Shown here: piece after piece, positions 1 to 64,000 of the stretch
How the letters are laid out: every line of letters begins with the position of its first letter
Position numbering within the stretch: position 1 is the stretch's first letter
Source: Syntrophaceae bacterium
Lineage (GTDB): Bacteria; Desulfobacterota; Syntrophia; Syntrophales; Smithellaceae
Direction of reading: 5' to 3'
DNA length: 64,000 nt
Assembly (NCBI GenBank): GCA_016927935.1
Contig: JAFGLS010000065.1
Location: 24,268 to 88,267 of the forward strand
Translations under genes and position numbers: made by a program
Notes under the pieces: model-generated
The model's database searches: none
What the model saw: the letters and a program-made list of their open reading frames with translations, nothing else
Told to the model about the DNA's origin: nothing

Positions 1-775
1 TTAACTTATTTTTCATCTCATCAAAGGTGATTTTCTTTTGCAGATATTGAGAAATAAAACGGTATTCCAAACCGAAACTCTCGAGCTTTTTCCAGCTTAA
101 CCCCGCGCATTGCAAGCCGGAAACTTCCTCCACCATCCCCTGTTTCAGCCTTTCTTCCAACCGTTTGGTAATGCGACTTCTAAGCGCATTTCTTTCCCAC
201 TTTACGCCAAAAACCCCGGCTTCTATCTTAGGCTTTTCCTTCTTTTTTTGATTTCTAACATTTCGTGCCCGCTCTATCTCTATCGCCCGGATTAGTCTTT
301 CGGTGTCATCAAGATCAGTCCTGTTGTGCAGCTGAGGTTTCAATCCGCAAAGAATTTTCTGCAGTTTATCTTTTGTTTTTCTTCTTAAATCATTTCTTGT
401 TTCTCCGTTAAGGGGTGCTTCGGGCATATCATACTCACAAAGCACGGATTCCAGGTAAAGCCCCGTTCCCCCGACAAGAACAGGCAATCTATTCCTGCCA
501 TGAATGCCTTTGAATATTTCATAAAATCTTTTTTGAAATTCAAACAGATTAAATTCATCTTCCGGCTCCACAACATCTATCAAATGATAAGGAATCTGCC
601 GGCCGTTGATAACATATTCATTTAAATCCTTGCCCGTTCCGATATTCATATTCCTGTATACCTGACGGGAATCAGCGGAAATTATTTCTCCGTTGAAATC
701 ATAGGCGAGCCGCACACCAACACGCGTTTTACCCGAAGCTGTAGGACCAAGAATTACTATAAGATTTTTTGCCAT
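1..775 (-). CDS. miaA: tRNA dimethylallyltransferase, C-terminus runs off the window
   Basis: Manual translation of the minus strand from ATG at 775 reads MAKNLIVILGPTASGKTRVGVRLAYDFNGEIISADSRQVYRNMNIGTGK..., the MiaA P-loop and DSRQVY motif. Open to the window edge, so absent from the ORF track. Confidence 0.95.
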   Translation of the reverse strand, partial: MAKNLIVILGPTASGKTRVGVRLAYDFNGEIISADSRQVYRNMNIGTGKDLNEYVINGRQIPYHLIDVVEPEDEFNLFEFQKRFYEIFKGIHGRNRLPVLVGGTGLYLESVLCEYDMPEAPLNGETRNDLRRKTKDKLQKILCGLKPQLHNRTDLDDTERLIRAIEIERARNVRNQKKKEKPKIEAGVFGVKWERNALRSRITKRLEERLKQGMVEEVSGLQCAGLSWKKLESFGLEYRFISQYLQKKITFDEMKNKL

Positions 776-841
776 ATTTACCTTGATATTATCAGGCTTT
801 GTATGTAAAAAAAGCAACTATTTTCGTATAAACTACAAACA

Positions 842-2182
842 ATGATACAGAGACTGGATTTAGAAAAAGAAGCTATATTCCCGCTGATTTTAAAAATGAG
901 CTGGCCGTCAATAATAGCGATGACAGCCATGTCTCTTTATAATTTCATCGACACCTTCTGGCTGGCGCGCTTCAGTTCACAGGCCCTGGCCGCGATTACT
1001 ATCTGTTTCCCTATTCAATTAATTGCCGCAGCCATCGGCGTGGGCACCGGCATCGGAGCCGGTTCTTTCTCCGCCCGGATGCTGGGTTCCGGGAAAAATA
1101 TCGAGGCAAAACAAACAGCGGGACAGACATTTTTCCTTTCCTTCTTTTTCGGTTTTATATGCATCCTCTTCGTTTTGTTTTTTGGGGATTCGATGCTTAT
1201 TGTTTTTGGCGCTTCCCAGGAAATATTACCCCTTTGCCACGATTATCTTTATCTGGCGGTTTACAGTTCGCCTTTCCTGTTTTTTTCCATGTCCAGCTGT
1301 ATCATGCTCCGTGCCGAGGGAAGACCTCTGCAATCCATGTATGTTGTCGTTATAGCTTTGATTTCCAGCGCTATTCTCGATCCCTTCTTAATTTTTGGGA
1401 TCGGCCCTTTCCCCAGAATGGGAATCAAAGGAGCCGCGCTCGCTACCATCATTGCACAGTTTGTAATGTTTATATTTTCGCTGATTTTTTTGCAATTGAA
1501 ATCATCTAAATTTGAATTTAAATGGGAACATATTATTCCCGATATTCAAATAATCAAATCAATTTATTCAACAGGCTTCCCTACCATGGTTATAAATTTC
1601 ATAATCAGTATTGTATTAATAATTTACAACCATGTTCTGGCGGATTTCGGCTTTCATGCCGTAGCTGCGTTTGGAATATGTTTTCGTGTCACCGGATTGG
1701 CTTCCATGGTTTTGTTTGGCATCGGTGCCGGTTTAATGCCGATTGTCGGATTCAGCGCGGGGGCAAGGCTTTTTCAAAGACTGAAAGAATCTGTTTTTGT
1801 TGCCCTGAAAATATCGCTTGTTTTCTCTGTTGCTGCCGTAATTATTCTGGAAATATTTGCTCCCCAGATAGTAGAAATTTTTTCCACCGAGCATTCTTTG
1901 ACGGCTATTGCCATACCAGCCTTACGTATTCAAGTTTCAGGAATTATATTTGCCGCACCTATCTTAATTTTTATAAATATGTTTTTGGGATTGGGTAAAG
2001 GCACCCTTGCAATGGTTATACTTTTTATCCGTGACATTTTATTTTTTATACCCCTTTCGATTATCATGCCATTTTTCTGGGGAATCACGGGGGCATGGCT
2101 GGCTCTGCCTTCAGCAAGTCTTATTGAATTATCTTTGGTTATATACTGGGCTAAAAAAGAGTTGCAACGGTTTAAAGAATAA
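842..2182 (+). CDS. MATE family efflux transporter
   Basis: 446 aa polytopic membrane protein with the two-fold MATE pattern (LILKMSWPSIIAMTAMSLYNFIDTFWLARFSSQALAAI...). Confidence 0.9.
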   Translation: MIQRLDLEKEAIFPLILKMSWPSIIAMTAMSLYNFIDTFWLARFSSQALAAITICFPIQLIAAAIGVGTGIGAGSFSARMLGSGKNIEAKQTAGQTFFLSFFFGFICILFVLFFGDSMLIVFGASQEILPLCHDYLYLAVYSSPFLFFSMSSCIMLRAEGRPLQSMYVVVIALISSAILDPFLIFGIGPFPRMGIKGAALATIIAQFVMFIFSLIFLQLKSSKFEFKWEHIIPDIQIIKSIYSTGFPTMVINFIISIVLIIYNHVLADFGFHAVAAFGICFRVTGLASMVLFGIGAGLMPIVGFSAGARLFQRLKESVFVALKISLVFSVAAVIILEIFAPQIVEIFSTEHSLTAIAIPALRIQVSGIIFAAPILIFINMFLGLGKGTLAMVILFIRDILFFIPLSIIMPFFWGITGAWLALPSASLIELSLVIYWAKKELQRFKE

Positions 2183-2207
2183 CAGGTGGCTGGCCAAACT
2201 GTGCTTC

Positions 2208-2397
2208 TTATCCCACGGAGCTTCGCTCCTGGGATAATTTCCAATAGCCAAAGGCTATTGGATAATTCGGCTAGAAAACTTCATTGCACTTTGCTTTTGA
2301 AGTTTTAGTCTCATTACGACCAACAAGCTTCAGTTCACTATGTTTCTGAAGCTTGGGTCTCATTAAAAATGCCCCGTATTATAACGAGGCATTTTTT
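2208..2397. repeat. Run of five consecutive stem-loops in the intergenic region
   Basis: Inverted repeats at 2208-2237, 2241-2261, 2277-2304, 2335-2354 and 2365-2397; the third and fourth are diverged tandem copies ending in GTCTCATTA. Confidence 0.75.
2365..2397 (-). terminator. Probable bidirectional intrinsic terminator downstream of csp
   Basis: aaaaatgccccgtattataacgaggcatttttttg: GC-rich stem with A/T tracts on both sides. Confidence 0.7.
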
Positions 2398-2431
2398 TGT
2401 TGAAGTAAATTTAATTAACTGCGATTATTAA

Positions 2432-2632
2432 TCATAGCGGCTGAACATTTATCGCACTTGGACCTTTTGTTCCCTGTTCAATATCGAAACGAATTTTCTG
2501 ACCTTCATAAAGAGTCTTAAATCCTGTTCCGTTGATGGCGCTATAATGAACAAAAACATCCCCACCTTCATCATTTTCAATAAAACCAAACCCCTTCTTC
2601 TCATTGAACCACTTTACTTTTCCTTCTGCCAA
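2432..2632 (-). CDS. Cold-shock domain protein (CspA family), TTG start
   Basis: [33 protein letters not shown]... has RNP1/RNP2 motifs; AAAGGAGGG RBS just upstream of the TTG. Confidence 0.95.
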
Positions 2633-2692
2633 AGCTAAAACCCTCCTTTAAAATATTGGTTTCCTGTCGAATAAATATTTATTTCAGGAAAC

Positions 2693-2742
2693 AAAAAAAC
2701 CGCATAAATTCTTCTTCTGAATTAAGAATTCATTGCGGTTAT
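2693..2742 (-). terminator. Terminator-like hairpin in the csp leader region
   Basis: AACCGCA(2698-2704)/TGCGGTT(2734-2740) with inner AATTCTT/AAGAATT stem, followed on the minus strand by TTTTTTT. Confidence 0.6.
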
Positions 2743-2885
2743 TTTCTTTTTTGTAAAACTTAACACTTACAATTTCCTAATAAAAAAACGCCTTAATCTC
2801 ACCAAGATAAGGACAACCAACTTGAATGATTTTTCAGGTTGGTTTATTGAGTAGCACTATTATTTTTCAAAATCAAGCTTTTTTT

Positions 2886-3527
2886 TCATAATTTTATTAT
2901 GTTTTTTACTATGTATCTATTTAAAACAATCTCGAGTTCTTTCTCTTTTCCTCGGTAAAAATGATCCGCTCCCTGAACTATTTCCAGCGGCGACTTTATT
3001 TTCTTTGCTTCGGGTATCAAAATATCCAGTAAACAAAACTCATCCGCATCTCCGCTCACCAATAAATCAATTTTATTTTTTAAATCATTCCAAGGGAAGT
3101 CAAAGTAATTAATAGGCGGAGAAACAAGATATTTACAAGAAAATATTCTATTATTTTCCGCGAGAATTTTTGAGCCAACCCACGCGCCGAAAGAATAGCC
3201 GGCAAAAAATAATTTTTTCAAGCCAATTTTTTTCATATATTCACTGACGGCAACAATATCTTTTTTTTCTCCAATACCCTCGCTGTATTCACCGGTACTT
3301 CCACCTACTCCGCGAAAGTTAAATCTTAACGTGGAAATATTCTCGGCAGCAAATACTTCCTGTATTGTCTCAACGACATTATTATACATTGAGCCGCCCA
3401 TCAGGGAATGAGGATGGCATATCACTACACCTTTTTCCCCTGAAGATCTGGATAGTAAACCCTCAATTATCAGAGATTCATTTTTGATGAATACTTTTTC
3501 TTCCTGCTTCATAACTACCGGCATCAA
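2886..3527 (-). CDS. Alpha/beta hydrolase (dienelactone hydrolase-like)
   Basis: GVVICHPHSLMGGSMYNNVV...STLRFNFRGVGGSTGEY...FAGYSFGAWVG nucleophile elbow; C-terminal GADHFYRG. Confidence 0.85.
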   Translation of the reverse strand: MMPVVMKQEEKVFIKNESLIIEGLLSRSSGEKGVVICHPHSLMGGSMYNNVVETIQEVFAAENISTLRFNFRGVGGSTGEYSEGIGEKKDIVAVSEYMKKIGLKKLFFAGYSFGAWVGSKILAENNRIFSCKYLVSPPINYFDFPWNDLKNKIDLLVSGDADEFCLLDILIPEAKKIKSPLEIVQGADHFYRGKEKELEIVLNRYIVKNIIKL

Positions 3528-3584
3528 CTTTCAAAAACGTACATTCTTTTATTTCGAGTAATAGACTCTGACACAATCGAAATA

Positions 3585-3710
3585 TGTCATTCCGCAAAGT
3601 GCCCTTCAGGGTAAACCCGCCGCAGGCGGATGAGGAATCTTAATGCTTGGAAAAGATCATAACAAAGATTTCTCGTCATCCCGACGAGTCGGGATTTCTC
3701 GAAATGACAT
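3585..3710. repeat. Interspersed palindromic repeat, copy A
   Basis: Bounded by tgtcattccg ... cgaaatgaca with internal gaggaatctt / aagatttctcg. Confidence 0.75.
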
Positions 3711-3728
3711 TTAAATTATAATTAAACA

Positions 3729-4697
3729 TTAAATCGTTCCCGCCAGATGACAGGCGCAAAAGCTTTGCTCATCAAATTTTTTCAGAGGCGGTTCTATTTT
3801 TTCACAGGTTTCCATCCTGTATGGACAACGATTTTGAAAAGAACATCCCTCTTCGTTTTCTGCCCGGGCTTCCCCCTTTACTCCCATTATTTTTCCTTTC
3901 CTGCGCGGATCACAGACCGGCACAGCCGAGAGCAACATGCGTGTATAGGGATGAAGCGGACGGTTATATATATCCTTGTTCGAGGCAAGTTCGACAATCT
4001 TACCCAGATACATTACGGCAACACGGTCGGAAATATACCTGATGACATTAAGATCATGGGAAACGAATAAATACGTCAGTTGAAAATCTTTTTTTAAATC
4101 CTTAAGCAGATTCAAAATCTGCGCCTGAATGGAAACATCCAGTGAAGATACAGGCTCATCGGCAATTATCAGTTCCGGATTCAAAACAAGCGCGCGGGCA
4201 ATTCCAATACGCTGACGTTGACCGCCGCTGAATTCGTGCGAATAACGATTAGCCTGCTCCTTTTTTAAGCCCACTTTGGACATTATTTCCAGAGCCATCT
4301 GAATCCGCGATTTTCTATCTCCCATACGATGAACAGTCAGCGGTTCTTTTATTGTGTTCAAGGCCGACATCCTCGGATTCAGAGAAGAATAACTATCCTG
4401 AAAGATAATCTGAACACGGCGATGATATGATTTCAACGTTTCTTTATCGTAAGAAAAAATATCTTCCCCTTTAAATTTCACAGAACCTGATGAAGGCTTT
4501 TCCAGCCTTGTTATCAATCTCGCCAGCGTTGATTTGCCGCAGCCGGATTCGCCGACCAGACCCAGCGTTTCACCGATGAAAATCATCAGTTCAACATTAT
4601 CAACGGCACGGATAATTCTTTTTTGTGGATTAAAAAACCCGCTGCTTAAAGTATATCTTTTCGTCAATCCCTGAATTTCAACCAAAGGGTTCGGCAT
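3729..4697 (-). CDS. Oligopeptide/dipeptide ABC transporter ATP-binding protein (OppF/DppF-like)
   Basis: Walker A GESGCGKSTL, signature FSGGQRQRIGIARAL, Walker B LIIADEPVSSLD, C-terminal Opp/Dpp cysteine region. Confidence 0.92.
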   Translation of the reverse strand: MPNPLVEIQGLTKRYTLSSGFFNPQKRIIRAVDNVELMIFIGETLGLVGESGCGKSTLARLITRLEKPSSGSVKFKGEDIFSYDKETLKSYHRRVQIIFQDSYSSLNPRMSALNTIKEPLTVHRMGDRKSRIQMALEIMSKVGLKKEQANRYSHEFSGGQRQRIGIARALVLNPELIIADEPVSSLDVSIQAQILNLLKDLKKDFQLTYLFVSHDLNVIRYISDRVAVMYLGKIVELASNKDIYNRPLHPYTRMLLSAVPVCDPRRKGKIMGVKGEARAENEEGCSFQNRCPYRMETCEKIEPPLKKFDEQSFCACHLAGTI

Positions 4698-4731
4698 TAT
4701 TCTCTCGTTAATCTAATATAGAGTTTCAATA

Positions 4732-4950
4732 TGTCATTTCGAAGTCCCGCATGCGCGGGATCATCCTCCGCAATAAGATTTATGTCACTTCGACCGAAGG
4801 CTATAGTCCAGCTACGCTGGGGAGAAGTCTTAATATGTTGTAATTTTAAGATTCCTCATCCCGACACGTCGGAATTCGGAATGACATTTTTTGTTATTAC
4901 GACACAGTCTCTTGGTCGATATGACAACGTTTTACTGAAATATAACACTA
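4732..4950 (-). repeat. Interspersed palindromic repeat, copy B (full-length form, minus orientation)
   Basis: Reverse complement begins TAGTGTTATATTTCAGTAAAACGTTGTCATATCGACCAAG... and aligns along its length to copy C. Confidence 0.8.
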
Positions 4951-5937
4951 ATTATTTTTTCCCTCGCCATATTTATGACACAAAACAAAATGACCGGGAT
5001 CAATTTCCAAAAGCGGCGGCTCGCTTCTGTTGCATTCTTCCATAGCGTAGGAACACCTTTCGTAAAAACGGCAGCCCTGAGAAACATCATACAAATCGGG
5101 AACAGAACCCGGAATAACCTTGAGGTAATTTTCTCCTCCCATTGAATCAAAACATCTGGCCGGCACTGATTCCAACAGGCCCTGCGTATAGGGATGCATG
5201 GGTTTGGCAAACAGGGTTTCCACATCCGCAAGCTCCACTATTTTGCCCGCATACATCACGGCGACCTTCTCGGCGGCCTGAGCAATCACTCCCAGATCAT
5301 GCGTTATCAGAACAACCGCCATGTTATTTTTTTGCTTCAGTTCCGAAATCAACTCCAGAATCTGCGCCTGAATAGTGACATCCAGCGCCGTTGTCGGTTC
5401 ATCGGCAAGCAGGAGTCGGGGATGACAGGACATGGCCATGGCAATCATCACGCGCTGACGCATTCCTCCGCTGAGATTATGCGGATAATCGCGGGCGCGT
5501 TTCTGCGGCTCGGGAATTCCCACTTCGCGCAGAAGTTCAACGCTCAACTCCATTGCCTGTTTTGCCGGAAGGTTCTGATGCAGACGGATCGCTTCGGCTA
5601 TTTGTTCACCGACACGAAAGACAGGATTGAGGGAAGTCATCGGCTCCTGAAAAATCATGGAAATTTCACTGCCGCGACGGGCGCGCATTTCCTCTTCCGA
5701 TAATTTCAATAAATCAATACCGGAAAATAATATTTCGCCGTGAATGATTTTTCCATTGCCTGGAATCAGGCGCATAATCGAAAGGGAGAGCATTGTTTTG
5801 CCGCAGCCGGATTCACCGACAATTCCCAATGTCTCGCCGGAATTGATATCTAATGAAACACCATCAACAGCCTTGATTCTCCCCCGGGTGGTATCAAATA
5901 CCGTCATCAAATCTCTTATTTCCAGCAGCGGTGGCAT
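4948..5937 (-). CDS. Oligopeptide/dipeptide ABC transporter ATP-binding protein (OppD/DppD-like)
   Basis: Walker A GESGCGKTML, LSGGMRQRVMIAMAM, LLLADEPTTALD, C-terminal CRFYERCSYAMEEC. Confidence 0.92.
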   Translation of the reverse strand: MPPLLEIRDLMTVFDTTRGRIKAVDGVSLDINSGETLGIVGESGCGKTMLSLSIMRLIPGNGKIIHGEILFSGIDLLKLSEEEMRARRGSEISMIFQEPMTSLNPVFRVGEQIAEAIRLHQNLPAKQAMELSVELLREVGIPEPQKRARDYPHNLSGGMRQRVMIAMAMSCHPRLLLADEPTTALDVTIQAQILELISELKQKNNMAVVLITHDLGVIAQAAEKVAVMYAGKIVELADVETLFAKPMHPYTQGLLESVPARCFDSMGGENYLKVIPGSVPDLYDVSQGCRFYERCSYAMEECNRSEPPLLEIDPGHFVLCHKYGEGKNN

Positions 5938-5953
5938 AGTCTATATCAATTAT

Positions 5954-6149
5954 CTAGTGTAGTGTTTCAGTAAAAGGATGTCATATCAACCAAAGAAATG
6001 TGTCACAATTAGAGCAGATGTCATTCCGAGTTCCGATTTATCGGAACGAGGAATCTTAAAACAAACAACAAGACTTCTCCCCTCGGTCGAAGTGACATAA
6101 ATCTTTTTGCGGAGTATAATCCCGCGCATGCGGGACTTCGAAATGACAT
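5954..6149 (+). repeat. Interspersed palindromic repeat, copy C (full-length form, plus orientation)
   Basis: CTAGTGTAGTGTTTCAGTAAAAGGATGTCATATCAACCAAAG ... GCGGAGTATAATCCCGCGCATGCGGGACTTCGAAATGACAT; inverted relative to copy B. Confidence 0.8.
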
Positions 6150-6246
6150 CTTTTTTTGCATGAAGTTACTAACATACGTCACGAAGTAGATTGTCTTTGA
6201 ATAATAGCTTTCAATATTCATATTAATGTTGGAAAGAAGCATGGTG

Positions 6247-7746
6247 TTATTTTTTTACGCGGTTGAGCAGAAATTCCACAAGCAGTCGGACAGCAACTCC
6301 CGAAGCTCCTTTGGGAATATACGGCTTATCCTTGTCAGTCCAGGCCGGACCTGCAATATCCAGATGCACCCAGGGATAATCTCCGACAAACTTGCTCAAA
6401 AATGCAGCAGCTGTAATTGTACCCGCAGAACGATTACCGGCATTTTTATAATCGGCGATATCGCTCTTGATCAATTCATGATAATTTTCCCAGAGAGGAA
6501 GTTCCCACACAAGTTCGCCGGTATTTTGCGCGGCGCTGTAGATTTCTTTTTTCAGCTTGTCATTTGTTCCCAGCATGCCGCTGACATCATCGCCCAGCGC
6601 CACGACACAGGCGCCGGTCAGCGTGGCCACATCAACAATGGTTTCCGGTTTTAACCCGGAAGCGTAAGCCAGCGCGTCCGCCAAAAGCAGACGGCCTTCC
6701 GCATCAGTGCTCAGGATTTCTATTGTCTTACCTGAATATGATTTTAAAATATCACCCGGTTTAAAAGCGGTGCCACTGGGCAGATTTTCCGCGGAAGGAA
6801 TCAGCGCGACAATATTCAGCGGAATATGCAAATCCGCAGCCGCTATAAACGCGCCCATAACAGCCGCGCCGCCGGACATGTCCATCTTCATCTCCTGCAT
6901 TTTATCAGCGGGCTTAATGGAAATACCGCCGCTGTCGAAGGTTAACCCCTTGCCTACAAGAACAACGGGAGCAGCTTTTTTCCTGCTGCCCGAATATTCC
7001 AGAATAATAAACTTCGGCTCTTCATTGCTGCCGGAAGCAACGGCCAGAAGAGCATTCATCCCCATTTCCTTCATCCTTTCTTTATCCAAAACCTTGCAGG
7101 AAACATTTTTTCTGCGGGAGATATCCCGCGCTTTTTGCGCCATTATGGAGGGCGTCATTTCGTTGGATGGAGCGGAAACAAGATCGCGCGCGAAATAAAC
7201 GGCATCAGCAATTATCCGCGCTTTTCTCACTGCTGACTCAACCAGAAGATAATCCTTCAAATCGGCAAAAATGGTTAATTCCTTCATCTCTTTCAAATCT
7301 TCACGGCCGACGGTCTTATAAGGCGTGTATTGATAAAGTCCCAGAAGAGCTCCCTCGACTGCCGCCTGGACAACCTTTTCTTTTTTGCCGGGAATAAGAT
7401 TCAAGTTAATGGATGCTGCCGCTTCCTTAACATTCATATTTCGCAGATGCCGCATAACCGAGGCAAACGCGGAACGCAGTTTTTCCAGATTGAATTCTTT
7501 CTGTTTCCCCAGACCGACAAGGGCTATTCTTTTTGCCGGAATAGTTCCTCCGGTATAAACTACGGATATTTGAGAAGGCTTGCCTTCAAAATCGCCATTG
7601 CCGATTAAATCGCTGATTAATCCGCCGCTTAATTTGTCAATCTCCAGCGCCAGTCCCGTCAGTTTTTTACTTTCTTCGAACAACGTCAGAATAATTGCCT
7701 GGCTTTTTGCGTCGGCAAGCACGCCTTTTTGAACACTGATTTTCAC
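6247..7746 (-). CDS. pepA: Leucyl aminopeptidase (M17)
   Basis: VGKGLTFDSGGISIKPADKMQEMKMDMSGGAAV and the M17 signature NTDAEGRL-type ILSTDAEGRLLLADAL. Confidence 0.96.
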   Translation of the reverse strand: MKISVQKGVLADAKSQAIILTLFEESKKLTGLALEIDKLSGGLISDLIGNGDFEGKPSQISVVYTGGTIPAKRIALVGLGKQKEFNLEKLRSAFASVMRHLRNMNVKEAAASINLNLIPGKKEKVVQAAVEGALLGLYQYTPYKTVGREDLKEMKELTIFADLKDYLLVESAVRKARIIADAVYFARDLVSAPSNEMTPSIMAQKARDISRRKNVSCKVLDKERMKEMGMNALLAVASGSNEEPKFIILEYSGSRKKAAPVVLVGKGLTFDSGGISIKPADKMQEMKMDMSGGAAVMGAFIAAADLHIPLNIVALIPSAENLPSGTAFKPGDILKSYSGKTIEILSTDAEGRLLLADALAYASGLKPETIVDVATLTGACVVALGDDVSGMLGTNDKLKKEIYSAAQNTGELVWELPLWENYHELIKSDIADYKNAGNRSAGTITAAAFLSKFVGDYPWVHLDIAGPAWTDKDKPYIPKGASGVAVRLLVEFLLNRVKK

Positions 7747-7849
7747 TTAATGAACCTCCTGTTATAAATAACAAACGAGCGGAGAAGATACCATATAACA
7801 GAAAAAAGTCAAATGCTAACAATGACTATGGGAAAGTCTTTGCTGCACT

Positions 7850-8710
7850 TCAATGGATAATCATAGTTCCGACCCAGATGCCTGTTATAATGATGGAAAT
7901 CAGGTAAATAGCCAGAAAAGAATACCGGGCAATTTTTTCCGAAGGAATAACCGATACAACAATAAACAGGAAAAAACAAAACAGGAAGAAGGCCCTGATA
8001 TAGATTACATGGATGAAAAAAATTGTGAATAAGCAAGCTACGGCCGGAAATATAGCGGCAAACCTTTTTCCATAGGCGACGGCAAAAGTCCTGTCACCGC
8101 TTTTCCTATCCACATCATAATCCATAATAGTGCTGAAGGAGTGAAAACCCATAACGCAAAAAGTGAAGCAATAGGCATGAAAAGGCAGGGCTGTGGCGTC
8201 ATCCACAAAGCTGAAGCCCAGAGCGAAAGGTGCCAGAAAACCGATAATGCCTCCCGATACGGCATCCAACGGAGGTCTTGTCTTCAACCGCCAGGGCGGC
8301 ACAGAATAAACATAAGAAATGACAAGTATCGTCACAGCATAAAAAATGTTGATAATGTTCTTAGTTGCCAAAGAAACGCCGATAAAAACAAATCCCATCA
8401 GCAATGCGGCATTTTTCACCAATCCCTGATACTGTTCGGACAGCAATAAACCTTCCAGCCATTTTTTCCGCGGATTGATTTTGTCCGATTCATAATCATA
8501 GATATCATTCAAACCAAAGGTAAAGAGGCAAATGGGAAAAGAAAGCATCAGTATCTGCATAATCATCAGGGGCGCGAATCTGAAAGAAGGATCCGTTAAG
8601 CCCTGCTTCCCGTACGCCAGACCAAGAAAAAAAACGAGAGGCAATGTTATCCACAATGGAAAGCGGCTGACTTTCAGGAAGATAAGAAATTTCTGCCACA
8701 TGTTTACCAA
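7850..8710 (-). CDS. UbiA-family prenyltransferase
   Basis: Polytopic 286 aa protein with FGLNDIYDYESDKINPRKKWLEG (NDxxDxxxD-type motif) and DYDVDRKSGDRT. Confidence 0.85.
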   Translation of the reverse strand: MVNMWQKFLIFLKVSRFPLWITLPLVFFLGLAYGKQGLTDPSFRFAPLMIMQILMLSFPICLFTFGLNDIYDYESDKINPRKKWLEGLLLSEQYQGLVKNAALLMGFVFIGVSLATKNIINIFYAVTILVISYVYSVPPWRLKTRPPLDAVSGGIIGFLAPFALGFSFVDDATALPFHAYCFTFCVMGFHSFSTIMDYDVDRKSGDRTFAVAYGKRFAAIFPAVACLFTIFFIHVIYIRAFFLFCFFLFIVVSVIPSEKIARYSFLAIYLISIIITGIWVGTMIIH

Positions 8711-8778
8711 CCCTTTAAATTTTGTCTAGAAGATATCACATAGATTCGGAAAATCAATTATTAAGCAATAAATGAACC

Positions 8779-8800
8779 TCCGCCCAGCAAGCTGGGCGGA
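8779..8800. repeat. REP-like perfect hairpin
   Basis: TCCGCCCAGC-AA-GCTGGGCGGA, perfect 10-bp arms. Confidence 0.7.
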
Positions 8801-8850
8801 ATTGTCAAGTTAAATTTATACATTTTCTTTTTGCTACGTGAGGATATAAA

Positions 8851-9003
8851 CTAGTGTGGTGTTACGCTGAAATCTTGTCATATCGATCAAAGGGAGATAT
8901 CTTGTATGTTCTAATGATCATTAAGATTTCTCCCCAGCACAGCTGGACTATAGGCTTCGCTTCGAAATGACATGCTGTAAAGATATTAATGTAACACTAC
9001 ACT
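8851..9003. repeat. Interspersed palindromic repeat, copy D, with terminal inverted repeats
   Basis: Ends AGTGTGGTGTTAC / GTAACACTACACT; interior tgtcatatcgatcaaag ... agatttctccccag...cttcgaaatgaca. Confidence 0.75.
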
Positions 9004-9015
9004 GGCAAGATATTA

Positions 9016-9060
9016 AAAAAAGACTGATATCTGTTTTTACGAATTTCAGATATCAGCCTT
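9016..9060 (-). terminator. Intrinsic terminator after the pseudopilin operon
   Basis: Stem GGCTGATATCTG/CAGATATCAGTC followed by TTTTTTT on the minus strand. Confidence 0.8.
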
Positions 9061-9079
9061 TTCGAAATTTGCTGCTTTT

Positions 9080-12000
9080 TTAATGCTGGATAGGTCCTAG
9101 AAACCCCACACCGCCGCTTTTTAAAAGAACTCTAAGATAAAAGTCGTCGTAGGAAATAGATGCTGTGTTGTCATCGGCAGTGAACAGGGCGATAGTATCG
9201 GCAGCATAACTGCCAATCACAAAATCGGTGGCCTGACAGGTAAACTTAGTGGTATCGCTGGTCATGCATGAAGGACTGGGACTGACCAGACTGCTATCTG
9301 AGATAATGGCACTTGGTTCGCTGGTAGAAGTCAAAATAGCGGCCGGCGAGCTTGTGTTGGTAAGACCGTTAGTACCAGTCCACTGCACCAGTGTATAATA
9401 GTCATTGCTTGAATTAAGATCAGCAAGGTCATCCGGTGGCCAGTTGTGACTTCCCACGGGATTGGCCAGACGGTTGTTATCTGTCTCCACCGAATTGGCT
9501 GTGCCCAATGCTGTCGGCCTGCTGAAATAAGCCCTGATGTAATTTTTCTTTGTTTGGTTAAATCCGGTAGCCGTGGCCACCTGCACGGCTCCCTTGTACA
9601 GGGCACCACTGCTAAATGTTGCACCTGAAGTTCCATTGTTGACATTCGCCACGACTAAAGTGCCTGCGGCACCAGCGCCCCAGGAAGTGCCGCTGTTCAG
9701 AATCGGTGTCATGACGACTCGGGCAGTTCTCGTGCCTGTCGCATTGCTGATTATGTCACCTTCCTTGATTTCCATTCCCGCTATCCCATTATCGAATGTA
9801 ATGGCGTATCCTTCCGCAACACGCACCAGAACCGTGGAAAAATCCGGGTTCAGCCGCCAGGCTTTAGTCCCGGAATCGTATGTAACTATGCCGTCGCTCG
9901 TGGTCAACGTTCGGTAAGCGAGCCAGTTAAAATTCCCGCTAGTGTCTAATTTCCACAAAACAATTGCGGGAAGCCCGTAGTCATATTGCGGCTTTGACCA
10001 ATAGCACCTGGAATTGGCATTAGTCTGTTCTAAAGATCCACTATAGAGAGAGCCGCCTGCCCATCCGGGTATCAGATTACCAATTTGGTCAGTAGTTAAA
10101 CACGTGGCACAACCTAACAAAGCCTGGTCGTAATATCTACGTGGCTTTACAAAAGATATGCCGTATGTTCCATAATAAGAACCGACATTTCTGCCCTTGA
10201 ACATCATACCGGCAAAGAAGTATTTTAAACCGTTTGCTTCAACCTTTGTCTGAAGGTCATAGGAAGAAAAACCCTGCGCGTCCACCCAGGCTTGGGCAAG
10301 ATTGGCAGGCGTATTGGCCCAATCAAAAGCAAAAATATTCATTAAAGGATCCGGAGCTTCACATGATGCAAAAAATAATCCAATAATCCCAGCCAAAATA
10401 TCCAAAATAAATTTTGTTACCGCACCGATAAAACCAAAGAAAATACCGCTGGTGGTCTTACCCGGAGCACCGACGTTTATGGTACCGGTAAATGTGGGAA
10501 CGCCTCCCACAACATCATCAGGATCAACAACCCAATTGGCGGAAGAAGATCCGTCACTGCCGCCTTCCTGAGGTTCAAACATAACGGCAACCCTGCCGAT
10601 GGGCGTTTCGTAAGTCACCGTGCGGGAAATCCCGCAGGCGGCAGTGCCTGTGGAAGTAAGACGGAGAAACTTGGCCAAGACCACGTTGGTTGAAGCGGGC
10701 ACCGAGATGGAACTGCTCCATTTTGAATTGGCATCGGTATTGTAAAGATTAATGTTGTATAGCGTATTACCTATGCGCGACTTGTAGTTGAAAACGTCAC
10801 CGCCAGCGACACCACTGGTAATCTTCACTCCCGAGGGGCTGACTAACGTAAAGTTGCCGTTGAAAGGCGGCAATGCACCGGCTCCGGTTGAGTTCAGTGT
10901 CAGATTACCCCCTTTGGACAAGGTGCCACCTGAGGTAAGCGCCACAGGCCGCACATCAACATCCGGCGTAGACAGGGAGATGGATGTTGTGGGAGGGGAA
11001 ACAGCTATATTGTTGAAAGTAATCGTAGCACCGGAAACAGCGTGGGAATTGTAGGAATAAAAAGCCGGGGCACTATCCGTGCCCACCATGATGTATCCTC
11101 CGGAGGTGTCCGCGGTCATCTCCGCGGGAGCTGTTCCTACATAGCGTGTGGTAAGATTGGATGCAGTGTAGGATGTTGTTAAGAAAAACAAGGGGGCGAC
11201 CTTTGTATTAAATGAATTCCCGTTGCTTAAAATACCTGTTTTACCCCCCTCCGGACTCGTTAAACCGCTTGTTCCACCGTTCAAATCCAGTATCGCGTCT
11301 TCCTTTGCCGTATCCGAATTTGCCCAGAGATACCTGCTCGCCGCGTAACGGAATCCGGATTCCGCCATAAAATAAGCCTTGCGTCCGCAATCCGCGTAGC
11401 TTGAACTTACATAGGAAGAGGAAAACATAGACACCATCGCCGCCGCCAAAACGGCCATGATTACCATCGTGACAATTAAACCTATCAGGATACTGCCCCG
11501 TGAGCGAAAAACGGCAAGACGTTCCGGGAATCTTCTCCGAAAGACAGAAAACAAGGCGCTTGTTAAAATCACTGAAACTAATAATACGAAAATAATCGCC
11601 ATGGGTGCATACATCAAACCGAAGGCCAGTGCCGCGACAGGCGCCAGCAGGCAACGGACAGCCCCCATTGCCAACGGCCGGTTGCGAATCAAGTCCGCAG
11701 CAACAGGTCCGTATTTATAATATTGCTTAACGAACCATTTTCCCCCCTGAAAAGAAAGAAGATATCTATCACGAAAATCTCTTAAAATTTGTACCATCGG
11801 ATGACTGGAATTACCGTAAGCAGCTGTCGCCACAAAGCAGCCCAGCCTGTATCGCGCATAGTCAATATCTTCAAACTTTGGAATATCCTTGCCTCCCAAA
11901 TTATTGTTGTTGCGGGGAGAAATCCGGTTCTGAAATTCCATAATATCACCGCTGGAATTGACCATCTCTATCTTAACATCAACGGCACACAGTTTGAAGT

Positions 12001-12493
12001 CCGGATCGGTGCCCGGTGTGAAGCTGTCTTTGGGCACATCGCTTGGCGTTTCAGGAGTAACCATATAGTATTTAAAAGTTAAAGATTGAACATTATCAAG
12101 AAGTGTATCACCATTGGTCACGCTGCTTATGTTTGCACTGCCGAAGGCGATTTTTATTTTATTGCCGTCCAACCCGATGGTCCGAATACAATCGGAACCG
12201 TTGCAGTTGTTGGAACCGGTGATGGGAAGGAAAGTGCTAGTCGCGACGTTGGGAATGTTGATCATTTCTATTACTTCCTGTGTAATCCGGGACATGGCCA
12301 ATTGTACTTTTTGAGTCATTTCCGCGTTTTGTTTGGTTTTCACATATCCTTTGACCGCCTGAACAATACCCAGTCCGGCAACTGCCGCCAGAATGCCCGC
12401 CACAACAAGAGAAACAATGACTTCAACAAGAGTAAAACCTCTTTGTGATTTTCTAAGAAAAGTTCCTTTTGTAAACATAATTTTATCCCCCAA
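9080..12493 (-). CDS. Fused prepilin-like protein: N-terminal type IV prepilin (PulJ/PilW-like) + CFI-box segment + PilX-like protein; likely start ATG at 12478
   Basis: N-term SQRGFTLVEVIVSLVVAGILAAVAG; mid-protein CFVATAAYGNSSHPMVQILRDFRDRYLL...; then a second hydrophobic start GSILIGLIVTMVIMAVLAAAMVSMFSSSYV...AYFMAESGFRYA typical of PilX-like proteins. Confidence 0.8.
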   Translation of the reverse strand: MGDKIMFTKGTFLRKSQRGFTLVEVIVSLVVAGILAAVAGLGIVQAVKGYVKTKQNAEMTQKVQLAMSRITQEVIEMINIPNVATSTFLPITGSNNCNGSDCIRTIGLDGNKIKIAFGSANISSVTNGDTLLDNVQSLTFKYYMVTPETPSDVPKDSFTPGTDPDFKLCAVDVKIEMVNSSGDIMEFQNRISPRNNNNLGGKDIPKFEDIDYARYRLGCFVATAAYGNSSHPMVQILRDFRDRYLLSFQGGKWFVKQYYKYGPVAADLIRNRPLAMGAVRCLLAPVAALAFGLMYAPMAIIFVLLVSVILTSALFSVFRRRFPERLAVFRSRGSILIGLIVTMVIMAVLAAAMVSMFSSSYVSSSYADCGRKAYFMAESGFRYAASRYLWANSDTAKEDAILDLNGGTSGLTSPEGGKTGILSNGNSFNTKVAPLFFLTTSYTASNLTTRYVGTAPAEMTADTSGGYIMVGTDSAPAFYSYNSHAVSGATITFNNIAVSPPTTSISLSTPDVDVRPVALTSGGTLSKGGNLTLNSTGAGALPPFNGNFTLVSPSGVKITSGVAGGDVFNYKSRIGNTLYNINLYNTDANSKWSSSISVPASTNVVLAKFLRLTSTGTAACGISRTVTYETPIGRVAVMFEPQEGGSDGSSSANWVVDPDDVVGGVPTFTGTINVGAPGKTTSGIFFGFIGAVTKFILDILAGIIGLFFASCEAPDPLMNIFAFDWANTPANLAQAWVDAQGFSSYDLQTKVEANGLKYFFAGMMFKGRNVGSYYGTYGISFVKPRRYYDQALLGCATCLTTDQIGNLIPGWAGGSLYSGSLEQTNANSRCYWSKPQYDYGLPAIVLWKLDTSGNFNWLAYRTLTTSDGIVTYDSGTKAWRLNPDFSTVLVRVAEGYAITFDNGIAGMEIKEGDIISNATGTRTARVVMTPILNSGTSWGAGAAGTLVVANVNNGTSGATFSSGALYKGAVQVATATGFNQTKKNYIRAYFSRPTALGTANSVETDNNRLANPVGSHNWPPDDLADLNSSNDYYTLVQWTGTNGLTNTSSPAAILTSTSEPSAIISDSSLVSPSPSCMTSDTTKFTCQATDFVIGSYAADTIALFTADDNTASISYDDFYLRVLLKSGGVGFLGPIQH

Positions 12494-12941
12494 AAAGTGT
12501 GGTGACCGTCAGCCCCTTATAAGTAACAGTCACCTGAAGTATATTGCTGTTGTTGGGATTATATGCAGCGCTTGTCGCAGTGACTGGAGTTCCATTAGCA
12601 AAAGAAATATAGTCAGCTTTGACTTCGTCAACTTGATCAAGATCATAATAATACGGAGTTGTACTTTCTACGTTTTTTTTAAATTTGTCCAGACCTACGG
12701 GTCCAACGTCGTTCTTGTCTGCCTGCAGTGCTCTATAGCCGGCATTCATATTTTCCACGATCATATTAAGATAGGCGCCATCTTTCGTCACAAGAACCGG
12801 ATTGGCACTCTTCATCATACTGGTCCCCATAAAAGCAAAAAGCATAGCGCCAAGAATACCCGCAATCACCAGTGAAACAATAACTTCAATGAGTGTAAAG
12901 CCATTGCTGTTTTTTATTTTATCAATTTTTATATAAGGCAT
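12483..12941 (-). CDS. Type IV prepilin-like / pseudopilin
   Basis: NSNGFTLIEVIVSLVIAGILGAMLFAF class III signal peptide. Confidence 0.85.
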   Translation of the reverse strand: MPYIKIDKIKNSNGFTLIEVIVSLVIAGILGAMLFAFMGTSMMKSANPVLVTKDGAYLNMIVENMNAGYRALQADKNDVGPVGLDKFKKNVESTTPYYYDLDQVDEVKADYISFANGTPVTATSAAYNPNNSNILQVTVTYKGLTVTTLFGG

Positions 12942-12960
12942 CTGTTTCCTCCATATAATC

Positions 12961-13428
12961 CTACGGAATAAACCCCGTATTTTTCGTCACGATAATGTCT
13001 CCAGCGTTAGTGCCGACTGTAATATTCGCCGCACCGGGACTGCCAAAGGAATCAAAAGTTACCCTGCCTCCGGTCGCCGCGGGTGGTGTAATCGTCAATG
13101 CGGATTTCTTGGCAGTCAAATCCACCGTACTGCTTTTCTCATTAATAATCGGCTCAGGCGTTGTCGAGCCTGTTCCCTTAAACAGATAGTAGGTTGTCGT
13201 GGAATTAAAATTAATACCCCAGGGACTGCCTGAACTCAACGCCCGTGATTGCGCCAATCGCAGGTGATTCTTAACAACTTCCACCTGAGAATCGAGATCA
13301 TAATCCCTGGTACTGGTCATCCGGGCAAAGACAACTGCCGACACAATTCCTATAATAATCAGAGTGCAAATGATTTCCAGCATCGTGAAGCCGTTCTGAC
13401 CATTTAACTTTTTAACGGTTCGCTTCAT
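12961..13428 (-). CDS. Type IV prepilin-like / pseudopilin (GspH/FimT-like)
   Basis: GQNGFTMLEIICTLIIIGIVSAVVFARM; LRLAQSRALSSGSPWGINF resembles the GspH/FimT core. Confidence 0.85.
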   Translation of the reverse strand: MKRTVKKLNGQNGFTMLEIICTLIIIGIVSAVVFARMTSTRDYDLDSQVEVVKNHLRLAQSRALSSGSPWGINFNSTTTYYLFKGTGSTTPEPIINEKSSTVDLTAKKSALTITPPAATGGRVTFDSFGSPGAANITVGTNAGDIIVTKNTGFIP

Positions 13429-14036
13429 CTGCCCACCTCCGAAAAAACAGTTTCCGGATGATAGTGATCAACAGCAATTCTCAAAAGAACAGCTAACGCC
13501 AATCCGGTTAAGGAAAAAATTGCGATGATAAAAACAGCCGCCGGTTGAATTAAAAGAGCTCCAATCACAAAGTTTAAAATAATCAGCACGGCGTAAAGCA
13601 AGGTTCCCATACGAACGAATCGAACGGCGGAATCGCCCCTTTTGTAGAGTATAGTACCGATAATGATAAGTTCAACGGCAAGTAAAATACCAAATAGGGG
13701 TTGAAAAGAAAGCCAGCCGTTATTTTGAACTACTACCGGCAGAGGAAGTCCTATCATCATTATCAAGCCGAGAATAAAATAAAAAAATCCCGTTAAAAGG
13801 AAATAGAAGGCACATTCTGTTTTTGTCACGGCATTGCCGAATCCGAAATTAAGACTGGTGGGGAATAAACGCTGGAGAGAAAAAGATTGAGCCGTTTCTT
13901 TCTCTTCAGAAATTCTCACCATTAGTCTGGAGGTAAAATTGTCCGGAGCATGTTTTTGAGGGACACTTTCCATGATTTTGGTCAAATCCTGAAACTGTTT
14001 CCAGTTCTTATCTTCTTTTTTAAACATTATCGTCAT
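13425..14036 (-). CDS. Predicted multi-TM protein, possibly anti-sigma factor-like; 4-bp overlap with next gene
   Basis: N-terminal soluble segment (LTKIMESVPQKHAPDNFTSRLMVRI) followed by several TM helices; located between an ECF sigma gene and pseudopilin genes. Confidence 0.5.
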   Translation of the reverse strand: MTIMFKKEDKNWKQFQDLTKIMESVPQKHAPDNFTSRLMVRISEEKETAQSFSLQRLFPTSLNFGFGNAVTKTECAFYFLLTGFFYFILGLIMMIGLPLPVVVQNNGWLSFQPLFGILLAVELIIIGTILYKRGDSAVRFVRMGTLLYAVLIILNFVIGALLIQPAAVFIIAIFSLTGLALAVLLRIAVDHYHPETVFSEVGR

Positions 14037-14134
14037 ATCTCCTTTAAATCTAACAACACTGGATTCACCCTGAATAACCTGAAGGTCACTATAGGGGCAC
14101 TCTACCCGCCTCCGAGGTTGTATCGTAATACGTT

Positions 14135-14238
14135 GTTATGCCACTTCGACCGAAGGCTATAGTCCAGCTACGCTGGGGAGAAGTCTTAATATATTGTCAT
14201 TTTAAGATTCCTCTTCGCTTGCGCTCATCGGAATGACA
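14135..14238. repeat. Interspersed palindromic repeat, copy E
   Basis: gccacttcgaccgaaggctatagtccagctacgctggggagaagtctt ... aagattcctc...ggaatgaca. Confidence 0.75.
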
Positions 14239-14302
14239 CCTTTTTTTATGTTAAGGGTTCACGGATAAAATCACTGCATGTTACTTAGAACCCCGTTGCG
14301 AA

Positions 14303-14389
14303 TGTCATTTCGAGAAACGGAGTGACGAGAAATCTTGTTTTTCAAGGTTTAGGATTCCTCATCCCGAAGTATCGGGATTCGGAATGACG
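14303..14389. repeat. Interspersed palindromic repeat, copy F
   Basis: tgtcatttcgagaaacggagtgacgagaaatctt ... aggattcctcatcccgaagtatcgggattcggaatgac. Confidence 0.75.
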
Positions 14390-14447
14390 TTTTCCCGTTC
14401 GGAATGCCATATTCTTATGTAAAATATACAATCTTAACGGCCAAAAG

Positions 14448-15014
14448 TCACATTTTTTGCAGAATTTTTCTTAACTTTTCCAGCCCCCGGTAAACACGCA
14501 TTTTAACGGCGCTTTGCGAAATTCCAGTAACATCGGCAATCATTTCGAAAGACAACCCCTGATAAAAACGCAAAACCAGCAACTCCCGCAGCTCCGGCAA
14601 CAATTTTTTCAGACAAATTTCCAGTTGTTTTTCCTTTTCCCTGCTTGACCCTTCCTGATCATCGGCCTCTCTCAAAAGAAATTCTTTTGCACTAATGTCA
14701 GGTAATGTTTCCATGTTCTGAAAACCAGTTTTGCGTCGACCTGCTTTTTTCAGATGATTACGGATAAGATTCAGGCTGATTGTATAAAGCCATGTATAAA
14801 AACTGCGGTTTGTGTCAAAGCGAGACAATTCTCTGAAGGAGCGCAAAAACGTCTCCTGCGCCAAATCCTCGGCATCTGCTGGATTAAGAGTCATCCGATA
14901 GGCCAAATTATAGATGGGATTTTTATATTCTTCCACAAGCAAAGCATACGCCTGCCTGTCACCTTTTAAAACCCTGACAACGATTTCGGCTTCGGTTTTC
15001 TGATCCATTCGCAC
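14448..15014 (-). CDS. ECF-type RNA polymerase sigma factor
   Basis: Region 2 (YNLAYRMTLNPADAEDLAQETFLRSFRELSRFDTNRSFYTWLYTISLNLIRNHLKK) and region 4 (LVLRFYQGLSFEMIADVTGISQSAVKMRVYRGLEKLR). Confidence 0.93.
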   Translation of the reverse strand: MRMDQKTEAEIVVRVLKGDRQAYALLVEEYKNPIYNLAYRMTLNPADAEDLAQETFLRSFRELSRFDTNRSFYTWLYTISLNLIRNHLKKAGRRKTGFQNMETLPDISAKEFLLREADDQEGSSREKEKQLEICLKKLLPELRELLVLRFYQGLSFEMIADVTGISQSAVKMRVYRGLEKLRKILQKM

Positions 15015-15250
15015 CTTATTTTAATTATCATTTCATAACAGTACATCTGTGCAAACAGCAATTTTGTAGGAATTGTTCCATGAACAATCCGCGGCGCGTT
15101 CAAGGACCGCGCCCTACTTTAAATTGTATTTTATAATATTACCCGAACAATTTAATATCAAGGAAATTCAAATATTACGGTAAAATTGTTTTGGACATAA
15201 TAAACAAAAAATAGTACGTTAACATAAAGAAACGTGGAGGCTGTTTTTTT

Positions 15251-16348
15251 ATGCTGTTTAACAAAACTGTCGCCGTTGTCGTCCCCGCATTTAATGAAGA
15301 AAAACAAATCAGAAACGTTCTGGAAACAATGCCTGATTTCGTTGACCGCATTATCGTTATCAACGACTGTTCCAAAGATAACACTGCCGCGGTCGTTCTT
15401 GATTATATCAGCAAACAAAAACCCTCTCCAACTATCAGGAACAATGACGATAAGAATCCCGATAATAAATATAACCGCGTGGAAACCCTTCTCAAAGAAA
15501 AACAACAGAGTGACATTAAATATTTTATTCCTTCGGAAACGGCAAACTCCAGCCCCGAAACCGATCGTGTTATTTTAATCAATAATCTGAAAAATGGCGG
15601 AGTGGGAGCAGCCATAGCCCGTGGCTATAAATGGTGTCTGGACAATAATATAGATTGCACAGCCGTTATGGCCGGTGATGGACAGATGGATCCTGCTGAA
15701 CTGGAAAAAATATGCTCTCCTGTCCTGACTGAAGATATTGACTATGTCAAAGGCAACCGGCTTATTCACGGCGGAGTGCGCATGGTCATGCCCGGCATGC
15801 GCTTTCTGGGAAACTCCATTCTTTCAATCATGACTAAAATATCTTCGGGTTACTGGCACGTCTCCGATACGCAGACAGGTTACACGGCCATTTCCCTTTC
15901 CGCTTTAAACGCCATAAAAATTCATGAAATTTATCCAAAATACGGAATGCCCAACGATATGCTTGTTAAACTGAATATGGCTTTCTGCACTCTCAAGGAA
16001 GTAAAAATCAAGCCTGTTTACAACATCGGTGAATCCTCCAAAATGAAGGTGCATAAAGTCATTCCCGGAATAGCCTGGCTGCTTTTCAAAAATTTCTTTA
16101 AACGGCTCTGGGTTAAATATCTGTTCCGTGATTTCCACCCTCTTTTTCTTCTCTATCATTTTGCGATTGTCATGGGGATAGTTTCCTTGCCATACACCTT
16201 CAAAGTTCTGATACTTACCCTTTCCCGCCAAGCAGTTTCTCCCACAACAATGCTGGCCTTTTTGTTCTTGTTCATAAGCAGTTTTCAATCACTTCTTTTC
16301 GCGATGTGGATGGATATTCAGGACAACGAACATCTTTACAAATCCTGA
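15251..16348 (+). CDS. Glycosyltransferase family 2 (polyprenyl-phosphate mannosyltransferase-like)
   Basis: VAVVVPAFNEEKQIRNVLETMPDFVDRIIVINDCSKDNT...NGGVGAAIARGYKWCLD...AVMAGDGQMDPAELEKI. Confidence 0.9.
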   Translation: MLFNKTVAVVVPAFNEEKQIRNVLETMPDFVDRIIVINDCSKDNTAAVVLDYISKQKPSPTIRNNDDKNPDNKYNRVETLLKEKQQSDIKYFIPSETANSSPETDRVILINNLKNGGVGAAIARGYKWCLDNNIDCTAVMAGDGQMDPAELEKICSPVLTEDIDYVKGNRLIHGGVRMVMPGMRFLGNSILSIMTKISSGYWHVSDTQTGYTAISLSALNAIKIHEIYPKYGMPNDMLVKLNMAFCTLKEVKIKPVYNIGESSKMKVHKVIPGIAWLLFKNFFKRLWVKYLFRDFHPLFLLYHFAIVMGIVSLPYTFKVLILTLSRQAVSPTTMLAFLFLFISSFQSLLFAMWMDIQDNEHLYKS

Positions 16349-16453
16349 TAAAGAATAATTCACCCGGCCAAACAAAAATCTGATAACAAATTTTCAACCT
16401 AGTGTTTCTATCTGATACACAAAATAATAATTGACAATTTTTCCTAATATGTT

Positions 16454-16474
16454 ATGAGTAGTATAACTACTCAT
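16454..16474. promoter_or_regulatory. Perfect 9-3-9 palindrome, candidate operator
   Basis: ATGAGTAGT-ATA-ACTACTCAT directly before the RBS (aaaggag) and the ATG at 16487; TTGACA at 16431-16436 upstream. Confidence 0.6.
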
Positions 16475-16486
16475 AAAGGAGTAAAA

Positions 16487-17038
16487 ATGAAGGAGCTTTT
16501 TACAGGACTAATATCTTCAAAAACCAGAATCAATCTGCTGGTGCGCTTTTTTTTCAACCCGGGAACGAAAGCGTATCTTCGCGAACTTTCAAAGGATTTT
16601 AATTTATCTTCCAATGCCGTCCGTGAAGAATTAAATCAGCTTACAAAAACCAAACTACTGACATCCCGGAAGGAAGGACGAAACGTATATTACAAATCAA
16701 ACAACAGTCATCCTCTTTTCCCGGAGCTGAAATCAATGGTCAGAAAGGTTATGGGTCTGGATCAGGTTATTGAAAGCATCCTCACCAGACTGGGAGAATT
16801 GGAATATGCCTATATTATTGATGATTATGCCGAAGGCAAGGATACCGGAATCATAGATTTAGTGCTTGTAGGGAGAATAAATCAGTATCATCTGAACGAT
16901 TTGAGCAGAAAAACTGAACGATATATCAAACGTAAAATTCGTTCTCTTGTTTTGACCAGAGAAGAATTCAAGGCCTTTATGCCTAAAATGAAAAACAGGC
17001 CAAACTTTCTGGTGTGGGAACGACAGAGGAATAAGTAA
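16487..17038 (+). CDS. Winged-HTH transcriptional regulator with C-terminal degenerate MNT-like domain (start trimmed from ORF-track 16454)
   Basis: TKAYLRELSKDFNLSSNAVREELNQLTKTKLLTSRKEGRNVYYKSN is a wHTH; C-term AYIIDDYAEGKDTGIIDLVLVG resembles GSYARGE..SDIDLLVIG lacking the catalytic GS. Confidence 0.75.
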   Translation: MKELFTGLISSKTRINLLVRFFFNPGTKAYLRELSKDFNLSSNAVREELNQLTKTKLLTSRKEGRNVYYKSNNSHPLFPELKSMVRKVMGLDQVIESILTRLGELEYAYIIDDYAEGKDTGIIDLVLVGRINQYHLNDLSRKTERYIKRKIRSLVLTREEFKAFMPKMKNRPNFLVWERQRNK

Positions 17039-17039
17039 C

Positions 17040-17191
17040 CCCCGTTAGAAAGTCTTCGACTTTCCAACGGGTAGGCTCACATAGGGCATTAAACCCCGTG
17101 TTCGTTGAAAAAGAAGAACCATCAATCCCGCTGCAAGCCCCGATAGAAGCAATGCTTCGCACGGGGCAAGCAGCGGGGCTTTCTAACGGGG
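17040..17191. repeat. Large nested inverted repeat / cruciform-capable sequence
   Basis: CCCCGTTAGAAAG (17040-17052) / CTTTCTAACGGGG (17179-17191); inner CCCGCTGC..GCCCCG / CGGGGC..GCAGCGGG (17127-17177); local hairpin 17041-17071. Confidence 0.8.
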
Positions 17192-17288
17192 TAAAGATTA
17201 TTCCGCTATGTATAACAAGTTGAATTTATTGAGTATCTCCAAGGGCTACATTATTTCTATGTAACTCACGGGGCGGAGCTGAATTCAA

Positions 17289-18398
17289 GTGGTTAATCAC
17301 GAGACAAGCTATGCCGGACGGATTCTTTTTTTAGACGCCTTGCGTGGATTAGCGGCAGTATGGGTCGTGCTATATCATATGGTGTTCATCCCCAAACCAA
17401 ATCTGGTGACGCCTGTCTGGGCATCGTCATGGGTTCGTGTGGGGGGAATGGGGGTCACTCTTTTTTTCCTCTTTACAGGTTTTTCCATTTGTTACACGAT
17501 GAAAGCGCACCAAATGGAACAAAGGCCTTTTCTCAGCTTTTACATTCGCCGTTTCTTTCGAGTGGCCCCTCTCCTTTATCTGCTTATAATAGCAATTATC
17601 ATAAGAAACCCATACTATCATTCCTCCCTCGAAGTAGCTGCAAACTTCCTGTTTGTTTTCAATCTCTTTCCCGGATGGCAAACAGGTATTGTTTGGGCAA
17701 GTTGGTACATTGGTGCTTTGGTTTTTCTTTATCTCTTATCGCCACTCGTTTACCAATATTTCAATAATTTACGGAAGGCAGCAATATTTATTCTTTTATC
17801 AGTAGTGATGTTTTATGCTTTCAAATGCCTTATAAAATATATTCCATTTGATTATGAAACATACTTTCAGTGGTCTTTTATCAGGCATTTGCCAATTTTT
17901 GCCTCCGGCGTTTTAATCTATTATATACTGAAGAGAAATCCACTACATCAGTTCAAGTATAAAAAAAGCACCGGTTTGTTCTTGTTAGGCATTTCTTTAT
18001 TGCTTTTTATCGGATTACTTCTTAAAAAGTTACCAGTACTTGATCAATACCATTGGCAAGCCATAATCTTTTCAATTTTTATAATTGGTGTTGCAATAAA
18101 TCCACTTAACATTATTGTTAATAACTATACTGTATACCTCGGCAAACTGAGCCTTTCTTTGTATTTATGTCATCCCATATTAATCGTTTATCTAACTCCA
18201 CTGTATCGATATATATATGCATGGCCGGTTCCTTTATCGATCCAATATTTGATAATTGTCTGCATTACATTATTCTTACTTATTGGCATTTCTTTCTTAA
18301 CATACAAAATTGTAGAAGAACCATTTGTACGTATGGGAAAGAAATGCCTGGATTCAATAAAGCGACGTAACCGGCGGAGTGAACTGAATCCGGCGTAA
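17289..18398 (+). CDS. Acyltransferase family 3 (OafA/YrhL-like) integral membrane protein
   Basis: ILFLDALRGLAAVWVVLYHMVF..., FFLFTGFSICYT, FYIRRFFRVAPLLYL. Confidence 0.9.
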   Translation: MVNHETSYAGRILFLDALRGLAAVWVVLYHMVFIPKPNLVTPVWASSWVRVGGMGVTLFFLFTGFSICYTMKAHQMEQRPFLSFYIRRFFRVAPLLYLLIIAIIIRNPYYHSSLEVAANFLFVFNLFPGWQTGIVWASWYIGALVFLYLLSPLVYQYFNNLRKAAIFILLSVVMFYAFKCLIKYIPFDYETYFQWSFIRHLPIFASGVLIYYILKRNPLHQFKYKKSTGLFLLGISLLLFIGLLLKKLPVLDQYHWQAIIFSIFIIGVAINPLNIIVNNYTVYLGKLSLSLYLCHPILIVYLTPLYRYIYAWPVPLSIQYLIIVCITLFLLIGISFLTYKIVEEPFVRMGKKCLDSIKRRNRRSELNPA

Positions 18399-18439
18399 TT
18401 AAACATATGAATAATGAATAAAAAATTGGTGTCAAAGAA

Positions 18440-19336
18440 TTGGACTTATTATTTAAAAAAAATACTTTAGCCGCTGAGAAAGTCCATTCAAAAGACCGTG
18501 TTTCGGTTTACACACCTGAATCAGCTCTGCGCAATCCGATGAAACTCATTCGTGAAATGTTTCGTGATTTGTATTCTTCACGTGAGCTGGCCTGGCGACT
18601 TTTTGTTCGTGACGTAAGTGCCCGTTATCGGCAGAGTCTGCTTGGCTACGTGTGGGCTTTCCTACCACCCATCGTGGCTACCTGCACATTCGTTTTGTTG
18701 AATCGGAGCGGGATTCTCAATGTGGGTAACCTGCCGCTTCCCTACCCTGCCTACGTAATGATAGGAACGCTTTTGTGGCAAGTTTTTGCCGACGCAATAA
18801 ACAGCCCCATTAAAACGGTGACGGCCGCCAAGTCTATGCTGGTAAAGATCAATTTCCCGCGTGAAGCAATCCTGATTTCCGGTATGTTGGATGTTTTTTT
18901 AAATTTTGCAATACGTTTGATTTTACTTATAGCAATCTTTATCTATTATGGAATTGTACCGCCAATAACCGCACCACTTGCAGTAACAGGAGTTTTTGCC
19001 ATTTTTTGTTTAGGTATAATGATCGGAATTATTCTTACACCTATAGGCATACTTTATACTGATATAGGTCAAGTATTGAGTATGGTGCTTTCTTTCTGGA
19101 TGCTGTTTACTCCGGTTGTTTATGCACCACCCACAACCGGTATTCTAGCGCGACTGACATCATTAAACCCGGTTAGTCCACTTATCGTTACCACACGCGA
19201 ATGGTTGGCAATAGGTGCAGCAAGCAATTTATTTCCCGCTTCGGTCGTTTTCCTAATCACTATGGTTCTTTTATTTGCCGGCTGGCTCCTTTATCGACTG
19301 GCAATGCCCATTCTTATAGAACGAATGGGCGGATGA
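18440..19336 (+). CDS. ABC-2 type polysaccharide exporter permease (Wzm-like)
   Basis: ELAWRLFVRDVSARYRQSLLGYVWAFLPPIVATCTFVLLNRSGILNVG...; conserved Wzm/TagG-type N-terminus. Confidence 0.9.
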   Translation: MDLLFKKNTLAAEKVHSKDRVSVYTPESALRNPMKLIREMFRDLYSSRELAWRLFVRDVSARYRQSLLGYVWAFLPPIVATCTFVLLNRSGILNVGNLPLPYPAYVMIGTLLWQVFADAINSPIKTVTAAKSMLVKINFPREAILISGMLDVFLNFAIRLILLIAIFIYYGIVPPITAPLAVTGVFAIFCLGIMIGIILTPIGILYTDIGQVLSMVLSFWMLFTPVVYAPPTTGILARLTSLNPVSPLIVTTREWLAIGAASNLFPASVVFLITMVLLFAGWLLYRLAMPILIERMGG

Positions 19337-19382
19337 ATCTCACAGAAACTTTTATTTCTCTTTATTTAAAAGGACAATATTT

Positions 19383-20837
19383 ATGAAAGTTGCTTTCTTC
19401 TTTTTTCCTCCGTGGGACCCTCATTTCCCTTCCTATACGACGGCCCTTTTCAGAGGATCGACACTAAAAGCCGGGCATGAATTTTTCGGATTTGATCTGA
19501 ATATTGATATATACAACTCTGTACAGAAGGAAGATAAAAAAATTTGGAATGCCCAATCAGCAAATTTATGGCAGGTGGACAGCGATAAAATCATTCAAAA
19601 ATATTCAAGATATATAGATTCATGTATAGAAAAAATAACCGGATTGAGAATTGATCTCTATGCGATGTCTATAAATGTATATTCCAAGAACATAGCCTTC
19701 TATACGGCCCGGAAAATAAAAGAGAATAATCGCGCCGCCAGGATATTTATCGGAGGACCTCAGTGTTTTCCAGCATATGATGGTCTCAAAATCCTTAAAA
19801 ACAAGTATGTGGATGCCATTTGTACCGGAGAAGGTGATCTAATATGGATAAAAGCTCTTGATCATTTTTACAAATATGGAAATCTTCAGCTTGATGTTCC
19901 GGGATTGTCCTATAAAAAAGATAACGGTGATATCGTCAATAACGGAGTTCCTGAAATAGTACGGAATTTGAATTCAATCCCGTTCGCCGACTACAGTGAT
20001 ATTGATTTCAGAAAATACGGCAATGTATATAATTTCAGTCTGATGACAAGCCGTGGTTGTATCAACAAATGCGCATTTTGCAGCGAGAGACCGAATTTTT
20101 CTGTGTTCAGATTTCGTTCGGCAGAAAATATCTATAACGAAATTGTCAAACACCTGCAAGATATGCATCACAATCCTTCCGTTTCCCGATGGCGGATTTT
20201 GTATAATAGGATAATGCCATACAGACGGATGTTTCAGTACAACCGGATGAATCTTCCTTATATCAGTTTCAATGATTCCCTGTTAAACGGAGTTCCGAAA
20301 GAACTCGAAAGGTTCTGCGATCTGGTTATTCGGGGAGGTCATAAGTTCAGTTGGGGAGGTATGGCACTTATAAGAAAAGAATTGACTTTTAATATGCTCA
20401 ACAAGATGCAAAAAGCCGGCTGTTATAATCTGGCATGGGGGCTGGAATCCGGATGTCAAGAAGTTCTGGATCTAATGAATAAAAAGTTCTTTGATATAAA
20501 TCTGGCCAAACAGGTAATAAAAATGACGCATAATGCCGGAATACATCAGTCCATCTCCCTGATAGCAGGCTTCCCTGGAGAAACTGAAGAGATGTTTCTC
20601 AAAACAAAAGAGTTTGTAAAAGAGTTTAAAGATTATATTGTAGTTGGTATTCAACCAATGATGCTTGTCAAGAATTCTTTGGTCTCCGACAAACCTGAAG
20701 ATTTTGGAATTAAACCGGGAAGTGACTGGTTAAAATGGCAAACTCTTGACGGAACAAATACTTACGACATCAGACTCCAAAGAGTCGAAGCACTAAGATC
20801 TGTACTTGACGGGAAATTGATTACTATAGATAAATGA
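19383..20837 (+). CDS. B12-binding-domain radical SAM protein
   Basis: SRGCINKCAFCSERP (CxxxCxxC), RIFIGGPQCFPAYDG, GEGDLIW, WGLESGCQEVLDLMNK. Confidence 0.9.
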   Translation: MKVAFFFFPPWDPHFPSYTTALFRGSTLKAGHEFFGFDLNIDIYNSVQKEDKKIWNAQSANLWQVDSDKIIQKYSRYIDSCIEKITGLRIDLYAMSINVYSKNIAFYTARKIKENNRAARIFIGGPQCFPAYDGLKILKNKYVDAICTGEGDLIWIKALDHFYKYGNLQLDVPGLSYKKDNGDIVNNGVPEIVRNLNSIPFADYSDIDFRKYGNVYNFSLMTSRGCINKCAFCSERPNFSVFRFRSAENIYNEIVKHLQDMHHNPSVSRWRILYNRIMPYRRMFQYNRMNLPYISFNDSLLNGVPKELERFCDLVIRGGHKFSWGGMALIRKELTFNMLNKMQKAGCYNLAWGLESGCQEVLDLMNKKFFDINLAKQVIKMTHNAGIHQSISLIAGFPGETEEMFLKTKEFVKEFKDYIVVGIQPMMLVKNSLVSDKPEDFGIKPGSDWLKWQTLDGTNTYDIRLQRVEALRSVLDGKLITIDK

Positions 20838-20849
20838 TTACGCAGAAAC

Positions 20850-22124
20850 ATGCATTTGCCAACCGGAAATAATAATTCTTGTGAAACAAAACCGAATAAA
20901 ATGACCACCAATGATATTTTAATAAAAGCTGACGGCGTATCAAAGAAATTTTGTCGCAGCCTCAAAAAATCACTCTGGTATGGTTTTAAGGACATCTCCA
21001 GCGAAGCCCTGGGGTATAGAGGCGGTCACGATAGACTTCGTTCCGAAGAATTCTGGGCGGTAAAAGATATCTCTTTTGATTTAAAGCGTGGAGAATGTCT
21101 CGGAATTATTGGCCGCAACGGAGCGGGCAAAACTACCCTTCTTAAAATGCTCAACGGTCTGATCAAGCCGGACAAGGGCTGTATAACAATACGCGGCCGT
21201 GTTGGTGCTCTCATTGCCCTCGGTGCGGGATTTAATCCTATCTTGACCGGACGCGAAAACATCTACGTTAATGGTTCAGTGCTGGGACTTAGCAAACGGG
21301 AAATTGATGAGAAAATTGAAGAGATAATTGATTTCAGTGAAGTCAGAGAATTCATTGATTCACCGGTGCAAAGCTATAGTTCTGGAATGCAGGTACGGCT
21401 TGGTTTTGCGATTGCGGCTTCGCTACAACCGGACGTCCTATTGATTGATGAGGTTCTTGCCGTAGGCGACGTTGGTTTTCAAACAAAATGTTTCAACTTA
21501 TTGAATCGGCAATCGAATAAAACGACAGTTGTTTTTGTTTCACATATGATGAACCAGGTAGCACGCATCGCTAATAAAATTATCGTTATGGAAAAAGGAA
21601 TGGCTGCCTTCCAATCGAATGATGTTGCCGGTGGAATTGAGCATTACAACGATTCATTCAAAAATGAAGGGGTAACGGTTACCGGAACAGGAAAAGCTGT
21701 GATTGAGCAAATTCGCTTATATGGAGAGGATTCTTCTGACAATGAATCTATGCCTATTTTCCAGTATGGAAGTGATATAACAATTGAACTTGATTATCGA
21801 TTGCATAAGAATGTACAGGCATGTGTGATTGCAATCGGTATTTTCGATCAATCGATGCGCATGATTGCCCAATCATTTTCAAGAGCATCGGGAATCTCCT
21901 TTGAAAATAACCATGGAATTATAAAGACAAAAATAATTATTCCGCGAATCCCTCTTGCACCAGGTCTGTATAGTATCACCATAGGATTTACAGAAAAGAG
22001 GCAATCAGGTCAATGGGGAGAACACCTCGCTAGATATGAGGCTATAAAGTCTGTTAAAATTATTGGTAATGCGGCCCTATCGGCAAGTTACGCACCTATT
22101 GTACTAGAGGCCAAATGGTCCTAA
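20850..22124 (+). CDS. ABC transporter ATP-binding protein with C-terminal Wzt-type domain
   Basis: IIGRNGAGKTTLLKMLNGLIKPDKG, YSSGMQVRLGFAIAASLQPDVLLIDEVLAVGD; about 150 aa Wzt_C-like extension. Confidence 0.9.
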   Translation: MHLPTGNNNSCETKPNKMTTNDILIKADGVSKKFCRSLKKSLWYGFKDISSEALGYRGGHDRLRSEEFWAVKDISFDLKRGECLGIIGRNGAGKTTLLKMLNGLIKPDKGCITIRGRVGALIALGAGFNPILTGRENIYVNGSVLGLSKREIDEKIEEIIDFSEVREFIDSPVQSYSSGMQVRLGFAIAASLQPDVLLIDEVLAVGDVGFQTKCFNLLNRQSNKTTVVFVSHMMNQVARIANKIIVMEKGMAAFQSNDVAGGIEHYNDSFKNEGVTVTGTGKAVIEQIRLYGEDSSDNESMPIFQYGSDITIELDYRLHKNVQACVIAIGIFDQSMRMIAQSFSRASGISFENNHGIIKTKIIIPRIPLAPGLYSITIGFTEKRQSGQWGEHLARYEAIKSVKIIGNAALSASYAPIVLEAKWS

Positions 22125-22178
22125 TTTCTTGATTTTTCCCATGCTTTTTTAAAAAAAATTCACAAAGCGTGGTGTATT

Positions 22179-23066
22179 ATGAGATTGATGCGGCATTTCT
22201 CAAAAAAATGGTCAAATCTTTTAATTAATCATATTGTTCAATCGTTGCCGGATCACGTTCTTTCCTTACAACTGCCTGAAAAATGCAGATATTCGGAAAT
22301 GGACATTAATAAGAATGATTTGAAGAGATGGTGTGACCAATATGTCCCTGACTGGGAAACGTCGTTCGGTGATATCAGACATAAAAAGATTATAGAGTTC
22401 TTCTGCAGTTATAATTTGCTAAGACTATGCCCGAAAGATATTTTAATGGATGTTGCCGGCGGCACGTATGGATATTTGAAAACAGCCGAAGTTGCCCGTC
22501 GAATTCTTCAAGATCGAGCCATAGCAAATTTTATCATTGAAGCATTGGGAACTGAAGTGGATTATATAGAAAGTGACGCAGGCAATATACCTTTGCCGGA
22601 AAACAGTATAGATAAAATATCTTGTCACCACTCCTTTGAGCATTTCCAGAATGATACTGACATACGTTTTATACGTGAAGTTAAGAGAATACTAAAACCG
22701 GGCGGCATGTGTTGTATTGTTCCACTGTTCTTAACAAAACGATTTTATGAAATTACAGATGAATTAACTCTACACAGAAAATATAGTGACGCATCTACCC
22801 GTATAATAGATCCCACCGCGACACTTCCCGGAGGTATATTTTCCGGTAATTACGCACGGACATACAGCATGGCAGCGTTCAACAATCATATTCTTGATCA
22901 GCTTGACGCCATCGAATGGAATGTTAATATTGTTAAGGTTCTTTTGAATGGCCGACCAGCACCGTATCCTGACATCCCGTGTAATAAAAATGTTGCAAGT
23001 GTTAACTTTCCTTACAGATGTCTCCTGATAAAAAAGAAAAATCTTAATGATAAAAATTGCCGGTGA
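22179..23066 (+). CDS. Class I SAM-dependent methyltransferase
   Basis: DILMDVAGGTYGYLKTAEV...AGNIPLPENSIDKISCHHSFEHFQNDTDIRFIREVKRILKPGGMCCIV. Confidence 0.8.
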   Translation: MRLMRHFSKKWSNLLINHIVQSLPDHVLSLQLPEKCRYSEMDINKNDLKRWCDQYVPDWETSFGDIRHKKIIEFFCSYNLLRLCPKDILMDVAGGTYGYLKTAEVARRILQDRAIANFIIEALGTEVDYIESDAGNIPLPENSIDKISCHHSFEHFQNDTDIRFIREVKRILKPGGMCCIVPLFLTKRFYEITDELTLHRKYSDASTRIIDPTATLPGGIFSGNYARTYSMAAFNNHILDQLDAIEWNVNIVKVLLNGRPAPYPDIPCNKNVASVNFPYRCLLIKKKNLNDKNCR

Positions 23067-23103
23067 AATCGGTTTTATTTCTCTTCAATAATCATCAAAT
23101 ATA

Positions 23104-26100
23104 ATGTCGCAAAAACATTCACATCTGAATAATGAAATGGGTAAAGAAAACTGGAAACTATTCAGGGCAGCAATATTTCAATATCATTTGCATGAATGCC
23201 TCACATATTTTCTTCATGTCAGCCAGGCAGGCAGTCACAGGTCTTTTTTGAGTACTGGAAAGAGTTTGCCTAGTGAAAAATTGACGGTTTTAAACGGTAT
23301 TTGCAGCCGTTTAATAGGAGAATCCATTCTACCTAAAAAAATATTGGCCACACACCTTAATCAATATAAGTATGCTGAAATTCTCTCCCGTGCATTTAGC
23401 TTGTGGAAAAAGGATCCCCCTGTCTCATTTTCTCCACCTCAGATACTTCCAAAAGGAAAATCTTATGAGGAATGGTTTCGGACAGGTGGCAGCCAAAAAA
23501 AGTATTGGCCGGTGCATGAACTCAGAAAATGGCTCCTAAAACATGGCGCACATTACTTCCGGCATGGCCTAATACACGGCAGTGTAGGCACCCTTGATGA
23601 TAGGAATGGTTTTAGTGACTTGGATCTGGCATTTATCATTCGAGGAAACGTGATTCTAGATAAAGATGCACTTGTTGGATTGAGACAGAAGGCTCGTCAA
23701 ATCTTAATTTATACATATGCATTTGATCCCCTAATGCACCATGGCCCCTACTACCTGACAGAATTTGATTTATCAATATACCCGCAAGGATTACTTCCAC
23801 TTGTTATATATGAAAACGGCGTAAACATCTTCGGAAATGATGAATTCATATATGTCAGACCTTATAATTCGGAATTTTTTACCGATTCATTAGTGGAATA
23901 TTTTAACGAGCACATCAAAGAATGGGCAAATAATAAGCAATATATTTCTGATGCATGGGATGTTGAAGTTGTTTTGGGAACAATAATGTTATTACCTTCT
24001 CTTTATCTGCAAAGCATTTCCAATAAATTCAGATATAAAAGTTTCTCGTTCAGTGAAGCAAAACTGGACTTCACGCCGGACCAATGGATGCCCATCGAAA
24101 TTGCAACAAACATAAGATCCAGTTTACCGGAACGTTATCGGCCGCCACATTTACTTGTTTCCATTGCCAGATTGACTGGAAAAGCAGGTTTTTTACCAAA
24201 ACGTGCCCTTCTTCACGGCAAGTCTAAACAATCGGCTAAATTAGCGCAATACATGATAGGAAGTGATTTTGCCGAACAATCATTAAGATTAATTAATTCA
24301 GTGCGAAAAAAAATTGCCGATGCGGATGTTGTCAATAGATCAGCCCCAGAGGAATTTTTATCTGCTCTGGGAGATATACAAAGAGGACCTTTTACCGATG
24401 AACCATTTAAGGCAACAATGGCTGATTATATGAAGGCGAAAGACTATTTAATTGACCGGTGGACTAAATCCGATAAACGTCCTGTCGCCATTTATCAACT
24501 GGGATCAATAGGCGCGGCTGGCCACTCGGATATTGATTTTATTGTGGTCTGGCCGGAAGCACAGCCCATAAAATATAAAGACTACCGGCAGGCTGAATAT
24601 CCGGCATCGATTCAATCGTATATGGTTCATCCTCCCTATTTCTGCACACCGAAACTCTGGGAGAAGATGGCCGGCTGGTACCCTGCTTTTAGTCTTCAAC
24701 ACCTGTGGGGGGAAAAACTGGATTTACCTAAAGTGCCGGATGGAGCTTCTAAGGGAATTGCTCTCGGGCATCTTGCGGCCTCGCTTCACACAAAACTTCC
24801 TGAAGATTTATTTTTGTTTGCCATGCAGAAACCCATTCGGCTTCGCATCATCATCAACACTTTACACAGTTTCAAATATACCTGCCAATTAGCCGCGATG
24901 GCAGGAATGACACTGCCGCCGGATATTTCTGAATTGGCGAAAAAAATTGAAAACCTAAGAGAAAATTGGATCGATAACATCCCCAAACCTTTTGATAAAC
25001 TTCAACAGTTATCCATTGAAGTTTGTTGTGCTCTCCAAATCATTCATGACCTGTGTATAGAGGCTGTTGATAAATCATGCTCTTCCCGAGAAAACCCTGA
25101 TCAATATCCGATTTACTCACCGAACTTGAGCACTTATGCCCAGCATGCTGTATCTTGTTATTTTACTACAGGATCAACTCCCCGGCTATTAACAGCGGGC
25201 TTGGCCCGATTTCTTTCTCTTTGTGCTGTTTTTGAACCTAAAATGCTTCAGACTTTCAGACATCTTGGCAGGCTTCCAGGGATTTCCATTAATGAATCCA
25301 TCTACACAGAAGGACTAAGGCGATTTGCCGCCGATTCGGTGGAATATGCTGATGAAATGATTCCTTTAGGGGTTCCAGCAACGAAATACTACAGTTTGGG
25401 ATACAGCCCTAAAGGGAATCCGATAAACGACGGAGTTAAATTGCCATTCTTTCATCGTTCAGTTTCATTGATAAAACGAGCGGTCTCAATGACTCGGGAT
25501 AAACGCTCAAGGCAGTGGTTAGTTCATAAGCTAAAGGCACGTATAAATTATTTTATAAAATATTGTTCTCTTTATCCACGCCTTCGCTTATTCAGGATAT
25601 TAAAATCGGACAAACCAATTATAATTATATCGCAATTGATGCACATGGGAGATATTGTGGCGTGTGAGCCTGTCGCTCGACAATTACATGAAAAAAACCC
25701 CGGCGCCTATATAATCTGGTGTATAGATATCCGTTATCAGGAAATTGTAAAGAAAAACCCTCATATTAAATATGTGTTCAGTGTGCTGTGTATGTGGGAA
25801 TGGTCCCGGCTGCGCGATTCAGGCTTGTTTGATGCTATAATCGATTTGAATGTTCATGAAAGATATTGTTCCCGCTGCAATTTCATTCTATTAAAAGATG
25901 AAACCGCACAGGCCATTAAATATGGAACTCAATATCGCCATCCTTCACTCCTGGAAGCCTTTTCAAAGGGAGCGGGAATCGCAATAAGACCCGAAAGACC
26001 ACTCTTATATTACTCAAAAAAAATTATCCGTAGGATTGATTCTCTTTCTTTGCCGTCCTTTTTCATAGTCATAAATTGTAAATCTAATGAAGAATCCAGA

Positions 26101-26520
26101 AATATCCCCCGCAACAAGTGGATACAAGTATTAAATTACCTGTGTAATACCCATTATGTCAACGTCGTTGAAGTGGGATCTTCGGCATTTGCTTCAATAA
26201 AATCATCTCACTACTTTGATCTCTGTAATCAATTGAGCATCCTGGAAACGGCAGAAGTGATTCGCAGAGCAGCTTTGTTTGTCGGCATTGATAGCGGTCC
26301 GGCGCATCTTGCTAATGCAGTACAAACCCCGGGAATTCTATTGATGGGACACTATCTTGAATTTGTCAAGTATATGCCGTACACCGGTTTCTACACAGAT
26401 CCGAAGAATGTGGATTTTTTATGGGCTGATGGTCCCGCGGCTCTTTTGGAAGTTTCATCAATCATAAACATTATTTTAAAACGACTGGAAAAAGAGGTCT
26501 GTAACCCCTCAATAACATGA
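23104..26520 (+). CDS. Multidomain protein: two nucleotidyltransferase-like motifs + C-terminal GT9 (heptosyltransferase-like)
   Basis: HGSVGTLDDRNGFSDLDLAFII and YQLGSIGAAGHSDIDFIVVW are NTase-like GSx(n)DxD motifs; C-term IIIISQLMHMGDIVACEPVARQL...FVGIDSGPAHLANAVQTPGILLMG is GT9. Confidence 0.8.
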   Translation: MSQKHSHLNNEMGKENWKLFRAAIFQYHLHECLTYFLHVSQAGSHRSFLSTGKSLPSEKLTVLNGICSRLIGESILPKKILATHLNQYKYAEILSRAFSLWKKDPPVSFSPPQILPKGKSYEEWFRTGGSQKKYWPVHELRKWLLKHGAHYFRHGLIHGSVGTLDDRNGFSDLDLAFIIRGNVILDKDALVGLRQKARQILIYTYAFDPLMHHGPYYLTEFDLSIYPQGLLPLVIYENGVNIFGNDEFIYVRPYNSEFFTDSLVEYFNEHIKEWANNKQYISDAWDVEVVLGTIMLLPSLYLQSISNKFRYKSFSFSEAKLDFTPDQWMPIEIATNIRSSLPERYRPPHLLVSIARLTGKAGFLPKRALLHGKSKQSAKLAQYMIGSDFAEQSLRLINSVRKKIADADVVNRSAPEEFLSALGDIQRGPFTDEPFKATMADYMKAKDYLIDRWTKSDKRPVAIYQLGSIGAAGHSDIDFIVVWPEAQPIKYKDYRQAEYPASIQSYMVHPPYFCTPKLWEKMAGWYPAFSLQHLWGEKLDLPKVPDGASKGIALGHLAASLHTKLPEDLFLFAMQKPIRLRIIINTLHSFKYTCQLAAMAGMTLPPDISELAKKIENLRENWIDNIPKPFDKLQQLSIEVCCALQIIHDLCIEAVDKSCSSRENPDQYPIYSPNLSTYAQHAVSCYFTTGSTPRLLTAGLARFLSLCAVFEPKMLQTFRHLGRLPGISINESIYTEGLRRFAADSVEYADEMIPLGVPATKYYSLGYSPKGNPINDGVKLPFFHRSVSLIKRAVSMTRDKRSRQWLVHKLKARINYFIKYCSLYPRLRLFRILKSDKPIIIISQLMHMGDIVACEPVARQLHEKNPGAYIIWCIDIRYQEIVKKNPHIKYVFSVLCMWEWSRLRDSGLFDAIIDLNVHERYCSRCNFILLKDETAQAIKYGTQYRHPSLLEAFSKGAGIAIRPERPLLYYSKKIIRRIDSLSLPSFFIVINCKSNEESRNIPRNKWIQVLNYLCNTHYVNVVEVGSSAFASIKSSHYFDLCNQLSILETAEVIRRAALFVGIDSGPAHLANAVQTPGILLMGHYLEFVKYMPYTGFYTDPKNVDFLWADGPAALLEVSSIINIILKRLEKEVCNPSIT

Positions 26521-26538
26521 AAGGAAACATCTGTTTAA

Positions 26539-28638
26539 ATGTCCAATAACAGGCAAAAAATAATCAACAGAAAATTATCGTATTGGCAAATTATCGTCGG
26601 GTACATTAAACAGCATTTAATCAAATATCCCCTTCTATACGAATTGACGATAAAACTGTATCGTTATGTTCGAAACCTGATACCAGATTTTGCCAGTATA
26701 ACTTACAAGGACGGCTCTTCATGGAAATACATTTCTTATGATCTCGGTTTGCTGCAGGTAAACCGAGAGCAATCCGAAAAAATCTCTCATCCGTTACGGT
26801 CTTTCACGGCTCATTATGAAAAAGACGAAGATTTCAGCAAATACATAACCGATATCAAAGCAATCGCTTATTATCTGCCCCAGTTCCATGCCATTCCGGA
26901 AAATGATGAGTGGTGGGGAAAAGGATTTACAGATTGGACTAATACCAAAAAAACCGAACCACTGTTTCCAGGACATTATCAACCGAGAGAGCCGCATGAG
27001 GATATCGGCTATTACGATCTGAGCGATGTTGAAATCATTAAAAAACAGGTTGCGATGGCAAAAAAACATGGCATTTTCGGATTTTGCTTTCATCACTACT
27101 GGTTTCATGGGAAGAGGTTGCTCGGAAAACCGGTTGATTTATTTTTAAAACATCCGGAGATTAACATGCCTTTCTGCCTGTGCTGGGCAAATGAAACGTG
27201 GAGCAAAAGATGGGATGGAAGTGACCATCTCATCCTGATGAAACAGATTTTTTCACCAGAGGATGATCTGCAGTTCATTCAATTCCTGGAACCGTATCTG
27301 CGAGATTCCAGATATATCAGGGTCAATGGCAAACCTATGTTGATCGTTTATCGTATCAGTAAATTACCGAATCCGCTGGAAACAGCAAAGCGCTGGAGAA
27401 ACTGGGCGAAGGAAAACGGCATTGGAGAATTACATTTAGTTGCTGTCACTCATGGGGAGGTATTTCCACATACTTCTCTCTCTGAAATAGGTTTCGATGC
27501 TTATGCCGCTTTTCCGCCACATACTTTCAAATGTAAAAAAATACACGGTCACAGAAAGATTTTTACCGGCGGATATCGTTTTGATTATGAGTCGGGAGTA
27601 AATTCTTATACTTATCCGAACACAGATACTTCCATATACGAGGGATGCACCTTAGGATGGGATAACACGCCAAGATTTTTACGAAACGCAACCATTTATC
27701 TGAATTTCTCTTTAAATAGCTATTATAAATGGCTACGAAAAATTATAGAAAATACCAGTGCAAAATATCAGAACCCGGAAAACCGATTTATTTTTATCAA
27801 TGCCTGGAATGAATGGGCTGAAGGCGCATATCTTGAACCTGATAAAAAATACGGCTACGCATATATTAATACCACATCAAGAGCGTTGTTTAATATCCCG
27901 ACAAAGTACCTGGAAAAACAGGAAGAAAGTCATGAATCCGCCATCCGTTACACAAAAGAATATGAATCAACGAAATACCTTATAGATAAAAAGAGAGAAA
28001 AAGCTTGGGCTTTTATAAATCAGCTTATAAGGTCGGATTCTCATATTTTAGAATTCGGGCCTTCATCCGGATTTTTTACCCGCTACCTGAAAGAGGAACG
28101 AAATGCCGTTGTTGATATCGTGGAAATAGATGAATCCTGTGCCGAACAGGCATCTGAATTTGCGCGCGATTGCCATATCGGAGATATTGAACAATATCTC
28201 TGGAAAGATGCTTTTGCCGGCAGACAATACGACTTTGTTCTTTTTGCAGATGTGCTTGAACATTTGCGCGATCCCTGGAGTGTTTTAAAGGAAGCAGGAC
28301 AATTCCTCAAAGCGGACGGCAGAATTATCATATCGCTGCCTAACATTGCTCACGTACAAATTATTGCCAGTTTATATAACAACGATTTCTCCTATTCCAG
28401 CGCAGGAATTCTTGACAAAAGCCACCTTCGATTTTTTACTGAACCGACAATTCGCCAGATGGTTGAAGAAGCCGGGTTACAAGTATGTAACCTGATTCCG
28501 GTTCAATCCCCTCTTCTACCGGAAGGCTGCGGCACATACTGGAATAAATCCGGCATTCCTTTCAAACTCAAGAGAATGCTATCAAAAAAAGAACACGCTT
28601 ACGCAATGCAATTTGTTGTTTGCTGCAAGAGGAAATAA
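26539..28638 (+). CDS. WbsX-like glycosyltransferase/GH99-like domain fused to C-terminal SAM methyltransferase
   Basis: AIAYYLPQFHAIPENDEWWGKGFTDWTNTKKTEPLFPGHYQPREPHEDIGYYDL is WbsX-like; C-term HILEFGPSSGFFTRYL...DFVLFADVLEHLRDPWSVLKEA is a methyltransferase. Confidence 0.85.
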   Translation: MSNNRQKIINRKLSYWQIIVGYIKQHLIKYPLLYELTIKLYRYVRNLIPDFASITYKDGSSWKYISYDLGLLQVNREQSEKISHPLRSFTAHYEKDEDFSKYITDIKAIAYYLPQFHAIPENDEWWGKGFTDWTNTKKTEPLFPGHYQPREPHEDIGYYDLSDVEIIKKQVAMAKKHGIFGFCFHHYWFHGKRLLGKPVDLFLKHPEINMPFCLCWANETWSKRWDGSDHLILMKQIFSPEDDLQFIQFLEPYLRDSRYIRVNGKPMLIVYRISKLPNPLETAKRWRNWAKENGIGELHLVAVTHGEVFPHTSLSEIGFDAYAAFPPHTFKCKKIHGHRKIFTGGYRFDYESGVNSYTYPNTDTSIYEGCTLGWDNTPRFLRNATIYLNFSLNSYYKWLRKIIENTSAKYQNPENRFIFINAWNEWAEGAYLEPDKKYGYAYINTTSRALFNIPTKYLEKQEESHESAIRYTKEYESTKYLIDKKREKAWAFINQLIRSDSHILEFGPSSGFFTRYLKEERNAVVDIVEIDESCAEQASEFARDCHIGDIEQYLWKDAFAGRQYDFVLFADVLEHLRDPWSVLKEAGQFLKADGRIIISLPNIAHVQIIASLYNNDFSYSSAGILDKSHLRFFTEPTIRQMVEEAGLQVCNLIPVQSPLLPEGCGTYWNKSGIPFKLKRMLSKKEHAYAMQFVVCCKRK

Positions 28639-28696
28639 CACGCGAAGATTGTATTAAATTACCAATTAAATTTAATCGCTTTAAAAAATTAAAACA

Positions 28697-29563
28697 ATGT
28701 CGAATGTTTGCGCCATTATCCTTGATTATTTTGGAAGCGACAAAACAATAAGATGCTTATCATCACTTCTCGATCAGGGACTTGATACAGTTATGATCGT
28801 TGACAATTCCGGTGATCAAAAAGCCAATATTCAATTAAGAAATGAACTTTCTACTTTCAGTCAAAACAGTTTACCCTTCACAATTCATCAGATCGTTAAT
28901 CAGCAAAATCTTGGCTACGCAAAGGGTGTTAATAACGCCTTACGTTGGCTAGAAAATACTCATCCGCACCGTTATTATCTTTTAATCAACAATGATACGG
29001 AAGCAACTCCGGGGATGCTTCAGAAACTTCTTACAGGCATGCATGAAAATAAAAGAACAGTTCTCACATCTCCCATCATTGACACTGGCCTAAACAAAAT
29101 GGATTATCTATGGTATCATCGCCTTACCGGTCTCATGTTTTCACATTACGTGTTTGGCACATTTCCCTATCTAACCGGTTGTTCTCTTCTCGTTGACCGA
29201 CATATCATTAAAGATGGTTTGTTTGATGAAGATTTTTTTATGTACGGGGAGGACGTTGAACTTTGTCGGCGTCTTCAGCTTTCGGGTTGGAACATTTCCT
29301 GCTTAAATCAGGCAACAGTAAGACACGAAGGAGTTGGATCAAGTAGACAAGGCAATTTCTTTTATGAGTATTATGTAGCACGTGGTCATATGATACTGGC
29401 GAAAAAACTTGCCGTACATGTATGGGAAACCCCTTTTCTTTATTTAGGAAGGCTATTGACTCTTTCATTGAGAAGTATAGTAAGGGCAATCCGTTTCCGG
29501 TCCTTTGTGCCAATCAAAGCATGGATAAGTGCTTTGCGTAAAAATAATAATATGACGAGGTGA
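28697..29563 (+). CDS. Glycosyltransferase family 2
   Basis: CAIILDYFGSDKTIRCLSSLLDQ...NLGYAKGVNNALRW...YLLINNDTEATPGML...DEDFFMYGEDVELCRRL. Confidence 0.9.
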   Translation: MSNVCAIILDYFGSDKTIRCLSSLLDQGLDTVMIVDNSGDQKANIQLRNELSTFSQNSLPFTIHQIVNQQNLGYAKGVNNALRWLENTHPHRYYLLINNDTEATPGMLQKLLTGMHENKRTVLTSPIIDTGLNKMDYLWYHRLTGLMFSHYVFGTFPYLTGCSLLVDRHIIKDGLFDEDFFMYGEDVELCRRLQLSGWNISCLNQATVRHEGVGSSRQGNFFYEYYVARGHMILAKKLAVHVWETPFLYLGRLLTLSLRSIVRAIRFRSFVPIKAWISALRKNNNMTR

Positions 29564-30576
29564 AACAAATTTTGACTGCGGCAAAAGATATTATAAGTCC
29601 CATGGGAACCGGAAGCGGCGCTTATATTGTCCACAAAACATTGGAAAGCAATATTGCTGATTATCATGTTGTTTCATATAATCCCTGCAGAACACTATTT
29701 CCCCTTTCCTTGTTTTTACTGGGAAGGTTCCGGCGCGCCGGATTAATTCATACCACTCCAGACTACGCATTTTTTCATGCACGAAAAAATGTTCCCCTGA
29801 TTGTCACATTTCATAATTATGTTCTAGACCCTTTTATGCGTGATTTCAGTAGCGTCTTACAAAATATTCATTATCAGACGGACTTAAAAATGTTTACAAA
29901 ATTAGGCTTAGGAAAAGCTGACATAATTACTTCGGTTAGTCAATTTACAGCTGATCTGGTTAAACGGGAATTGGAGATAACAAATAATATAAGAATCATT
30001 TATAATGGTGTTGATAATTGTCTTTTTACTCCTAAAAAACAAAAACCGAATAGTAAAATCAATGTATTGTTTTGCGGAAACGTCACGAGAAGGAAGGGCG
30101 CTATGTGGCTTCAACCCATTGCAAACAGGCTTGATAGTAACATTATAATAAATTACACTTCAGGGTTACGGACCACCAGTAATATGGTCAATCATCCTCA
30201 ACTTCATTGTCTGGGTTCAATACCGTATCAAAAAATGCCCCTTGTTTATCAAGATGCTGACATATTACTATCTCTTTCAGTTCGGGAGGGACTTTCCTTG
30301 GCAGTTCTTGAAGCTATGTCTTGTGGACTACCCATTGTAGCGACCGACTGCTCTTCCATGCCGGAATTAATTGATGACGGCAAAGGCGGATTTTTATGTC
30401 CGCTGGGCGATGTTGACACCTTTACAAATAAAATAAATCTCCTCGCGGAGAATCCCCAACTGCGCCGCGAAATGGGAGATTACAACAGGACAAAGGTTGA
30501 AAAAATGTTCACTCTGGGCCAAATGATCGGACAATACAAAAAACTTTTTGAAAAAGTTTTATCAGAACATTCTTAA
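29560..30576 (+). CDS. Glycosyltransferase family 4 (GTG start, overlaps preceding gene)
   Basis: NVLFCGNVTRRKGAMWLQPIANRL...LLSLSVREGLSLAVLEAMSCGLPIVATDCSSMPELI. Confidence 0.88.
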   Translation: MKQILTAAKDIISPMGTGSGAYIVHKTLESNIADYHVVSYNPCRTLFPLSLFLLGRFRRAGLIHTTPDYAFFHARKNVPLIVTFHNYVLDPFMRDFSSVLQNIHYQTDLKMFTKLGLGKADIITSVSQFTADLVKRELEITNNIRIIYNGVDNCLFTPKKQKPNSKINVLFCGNVTRRKGAMWLQPIANRLDSNIIINYTSGLRTTSNMVNHPQLHCLGSIPYQKMPLVYQDADILLSLSVREGLSLAVLEAMSCGLPIVATDCSSMPELIDDGKGGFLCPLGDVDTFTNKINLLAENPQLRREMGDYNRTKVEKMFTLGQMIGQYKKLFEKVLSEHS

Positions 30577-30617
30577 TTTTACAATTACTCAAATATTAAT
30601 ATCTCTGTGTTATACTC

Positions 30618-31841
30618 TTATATTTTAATTAACTTTTTATAAATTCCCGCATATTTTTCCGCTATTACTTCCCAATCAAATTTTCCCACCACCCTTTTGC
30701 GTGCCTCTTTGGCCAATCTGTGACATAAATCAGGATCATTCAGCGTCTGGCTGATTGTATCAGCAAGGGCTTGCGAATTTCCGGAGGAAAAAATAAATCC
30801 GTTCTCTCCATGGGTAATGCTATCATGAATTGCCGGAACATCACCGGCAATAACCGGACATTCGCAACCCATTGCTTCTATCACGACCAGGCCAAATCCT
30901 TCCTGGACACCGCTTTTTGTTATAACAAACGGAAATATGGCGATGGTGGCCCGCCGATAAAGTTCCGGCAGTTGCGAATGCGTAATCATTCCCAGAAAAT
31001 CAACCTTGTCGGAAATATTAAGTTTGCGCGTCAGTTCCTGTAATTCATTTTCCAGAGGTCCCGCTCCCGCCACGGACAAACGTATATCCGTTTTTTCTAC
31101 AATTAATAAGGAAATAGCTTCCAGAAGTACCTGTATGCCTTTTACATCAATCAGTCTGCCCACAAAAAGCAGCTCCGAAACACTACGCTTAACCGTGGGA
31201 TCGGGTGTAAAAAGATATTTCAGATCAACTCCCATTGGTATCACCTGCATTTTATTCGGAGCAATGCCCATGTCAGAAACAGCTTTCTGCATGATATGAC
31301 TGACAACGGTCAGCGTTCGGCTATAATTAATAATCCAGCGTTTCAGAAATTGAAAAATTGCTCCTCTTAAGGCAAACAAATCTCCACCGTGAGATGTGCA
31401 AACCAGAGGTATCTGTTGCCGCGTCAAAATCAAACCTATAGCGGCAATTAATCCCTGCGGTATCAGCCAATGGGCATGAATTAGATCAAAGCGCTCCCGG
31501 CGCAGCAGACGGACGATTGCCCATAACTGGCCCAGCAGAAAAAAAGGCACCAATAAATAATTGAAAGGGTTGGATTTCAATCTGTTCATTATACCGCCAC
31601 CATGCATGGCCAGCTTTTCCCAGGACTGAAAAAAATAGGGAAAACGAATCACCCGCAGTCCCGCCAAATTTTCCAGTTTCTTACTGCCCGGCGTCCTCGG
31701 GGAAAGAACAGTAATGTCAAAGAAAGGGCACAATCGGCGGCTTAGTTCGAAAACAAAAGCCGGTTCAGAATCATTTTCCCAACGGGGAAAAGTGGAGGTT
31801 AAAACGAGAACACGAGGGTGTTGGATGGGATTCTTTTTCAT
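30618..31841 (-). CDS. Glycosyltransferase family 4
   Basis: LFVGRLIDVKGIQVLLEAI...FPFVITKSGVQEGFGLVVIEAMGCECPVIAGDVPAIHD. Confidence 0.92.
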   Translation of the reverse strand: MKKNPIQHPRVLVLTSTFPRWENDSEPAFVFELSRRLCPFFDITVLSPRTPGSKKLENLAGLRVIRFPYFFQSWEKLAMHGGGIMNRLKSNPFNYLLVPFFLLGQLWAIVRLLRRERFDLIHAHWLIPQGLIAAIGLILTRQQIPLVCTSHGGDLFALRGAIFQFLKRWIINYSRTLTVVSHIMQKAVSDMGIAPNKMQVIPMGVDLKYLFTPDPTVKRSVSELLFVGRLIDVKGIQVLLEAISLLIVEKTDIRLSVAGAGPLENELQELTRKLNISDKVDFLGMITHSQLPELYRRATIAIFPFVITKSGVQEGFGLVVIEAMGCECPVIAGDVPAIHDSITHGENGFIFSSGNSQALADTISQTLNDPDLCHRLAKEARKRVVGKFDWEVIAEKYAGIYKKLIKI

Positions 31842-31924
31842 ATAAATTTTTTGTCTCTCACATTAATAAATTATACGGTTATTGTATAATTTTTGTATAT
31901 ACAGAAAATGAGCGAAAAATATTC

Positions 31925-33772
31925 TCATCGGCAGAGACCTTTAGCCTTTACGTCTTCCAATTGATGACAATCACCCAGATCACATGCTTTTTGCGCATCA
32001 AGACAACCTTTATTGTTATTCCCCTGTTTAAAATAGGTTAATCCTCTATTTTTATGAGCTATTGCACTATGGGGTTGCAGAAATATTACTTTATTAAAAT
32101 CCGTTATGGCATGCTGATAATCACCAAGTTTAGCGAAAGAGACGCCTCTTTTATTGTAAAAGTCGGCATGATATGGGTGTAAATTTATTAATTTACTAAA
32201 ATCTTCTATAGCTTTTTTGTGCTGACCAAGTTTATCGTAAGCATTGGCCCTATTGAGATAGGCTTTGGAAAAAATCGGTACCATTTGTATAGCCTTGCTA
32301 AAGTCTTTAATGGCGACCTGATATTGACCTAATTTGGAATAAGCGGCACCTCTATTATTATAAGCTGCAGGAAAATATGGTTTTATTCTGATCGCTTCAT
32401 TATAATGATAAATTGACTCCTTGATTTTGCCTTCTTCAGCCAAAAACGGGCCAAGATTATTGTGTGCCACAGAATTATCTTTGGTAATTTGTAAAGCATG
32501 ATTAAACAGAGTGGCCGTGTTCTTCCAGAAACCGCATTGCTTCCATGTTATAATGGACATGGCGGCAATGAAAGCTATTCCTACCGGGAATAAAATCTTT
32601 TTCCGAATATTTGCGTCTTTAAAGAAATATGCAATTCCCCACGTCAGCATAATGGCAATGCCGATTGAAGGAAGGTAATGATAGCGGTCAGCCATCGCAT
32701 ATGGTGTGGAAGCCGATATCTGAATGATTCCAATAACGGGCGCGATCGCTATTGAATACCACAGCCACCCGACGAACAGATAGGGCAGACGTTTAAGCAT
32801 TACAATTACAAATATTGTTATAGCAATAATAATTAAAGATGCTACTAAAACCTGCCATACAGGAACGTGTTCCACAAAAGGATAGAGAAAAGTCATGTCG
32901 TGAGGCCAAAAAGTTTTTTCCAGATAAGTAACAAACGAAACAGGCGTGTTGGCCAATCTTGAAAGAAAAGGAAAGTGTTCTTCATCCGGAACTTCATGCG
33001 TAATTTGATTTTCAGGAGTATAAAATAAATTTATGATGACAAGAATTATTGATAAAATAAAAAAAGGTATTTTTTCGTATAATAACCATAAATGTTTTTT
33101 TTTCGAAAAAATTCCTTCGCAATTATTTCCCGCTTCTTTTATCCGAAAACGTTCCAGCGGCCAGTAATCTAATAAAATCAAAATCAGCGGCAGGGTCACT
33201 ACCATTGGTTTGCTCATTAAAGCCATGACGAAAGAAAAAACAACCAGCAGATATCTTCTTATAAACATCTTTTCAGTGTAATACACGTAAAAACATAATG
33301 TCAGCATCCAGAAAAAAGCGCTTAAGACATCTTTACGTTCAGCAATCCAGGCCACTGATTCTACATGCAATGGATGCAAAGCAAGAAGAGCCGCCACAAA
33401 GGCACTTTTACAGAGAGCTCCGGTCATGCGGTTAAAAAGCCAAAAGAGTAAAAGTGTACTTAATATATGAAAAATAAGATTAGTCAGATGATAACCGCCG
33501 GCCTGCAAACCAAAAAGCTGATAGTCAACCATTAAGGAAAGCCATACCAGCGGGTTCCATAAACCAATATCCTTTGTTGTAAATGCCCAAATAATTCCTT
33601 TGGAAGTTATTCCTGACCGGATATTAAGATTATTGATAACGTAACGATTATCATCAAAATTTACAAAGTCATATTGATTGACCTGCCAGTAAACGGAAAA
33701 AGTAACCACAAGCAAAATTAGATAAACAATCAGTTTCTGTCTTGCCGAAGACATATTTATCTTTTTGATCAT
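31925..33772 (-). CDS. GT-C-fold / TMTC-like membrane protein with C-terminal TPR repeats
   Basis: YDFVNFDDNRYVINN N-terminal motif, about 10 TM helices, HVESVAWIAERKDVLSAFFWM, then TPRs (AYNNRGAAYSKLGQYQVAIKDFSKAI...). Confidence 0.8.
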   Translation of the reverse strand: MIKKINMSSARQKLIVYLILLVVTFSVYWQVNQYDFVNFDDNRYVINNLNIRSGITSKGIIWAFTTKDIGLWNPLVWLSLMVDYQLFGLQAGGYHLTNLIFHILSTLLLFWLFNRMTGALCKSAFVAALLALHPLHVESVAWIAERKDVLSAFFWMLTLCFYVYYTEKMFIRRYLLVVFSFVMALMSKPMVVTLPLILILLDYWPLERFRIKEAGNNCEGIFSKKKHLWLLYEKIPFFILSIILVIINLFYTPENQITHEVPDEEHFPFLSRLANTPVSFVTYLEKTFWPHDMTFLYPFVEHVPVWQVLVASLIIIAITIFVIVMLKRLPYLFVGWLWYSIAIAPVIGIIQISASTPYAMADRYHYLPSIGIAIMLTWGIAYFFKDANIRKKILFPVGIAFIAAMSIITWKQCGFWKNTATLFNHALQITKDNSVAHNNLGPFLAEEGKIKESIYHYNEAIRIKPYFPAAYNNRGAAYSKLGQYQVAIKDFSKAIQMVPIFSKAYLNRANAYDKLGQHKKAIEDFSKLINLHPYHADFYNKRGVSFAKLGDYQHAITDFNKVIFLQPHSAIAHKNRGLTYFKQGNNNKGCLDAQKACDLGDCHQLEDVKAKGLCR

Positions 33773-33807
33773 GGTTTTTTCAATTTTATTTAAGGTTAAT
33801 TTTTATA

Positions 33808-33845
33808 AAAAAATGCCGGGGATAAAAATACCCCGGCATTTTTTT
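33808..33845 (-). terminator. Intrinsic terminator after the pilin gene
   Basis: aaatgccgggg ataaaaata ccccggcattt: perfect 11-bp arms with A/T tracts. Confidence 0.88.
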
Positions 33846-33861
33846 CATTAATTATTTAAAA

Positions 33862-34248
33862 TCAAGACCCGCCACAAATGGTATAATTTCTTACTTTATC
33901 ACCGGCCGCCAAATCAGCCACCCAGTCAGGACTTCCACTATCCTGTATAGTTACTGTAGAGCCATTAATGCCACATGATCCGGAAATATCAGCTACGAAT
34001 TCACCCAAAATCTTATCGGTACCGATATAAGTAAATACAGAGTCCGTGGCACTACCTTTTAAAAGCTGTTGAGCATATTCCATTGACAATTGGGATGCAC
34101 CCGCCGCAAAAGCACCTTCAATCGCCTTCTTTCTTGATTCTTCCATTAAATCAAGATAGCGGGGAATTGCCACTGCAGCCAGGATTCCCAGAATAACCAA
34201 AACCGCGATGATTTCAATTAATGTAAAACCTTTCTGATTTCTTAACAT
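33862..34248 (-). CDS. Type IV pilin, candidate major pilin (MshA/PilA-like)
   Basis: MLRNQKGFTLIEIIAVLVILGILAAVAIPRYLDLMEESRKKAIEGAFAAGASQL; C-terminal Cys pair (SCGI...TICGGS). Confidence 0.92.
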   Translation of the reverse strand: MLRNQKGFTLIEIIAVLVILGILAAVAIPRYLDLMEESRKKAIEGAFAAGASQLSMEYAQQLLKGSATDSVFTYIGTDKILGEFVADISGSCGINGSTVTIQDSGSPDWVADLAAGDKVRNYTICGGS

Positions 34249-34305
34249 AATTTTCTCCTTTCTTTAAATTTAATTAAAATTTCAATTATTTCCTTGTTTA
34301 AAAAA

Positions 34306-34320
34306 GCAAATGCTATGCCA
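34306..34320 (-). promoter_or_regulatory. Sigma-54 (-24/-12) promoter of the pilin gene
   Basis: Reverse complement TGGCAT-AGCAT-TTGC matches TGGCAC-N5-TTGC with exact spacing, about 58 bp upstream of the pilin ATG. Confidence 0.75.
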
Positions 34321-34434
34321 TTTTGAAGCCCTTAATATTATTTTTTATTTATGTTATCCAATTAACTTACTTTTTATATTTTATCAATATTTTTTTATTC
34401 TGTAACTCTATATTTTTTGTCGCATTATCTACAA

Positions 34435-35751
34435 TTATTGTAGGTTTTTTATTGTGCCTACATCTATTTTTAGTTTTTTTACTCTGTGCCAGAGACTTCT
34501 TTGATTTATTCCAAGAATACCGGCAGCTTTTACTTGAATACCACCTGATTTTCTTAAAGCTTCCATTATTATTTCTTTCTCCATTAAATTAAGTCTATCA
34601 TCAAGTGGCACATCATCATTCAAATCAATTTTATTTGTAGAATCCTGCCCAAATAATACGGGCAGATGTTGTGGCTCAATGATTCCTTTTTCACTAAGGA
34701 TGGAAGCTTGTTCCAGAACATTTCTCAATTCCCGAACATTTCCCGGCCATGAATAACCTATTAATGCCTGCAATGCTGAGGTGGACAGCTTGGCTGTTTG
34801 GGGTAACGATGACAAAAAATAATCAGCAAGTAAAGCTATATCTTCTTTTCTCTCTCTTAAAGCCGGAAGGTTTATGGAAAAAACGTTTAAACGGAAATAC
34901 AGGTCTTCTCTGAATTTTCCGTTTTTAATCATTTCCGGTAAATCTTTGTTTGTGGCCGCAATAAAACGAATATCAACTTTAATCGGTTTTATTCCACCCA
35001 CCCGTTCGAACTCCTTTTCCTGCAAGACTCGCAGTAATTTTGCCTGAGTAGCCAAGGGCATATCGCCGATTTCATCCATAAAAACGGTCCCGCCGTTAGC
35101 TATTTCAAACTTTCCTTTTTTCTGTTCGATGGCTCCGGTAAATGAACCCTTCTCGTGGCCAAAAAATTCGCTTTCCAGTAATCCTTCAGGAATAGCCACA
35201 CAGTTGATTTTTATGAAAGGACAGTCTTTTCTTGAACTGCGTTCATAAATACTGGAAGCTACCAGTTCCTTTCCTGTTCCGCTCTCGCCAAAAATTAGCA
35301 CCGTGGAATCGGTTGCGGCAACTTTTAAAATCTGTGTAAAAATGTTGCGCATGGAAGCGCTGGAACCGACAATCTTGGGAAACAATTCCCTTGCTTCAAC
35401 CTTGCTCAAAATATTGGTTACATTATCAAATATTTCATCTATCTGACTTAAATCACTCATTACATCTTTTTGTTTTTCTATTTGAGTTTTGGCAATAATG
35501 GGCATTTTCTTAGTTTTGTTGATAAACTGTATCAATGGTTTGAATAAAAGACGAAGAAGAATAAAGCTTGTGAAAAAAGTAATGAACGCAATTACCGCAA
35601 TTACATAAACAACATACAGGATATTTATCTGGCTGATATTTACTTTCTGGTGAAAAAGTTGATAAATTAAAACAATACCTATTATTGATATTCCGGTGTA
35701 AATTACCGGAACCAATACATATAAACTTATATAAATATTTTTTTTCTTCAT
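34435..35751 (-). CDS. Sigma-54-dependent activator (AAA+ / Fis-type HTH) with N-terminal TM segment and no receiver domain
   Basis: IFGESGTGKELVASSIYERS, FFGHEKGSFTGAIEQKKGKFE (GAFTGA loop variant), FMDEIGDMPL; C-terminal HTH; two TM helices at N-terminus. Confidence 0.93.
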   Translation of the reverse strand: MKKKNIYISLYVLVPVIYTGISIIGIVLIYQLFHQKVNISQINILYVVYVIAVIAFITFFTSFILLRLLFKPLIQFINKTKKMPIIAKTQIEKQKDVMSDLSQIDEIFDNVTNILSKVEARELFPKIVGSSASMRNIFTQILKVAATDSTVLIFGESGTGKELVASSIYERSSRKDCPFIKINCVAIPEGLLESEFFGHEKGSFTGAIEQKKGKFEIANGGTVFMDEIGDMPLATQAKLLRVLQEKEFERVGGIKPIKVDIRFIAATNKDLPEMIKNGKFREDLYFRLNVFSINLPALRERKEDIALLADYFLSSLPQTAKLSTSALQALIGYSWPGNVRELRNVLEQASILSEKGIIEPQHLPVLFGQDSTNKIDLNDDVPLDDRLNLMEKEIIMEALRKSGGIQVKAAGILGINQRSLWHRVKKLKIDVGTIKNLQ

Positions 35752-35837
35752 TTTTTGTATTTATTAAAACAAAAAAGTTTCAACTTTTTTATTGATTCGT
35801 TTATAAATATTCCCCGGTATATAAATTGTCTTTGTTT

Positions 35838-37064
35838 TTAAGTTTTTATCATCTTTGTGAGATCCCACATAGGCATAAATATGGCTAGAGCAAAGAAACC
35901 GACAATTGCGGCCAAACCGACAATTAGAATTGGAGTAAGTGCGTCGGAAAGACCTTTAATAGCATATTCAACTTCACTGTCATAATGAACAGATACTGCC
36001 CGCATCATTTCATCAATCTTTCCAGATTCTTCGCCAACAGCAAGCATGTCAATAACCATAGGAGTAAAATATTTTATTGATTTTAAAGGAGTTGCAATTC
36101 CAGCACCTTCTTTAATGCGCTCACGTACATCATCAAAAGCCCTCGTCAGAGCCTCGTTACCCATTGTCGCGGAAAGTATGGAAAGGGATTGCATTACCGG
36201 CACTCCACTTGTTTGTAAAATAGAAAATATACTTGCAAAACGGGATAGGGCGGATTTTTGAAATAATGGTCCTAATATTGGCACCTCTAATAAAAAAGAA
36301 TCTCTTACAAACTTGCCATTACTCGTTTTAAAATAATATAATAAACCAAAAACGATACCTACCATTATAGCAAGAATAAAATACCAGTAATTAGATAGAA
36401 AATCATATACGATCATTGAAATCCTTGTTGGCAAAGGTAATTGTATCCCGGCTCTTACGAAAACATTAGCAAATGTAGGTATTACAAAAGTCAAAAGACC
36501 TATAAAAGCACCAGCCAAAGCGATAAGGACTATTATTGGGTATCTCAAAGCTGATTTAATATCAGACCTGATTTTTGCCTCGTGCTCAATTATGTATATC
36601 AATCTTTCCATAACTATAGGCACATTTCCACTGATTTCACCTGCCTTAATCATATCACAGTAAAGATTATCAAAAATCTTTGGAAACTTACGTAATGCAT
36701 CGGAAAGAGAGGCTCCTTTATTTATGTCTCTGCTAATTTTTGCTGTCGCCTCCTTTATGCTCTTATTTTCTGTTTGAGACTCCTGAATAGACAAGATTCT
36801 CAATATAGGAATTCCGGCAACCAACATCGAGTGGAATTGTTTTGTGAAAAGAATCAGATCAGAAGGTTTAACTTTGTTAATTCCTGACAAAGATTGAAAA
36901 ACCGCATTAATTTCAAACGTACTTTTTTCCCTAACTTGTATCGGTATAAGTTGGCGCGAGACTAAAATGGCATTTGCGTTTTCCATAGATTCCGCTTCCA
37001 ATTTCCCGGAAATTTCTTCTCCCATTTGATTAATTGCCTTATATTTATAATTGAAGGTGGGCAT
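35838..37064 (-). CDS. mshG: Type IV pilus / T2SS inner membrane platform protein (PilC/GspF/MshG)
   Basis: FNYKYKAINQMGEEISGKLEAES...LILFTKQFHSMLVAGIPILRIL...MIKAGEISGNVPIVMERL. Confidence 0.92.
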   Translation of the reverse strand: MPTFNYKYKAINQMGEEISGKLEAESMENANAILVSRQLIPIQVREKSTFEINAVFQSLSGINKVKPSDLILFTKQFHSMLVAGIPILRILSIQESQTENKSIKEATAKISRDINKGASLSDALRKFPKIFDNLYCDMIKAGEISGNVPIVMERLIYIIEHEAKIRSDIKSALRYPIIVLIALAGAFIGLLTFVIPTFANVFVRAGIQLPLPTRISMIVYDFLSNYWYFILAIMVGIVFGLLYYFKTSNGKFVRDSFLLEVPILGPLFQKSALSRFASIFSILQTSGVPVMQSLSILSATMGNEALTRAFDDVRERIKEGAGIATPLKSIKYFTPMVIDMLAVGEESGKIDEMMRAVSVHYDSEVEYAIKGLSDALTPILIVGLAAIVGFFALAIFMPMWDLTKMIKT

Positions 37065-37082
37065 TTTTTATCCTTTTGTATT

Positions 37083-38786
37083 TTAAACCATTACAGCAGC
37101 AACCGCTTCTTCCAGAGTTGTAATGCCCTGGACAACTTTTTGCGCCGCATCTTTTTGTAAAGTTTTTAATTTCCCTGCGGCTATCGCCGCCCTTGTAATT
37201 TCTGGACTTGGCCTTTGACCGACAATCATATCCTGAATCATTTCATCAATAACCAAAACTTCAAAAACACCTGTCCTTCCCTTGTAACCCGTATTATTAC
37301 ATTGAGTGCAACCCTTGCCTCTTTGAAAATTGGCTTTTTGGGCTTCTTTTTCTGTTATTCCAAATGCGTTTAGCGCCTTCACCGGCGGATTATAAGACTC
37401 TTTACAATAAGGACAAACTGTGCGCACTAATCTTTGTGCAAATGAAACTATTAAAACAGATGCAATAAGAAATGGCTCTATACCCATATCTATAAACCTG
37501 GTTATAACTCCCGCGGCATCATTAGTATGTACAGTGCTTAGTAACCGATGTCCGGTTTGCGCCGCCTGAACTGATACAGCCGCGGTTTCCGCGTCTCTAA
37601 TCTCGCCAACCATAATAACATCAGGGTCTTGACGAAGAATTGAACGCAATCCATTGGCAAAGGTCATTCCCGCTTTGGTATTTAACTGCACCTGACGAAT
37701 ATCATTGACTCGATATTCAACGGGGTCTTCCAGTGTAATTATATTAATGTCCGGTTTATTTATAGCATTTAAGATGGCGTAGAGACTGGTACTTTTGCCG
37801 CTTCCCGTTGGTCCCGTGCTTAGAATCATCCCGTAAGGTTTGGCACATATACTTTCGATTTTAGCCATATCCTGCGCATCCATGCCCAGATTATTCAGAG
37901 TATAAATGCCTGTGCTCATATCCAGAAGGCGCATGACAATGTTTTCCCCGTGAATTGTGGGAATAGAAGAAACTCTGACATTAATTTCTTTATTTTCTGT
38001 TTTAAGAGTAAATCTTCCGTCCTGAGGAATTCTGGAGACGGTAATATCCATATTCGCTATAATTTTAACGCGGGTGATAACAGATAAAAAAATGGATTTG
38101 GGAGGTGATGGCATTTCCACCAGTTTGCCGTCTATACGAAAACGCAACTGCACAGTGTTTTGTTGAGGACTTATGTGAATATCACTCGCTTTGTTGCGGA
38201 CGGCCTGGGCAAAAATTGAGTTTGTCAAACGAAGAACCAGTGCTTCTCCCGCCTGATCCTTTAGTGATGTAATGTGTACTGCCTCCTGTATTTCCGATTC
38301 TTCTTCTGGTTTGGAATCTATTTCCATACTACCCATTAAATCGCCGAGATCCGATTTTTCACCATACATACTGTTAATGAGTTGATTTATCTCCATTTCA
38401 GAACAGATAACAGGCTCAACTTCCATATTCGTCAGTTTTTCAATGTAATCCAGCACTTTTATTTCCAGAGGATCTCCAATTCCTACTTCCAGTAAGTTTC
38501 CTTTAAGTTTTAAAGGAACAACCTGATTTCTCTGAGCTACATCAACTGGTATGTAACGAACCAAATCAAAATCGAGGGGATATTCCTGAAACTGATATTT
38601 CTTAATATTTAGTTGTGTACTTAGCAAATCTATTATTTGTTTTTCCTTAACAATCCCTTGTCTTATTAAATACTGGCCAAACCTTAAATTGGTTTTTTTC
38701 TGTTCATTCAAGACTTTTTCCAGCATTTCTTCAGTTAAAATACCTTCATTAACAAGTATTTCACCCAAGCGCTTTCTGGTTCTCAT
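37083..38786 (-). CDS. mshE: Type IV pilus assembly ATPase (PilB/GspE/MshE)
   Basis: N-terminal MshEN repeat-like region, ILSTGPTGSGKSTSLYAIL, ITLEDPVEYRVNDIRQVQLN, ILRQDPDVIMVGEIRDAETA, CPYC...CTQCNNTGYKGRTGVFE. Confidence 0.95.
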   Translation of the reverse strand: MRTRKRLGEILVNEGILTEEMLEKVLNEQKKTNLRFGQYLIRQGIVKEKQIIDLLSTQLNIKKYQFQEYPLDFDLVRYIPVDVAQRNQVVPLKLKGNLLEVGIGDPLEIKVLDYIEKLTNMEVEPVICSEMEINQLINSMYGEKSDLGDLMGSMEIDSKPEEESEIQEAVHITSLKDQAGEALVLRLTNSIFAQAVRNKASDIHISPQQNTVQLRFRIDGKLVEMPSPPKSIFLSVITRVKIIANMDITVSRIPQDGRFTLKTENKEINVRVSSIPTIHGENIVMRLLDMSTGIYTLNNLGMDAQDMAKIESICAKPYGMILSTGPTGSGKSTSLYAILNAINKPDINIITLEDPVEYRVNDIRQVQLNTKAGMTFANGLRSILRQDPDVIMVGEIRDAETAAVSVQAAQTGHRLLSTVHTNDAAGVITRFIDMGIEPFLIASVLIVSFAQRLVRTVCPYCKESYNPPVKALNAFGITEKEAQKANFQRGKGCTQCNNTGYKGRTGVFEVLVIDEMIQDMIVGQRPSPEITRAAIAAGKLKTLQKDAAQKVVQGITTLEEAVAAVMV

Positions 38787-38804
38787 TTATCCTCCAACAT
38801 TAAA

Positions 38805-40322
38805 TCAATATCGCAGTTCACGGCGATTGAAAAAAACAGTGCCCGTATCCCATTGAGATATAATTTTCGCCCCCGAGGCAATTTCCGGTGCCAGTTTGCC
38901 CATCGCTTCTCCTGCTAAATTAATATCTTTGAATTTTTTATCAATCACAATTACGAACTCAAAGCCTTTCTTTCTATTCCAGAAAGAAAGGAAGGCCAAC
39001 GGGGGCAGTTTTTGTTCGTCAGGATTGTTGCGGAAAATATTATACATATTTTCCAAATCCTGTCCACTTTTCCAAGCAACAACTATATCACCCTGTTTTA
39101 TGGGCTCATTGTCGGCAGGAATTGCTGGAAGCATAATTGTTGTACCGATCATAACTTTATCATTGTATTTTAGAAAAGGATTTACTTTAAAAAATTCTCT
39201 CATCATATTAGGACCTGCATCGCCGTATATATTATTCAACGTCCACCATATCGTTCTTCTTTTAGTCATGGACATCCTACCAAGATAATCAGGCATTTTA
39301 ACATCATAAATTTTATTGTTTTTAACTTCTGGAATAGCAGGATTGGCTAAAGTAATATTCAATTTTTTATTTGTATTTAAATTAATGCTTTGTAATGTAA
39401 TTGCACTGACTGATATTCCTACTATAATTACCAATAAAAGACCTGCCAGTGCCCATCCTAATTTTCTGTACAAAGGTGATTTCAGCTCACCTCTGCAGCC
39501 TCTGACAAGAAACCAACCTGCTTTATTTTTCTGGCGAATTATCATTTTTAAAACTACCTGATGACACAGGAAAACCACCTTTCGGGGAAAGCCTCCTGTA
39601 GCAAGATAAACAGCGACAAAACCCCAGAAGCTAAAAAGAGAAGGAAAAATTTCAAAATCTCTGGCCACGCTTAAACGATAATTTATCATCGCTTTCATTT
39701 GTTGGAAGTTCAAGGGTTGAAGATGAAGGATAAGATTAACTCTGTCCAGAAGATTAGCCTTTCTTTCAAGAACATCTTGAAATTCCTTCTGGGCAAAAAT
39801 TATTATTTGCAGTAATTTAAATTTATTTGTTTCATAATTAAGAAATTCTCGCAATATCTCCAGGCAATCTTCCGGAATTTTCTGGCCTTCATCAATGATC
39901 AAGACCACTATTCTTTTCTCATCAACTCCTTTGTCAAAGAGATAATTCTTGATTCTTTCTTTTATATGCCACTCGCTTCTTAAATCTTCATTATCTTTAA
40001 TGCCCAGCATCAAAGCAACTGTTTGCAAAAATTCAGCAGCGCTGTTAAATGCGGGATCAAGCAAGAGGTGAGTTTCGATTTCTGTTTCTACGGAATTTGC
40101 CGCAGTTGAAGAAAAGTTCTGGATAAGTTTGCGGCATAATGTTGTTTTGCCTGTGCCAATATCCCCAATTACCACATTGATACCGCGACGCAAACGGACA
40201 GCCAATTCCAGTTTTTGTAAACAATCGCTGTATTGTGGCAGCTGAAAAAGAAATTCCGGTTCAGGAGAGTTAGAGAATGGCTCTTTTTTAAAATTGAGAA
40301 TATTGTAATAATTCATTTTCAA
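38805..40322 (-). CDS. mshM: ExeA/GspA-like AAA ATPase (MshM-like) with TM and unusual periplasmic C-terminus
   Basis: YYNILNFKKEPFSNSPEPEFLFQLPQYSDCLQKLELAVRLRRGINVVIGDIGTGKTTLCRKL; TM near residue 290; extracytoplasmic tail. Confidence 0.85.
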   Translation of the reverse strand: MKMNYYNILNFKKEPFSNSPEPEFLFQLPQYSDCLQKLELAVRLRRGINVVIGDIGTGKTTLCRKLIQNFSSTAANSVETEIETHLLLDPAFNSAAEFLQTVALMLGIKDNEDLRSEWHIKERIKNYLFDKGVDEKRIVVLIIDEGQKIPEDCLEILREFLNYETNKFKLLQIIIFAQKEFQDVLERKANLLDRVNLILHLQPLNFQQMKAMINYRLSVARDFEIFPSLFSFWGFVAVYLATGGFPRKVVFLCHQVVLKMIIRQKNKAGWFLVRGCRGELKSPLYRKLGWALAGLLLVIIVGISVSAITLQSINLNTNKKLNITLANPAIPEVKNNKIYDVKMPDYLGRMSMTKRRTIWWTLNNIYGDAGPNMMREFFKVNPFLKYNDKVMIGTTIMLPAIPADNEPIKQGDIVVAWKSGQDLENMYNIFRNNPDEQKLPPLAFLSFWNRKKGFEFVIVIDKKFKDINLAGEAMGKLAPEIASGAKIISQWDTGTVFFNRRELRY

Positions 40323-40445
40323 CAGGCATATTACTGCTCAAATGCCGTACATTTTCAATTATTAAAATATTTTACTGTCTTTAATTCCTGTCTTTCAATT
40401 TATCAATTTTTTTCAAAATAAATTTTCTATTCTTAATGATATAGG

Positions 40446-42059
40446 TCAGCTGCTAGCAACCGGCAATATATGAGGAGTAATAAATATGAGAACCTCTTCC
40501 ATATTCACACTTTTACTATCTGATTTGAAAATCCAACCCAAAAGAGGAATATCCTTAAGCCACGGCACGCCACTTTGTCCGGCCAAATTGGTCTGTTTTG
40601 TTAAACCGGAAATAACTATAGTCTCACCATCTTTAACAATCAGTTCCGTTTGCGTTTGTTTTTTTATAATATAAGGATCTCCCAGTGACGATTTTCGCGT
40701 CATATCCAGTTCATCTTTTTTCACTAAAATTGTCATTTTCAAATTCTTGCCGTCAATTACATGTGGTGTAATTTCCAGGCGCAATACAACGTCCTCAAAC
40801 TTGGTAGTTTGAGTTGTCACGCCACCGCTTGTTTCCAGTGTAATATAAGGAACTCTTTCACCGTTCTCCGTAAAAGCTTTCTGATTATCCAAGGTTGTTA
40901 TTGACGGACTGGAAAGAATATTTAGTTTATTATCTTTCTGCAGGGCCTGCAGTTGAACTTCCAGTAAATTTTCACCAATCCTCCCGAATAGCAAACCTAA
41001 AGATCCCATAGGAATGGAAGATGTTGCCGTTGCATCGACCGGGAAATTAATTCCTAACGCCGATCGCTGTGGAGGAGTGCCGGTTCCACCGATAGGTCCC
41101 GTGGGAGAAACACCTCCGCCCGTTACAATAAGATCTTCACTGCCTTGAGTACTTCTGTTGTATCCTCCCCACATTATTCCCAAATCACGGGCTACACCCT
41201 TTGTTGTTTCGACGATATTGGCTTTAATTAAAATCTGAAAAGCGGGTTTATCCAGCTTTTCAATCATAGGCAGTATTTTGGTCATATCTTCATGCAAGGC
41301 AGAAATTATCAAAGAATTACTGTGTTCATCGAGCTTTATTGATCCGCGCGGTTTACCATCCTTGTCTTTTGTTAAAAAATCATTAAGTGTTGTCGCCATC
41401 TTATTTGCATTGGCATAGTTAATACTTATAACCACAGGATCTAAAAGCGGTTCAACCCATTGGATGTCACGCAGTTGAACTTTTCGTTTTAATTCCTGAT
41501 TAAGATCATCAATAGTCATGACCCTGACTATTTCGCCTTCCCATACATAAGATAATCCATAGGTGCGCAATAAGCCGGTAAATGCCTCGTCCCAGGCTAC
41601 TCCCCGAAAATCAACACTAATATCACCTTTTAATTCATTTTTAACCAGAAGATTCAGGCTCACTGATTTGGCCATTGCCCGTAAAACCGCTTTGAGATCC
41701 GCCTGACGCATGGTCAAATGAACTGGCGAGGTTGGAAGTTTTTTAGTTTCCGTTGTCGTCAGTTGTGTTGATGAAGCTTGTTTTGACGTTAACACTGAAT
41801 TATCAATTTTCTTGGATTGTGCGGAGGGAGAGTGCCCCTGAGAATTTTCAGCAAGAGTAGTCCATTTATCAAAGAAAGCGTCTTTTTTCTCAATTTTGAA
41901 TTCATCGGCACAACCCCCAAAAAATATCAATAGTAAAAAACAAAAAACCAACGTCATGCTTTTCTTGTTGAATATAGAGTATTTCAAAGCAGTAACCTCC
42001 AAATTGCAGAATTCATTCTTGTATAGGGATTTCCAAATTGTTCCCCGCAAGTTTATCAA
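40446..42059 (-). CDS. mshL: Secretin (PilQ/MshL-like), lipoprotein
   Basis: LLLIFFGGCADEF lipobox; secretin/TonB N-domain; KLNILSSPSITTLDNQKAFTENGERVPY...ETIVISGLTKQ...VPWLKDIPLLGWIFKSD. Confidence 0.93.
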   Translation of the reverse strand: MINLRGTIWKSLYKNEFCNLEVTALKYSIFNKKSMTLVFCFLLLIFFGGCADEFKIEKKDAFFDKWTTLAENSQGHSPSAQSKKIDNSVLTSKQASSTQLTTTETKKLPTSPVHLTMRQADLKAVLRAMAKSVSLNLLVKNELKGDISVDFRGVAWDEAFTGLLRTYGLSYVWEGEIVRVMTIDDLNQELKRKVQLRDIQWVEPLLDPVVISINYANANKMATTLNDFLTKDKDGKPRGSIKLDEHSNSLIISALHEDMTKILPMIEKLDKPAFQILIKANIVETTKGVARDLGIMWGGYNRSTQGSEDLIVTGGGVSPTGPIGGTGTPPQRSALGINFPVDATATSSIPMGSLGLLFGRIGENLLEVQLQALQKDNKLNILSSPSITTLDNQKAFTENGERVPYITLETSGGVTTQTTKFEDVVLRLEITPHVIDGKNLKMTILVKKDELDMTRKSSLGDPYIIKKQTQTELIVKDGETIVISGLTKQTNLAGQSGVPWLKDIPLLGWIFKSDSKSVNMEEVLIFITPHILPVASS

Positions 42060-42513
42060 AAATGGTAACTTTAGAAGGTGTAATACCTTTTAATACATAG
42101 CCCTTTTCCATTAATTCTTCACCGATTCTATATTCTATGTTGTTCAGAATAGCCATTATATTCTTTCCTGAATCCACATAACCGGAATAAACAATTTTAA
42201 CAGCATTAATTCCTTCGGCACCTTTGCCATCTTTTGCCAGCCATAACCTATATAAATTTCTTTTCAAAAAAGGAGTCGCCCCCCAATTAACATGTGCCAA
42301 TCTAATAACATGATTGTCAAAATCTGATAATTTATTTTTATTTAACTCATCAGTCAATCCACTTATGACTTGCTCAATCTTAACAGATTCTTTGCTCGGT
42401 TCAACTTTTTTTCCCTTCTGACGATCTGCAATTAAGTACACGTAAACGGCATACAAAACGAATATAGCCGCAACTGCTACCAAGAAAATTTCTCTTTTCT
42501 TTAATTTGGCCAT
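42013..42513 (-). CDS. Small inner-membrane-anchored pilus assembly protein (MshK/PilP-like)
   Basis: Single N-terminal TM, then a short periplasmic domain; conserved position between PilO-like protein and secretin. Confidence 0.6.
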   Translation of the reverse strand: MAKLKKREIFLVAVAAIFVLYAVYVYLIADRQKGKKVEPSKESVKIEQVISGLTDELNKNKLSDFDNHVIRLAHVNWGATPFLKRNLYRLWLAKDGKGAEGINAVKIVYSGYVDSGKNIMAILNNIEYRIGEELMEKGYVLKGITPSKVTIFDKLAGNNLEIPIQE

Positions 42514-42530
42514 AAATACCTTTTTATTTA

Positions 42531-43067
42531 TTACTTAATCGCCGCCCAAACTTTCATTTTAAATTCCATGGAGCCGGTTCCTTGCTGAATATTGATTTCC
42601 TCAATTCTGTCCAAGCAAGGGATTGAACCCAGTTCTATCAGCATTTTTCGGAAATCAGTCAATTCCCCTTTTAGCACGATGTTATGCAGAAAAGAGGTCG
42701 AAGGACTGGTCGATGTATTAGTATCAGGCGTAAATGAATCTATTTTTATCCCTGATTTTTTAGCCGCATTTCGAAAGTCAGCCTGAAATTTTTGTGTTTC
42801 CAGACGGGGCAAAGCGATTCTTTCCGGATGGGGCAAAACAAAACTTTTACTATCTTCGATGGCATCAGTCAGAGTCTTGTAGACAGGTCCCCATTCTTTT
42901 TGTTCTTTAATCTGATATTTCAATTTATCGTTTTCCTTCAGTTGATAGGAAATTTTCAGAGAATAAGGCAATATTCCCACTAAAATAATAATTAATATAA
43001 TCCCGCCATAAATCACCAAATATAAAATATTGACTTTTTTATGTATATTAATGTTAATTTTTCTCAT
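42531..43067 (-). CDS. PilO/MshJ-like pilus assembly protein
   Basis: N-terminal TM, coiled-coil, ferredoxin-like C-terminal LHNIVLKGELTDFRKMLIELGSIPCLDRIEEINI. Confidence 0.75.
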   Translation of the reverse strand: MRKININIHKKVNILYLVIYGGIILIIILVGILPYSLKISYQLKENDKLKYQIKEQKEWGPVYKTLTDAIEDSKSFVLPHPERIALPRLETQKFQADFRNAAKKSGIKIDSFTPDTNTSTSPSTSFLHNIVLKGELTDFRKMLIELGSIPCLDRIEEINIQQGTGSMEFKMKVWAAIK

Positions 43068-43072
43068 AATTT

Positions 43073-44908
43073 TTAACCCAGTTTAGCGTTCAACACAAAA
43101 TGAATCACGTCTTTTTTATCAAAATTAACAACGCTTTTATTCTGTACAGATACATTACTGAAAATCGGGGAATTTTCCAATTTTATGATATACTGGTTCA
43201 TATCCGATTCTAACATATCTTTTTTATCAAATATTATACCCTCTATAAGCACATCATAAGTATTTTCTTTTGGCATTTTACTAATATCTTTCTGGGTGGA
43301 AATACTTTCCTCACGTACTCTAAAATTGATCAAGCGCACATTCTGAGGAGTAAGGGCGGAAACTTCACCTATTGCCGTAAGTCCCCAGTACCTTTGCGCG
43401 TATTGATGGGCAGTGGCTCTCTGCTTCTTGACCTTGTCAACTGTTTGAAGCATTAATTCCTCTGACAACAAGGGACTATAAGGAGCTAATTCTTTTTCTA
43501 AATCTACTTTGTTTCCCTTAAGATAATTTAATTTTGAACCTTGATAAAGTAACGTAACCAGACAAATAATTAAAACCACCAGAAATGATACAAAAGCGAA
43601 CTTGTTGGCCTGCTTCATACTGATTTCTTGATTTTTTTCCAGATAGGTAAAAATTGCATTTGGTGTGCGGTTGTTATCCGACAGGGAAAACCCCAAAGCG
43701 GGGGAAATCAATATTCTGTCTAAAGAACTTAAAGACTTATCCAATATCTCTGATTTTCGCTGTTTAAAAGGATCAAAGATTTCCGTTTTTGTACCCAACT
43801 GATTACTCATATAATCAAGAATCGACTTGTCAAAATTAACCGATGACAAAATGTATATCTTTTCGACTTTTTTACTGCCGATAGAAGATGTTTTCAGTGT
43901 CAAATCAACCTGGCGTGCTAACCTTTCCCAAACAGGAATAATCATTTCCAGTATTTCTTCTTTTTTAAAACCTCTTAGGGCATCGGCATCTTTTAATTGA
44001 TTTGATTCAGAACATATACTGTCAAGAATTTTTTCCGCTTCACTTTGATCTACTCTTAAGCCACCCGTTTTCGCTCGTAGACAATTAACAATAGCCTCTG
44101 CCATACTGGAACTGCTGCCTGTCTTAATTCCCCTGGTCATCAACAGATTCTCTTTATTGTAAACATCAATACGAGAATATGTATCTCCAATAAATAAGGT
44201 GGCAAAAGTTTCTTCTCTTGACGGTATCCATTTTGATCGGAATATATTCTGCATAGCAAAAGGAACAATAGTAATGCCGGCAAGCTTTATTCCAATATTA
44301 TCAGCAAACAATTTTATTCTTTCAATTTCCACTTTGTTAGCGGTGTAAAACATAATGGAATATTTGGAAGTTCCCTTCTCAACCACTTCTTCCTGTATCT
44401 CAAAATCATAAATTTGTTTTTCTTCATCAATAAATCCTTCTTTCTTTGCCGTCCAAAAAATCATCCTTCCCAACTGTTTTTTAGGAACCTTTGGAACGTT
44501 GAAAAAATAGACGTTAACTTCGCTCGTTGATATCTTAGTCCAGATATCACAATCAGCGACATTGCCGCAAAATTCAATGATGGAGGATTTTAAAAGATTA
44601 TTGAATTCGAAAGAGTTAACGGATAATTCCGGATCATATCTGATAATTTTTTTATCAACTAAAGTATAACTGTAGTCAGAATTTTTATCCGTTTTAGCCA
44701 GACAAATAAAATTCCTGCCAATGTCAATTCCTACTGTAAACTTTTTCTTATTGAAAAATCTTTGATACAAGTTTAACTTTATATTTTTTATCTGCTTATT
44801 CGCAGTTAAAGAAAATTTCTTCTGCCCGAAAACACCAAGCGATTCTTCTTTTCCACGAATCACATTAAGAAGCTTTTCCGTTGAGTTTATATCTTTATTA
44901 TTGAGCAA
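43073..44908 (-). CDS. mshI: PilM-PilN-like protein (MshI-like), actin-fold + TM + PilN-like periplasmic domain
   Basis: FTVGIDIGRNFICLAK (PilM/FtsA-like start), ATLFIGDTYSRIDVYNKENLLMTRGI, TM FAFVSFLVVLIICLVTLLYQGSKL, PilN-like tail ALTPQNVRLINFRV. Confidence 0.8.
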   Translation of the reverse strand: MLNNKDINSTEKLLNVIRGKEESLGVFGQKKFSLTANKQIKNIKLNLYQRFFNKKKFTVGIDIGRNFICLAKTDKNSDYSYTLVDKKIIRYDPELSVNSFEFNNLLKSSIIEFCGNVADCDIWTKISTSEVNVYFFNVPKVPKKQLGRMIFWTAKKEGFIDEEKQIYDFEIQEEVVEKGTSKYSIMFYTANKVEIERIKLFADNIGIKLAGITIVPFAMQNIFRSKWIPSREETFATLFIGDTYSRIDVYNKENLLMTRGIKTGSSSSMAEAIVNCLRAKTGGLRVDQSEAEKILDSICSESNQLKDADALRGFKKEEILEMIIPVWERLARQVDLTLKTSSIGSKKVEKIYILSSVNFDKSILDYMSNQLGTKTEIFDPFKQRKSEILDKSLSSLDRILISPALGFSLSDNNRTPNAIFTYLEKNQEISMKQANKFAFVSFLVVLIICLVTLLYQGSKLNYLKGNKVDLEKELAPYSPLLSEELMLQTVDKVKKQRATAHQYAQRYWGLTAIGEVSALTPQNVRLINFRVREESISTQKDISKMPKENTYDVLIEGIIFDKKDMLESDMNQYIIKLENSPIFSNVSVQNKSVVNFDKKDVIHFVLNAKLG

Positions 44909-45139
44909 GAAAATCTCCTTATCTCTTATTCAATCTGTAAATTATCGAACATTTTTTATTAAGACAAGTTTTATTTCAACGATTGCTTTGGGTATTTAAA
45001 TTTTTTTATTCAGTCCTTTCAGACTTTTAAAACTAATAATTAGAAATAATATGCCTTTTTCAAATTAAGTGTTGAATGATTATCAGTTTTTTGTTAAAAG
45101 AACAAGTATTTTTAAAAAATGCCGAATTTATAAATTTTT

Positions 45140-46498
45140 ATGAACAAGAAAAAAATCATCATTTTTTCCATTATATCAATACTTTTTTTGATTTCATTCT
45201 ATACGATCAATATTTATTCAAATGTTTTTGCTGATATAGAGCAAATAAGTGATTCTATATTTTCTTCAACCTCGGGGAAAATACCCGACTCTATAGTTTC
45301 CATATCTTCCGGTTATGTGGTCGTAATTGATAAAAAATATCAAAAAATTTATGTATTTAATAAGTCAGAAAACTACTCCAAAGTCTTCGAAGCACCATGT
45401 TCTACAGGCAAAAATCCAGGAGCCAAACAAGTCGCCGGAGACTTGAAAACACCAAACGGAATCTTTTTCGCCACAAATCTTCTACGCAATCTTAGCCCTT
45501 CGGAAACCTATGGTTCTCTGGCCTTCACTCTCGACTATCCAACGCTAATCGACCAAAGAGCAGGCAAAGACGGCGGCAACATCTGGATTCATGGAACCAC
45601 AAAGCCGCTATTACCCCAACAGTCAAACGGCTGTGTTGTTTTAAGCGACAGCGATCTCTTGCAACTTGCCAATTTTATATATTTAAACAAAACTCCTATT
45701 ATTATTTCTGAATCAATAAACTGGGTTCCTTATAATTACACCTCAGATTCCAAGGATGAGTTAGAAAAAATATTAACATCCTGGAACAAGGCCTTTATTG
45801 AAAAGGATATAAAAAAGATTGATTCATTGTACATTGAAGGAACGGAAATCAAAGGGAAAAAAAGAGAAGAACTTCACGATAAAATCAAAAACATAGCTTC
45901 TCTAAACAAACATTTTGTTTTACAGCCACGGGACATATCAATAATAAAAGAAGGTAATAATGCCGTTATTATTTTCGATCAAATTTTTGATGTAAACAAC
46001 GAAAATTCTTTTCAGGGATTTTACAACAAACTGATTCTGGAAAAGATTAAAAATAATTGGTATGTCGTGGACGAAGCCTCACCATCGGAAATAGGCGGAA
46101 AACATCTGGCTTTGGCGAAAGACAAACAAAAAGAATCTCAAAATAATGACCGTATTGTTCAAAAGGAAATCAATAATCTGCTTAAGAGATGGTTGGCTAG
46201 TTGGAAATCAGGCGATGTTCAAACCTATCGCGATTGCTACGCCTCCGATTTCAGATCAAAAGAAATGGATTTGAATGCATGGATATCACGTAAAATAAGA
46301 GTCCGTCAGAACAGCAAAAATATAAAAATAGGAATAGATAATTTGCAGATATCAGTCAGCGCAAATAAAGCCAAAGCAATATTTGTTCAACATTACAGTT
46401 CGTCAATACTTAGGAGTAAAGGAAAAAAGACATTGGTATTGAAAAAAATTGATAATAAATGGAAAATATACAGAGAAATTATGGGTAGTATCTCTTAG
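45140..46498 (+). CDS. L,D-transpeptidase (YkuD) with two C-terminal NTF2/Cds6-like domains
   Basis: VVIDKKYQKIYVFNKS...TPNGIFFATNLL...IWIHGTTKPLLPQQSNGCVVLSDSDL (HxxxxxxxxxxxxSNGC catalytic motif). Confidence 0.9.
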   Translation: MNKKKIIIFSIISILFLISFYTINIYSNVFADIEQISDSIFSSTSGKIPDSIVSISSGYVVVIDKKYQKIYVFNKSENYSKVFEAPCSTGKNPGAKQVAGDLKTPNGIFFATNLLRNLSPSETYGSLAFTLDYPTLIDQRAGKDGGNIWIHGTTKPLLPQQSNGCVVLSDSDLLQLANFIYLNKTPIIISESINWVPYNYTSDSKDELEKILTSWNKAFIEKDIKKIDSLYIEGTEIKGKKREELHDKIKNIASLNKHFVLQPRDISIIKEGNNAVIIFDQIFDVNNENSFQGFYNKLILEKIKNNWYVVDEASPSEIGGKHLALAKDKQKESQNNDRIVQKEINNLLKRWLASWKSGDVQTYRDCYASDFRSKEMDLNAWISRKIRVRQNSKNIKIGIDNLQISVSANKAKAIFVQHYSSSILRSKGKKTLVLKKIDNKWKIYREIMGSIS

Positions 46499-46561
46499 CC
46501 TCAATTATCTTTTTAGTTAGTCCCTAATATTTACGCATAGAAAAACTGACGGAAAAGAAAT

Positions 46562-47824
46562 ATGGATTCAATAAGATATTTTTTGCATTTACCAGGTCAA
46601 TACTGGGACATATTGTTGGCTTTTTATCATGCTCACGAGAATCTCCTGAAGGTGGCGATGATGCCTTTCATGTACGGCTTTATCGGCTGGTTGACCAACT
46701 GGCAGGCTGTAAGAATGATCTTTTCTCCATTAACTTTCTGGGGCATTCCGCCATATCTCGGCTGGCAGGGAATCATCCCGCGCAAGTCCCAGAAAATGGC
46801 CTCCATTGCAGCGCAAACTCTTGAGAAAAAGCTTTTAAAGCTGGACGAGGTCTTCTCCAAGCTTGATGCAAGAAAAATATGCAAAATTCTCCAAGAATCT
46901 ATAGACCGGGAGGTTGAATATGCGGTGGATGATGTTTTATGCCAGTCCAATCCGCTTTTATGGAAGATGATGCCCGATGCCATAAGAGACGAAATAATCA
47001 GTATAACGAGAAGGCAGGCTCCCAAGGCAGTGGATGTTATCATACAGGACATAAAGGACAATATCTATGATGTATTTGATCTGCATAAAATTATGGTGGA
47101 CAGTCTTACGGGTCAAAATGTTAAAAGACTGGTCATGATGTTTCAGCGAATCGGGAGTAAAGAGTGGGTTTTCATCAAATTATCCGGTTTTTACTTCGGC
47201 TTTCTTCTCGGACTTTGTCAGGTGGTAATTTGGCTGATTTATCCAATGCTATGGACAATACCGGTTCAGGGTGTCCTCGTTGGTTACGTCACCAACTGGC
47301 TGGCCATTAAAATGGTTTTCAGGCCAACCAAGCCCAAGAGATATCTGGGCTTTAAATTCCAAGGCCTTTTCCACAGGAGAAGAAAAGAAGTTTCCAAGGA
47401 ATACGCCAGGCTGGTCACCGAGGAGATACTGAACGCCAAAAATATCATAAAAATGGTTATTCACGGCAAGGAAAGAGACAACATCCTCCTGATAATAAGG
47501 CAGGCTATAGCCATGGCCCTCATCAGACTCTCCAGTTATGTGCCGGTGATTACCAACAAAACCCCGATAGGTTTTCTTGATCAAATCAAGCATGATATAT
47601 CAACGGAAATTACCAGCGATGAATGCCTTGCGCAAATTGAAAACTATGTGGGGAAGACGCTTGATATTGAAAAGGTCATTATTGAAAAGTACAATCTCCT
47701 GAACGATATAGAATACGAAAATGTTTTAAGGGATATTTTCAGGGAAGATGAAAAGATATTAATTGGGGTCGGAGCGGTTCTCGGTGGATTGGTTGGCTTT
47801 TTTCAGATGTGGCTTTTGATGTAA
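46562..47824 (+). CDS. DUF445 family membrane protein
   Basis: Duplicated YGFIGWLTNWQAVRMIFSPLTFWGIP / VGYVTNWLAIKMVFRPTKPKRYLGFKFQGLFHRRRKEVS. Confidence 0.88.
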   Translation: MDSIRYFLHLPGQYWDILLAFYHAHENLLKVAMMPFMYGFIGWLTNWQAVRMIFSPLTFWGIPPYLGWQGIIPRKSQKMASIAAQTLEKKLLKLDEVFSKLDARKICKILQESIDREVEYAVDDVLCQSNPLLWKMMPDAIRDEIISITRRQAPKAVDVIIQDIKDNIYDVFDLHKIMVDSLTGQNVKRLVMMFQRIGSKEWVFIKLSGFYFGFLLGLCQVVIWLIYPMLWTIPVQGVLVGYVTNWLAIKMVFRPTKPKRYLGFKFQGLFHRRRKEVSKEYARLVTEEILNAKNIIKMVIHGKERDNILLIIRQAIAMALIRLSSYVPVITNKTPIGFLDQIKHDISTEITSDECLAQIENYVGKTLDIEKVIIEKYNLLNDIEYENVLRDIFREDEKILIGVGAVLGGLVGFFQMWLLM

Positions 47825-47983
47825 TTCTTTATTAAATCTAAAATCTCTTGAATAAGCTGGCTATACCGCAGTTACGATGCACAGTAGTGCAATAATTGGA
47901 AGCAATTCATAAAAATCAACGCACAAAACACAAGAAATATTTTTTGTACTTTTTTCGTTAATATTTTTTATTTCAGCAAAATT

Positions 47984-48715
47984 ATGTCATTGGAAAAAAG
48001 CGGAAAAAACATGGCCGAAAAGATATCGGACATAACTCTTTTCGAAAAGAAAATATATTCCCAGAACGGCGAAGACGGAATCATTGAGACCATTTTTGAC
48101 AGGATCGGAACAACCAATAAATTTTTTGTGGAATTCGGCTGCGGAAATGGAGAAGAATGCAACACGCGGTATCTGAAAGAACACAAAGGATGGAAGGGAA
48201 TTCAAATGGACTCGGATTCCTCTTTCCCCCAACGTATTAAGAAAGAATTCATCAACGCGGATAACGTCAACGAAATTTTCTTAAAATACAAAATTCCCGG
48301 GACATTTGATTTGCTGTCCATTGATATTGACGGAAACGATTACCATGTATGGAAAGCTCTTAAAAAATACCGCCCGCGAGTTGTTATCATCGAGTACAAC
48401 TGCCTGTTTCCGCCTAATTATGATTTTGTAATGAAATACGACCCTGACTACAAATGGGACAACAGCATGTGGTTCGGAACTTCCAATATCGGGGCAAGCC
48501 TCTTAGCACTGCAGAAACTGGGAACTGATAAAGGTTATTCGCTGATTGGCATAAATTCCTCTACTGTCAATGCTTTTTTCGTAATAAATACTCTGGCAAA
48601 AAAATATTTTATCGCCAGAGATATTTCCGATATTTACCTGGAACCGTCACCGGCTATATTAGCCAAAATATCCGAAAAGCTTAAAACTGAAAGCCCCTGT
48701 CGTCGTCCTGATTAG
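47984..48715 (+). CDS. FkbM-like / SAM methyltransferase-fold protein
   Basis: YSQNGEDGIIETIFDRIGTTNKFFVEFGCGNGEECNTRYLKEHKGWKGIQMDSD...FDLLSIDIDGNDYHVWKAL. Confidence 0.75.
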   Translation: MSLEKSGKNMAEKISDITLFEKKIYSQNGEDGIIETIFDRIGTTNKFFVEFGCGNGEECNTRYLKEHKGWKGIQMDSDSSFPQRIKKEFINADNVNEIFLKYKIPGTFDLLSIDIDGNDYHVWKALKKYRPRVVIIEYNCLFPPNYDFVMKYDPDYKWDNSMWFGTSNIGASLLALQKLGTDKGYSLIGINSSTVNAFFVINTLAKKYFIARDISDIYLEPSPAILAKISEKLKTESPCRRPD

Positions 48716-48747
48716 CATCAATTTGCATAGAAATCGTTACTATTTTC

Positions 48748-48776
48748 TTGACATAAAAAGCCGCTCTATCTATACT
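48748..48776 (+). promoter_or_regulatory. Sigma-70-like promoter
   Basis: TTGACA-N17-TATACT, 60 bp upstream of the 48836 ORF. Confidence 0.65.
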
Positions 48777-48835
48777 TTGCCACATTGAAAAGGAAACAAT
48801 CGTTAGACAGATATTTTAAAATGGAGAAAAAATAG

Positions 48836-49267
48836 ATGTTTTCATTTTCAGACTCGGTTGTTATAAATGCTCCGGCTGAACGAGTATATAAAATACTGAT
48901 TGATTTCAAAAACTATCGCCAGATTAATCCTCCTGAACTAAAAAAAATAAAAATCATTTCCATGACGGATAACCGAGCAAAGGTGAATTTTTTGGTAGGA
49001 AACTCCCTGATTTCGACCGATTATACTCTCGACTATAAATTAATCCCAAACAAGTTGCTCGAGTGGAGGCTGATTGATGGGGCAATTATAATAAAAAATA
49101 GCGGCAAATGGGAGCTGACATCTCTGGATAAAAAAGCAACCAAAGCCGCATTCAAGTTCAGAGTAGACTGTTCTTTTTTCGTCCCCTCTTCGGTCGCTTT
49201 AGGGCCGTTCGAGAAAGGCGCTCCGAAAACACTGGCCAAAGTAAAGAAAATGGCCGAAGAGGGTTAG
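48836..49267 (+). CDS. SRPBCC (START-like / polyketide cyclase-type) protein
   Basis: DSVVINAPAERVYKILIDFKNYRQINPPELKKIKI...; typical N-terminus of the fold. Confidence 0.75.
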   Translation: MFSFSDSVVINAPAERVYKILIDFKNYRQINPPELKKIKIISMTDNRAKVNFLVGNSLISTDYTLDYKLIPNKLLEWRLIDGAIIIKNSGKWELTSLDKKATKAAFKFRVDCSFFVPSSVALGPFEKGAPKTLAKVKKMAEEG

Positions 49268-49302
49268 TTATATCCTTGAATGAATTTATCTAACTATTTG
49301 AA

Positions 49303-51063
49303 CTATTTTCTTCGGAACAGCACTGAACCGTCTGACTTTATGATTTTAATGTTGGGCTGACGCAGTTTTATTAAAACAGAAGAAGAGCTTTCATCTTTTA
49401 TTGATTCCAATTTCTTCTTTCTATTTTCCGGAAGCATTTTTACAAAGTGAGGAACAAAAGCCTCGAGGGTAACCCCTTTTCTGGCTTGACTCACAGCACA
49501 TCGGATTAATTCGCCGAGCTTGCCAACGAATTCGTCCTTATTTGTTTTTACAGTGATTTTTGTTTCCAGTTCATTTTTGGCAATGTCGGCTATTCTGATG
49601 CCCAGATCCGGATTCTTTCGTCTTATTTCTTCGATTAAAATTGTAATTACAAATAAGTCTGCCGGAGTTAGACCTTTTTCAAAAATTAATTCCACCATAG
49701 GACATGACTTGTATATAGTTTCAAACTGACCATTCTGAAATTCTTTCTTAAATTTATCAGTTCTTTTAGTCTTCCTGCAAAAATAGACATATCTTGCTTT
49801 GATACCGTCTATCTTCCATCCGGCAGTCGATACTTTCCAGTACAGGCAACTGGTAATATCGGCACCGGACAGATTGGAAAAACTAAAGTCAACATCAATT
49901 ATTTTCGCTTTCTTCAGACTGGCTCCGCAAAGATTAGATTCTTTTAAATCAGATCCGGTAAGATCAGCCTCACTAAGGTTGGCTTTGCTTAAATCGGTTT
50001 CGCTGAGCTCGGCACCACTGAGATTTGCTCCACGAAGATCAGCTCCGTTGAGATTTGCTCCGTTGAGATTTGCTCTGCTGAGATCCGCTCCGCGGAGATT
50101 CGCTTTGCCGAGGTCGGCCCCTATAAAATCGGTTTTACGGAGATCAGATTTGCTGAGATCAGCTCCGTTAAGATCAGCTCCTATTAAACGGGCCATATTA
50201 AGTATGGCTTCCACAATGTTTGTATTTCTGAGATTGGCTGCACTGAGATCAGCTCTATTCAGATCTGTTCCTCCGAGATTAGCTTTATGAAGATTGGCCT
50301 CGCTGAGATCTACTCCGTAAAGATAAGCTCCGCGAAGATCTGCTCCACGGAAATCGGCTCCGCACGCGTGAGTCACATTGAGATCGGCCAAACGTAAATC
50401 GGCTCCACGAAAATTTGCTTCGCTGAGATCGGCTCCGCTGAGATAGGTGCCGCGAAGATCAGCTCCGCAGAAATTTACTTCGCTGAGATAAGCTTCACGC
50501 ATATGAGCTCCGCAGAGGTTGGATTCCTTCAGATTGGCTCCGCTGAGATTGGCCTCGCTTAAGTTGGCTATACGCAAATCGGCTCCGCTGAGATTGGCCT
50601 TGCTGAGATTAGCTTCGCTAAGATCCGCCCCGATGAGATTGGCACCGCGGAGATCTGCTCCAACCAGATGAGCTCCGCGGAGATCGGCTATACCCAGTAT
50701 TGCTTTACGCAGACGAGCAGAGCTCAAATGAGCTTCGCCCAGATCCGCTCCACAGAGATCAACTTTGTTGAGGTTAGCCCCACGGAGGTGGGCTTCGCTG
50801 AGATCTGCTCTGCTGATGTCCGTCCCGCCAAAATGAGCCATGAGTTTATTTTTATCGACATGGACAGCATTAAATTTGGCTTTTCTGAGATTGGCTTTAC
50901 TGAGATGTGCTCCGCTGAGATTGGCCTTGCTTAGGTCCACTCCGCCGAGATTGGCACCATCAAGATAAACGCCGCCGAGACTCCACAGCCCTTCAGGTAT
51001 TTCCCCTTCCACTACATGCAAATCAACAAGCCTTTTCCAAGTCTCTTTCTTATTCATTCTCAA
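49303..51063 (-). CDS. Long pentapeptide-repeat protein with unassigned C-terminal domain
   Basis: About 400 aa of A(D/N)LxxA repeats, then about 160 aa non-repeat domain (FETIYKSCPMVELIFEKGLTPADLFVITILIEEIRRKNPDLG...). Confidence 0.95.
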   Translation of the reverse strand: MRMNKKETWKRLVDLHVVEGEIPEGLWSLGGVYLDGANLGGVDLSKANLSGAHLSKANLRKAKFNAVHVDKNKLMAHFGGTDISRADLSEAHLRGANLNKVDLCGADLGEAHLSSARLRKAILGIADLRGAHLVGADLRGANLIGADLSEANLSKANLSGADLRIANLSEANLSGANLKESNLCGAHMREAYLSEVNFCGADLRGTYLSGADLSEANFRGADLRLADLNVTHACGADFRGADLRGAYLYGVDLSEANLHKANLGGTDLNRADLSAANLRNTNIVEAILNMARLIGADLNGADLSKSDLRKTDFIGADLGKANLRGADLSRANLNGANLNGADLRGANLSGAELSETDLSKANLSEADLTGSDLKESNLCGASLKKAKIIDVDFSFSNLSGADITSCLYWKVSTAGWKIDGIKARYVYFCRKTKRTDKFKKEFQNGQFETIYKSCPMVELIFEKGLTPADLFVITILIEEIRRKNPDLGIRIADIAKNELETKITVKTNKDEFVGKLGELIRCAVSQARKGVTLEAFVPHFVKMLPENRKKKLESIKDESSSSVLIKLRQPNIKIIKSDGSVLFRRK

Positions 51064-51211
51064 CGGTTACAATTAACACTGATTAATTTAGGTCGAAAAA
51101 ATTTATGACCTTAAATAATGCATGACTGAAGTGTGTTAGCTTTATTCGTTATCTTGTTTTCTGAATCCTTTAACAATCAAGTTCTCTATAGCAAGAGCAA
51201 GCTAATGTAAG

Positions 51212-53125
51212 CTAATGAACCTCTAACGAAAGCTTTTTCATGATTTTTGCGGTTGGCACACCGTTATCGTCATAGGACCTTATGCGATAGTATCTTTTCA
51301 GCATTTTCTCCAAAGGAACAACCCTTCCCTTGGGATCGTTCTTGCGGCCCTCTTTGAGCAAGCGTGCCGGCAAGGTGTCGTCTTTTACTGAGATACCTTC
51401 ACGGGTGTTCATGTAACGTTCAAGTATATGGATGCGTTCGCCCGCCTTCATAAAAGACCACCTTGACATCTTCTGTCCGGTAATTGCAGACCAGAACCCG
51501 TTATAAATGCTGATATCGGCAACCTGAATCGCTATCGGATAGAGCAAACCCATTACTATCTTCAGGTAAAACAGACCGCTTAATTTTGTCGCCGGACTTT
51601 CCAACATGTAAGCAAACGTCGTGAAGGTACAGGTATGTAAAGAATTCATCGCGCAATAAAAATCCTCGAAGAATTTTACCCAGACATGTTTGCCGATTGT
51701 AGCGTACGGATCCAGAACATGGATAAAGTTTTCCTGCGCCATGACAGTTGAAGAAAGATGACATGCGCCGCGATTGGCCACCGCATAATTAAGCCCCATT
51801 GCATATGAACCGCGCGGATCATAGGCGGGCATCTCCATACCCTTAACCTGAATGGCGAAATCCTCACCGCCATACTTTTTCGATAAAGCACGCGATCCCT
51901 TGCCCAACTCCTGACCAAACCCTCTGGCGTAAGCCGTGTCTTCTATCGCTTCGGCCACACCGTTCGGCGAACCGAATTTTAAATCAGTTTTTATCAGACC
52001 CTTTTCGCCTGCTTCCATAACCCAGGCTAAAGTGCCTCCCATAGAGATTGTATCCATGCCCAATCTGCCGCATAAATCGTTCCATTCGGCAATCTTCACC
52101 GGATCAAAGATTTCCAGATTCGACCCCATGAGACCAACTGTTTCATATTCCGGCACAGACAATTCTTTTCCGTTAAATTTGCCTGCCTTGCCGCACAATA
52201 TTGTGCATGGCTTGCAGGTATGGTGCTTGGTGCTGAAATTCTCACTCATATATTCACCGCTGATTTTATAAGCATTTTCCGAAGTGCCCGAAGTAAAATT
52301 GCGTATCGGCAAAATTCCAGCGGTGTTGGTAAAAGTAACCAGATTAGGCGTGCCGAATTTCCTTAGTGCATGGGATGTTACGTCGTTGGCATTGATGTAT
52401 TTGGTGGCCCTCTTTCTAATTCTGTCAAATTTTTTCCTATTCTTAGCCACAATTTTATAGGTTCCGCCAATAGCGTAAATGGCCTTGAGATTTTTAGAAC
52501 CCATTACCGCGCCCATGCCGCCGCGTCCCAGAAAGCGTTTTTCCGAAACTATATTGGAGAAGAGCACTTTATTCTCACCTGCCGGACCGATTACTGCCGC
52601 TCCGGCATTTTTATGTTTGCCGAGCAAGTCCTGTGTTTCAAAGGCATCCTTCCCCCATAAGGCAGAAGCGTCCTTGAATTCCACGCCCGATGATGTCACA
52701 ACCAGATAAACGGGGGTTTCAGATTTTCCTTTAATCAATATACCATCCCAACCCGCGGTTTTCATGGCCATACCAAATGGTCCGCCGCAAGAGGCGTGAT
52801 CCATAATTCCGGTCAGCGGAGATTTGGTAACTGCGGAAAAGCGTCCTGAACAGGGAGCCCCTGTGCCCATAAGTACACCGGGCATAAAGGCAATGATGTT
52901 ATCCTTGCCCAGCGGATCTATCTTTGCGGGCATCCGGTCGTAGATAAGTTTCAGCCCCAGTCCCTTGCCGCCAAGATACATTTTCCTTTCTTCATCTTTA
53001 ACCTGATAGACTGTATAAGTCCTGCTGGTTAAATCAACTTCCAGAACTTTATTGCTTGGACCTTCTATCTCCGGCAGATTTTTTTCTTTCACAGTACTGA
53101 CTTCTTTTTCTTTAGTTTCGCCCAT
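51212..53125 (-). CDS. Aldehyde ferredoxin oxidoreductase family (tungsten/molybdopterin)
   Basis: KVLEVDLTSRTYTVYQVKDEERKMYLGGKGLGLKLIYD...MPGVLMGTGAPCSGRFSAVTKSPLTG...CKPCTILCGK...YETVGLMGSN. Confidence 0.95.
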   Translation of the reverse strand: MGETKEKEVSTVKEKNLPEIEGPSNKVLEVDLTSRTYTVYQVKDEERKMYLGGKGLGLKLIYDRMPAKIDPLGKDNIIAFMPGVLMGTGAPCSGRFSAVTKSPLTGIMDHASCGGPFGMAMKTAGWDGILIKGKSETPVYLVVTSSGVEFKDASALWGKDAFETQDLLGKHKNAGAAVIGPAGENKVLFSNIVSEKRFLGRGGMGAVMGSKNLKAIYAIGGTYKIVAKNRKKFDRIRKRATKYINANDVTSHALRKFGTPNLVTFTNTAGILPIRNFTSGTSENAYKISGEYMSENFSTKHHTCKPCTILCGKAGKFNGKELSVPEYETVGLMGSNLEIFDPVKIAEWNDLCGRLGMDTISMGGTLAWVMEAGEKGLIKTDLKFGSPNGVAEAIEDTAYARGFGQELGKGSRALSKKYGGEDFAIQVKGMEMPAYDPRGSYAMGLNYAVANRGACHLSSTVMAQENFIHVLDPYATIGKHVWVKFFEDFYCAMNSLHTCTFTTFAYMLESPATKLSGLFYLKIVMGLLYPIAIQVADISIYNGFWSAITGQKMSRWSFMKAGERIHILERYMNTREGISVKDDTLPARLLKEGRKNDPKGRVVPLEKMLKRYYRIRSYDDNGVPTAKIMKKLSLEVH

Positions 53126-53159
53126 AAATTTATCCCCTTATGTAAAAATATCACACTTA

Positions 53160-54416
53160 TTAATAAGCGGCTTTTATAATACTCAACGCTTCTTCAAAAC
53201 TCACTTCCACCGGACTAAACGCTATGGCACCGTCATTTAAGGTTGCCTGGGCAATGCTCTCCAGTTTATCCTCAGTAACCCCCGCTTCTGACAGGCGCAC
53301 AGGTAACCCGGACAATTTCTTGAGTTCGCTGGTCATGTTTTTAATGGTAGAAACTGATTTGGCAGCTCTTTCTGCCGGTGGGGTCTGCACATAAACCTCA
53401 GGACCTGCCAGAGGAAGAAGAAGGCTATCAATATTTTCTTTAACCTTCGGTGATTTGCCCATATAGAATTCCAGGCCATAGGGAAGCAGAATTGAGTTTG
53501 CTATACCATGCGGCACTTGACAAACACCTCCCGTTGCATGGGCCGTGGCATGCACGATACCTACCATCGAATTGGAAAACGCCAATCCGGCCAACAGCGC
53601 CGCATTGGCCATCGCCAGGCGGACATCCTTATTACTCCCGTCCGTTACTGCGGTTACAACATTGTTGCGTATTAATTCCATTGACGCCGTGGCAAAAGCA
53701 TCACTCACCGGATTCTTCTGCGTTCCAATATAAGCCTCCACAGAATGCGTAAGTGCATCCATGGCCGTATAAGCAGTAATCTTTGGCGGCATGCTTACTG
53801 TCATTCGTGGATCTAAAACCGTAAATTTAGGCAGCATCAAATCCGAAGTAAATTGCATTTTGATGTTTTTTTCCGGATTGGCGATGACGGCTGCCATGGT
53901 GACTTCAGAACCAGTGCCCGCCGTGGTGGGAATAACAACAAAAGGCTTCATCGGCTTGTTGAGGCGATAATTGCCCATGAATTTAAGCAGGTCATCCGTA
54001 TCTTCGGTTATAACAATATTGACGCCTTTGGCGGTATCGATGGGAGAACCACCGCCGACGGCAATAATGGAATCACATTGATTGGCTCTGTATATGGCGG
54101 CGATTTGATTAACAACAACGTTGGATGAATCCTGAGGTGTCTCATCAAAGACTGCGCCAATAACAACGTCCGTACCGCCGAAGCTATCCACTACAATCTT
54201 AACCAGACCGGCCTGAGATACACCTTTGTCTGTAATTATAATAGGTCTTTTGGCGCCCAAGCGGCCAAGCTCAAAAGGTATGGCCTCCAATGCCTTGTAT
54301 CCGGAAATAATCTTGACCGAATTAAAAAATTCATAATATTCAGGTATTACAACATTTTTTTTGAACAGCATAACCGTCTCCCTCCTGTTTATCGCGATAT
54401 TATTTGATTGCGCCAT
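53160..54416 (-). CDS. Iron-containing alcohol dehydrogenase
   Basis: IIAVGGGSPIDTAKGVNIV...PTTAGTGSEVTMAAVI...HATAHATGGVCQVPHGIANSILLPYGLEF. Confidence 0.95.
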   Translation of the reverse strand: MAQSNNIAINRRETVMLFKKNVVIPEYYEFFNSVKIISGYKALEAIPFELGRLGAKRPIIITDKGVSQAGLVKIVVDSFGGTDVVIGAVFDETPQDSSNVVVNQIAAIYRANQCDSIIAVGGGSPIDTAKGVNIVITEDTDDLLKFMGNYRLNKPMKPFVVIPTTAGTGSEVTMAAVIANPEKNIKMQFTSDLMLPKFTVLDPRMTVSMPPKITAYTAMDALTHSVEAYIGTQKNPVSDAFATASMELIRNNVVTAVTDGSNKDVRLAMANAALLAGLAFSNSMVGIVHATAHATGGVCQVPHGIANSILLPYGLEFYMGKSPKVKENIDSLLLPLAGPEVYVQTPPAERAAKSVSTIKNMTSELKKLSGLPVRLSEAGVTEDKLESIAQATLNDGAIAFSPVEVSFEEALSIIKAAY

Positions 54417-54933
54417 AGCCTATATTAAAATAGGTAATGGCACGATTGATTAGTTTCTTGAAAGTCAGCTTAGGCACTTCTTTTATGTAAAAACGGGATA
54501 TGAAATTAAACAGCAACAGAGTCTGCGTTATATTCAAAACCCTGACGATAGACATCATATGACCAAGACTGCCTTTGACAAACTGCCGGTTATGATAGGT
54601 CGCGTTGGGTGTGCTGATGCGGCCGGTCATAGCCAAATAAGCAAACTCAATATTCTTGAACCACATCTCTACATCGGCATAAAAGACCTCTTTTTCGCCA
54701 AGATATTGAAATGAACCGGCCTTCTTCAGCATGAACATACTCGGACCACCGACCACTGCCATGCGGAAAGAAAAGGTCTCCGGCCAACTGTCCACTTCTT
54801 TTTTCACATCGGGATCTATCCGGTAAGCAGTCTGCATGCCCATTCCCGTAAAGAAAAGAAAAACCCGCGTAACAAGCGTCTCAAACCATTTCTTCTTGGG
54901 AACAATTTCTTTGTATTCTGATACTGCTTTCAT
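54400..54933 (-). CDS. Uncharacterised protein, possibly SCP2 sterol-carrier-like
   Basis: FYADVEMWFKNIEFAYLAMTGRISTPNATYHNRQFVKGSLGHMMSIVRVLNI weakly resembles SCP2-like domains; stop overlaps the ADH start region. Confidence 0.4.
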   Translation of the reverse strand: MKAVSEYKEIVPKKKWFETLVTRVFLFFTGMGMQTAYRIDPDVKKEVDSWPETFSFRMAVVGGPSMFMLKKAGSFQYLGEKEVFYADVEMWFKNIEFAYLAMTGRISTPNATYHNRQFVKGSLGHMMSIVRVLNITQTLLLFNFISRFYIKEVPKLTFKKLINRAITYFNIGYGAIK

Positions 54934-55140
54934 AACCCTCCTTTTTAAAGACTATATAATTATGTTTAACAAACATATTTTGATCGTTAGTTTTTTAGCA
55001 CAATTAAAACCCTTAAACAAGTTCATTCTTTTAAAATATTATAAAAAATTTAAAATTTGATGCATTTTTGTTCCTACCCACAAAAATCTTTGAAAAATTA
55101 CGCTTGAGACATTAAATTTACCTCAGGTCTCTCGCACATT

Positions 55141-55166
55141 GACAATAATTGTCTTGACAATGTCAA
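55141..55166. promoter_or_regulatory. Two tandem palindromes, candidate operator
   Basis: GACAAT-A-ATTGTC (55141-55153) immediately followed by TTGAC-AAT-GTCAA (55154-55166). Confidence 0.5.
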
Positions 55167-55231
55167 CGATTTTTGTTTTATTTCAACGACTTTTTATGAA
55201 TATCAATAAATTCCTTAGGAAGGTAATAATT

Positions 55232-56599
55232 ATGAAAAAATTATTATTAACTTCATTACTGGTATTTTTATTTTACACACCTTCATCATTTGCTGAAATA
55301 GTGCCGGATATTCCCGCAGGAACTGCGGAAGATTACTACAATCGGGGGAACCGATATAGGGAACAGGGTAATCTTGACCAAGCAATTTATGACTATACCA
55401 AAGCCATCAAAGTATACTCCAAACATGCGAAAGCCTACTATAACCGTGGGAATATATATGTAAAACAAGGTAAACTTTCTCAAGCCATAGACGATTACAA
55501 CAAAGCGGTGGAAATAAATCCCCAATACACAGAAGCCTATTACAATAGGGGAAATACCTATGAAAAACAGGGCAATCTTCCTCAAGCCATAGCCAGTTAC
55601 ACAAAAGCCCTGGAAGCCAATCCCAAATACGCGGCGGCTTACTGCAACCGCGGAAATGCCTATCAAGCACAGGGAGATTTTCAAAAAGCAATTGATGATT
55701 ACAACAAAGCCATAGAAATTAATCCTCAATTTGCCGGGGTTTATTCCAACAGAGGAAATGTTTATCACGCTCAGGGCAACATTGACAAAGCCATTGCCGA
55801 TTACAACAAAGCCATAGAATTAAATCCCCATTTCGCCGGATTTTATGCCAACCGAGGCAATATATATCAAAATCAGGGAAATCTTAAGCAGGCTATAACC
55901 GATTACAATAGTGCAATAGAAAAAAACCCTGATGATAATTCATCTTTTTATAACAGAGGACTGGCCTATTACGGTTTAGAAGAATACGGAAAATCACTTG
56001 CTGATTACTCAACAGCCTTAAACCAAAACCCCGATAAGTCAGCCTACGATGATTTTGTTAAATATTTTCCCGAAAAGAGAACCTCCGATGAAAAAAATAT
56101 AAGGGGTGAAATTGTGCAAATGTTTGAAGATAAATTAAATCTAACTCAGAAAGTAGCCGTACCAGTTGCCGCTGCACCGGCTGACGTTATCCCACCGGTC
56201 GCAACTGCCCCTGCTGAGACACTCCCACCAGCTGCCCCTGAATCTATTGCCGCCAGTTCGAGTCTCTCTTCTGAAGAAGACATAAAAATTTCAGTTAACA
56301 AATGGTTAAACAGCTGGAAAGCAGGCGATATGGAAACTTACCGCAGCTGCTATGATGAAAATTTTGAATCAAAAAATATGAAACTGGATGAATGGATTGC
56401 TTATAAAACTAATGTGCGTGATAAGAGTAAAAACATTAATATCAGCATCAGTAACTTAAAAATATCAGTGGATGGGGATAATGCCAGTGCAGTATTTACT
56501 CAAAAATACCGATCTTCTATTTTCAAAGACAAAGGTAAGAAAACACTGGTGTTGAAAAAAATCGGCAATGAATGGAAGATATACAGAGAAATTATGTAA
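55232..56599 (+). CDS. Secreted TPR-repeat protein with C-terminal Cds6/NTF2-like domain (start trimmed from ORF-track 55139)
   Basis: AGGAAGG RBS then MKKLLLTSLLVFLFYTPSSFAE signal peptide; about 8 TPRs (AYYNRGN.Y..QG...QAI.DY.KAIE.NP); C-term matches that of 45140-46498. Confidence 0.9.
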   Translation: MKKLLLTSLLVFLFYTPSSFAEIVPDIPAGTAEDYYNRGNRYREQGNLDQAIYDYTKAIKVYSKHAKAYYNRGNIYVKQGKLSQAIDDYNKAVEINPQYTEAYYNRGNTYEKQGNLPQAIASYTKALEANPKYAAAYCNRGNAYQAQGDFQKAIDDYNKAIEINPQFAGVYSNRGNVYHAQGNIDKAIADYNKAIELNPHFAGFYANRGNIYQNQGNLKQAITDYNSAIEKNPDDNSSFYNRGLAYYGLEEYGKSLADYSTALNQNPDKSAYDDFVKYFPEKRTSDEKNIRGEIVQMFEDKLNLTQKVAVPVAAAPADVIPPVATAPAETLPPAAPESIAASSSLSSEEDIKISVNKWLNSWKAGDMETYRSCYDENFESKNMKLDEWIAYKTNVRDKSKNINISISNLKISVDGDNASAVFTQKYRSSIFKDKGKKTLVLKKIGNEWKIYREIM

Positions 56600-56639
56600 A
56601 ACGGCATCAAGCTACACATAAACTTTTTTTGAATGGCAA

Positions 56640-57305
56640 TTGTTTTGGGAAGCGATTGCCATTTTCTTTAAGACGTCAAATATAATGGAAATTAAATTTA
56701 ACAAAGAGAAAATAGACATGGTAAAGGGGTTCCTGGATGAGGATGAAGCGAATTGTCTCTATAGTCTGGCTTTAGATGCCGGCAAACGTGGCCCATGTCT
56801 GGAAATCGGTAGTTACTGCGGCAAATCATCCGTTTACCTGGGAATGGCCTGCAAGGAAAATTCTACGGTTCTTTTTTCCATTGACCATCATGGCGGCTCG
56901 GAAGAACAACAGCCGGGAGAAGAATATTTTGATCCCGACCTGTTGGATAAAGAAACGGGGAAAATAGACACCTTACGACATTTTCGTAAAACAATTTTTG
57001 ATTTTGGCTTGGAAGATGTAGTAATTCCAGTAATCGGACGTTCGGCAACAATAGGTAGTGCTTGGAAAACTCCTGTGAGCCTGATTTTCATTGACGGCAG
57101 TCACGCTTATGAATCAGTTTTAAGTGATTATGAAATCTGGGCAAAAAATCTGATTCCGGGTGGTTATCTGTTATTTCACGATATCTTTTCAGACCCGGCG
57201 AAAGGTGGACAGGCACCCTATCTGGTTTATCAAAAAGCTGTCGCTTCGGGATTGTATAAAGAAATGCCCATGTGCAAATCACTGGGAATATTAATCGGCA
57301 AATGA
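56640..57305 (+). CDS. Class I SAM-dependent methyltransferase
   Basis: GPCLEIGSYCGKSSVYLGMACKENSTVLFSIDHHGGSEEQQPGEEYFDPDL...SLIFIDGSHAYESVLSDYEIW. Confidence 0.85.
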   Translation: MFWEAIAIFFKTSNIMEIKFNKEKIDMVKGFLDEDEANCLYSLALDAGKRGPCLEIGSYCGKSSVYLGMACKENSTVLFSIDHHGGSEEQQPGEEYFDPDLLDKETGKIDTLRHFRKTIFDFGLEDVVIPVIGRSATIGSAWKTPVSLIFIDGSHAYESVLSDYEIWAKNLIPGGYLLFHDIFSDPAKGGQAPYLVYQKAVASGLYKEMPMCKSLGILIGK

Positions 57306-57313
57306 TAATATCA

Positions 57314-58930
57314 TTATACCGACCATGACCACGTGCAACCCTTATCCGAAATATCCGCCCTTATATAACCTCGTCCGGCAAAATCACTGATAGTATCGTC
57401 AACCACTTTGGTATCTGCTTTCGTACTTTCCTTTACTCTCCGGCAGAGTTCCTGCAAAGCCCTATTTTTAGAACCTTCAAACAATGCGGGCTCAATAAAA
57501 CCGCTGTTTTCGATTATATCTCCTTTCAAAATTTTATAGGTTAGTTCCATGCGCCAGCGGCCTTCCACAAACATATTATCCTCAATAGTATTTGTGCCTT
57601 CGTAATAACCCTTCAACAGTTTGCGCGTTTCATCTTTCATTTCGTCATCATAACGGGCAACAAAATCCCGCATATCCTGCGGTACTAAAGATGACGTCTT
57701 TATAATAGGATCATTGGCGTCGTATTTTGCCCAATCATCAGTTAAAATCTCCAGATCATAATCCTGAACTTTTTCCCTGACCGTTGTGCCGGGAAATGGC
57801 GCCAATATATGGTAGCCATAAATGGCTTTCGTACTTTTGGCAAACTTTTCTGTTTCCATTAAAGTATCTTTCGTTTCCCCCGGCAAACCTACAATAAAGG
57901 ATGTATGGGCCATCATTCCTGCCTTCTGGCACATTTTAACCGCTGTATATACTTGTTCCAGTTTTATACCTTTTTTTATTTGTTTGAGTATTTCAGGATT
58001 GCCTGTTTCCACACCGAAACTGACAGCATCACAACCGGCCTCGGCCATTCTATCAAAGACTTCTTGACTGGCGGTATCCGCGCGAGCGAAGGCGCTCCAC
58101 TTGAATTTCAAGGAGCGTTCTTTTATCCCCGCACATATCTCTTTTACCCGTTCTTTATCAAAAGTAAAAAGGTCGTCGGCGACATTAATTCGATCAAAGC
58201 CATAACCAATTATTTCTTCAATTTCGTCCAAAACCAGATTTGATTTTCTTTTACGAATTTTGGCACCAACCATCCTGCGCCCCACGCAAAAAATACAGGA
58301 ATGTGGACACCCCCGGCTGGTAATCATGCTGACCGGATAACCCAACGCCTGGTAACGGGAAAGGGGTAATAAACGACGTGCCGGCAGGGGAATACTATCA
58401 ATATCCGCAATAAAATCCCTTTTACCCGTCAAAACGATTTCATCATCATTCCGGTATGCGATTCCACGTATATCGCGCCATTTATTTTTATGGCGGATTA
58501 CCGGAGTAAGCTCAGCTATGGTAACCTCGCCTTCTCCTATGACAATTAAATCTATTTCCGGATATTGTCTCAAAGCATCACTGGCAGTAAAGGATACATG
58601 CGGTCCACCCATCATCGTGATTATTTCCGGATTGCAATCTTTAACATCACGAATGATCCTCTGCCCTTCATAAAAATTCATCGTTACCGAAGTGGCACCA
58701 ACGGCATCAGGCTGAAAATTTTCCAATTTTCTTTTCAGATCTTCCTTGGTGTAGTTAGAAACAATATAATCAAAAATTTTTACTTCGGCACCCGCGGCTT
58801 CAAATGCCGCGGCTACATAAGCTACACCAAGCGGAGGAGCTGGAATTTCCTCCAATGGATAAGGCGTGGCAATAATGGCAACTCGCACTTTTAATCTCCT
58901 AAACGAGGGAAAAGCAGTGATCTGAACCAA
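57314..58930 (-). CDS. B12-binding-domain radical SAM protein
   Basis: VAIIATPYPLEEIPAPPLGVAYVAAAFEAAGAEVKIFDY; MITSRGCPHSCIFCVGRR; SFGVETGNPEILKQIKKGI. True start may lie near 58888. Confidence 0.92.
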   Translation of the reverse strand: MVQITAFPSFRRLKVRVAIIATPYPLEEIPAPPLGVAYVAAAFEAAGAEVKIFDYIVSNYTKEDLKRKLENFQPDAVGATSVTMNFYEGQRIIRDVKDCNPEIITMMGGPHVSFTASDALRQYPEIDLIVIGEGEVTIAELTPVIRHKNKWRDIRGIAYRNDDEIVLTGKRDFIADIDSIPLPARRLLPLSRYQALGYPVSMITSRGCPHSCIFCVGRRMVGAKIRKRKSNLVLDEIEEIIGYGFDRINVADDLFTFDKERVKEICAGIKERSLKFKWSAFARADTASQEVFDRMAEAGCDAVSFGVETGNPEILKQIKKGIKLEQVYTAVKMCQKAGMMAHTSFIVGLPGETKDTLMETEKFAKSTKAIYGYHILAPFPGTTVREKVQDYDLEILTDDWAKYDANDPIIKTSSLVPQDMRDFVARYDDEMKDETRKLLKGYYEGTNTIEDNMFVEGRWRMELTYKILKGDIIENSGFIEPALFEGSKNRALQELCRRVKESTKADTKVVDDTISDFAGRGYIRADISDKGCTWSWSV

Positions 58931-59616
58931 CCAGATAGAGTGTTTCCCTTCATTATTGCGCGGTCAATAATCTCAAAATCTTTGGCCAATTTGGCGGGAC
59001 TTGCCAGCCATTGCGTTCTTGTTTTTAGAGGCTTACCCTGCTCAAGATACTTTATTACTGTTGCCGGATTACCGGCAGCAATGGCATTGGGGGGAATATC
59101 CTTCACAACGATTGAACCCGCTCCTATAACGGCATTATCGCCAATAGTTACCCCCTTGCCTACAATAGCGCTGTCGCCGATCCATACGTTGCTGCCAATC
59201 GTAACCGCCTGTGTGTTACCCACCGGCAGACTGCGATCGTACAAATCATGCCAATCGGCATCGGTAATGCTGACTCCCTGCGCCAACATGCAGCCATCTC
59301 CCAAGGTTACCGCTGTCGCCGATGCGATTCTCGCACCCGGACAAATTAAGCAGCACCGCCCGATTTTAATATTTCCTGAAGCGGTCCACATTGACCAAAC
59401 GGTAAATCTTACCTTTTTATCGGGAGCGGCAATAATCGTTGAATTATCTCCCAAGAAAACCGGACCGCCGAATATTTCCACATGCCATGGTTTCATAAAA
59501 ACCAATCCACGGCCAAAATATTCACATTGAGGCGCTAAAAAATGTTGCGCATACCACTTTTGAAATTTAAAGTTGTAAAAGCGCTTAATGTAATATGGAC
59601 GATGATCCTTTCTCAC
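58891..59616 (-). CDS. Left-handed beta-helix (hexapeptide) acyltransferase
   Basis: VTLGDGCMLAQGVSITDADWHDLYDRSLPVGNTQAVTIGSNVWIGDSAIVGKGVTIGDNAVIGAGSIVVKDIPPNAIAAGNPA. Confidence 0.93.
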   Translation of the reverse strand: MRKDHRPYYIKRFYNFKFQKWYAQHFLAPQCEYFGRGLVFMKPWHVEIFGGPVFLGDNSTIIAAPDKKVRFTVWSMWTASGNIKIGRCCLICPGARIASATAVTLGDGCMLAQGVSITDADWHDLYDRSLPVGNTQAVTIGSNVWIGDSAIVGKGVTIGDNAVIGAGSIVVKDIPPNAIAAGNPATVIKYLEQGKPLKTRTQWLASPAKLAKDFEIIDRAIMKGNTLSGWFRSLLFPRLGD

Positions 59617-59667
59617 TGTTTTGCCTTTTTTTAATGCATTCTGTAAAAGCCAAAGAAACTTCTTTCA

Positions 59668-60690
59668 TTAAGTCCAAAACTTATGATTAAAAAGTTTTCC
59701 AGCCGAAGTTACTTCATTTAAAGCGTCCCAGGCCAACATTGTTGCCGCCGTCGTCCAACCAGTTTTTTCTTCCGGCCAGATAACACCATCCGGAAACGTT
59801 ACTCCCATCCAAAAAGACCCGTCGGAAAACCTTTTATCGCTTAACCAACTGAAGACGGCTTTAGCGCGTGGAATATCCTCAATCGCTGCCAGAGTTAAAA
59901 TAAGCTCCGCCGTTTCCGCCATTGTCGCCCATGGCCTGTCGCTTACGCACCGCACTCCCCACTCGGGAACGACAAATTTTTCCCATGAGTGTGCTATTCT
60001 TTTTTTGGCATTCGCACCGGCTATTGCCCCGCATAAAACAGGATAATACCAATCCATAGAATATCGCGATTTGATCATGTTAAATAGATCCGGTCTGTTC
60101 TTTATTGCCGCACCCAGCATATCCATCGCTTTGCTCCAACGAGGACGTTTTTTGCCCAGTAATTCGGCGATAGCTAAAGCGCATTTAATGCTCATATAGA
60201 CAGAACTGGAGGCTGTAAGCAAAGCCATTTTATCAATCACATCTTGTTTATTTTTTGCCCAGTAAATCTCACCATCGGGAGCCTGTAAAGTTATCGCATA
60301 ATGAATGCCCTGGGAAATTGTAGGCCACATGGATTTTAAAAACGCTATATCACGGGTAATAAGATAATGATGAAACGCGCCCACGGCGATGTAGGAGGAA
60401 AAGTTCGACTCCTTCGTGAAATTAATAATCTTCCCGTCAAGAGTTTCCGACCACCAGCTGCCGTCGGAGAGTTGAGTGTTGGCCAGCCATTCATAAGCAT
60501 TCTTCGCTTCAGCATAAAAACCACCAATGCTCAGGCCCATTGCGCTTTCCACGTGATCCCACGGATCGGTCTTCCCGCCGATAGACCAGGGAATTTCACC
60601 GTTTTCTTTTTGAAGAGAAGCAATAAATGCGGCCATTTTTTCCGCCACAAAAGGATTTAACTCTTCACTTAAGGAAAGTTTCAGTTCCAT
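59668..60690 (-). CDS. Alpha/alpha-toroid protein (prenyltransferase/terpenoid-cyclase-like fold)
   Basis: Repeats such as MAAFIASLQKENGEIPWSIGGKTDPWDHVESAMGL and YEWLANTQLSDGSWWSETL; late FSDGSFWMGVTFPDGVIWPEEKTGWTTAATMLAWDAL. Confidence 0.65.
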   Translation of the reverse strand: MELKLSLSEELNPFVAEKMAAFIASLQKENGEIPWSIGGKTDPWDHVESAMGLSIGGFYAEAKNAYEWLANTQLSDGSWWSETLDGKIINFTKESNFSSYIAVGAFHHYLITRDIAFLKSMWPTISQGIHYAITLQAPDGEIYWAKNKQDVIDKMALLTASSSVYMSIKCALAIAELLGKKRPRWSKAMDMLGAAIKNRPDLFNMIKSRYSMDWYYPVLCGAIAGANAKKRIAHSWEKFVVPEWGVRCVSDRPWATMAETAELILTLAAIEDIPRAKAVFSWLSDKRFSDGSFWMGVTFPDGVIWPEEKTGWTTAATMLAWDALNEVTSAGKLFNHKFWT

Positions 60691-60695
60691 TAAAA

Positions 60696-61400
60696 TTATA
60701 TCTTCCTAAGATAATAGACGATACTTTTGCCCATGATAGGATTTAAAAACTCCTCCAGCATCCGCACCCAGCGCGGCTTCTTCATGATATCCCACTCCAA
60801 AAATTTCTTATAATATTTTACCAGCCGGTTTTCTTCATTTTTCAAGCCGACCATACATTTCAGCCACCAGTAAGGAGTATGGAGGGCGTGTTTGTAATTA
60901 ATCTTCCAGCAACTAAATCCCTGTCTCATTAACATTTTTTGAAGTTTTTTCTTTCTGTAAATACGTATATGACCGCCCTTTTCACTATAATAGTCTTTCG
61001 AAATAAACCAGCAAATTTTCTCTGAAAAGTACCGCGGTACACTAACCACAAGGGTGCCTTGGGGTTTCAGTATCCGAACCAACTCCTTAAGAGCCGATTC
61101 ATGTCCGGGAATGTGTTCCAAAACTTCCGAACAAATCACACAGTCAAAAGAATTGTCAGTGAAAGGCAACCTGCTTATATCCGCAATGGAAACCAAATAA
61201 TCTGCTGACAAGGCATCGGGCATTGCTTCCAAAGATGTAAAAGCTTCGTGCACCGCTTCCATATTTTTATCTATGCCAATTATTTTCAAATCCGGCATTT
61301 TCCGCAGCTGGCGCAAATGTCTCCCCGTTCCACAGCCCGCATCCAAAACAACATCATATGGCTTCAATTTCAATTCATGAAAATCCACGGTAACCATCAA
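60696..61400 (-). CDS. Class I SAM-dependent methyltransferase
   Basis: DVVLDAGCGTGRHLRQL...DCVICSEVLEHIPGHESALKELVRILKPQGTLVVSVP. Confidence 0.93.
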   Translation of the reverse strand: MMVTVDFHELKLKPYDVVLDAGCGTGRHLRQLRKMPDLKIIGIDKNMEAVHEAFTSLEAMPDALSADYLVSIADISRLPFTDNSFDCVICSEVLEHIPGHESALKELVRILKPQGTLVVSVPRYFSEKICWFISKDYYSEKGGHIRIYRKKKLQKMLMRQGFSCWKINYKHALHTPYWWLKCMVGLKNEENRLVKYYKKFLEWDIMKKPRWVRMLEEFLNPIMGKSIVYYLRKI

Positions 61401-62637
61401 TTGCCTCCCTGTAAATTTCCTCCGTTTCGCGGGCAGCGATAGACCAGTTAAAAATTGAATTCACTCTTTCCAAGCCGGCCTGAGCCATTTTTTTTCTTCG
61501 ATCAGAATGATTAAAAAGTAAACTTATTTCCCTGGACAGAGCGGCGGAATTGGATGGAGGAACGATAATTCCGGCGTCGCCGACAACTTCCGGCAGCGCT
61601 CCGCCGCTGGTGCTAATCAGTGGGACCCCGCAAGCCATCGCCTCCACCGCGGGAAGACCAAAACCCTCGTACAAAGACGGAACAACGGCTATTGTGGCTC
61701 TGGAATAGTAATCGGCAAATTCTTCGTTCTTTATACGGCCGGTGAAATGGACAATATCGCCTATTCCCAGTTCGGCAACAAGTCGTTTAACAGTCCCGTT
61801 TTTTGTCGGTTCGCCTATGACCGTTAATTTTACTGATTGTTTTTTCCTTAACTGAGCGACAGCTTCCAGCAAATAACTCAGGCCTTTTAACGGAGTGTCC
61901 GCGCTATTGGTCACGATAATGGAATTATCTGGCCGCGATTCATTATGAACAGGATAAAAAAATTCTTTATTGATACCATTGTGCACAACACGGAATTTGG
62001 ACAAATTTATGGAAAACTCCTGGGCGATATCCTTCTTGGAGCATTCTGATACAGTTACAATATGCGACAGCTTTCGCGCCACCTTCTTTTGCATTTCAAT
62101 GAACGAATACCAGCGCTTGATTTTATTTTTCTTGCGGGTTGTTCTTGCCGATTTTAATTCTTCATGTCGGTCAACCGTTATGGGATGATGAATTGTGGCT
62201 ATCGTGGGAACAACTTTTTGCGCGATTTTTCCGATACCATAAGCAAGACATTGATTGTCATGCACAATGTCATAGTTCATTTTATTTTTCTGCAAAAAGC
62301 AGTAAGCCCGCACACCAAAAGTAAACGGCTCCGGAAATCTGCCTCTACACATGGTTAAAAATTCATACATATTCAAAGGATTGACCAGGTCGCTTATTTT
62401 CTTTACGCGAAAAGGATGCTCAGGATTATAAAGGTCAAGGCTGGGAAGCTTATGTAAACGCACATTGGAATCAAGATGCGGATACGGTGGTCCGGACACG
62501 ACGTCAACACGATGACCAAGATCGCTCAGTGCCTTGCTTAAGTGCCTGATGTAAACACCCTGACCGCCGCAATTAGGATTGCCCCGGTAAGTTAACAAAC
62601 AGATTTTCAGCGGCCGCGAATGAAGATTTTTTTTCAT
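61375..62637 (-). CDS. Glycosyltransferase family 4
   Basis: CLLTYRGNPNCGGQGVYIRHLSKALSDLGHRVDVVSG...VPSLYEGFGLPAVEAMACGVPLISTSGGALPEVVGDAG. Confidence 0.95.
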   Translation of the reverse strand: MKKNLHSRPLKICLLTYRGNPNCGGQGVYIRHLSKALSDLGHRVDVVSGPPYPHLDSNVRLHKLPSLDLYNPEHPFRVKKISDLVNPLNMYEFLTMCRGRFPEPFTFGVRAYCFLQKNKMNYDIVHDNQCLAYGIGKIAQKVVPTIATIHHPITVDRHEELKSARTTRKKNKIKRWYSFIEMQKKVARKLSHIVTVSECSKKDIAQEFSINLSKFRVVHNGINKEFFYPVHNESRPDNSIIVTNSADTPLKGLSYLLEAVAQLRKKQSVKLTVIGEPTKNGTVKRLVAELGIGDIVHFTGRIKNEEFADYYSRATIAVVPSLYEGFGLPAVEAMACGVPLISTSGGALPEVVGDAGIIVPPSNSAALSREISLLFNHSDRRKKMAQAGLERVNSIFNWSIAARETEEIYREAIDGYRGFS

Positions 62638-63284
62638 AGGATTGCTTTTCGCACTATACTTTGAGAATTTTTAAACATAGCAGATACTTCATCATTGTTT
62701 AGACCCGCGCCACGCGCAATATCCGCTGCCATTTTCCCGCTAACAAAATCTGCCGGAGAGTGGGCATCGTTATTAAGAATAAGACTGGCTTTAAATTTTC
62801 TGGCCATCTGCACGACATGCCCGTTAGCATAATTGTGACCTTTTCGTGTGGTGATTTCCAGATAAATCCCCTTTTTCGCAGCCAGACGACTTTCTTCCTC
62901 CGTCAGAAGCCCAGGATGAGCCAAAATATCTATGGATGATTTAAGAGCGGCCAGGTTTGTTCCCGCGGGGACTGGTTCAACAATGGTCTCTCCGTGAACA
63001 ACGATTATTTTTGCTCCCAATTTTCTCGCTTCATCCGCCAAAGCCGCTATATAAACCGGGGCGACGTGCGTGATTTCAATGCCGGGAATAACCTTAATAC
63101 CACCTGTTTTCGTTATCAGAGAACAAACCTTGACAATCCTCGGAAGAATAAAATCAATATTCGACTGATCAACATGATCGGTAATGGCTAATGCTTTATA
63201 ACCGGCCGCATGGGCACGCTGCGCCAATTCCGCCGGTATAAGATCGCCGTCACTGAAAATGGAATGAGTATGTAAATCTATCAT
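62634..63284 (-). CDS. PHP-domain phosphoesterase-like protein
   Basis: MIDLHTHSIFSDGDLIPAELAQRAHAAGYKALAITDHVD...GIEITHV...ILAHPG...NNDAHSP. Confidence 0.92.
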   Translation of the reverse strand: MIDLHTHSIFSDGDLIPAELAQRAHAAGYKALAITDHVDQSNIDFILPRIVKVCSLITKTGGIKVIPGIEITHVAPVYIAALADEARKLGAKIIVVHGETIVEPVPAGTNLAALKSSIDILAHPGLLTEEESRLAAKKGIYLEITTRKGHNYANGHVVQMARKFKASLILNNDAHSPADFVSGKMAADIARGAGLNNDEVSAMFKNSQSIVRKAIL

Positions 63285-63399
63285 TCAAAACATCCCGATT
63301 TTTAGCTACCCTAAGCTAACTAAAAATAACGAATTCATTTAACAAATTTACGACTGATAGTCAATAAGGATATGTATGTTTATAATTGGTTGATTATCT

Positions 63400-63759
63400 T
63401 TACTTTTTTCTTAAAAGTAAAAAGGTGGCGGAAACACGGCAGATATTTTTCCCTTGACTGTCGGTAACTAAACAATCCCCGATAACCAGACTTCTCCCCT
63501 TCTTGAAAACAGTGGCACTGGCAATGAGTTCCCCTTCGCTGATGCCTGCTAAAAAATTACTCTTCAGTTCAATCGTGGTCAGACCTTCTTCAGGCTTTAA
63601 TTGGGTCATCATCGCATGGGCTATTGCCTCATCAGCAAGCGCGACTATCAAACCACCCTGCATGACTTTCGCCCCCTGTAAATATTCCGGGCGCACCGGC
63701 ATCCGAAAACGGGCATAACCATTTTTCAACTCAACCAAAATTATCCCCAGGTAATCCAA
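63400..63759 (-). CDS. PaaI-type hotdog thioesterase (TTG start as called)
   Basis: EYLQGAKVMQGGLIVALADEAIAHAMMTQL...TIELKSNFLAGISEGELIASATVFKKGRSLVIGDCLVTDSQGK. Confidence 0.85.
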   Translation of the reverse strand: MDYLGIILVELKNGYARFRMPVRPEYLQGAKVMQGGLIVALADEAIAHAMMTQLKPEEGLTTIELKSNFLAGISEGELIASATVFKKGRSLVIGDCLVTDSQGKNICRVSATFLLLRKK

Positions 63760-63895
63760 AAAAGGATTTATCCCTTTTTGGCCGGCTTCTAGTTTTTTCA
63801 GATAAAGATTGTAATTAAAAATATCATTACTCCGGCAAATTAATTATGCTTTGATATAGTTCATTTTTATAAATTTTCCAACTTTAAATGAACAC

Positions 63896-63915
63896 CCCCG
63901 CCGCAAGCTGCGGGG
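63896..63915. repeat. REP-like hairpin resembling 8779-8800
   Basis: CCCCGC-CGCAAGCT-GCGGGG in context aaatgaacacc; compare aatgaacctCCGCCCAGCAAGCTGGGCGG. Confidence 0.6.
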
Positions 63916-64000
63916 TATCCAAAGGGGTACAAACTGGTAAGATAGTTTACAAAACAGACCGGGTACATGGTTTACACTATACGGCAAGGAGGAGATTCTA

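Follow-up and report, generated by a model that had tools for sequence, protein, structure and literature searches.

Nucleotidyltransferase (NTase)-fold enzymes that act on glycans are already known. The AAD(9) and AadA adenylyltransferases put AMP on sugar hydroxyls. Chain terminators of the WbdD type, which are kinase-methyltransferases of ABC-exported O antigens and not NTases in fold, typically contain a coiled coil that serves as a molecular ruler. The LicD/FKRP enzymes have an NTase fold and modify glycans by moving a phospho-alcohol from a CDP donor; among these surface-glycan enzymes, the bacterial LicD-family protein CpsC and human FKRP use CDP-polyols (PMC11666461, PMC6965139). In the O-antigen systems with ABC-dependent export that have been characterised, a chain is exported only after termination, and its terminus is recognised by the carbohydrate-binding module of Wzt (PMC11231755).

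This analysis describes a gene in a 64,000-nucleotide stretch of DNA from a Syntrophaceae bacterium (assembly GCA_016927935.1, contig JAFGLS010000065.1; the whole stretch is referred to as the window), of which the product joins two NTase-type regions, NTase1 and NTase2, to a heptosyltransferase-like GT9 domain. The NTase1-NTase2 pair and its GT9 fusion match no described family found, in agreement with a preliminary description of this DNA, which did not recognise the architecture; its open reading frame of 1138 aa and its two GSx(n)DxD motifs (residues ~159-174 and ~468-479) were recovered exactly, and no described architecture was found that covers a chain of an NTase-type pair and GT9. In the part of the literature that was covered, no paper combined a nucleotidyltransferase domain, a heptosyltransferase, a fusion protein and polysaccharide. 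NTase1 and NTase2 are two families that lack a dedicated Pfam or PHROG model and that are linked, across bacteria and marine phages, in glycan synthesis. The existence of fused and split versions makes the function of the pair testable with one purified protein and a defined acceptor, and the outcome could be nucleotide or new phospho-alcohol substituents on bacterial polysaccharides, a decoration that sequence annotation now misses. The features of the gene and its cluster are given below by window position; G1068 is a genome that carries a second fusion, and numbers starting with P denote separate-gene homologues.

16454..17038, + strand: HTH protein, assigned from sequence, with HTH-type matches below cut-off
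18440..19336, + strand: Wzm, ABC transporter permease (NF050109 galactan permease, 1.1e-9, below cut-off; no Pfam match)
19383..20837, + strand: radical SAM protein (PF04055, 2.5e-12) with weak B12-binding similarity; a variable member of the cluster
20850..22124, + strand: Wzt, the ATPase of the ABC transporter (PF00005, 1.6e-23), carrying a Wzt_C carbohydrate-binding domain (PF14524, 1.3e-14); its C-terminal domain spans 21666-22121
22179..23066, + strand: class I methyltransferase (PF08241), also adjacent to the fusion in G1068
23104..26520, + strand: fusion gene, 1138 aa, NTase1-NTase2-GT9, a single open frame
23104..24363, + strand: NTase1 region, aa 1-420 (family profile match; homologues P0002, P0004 and P0006, with PF01909/PF18765 matches in homologues)
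23578..23625, + strand: NTase1 catalytic motif G159-S160 ... D172-x-D174, invariant in 13 of 13 sequences
23767..23769, + strand: proposed third carboxylate of NTase1, D222
24364..25590, + strand: NTase2 region, ~aa 421-829, collinear with the separate downstream genes P0003, P0007 and P0008; SDxD kept, third carboxylate missing
25600..26517, + strand: GT9 (heptosyltransferase-like) domain (PF01075; partial TIGR02193 match below cut-off; GIDSGPAHLA motif)
26539..28638, + strand: glycosyltransferase of the WbsX type (PF14307, 4.2e-124) with a fused methyltransferase (PF13489, 6.6e-17); a variable member of the cluster

Residues 1-830 of the fusion protein, when searched alone, had no match among Pfam, NCBIfam, PHROG or PDB sequence families, and single-sequence searches against the PDB, PHROGs, plasmids and genome contigs were likewise negative. 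The assignment of the N-terminal part as a putative NTase rests on homologues, for which sequence profiles of the NTase1 and NTase2 families were built in this analysis. A profile of NTase1 homologues from which both fusions were omitted matched the fusion protein at aa 132-347 (E ~1e-28, in a nominal search space of one million). The NTase1 region appears to consist of an N-terminal helical part, an NTase core (~aa 132-260) and a C-terminal helical part. PF01909 was matched by three of 12 NTase1 members (E <= 1; best 1.4e-5), with the separate NTase1 gene of genome G383 passing the cut-off (21.2 versus 21 bits), and PF18765 (Polbeta) by two of the 12 (best 4.6e-5); a Pfam search gave no PF01909 match to the fusion protein itself. 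Profile searches of the PDB with the NTase families returned only sub-threshold matches, to CdnD and DrrA, both of which are NTase-fold proteins. G159, S160, S171, D172, D174, D208, H213 and P232 are invariant over 13 NTase1 sequences, and the residue at position 222 is D or E in every one of them. Since key residues are invariant across 13 sequences of each family, the NTase1 and NTase2 motifs are beyond chance, and NTase1 looks catalytically complete by its residues. Its GSx(11)DxD motif and third acidic residue are shared with the minimal nucleotidyltransferases and aminoglycoside adenylyltransferases of PF01909 and PF18765, from which it differs by a long N-terminal helical part, an invariant DxxxxH motif, a constant pairing with NTase2 and a location in glycan clusters, as well as by the lack of a match in the window protein.

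Two modes of transfer can be considered for NTase1. In the first, nucleotidyl transfer, it would adenylylate or cytidylylate a glycan hydroxyl, yielding an NMP-decorated or NMP-capped polysaccharide, with which the complete GS-DxD-D/E set and the PF01909 affinity of its members are consistent. The structural comparison points in the same direction, as the seven best PDB matches found by Foldseek for the NTase1 model are aminoglycoside adenylyltransferases (AAD(9), ANT-4 and ANT-3,9), at E-values of 0.014-0.15 and TM-scores <= 0.27 from a poor model, so that they are suggestive rather than proof. AlphaFold had been supplied with four sequences per domain, before larger alignments were made, and because of this small input both models are poor, with mean pLDDT values of 44.5 for NTase1 and 45.7 for NTase2. 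The low-confidence NTase1 model displays a helix-strand-strand-helix-strand order, which was the source of the strand assignment of the third carboxylate. Structure prediction, put forward in the preliminary description as a check on both NTase domains, thus gave weak NTase matches for NTase1 and no NTase fold match among PDB folds for NTase2, for which the poor model makes fold matches meaningless. In the part of the literature that was covered, no nucleotidylated glycan turned up, bacterial polysaccharides included; nucleotidyl transfer is possible rather than likely. In the second mode, which resembles that of LicD and FKRP, a CDP donor would give up a phospho-alcohol (phosphocholine, or the phosphate of glycerol or ribitol), which NTase1 would pass to the glycan; CMP would be released and the product would keep no nucleotide. 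NTase-fold glycan modification, as proposed here for NTase1, is what it would share with LicD, fukutin and FKRP (PF04991), including the LicD-type capsule polymerase CpsC, and the known use of CDP-polyols by such enzymes speaks for this mode. However, PF04991 matched none of 12 NTase1 members, none of 12 NTase2 members and not the fusion protein, the sequence matches that were obtained are to PF01909/PF18765, and the weak fold matches are to adenylyltransferases.

NTase1 profiles also match the N-termini of class I adenylate cyclases (at ~1e-4), and PF12633 was found at 0.1 in one NTase1 member, which would suit a relative of these cyclases that makes a signalling nucleotide. This reading was rejected as very improbable, as no cyclase family, PF12633 included, was detected in the fusion protein by Pfam, the context is one of glycan synthesis, and the similarity is limited to the common NTase motif. 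Profile matches in genomes G880 and G744 resemble class I adenylate cyclases and were discarded.

The NTase2 region, with a putative degenerate NTase core at ~aa 440-535 followed by a helical C-terminal part, was detected more weakly than NTase1, its profile matching residues 438-494 of the fusion at E = 0.1 in the same nominal search space of one million. Its assignment is supported by collinearity, NTase2 being always directly downstream of NTase1. Across 13 sequences the G, SD and D of the motif are invariant and a conserved Y is kept (F in one), but the serine of the GS motif occurs only in the two fusions, with N, Q, D or E elsewhere, and a third carboxylate is present in one of the 13, being otherwise N, P or absent. 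The alignment of NTase1 with NTase2 is weak and lies around the motif (hhalign E 7e-4, probability 26%). NTase2 is probably a pseudo-enzyme, a degenerate sister domain. The preliminary description had proposed two pol-beta-like NTases; two NTase-type domains are upheld, but the catalytic set is complete in NTase1 only, and the fusion protein is accordingly read as one putatively active and one degenerate NTase. Two activities appear unlikely because 12 of 13 NTase2 sequences lack the third carboxylate and the serine of the GS motif is usually absent.

The preliminary description assigned the last ~300 aa to a heptosyltransferase-type GT9, and this holds: PF01075 matches residues 987-1082 well above its cut-off (2.6e-11; 43.7 versus 22 bits), and the GIDSGPAHLA donor-site motif is intact. 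The C-terminal 300 aa and this motif represent the likeness to the GT9 heptosyltransferases (PF01075, TIGR02193/TIGR02201), from which the window GT9 differs by its fusion to NTases and by scores below the equivalog cut-offs. The NCBIfam equivalogs for LPS heptosyltransferases I and III score 52.7 versus 185.3 and 43 versus 170.2 bits, far below the cut-offs, for which reason the domain was not filed as an LPS heptosyltransferase I. GT9 is an optional partner of the NTase pair, since the pair is not fused to GT9 in 14 of 16 contigs.

The low frequency of fusion (two of 16 contigs) and the source, a draft genome of 239 contigs with ~5% contamination, could raise the suspicion of an assembly or binning artefact. 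This is hardly credible and was rejected, as G1068, an independent genome of another family and class in the same phylum, encodes a fusion of 1149 aa that is 68% identical to and collinear with the window protein from end to end, with all motifs kept and the same neighbours. Nei-Gojobori dN/dS between the two fusions comes to about 0.17 for the whole gene and to 0.07-0.26 for the separate segments, the linker included, with dS near saturation in parts; the fusion gene is under purifying selection. The preliminary description had considered that the fusion might be confined to its own assembly; the survey of homologues found it to recur once. The second copy sits in the same gene order, HTH-Wzm-Wzt-MT-fusion (MT, methyltransferase), which marks the fusion as a genuine gene under selection. 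Between the two genomes the HTH protein is 85%, Wzm 86%, Wzt 78% and the methyltransferase 75% identical, and the C-terminal domain of Wzt is 74% identical. The HTH protein belongs to the co-travelling unit on account of its conservation in the G1068 cassette, and its C-terminal half is possibly a degenerate NTase remnant that lacks the GS and DxD residues. The flanking genes differ between the window and G1068, and the G1068 cassette has no counterparts to the window's radical SAM and acyltransferase genes. The G1068 fusion is followed by a diverged WbsX of 435 aa that is 45% identical to the window WbsX and has no methyltransferase part. A search of 84 other genomes of the class revealed no close relatives of the window methyltransferase or of the C-terminal domain of Wzt. 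The data suggest that the cassette moved as a unit, with a binning error in either draft genome being possible.

NTase1 and NTase2 occur together in all 16 contigs, with NTase2 directly after NTase1 in every contig examined, usually overlapping or a few bases apart. In addition to the two fusions there are 14 adjacent-gene cases, found in two bacterial glycan clusters (G383 and G885) and 12 marine viral contigs. Their occurrence as adjacent genes in some clusters and as a fusion in others argues for a joint function. The first homologue search covered 395 genomes of the phylum, with G383 as the only other match; beyond the phylum, the coverage of bacteria comes solely from two exact-pattern scans of genome contigs. 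When viral contigs were searched with a strict DNA pattern for the FDPxxHHx8DxxxY motif, eight loci matched, of which one was genuine. In G383, where the locus lies on a contig identical to one of Thermosulfurimonas dismutans, an environmental thermophile, a gene of 413 aa corresponds to the first part of the fusion protein and the next gene, of 355 aa, to the second, and the context includes a flippase, Glf, Wzy and glycosyltransferases. G885 has separate genes in the order flippase, NTase1, NTase2, B12-type radical SAM, GT9, GT4 and methyltransferase genes, so that a GT9 gene lies two genes after the pair; its radical SAM protein is 22% identical to that of the window. Neither of these two pairs adjoins an ABC transporter; both have a flippase beside them.

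On the marine-type viral contigs (L009, L033-L046), glycan synthesis is encoded in long islands that include CTP_transf_3 and NeuB-like genes and numerous glycosyltransferases. Several islands with the pair have an APH/choline-kinase-like gene beside a MobA-like transferase, which speaks for the LicD/FKRP-like mode; against it stands that these genes were not seen in every viral island, nor in the window cluster. That mode of transfer, too, is possible rather than likely, and the two modes are held equally probable. A conserved protein of ~390 aa (VLVVHCVDTEGPIGGDVRR...) is encoded directly after NTase2 in most viral islands (e.g., L009:11648-12853 and L040:10821-11996), and the one member searched had no Pfam or PHROG match. 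Directly before NTase1 in the viral islands lies a gene for a conserved protein of ~345-375 aa (MKVAFLIDKPQT...; e.g., L009:8727-9767 and L043:7917-9026), the identification of which as a GT-B enzyme is unsupported, with no Pfam or PDB match. One viral contig has a gene that by eye resembles a T4-type late sigma factor, for which PHROGs gave no confirmation, and a PHROG exonuclease was confirmed beside another viral island.

Variable glycan islands might also harbour by chance a toxin/antitoxin or defence NTase pair of the MenT/AbiE/MntA-HepT or CD-NTase type, and sub-threshold similarity of the CD-NTase type was seen (CdnD in the PDB, E 0.28; a PADLOC cyclase at 4e-4 in one member). Three settings place the pair inside co-directional glycan operons, two independent genomes have it fused to GT9, and the fusion itself has no PADLOC match, two homologues matching weakly; the defence reading was rejected on these grounds as quite improbable.

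The preferred reading, held at about even odds, is that the fusion protein is a multi-domain glycan-assembly enzyme with an active NTase1, an accessory NTase2 and a GT9. NTase1 would represent an undescribed family of metal-dependent transferases with an NTase fold and probably moves a phosphorus-linked group to a sugar hydroxyl of the growing glycan; the group would be NMP if the donor is an NTP, or phospho-X if it is a CDP-X. NTase2 would probably bind the substrate, position the partner or regulate it, and GT9 would add a sugar residue to this acceptor or to one next to it. In the window cluster, the outcome would probably be an ABC-exported polysaccharide with a modified or capped end; substrate, donor, the accessory role of NTase2 and the capping are what we infer. 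Capping of the exported chain is plausible here because the fusion travels with a methyltransferase and with a Wzt that has a carbohydrate-binding domain. These companions recall the WbdD-type systems, as do the multi-domain build of the protein and the proposed addition of a phosphorus-linked group; the fusion differs in its predicted NTase fold in place of a kinase, in the methyltransferase being a separate gene and in carrying GT9. Termination cannot be the general role of the pair, since split pairs adjoin flippases or sit in phages. A bolder version, in which NTase1-NTase2 attaches AMP or CMP to surface polysaccharide, the nucleotidylated end made by the fused form acts as the export signal for the carbohydrate-binding domain of Wzt, and marine phages use the pair to decorate glycan during infection, is considered improbable.

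The glycan-cluster context given in the preliminary description is supported. Against the preferred reading stands that the window cluster has no obvious donor-synthesis gene. Elsewhere in the window, an open reading frame of 1137 aa (9080-12493, - strand) appears to join two prepilin-like proteins, and a 28-residue stretch in the middle of this protein resembles a C-terminal sorting-type motif.
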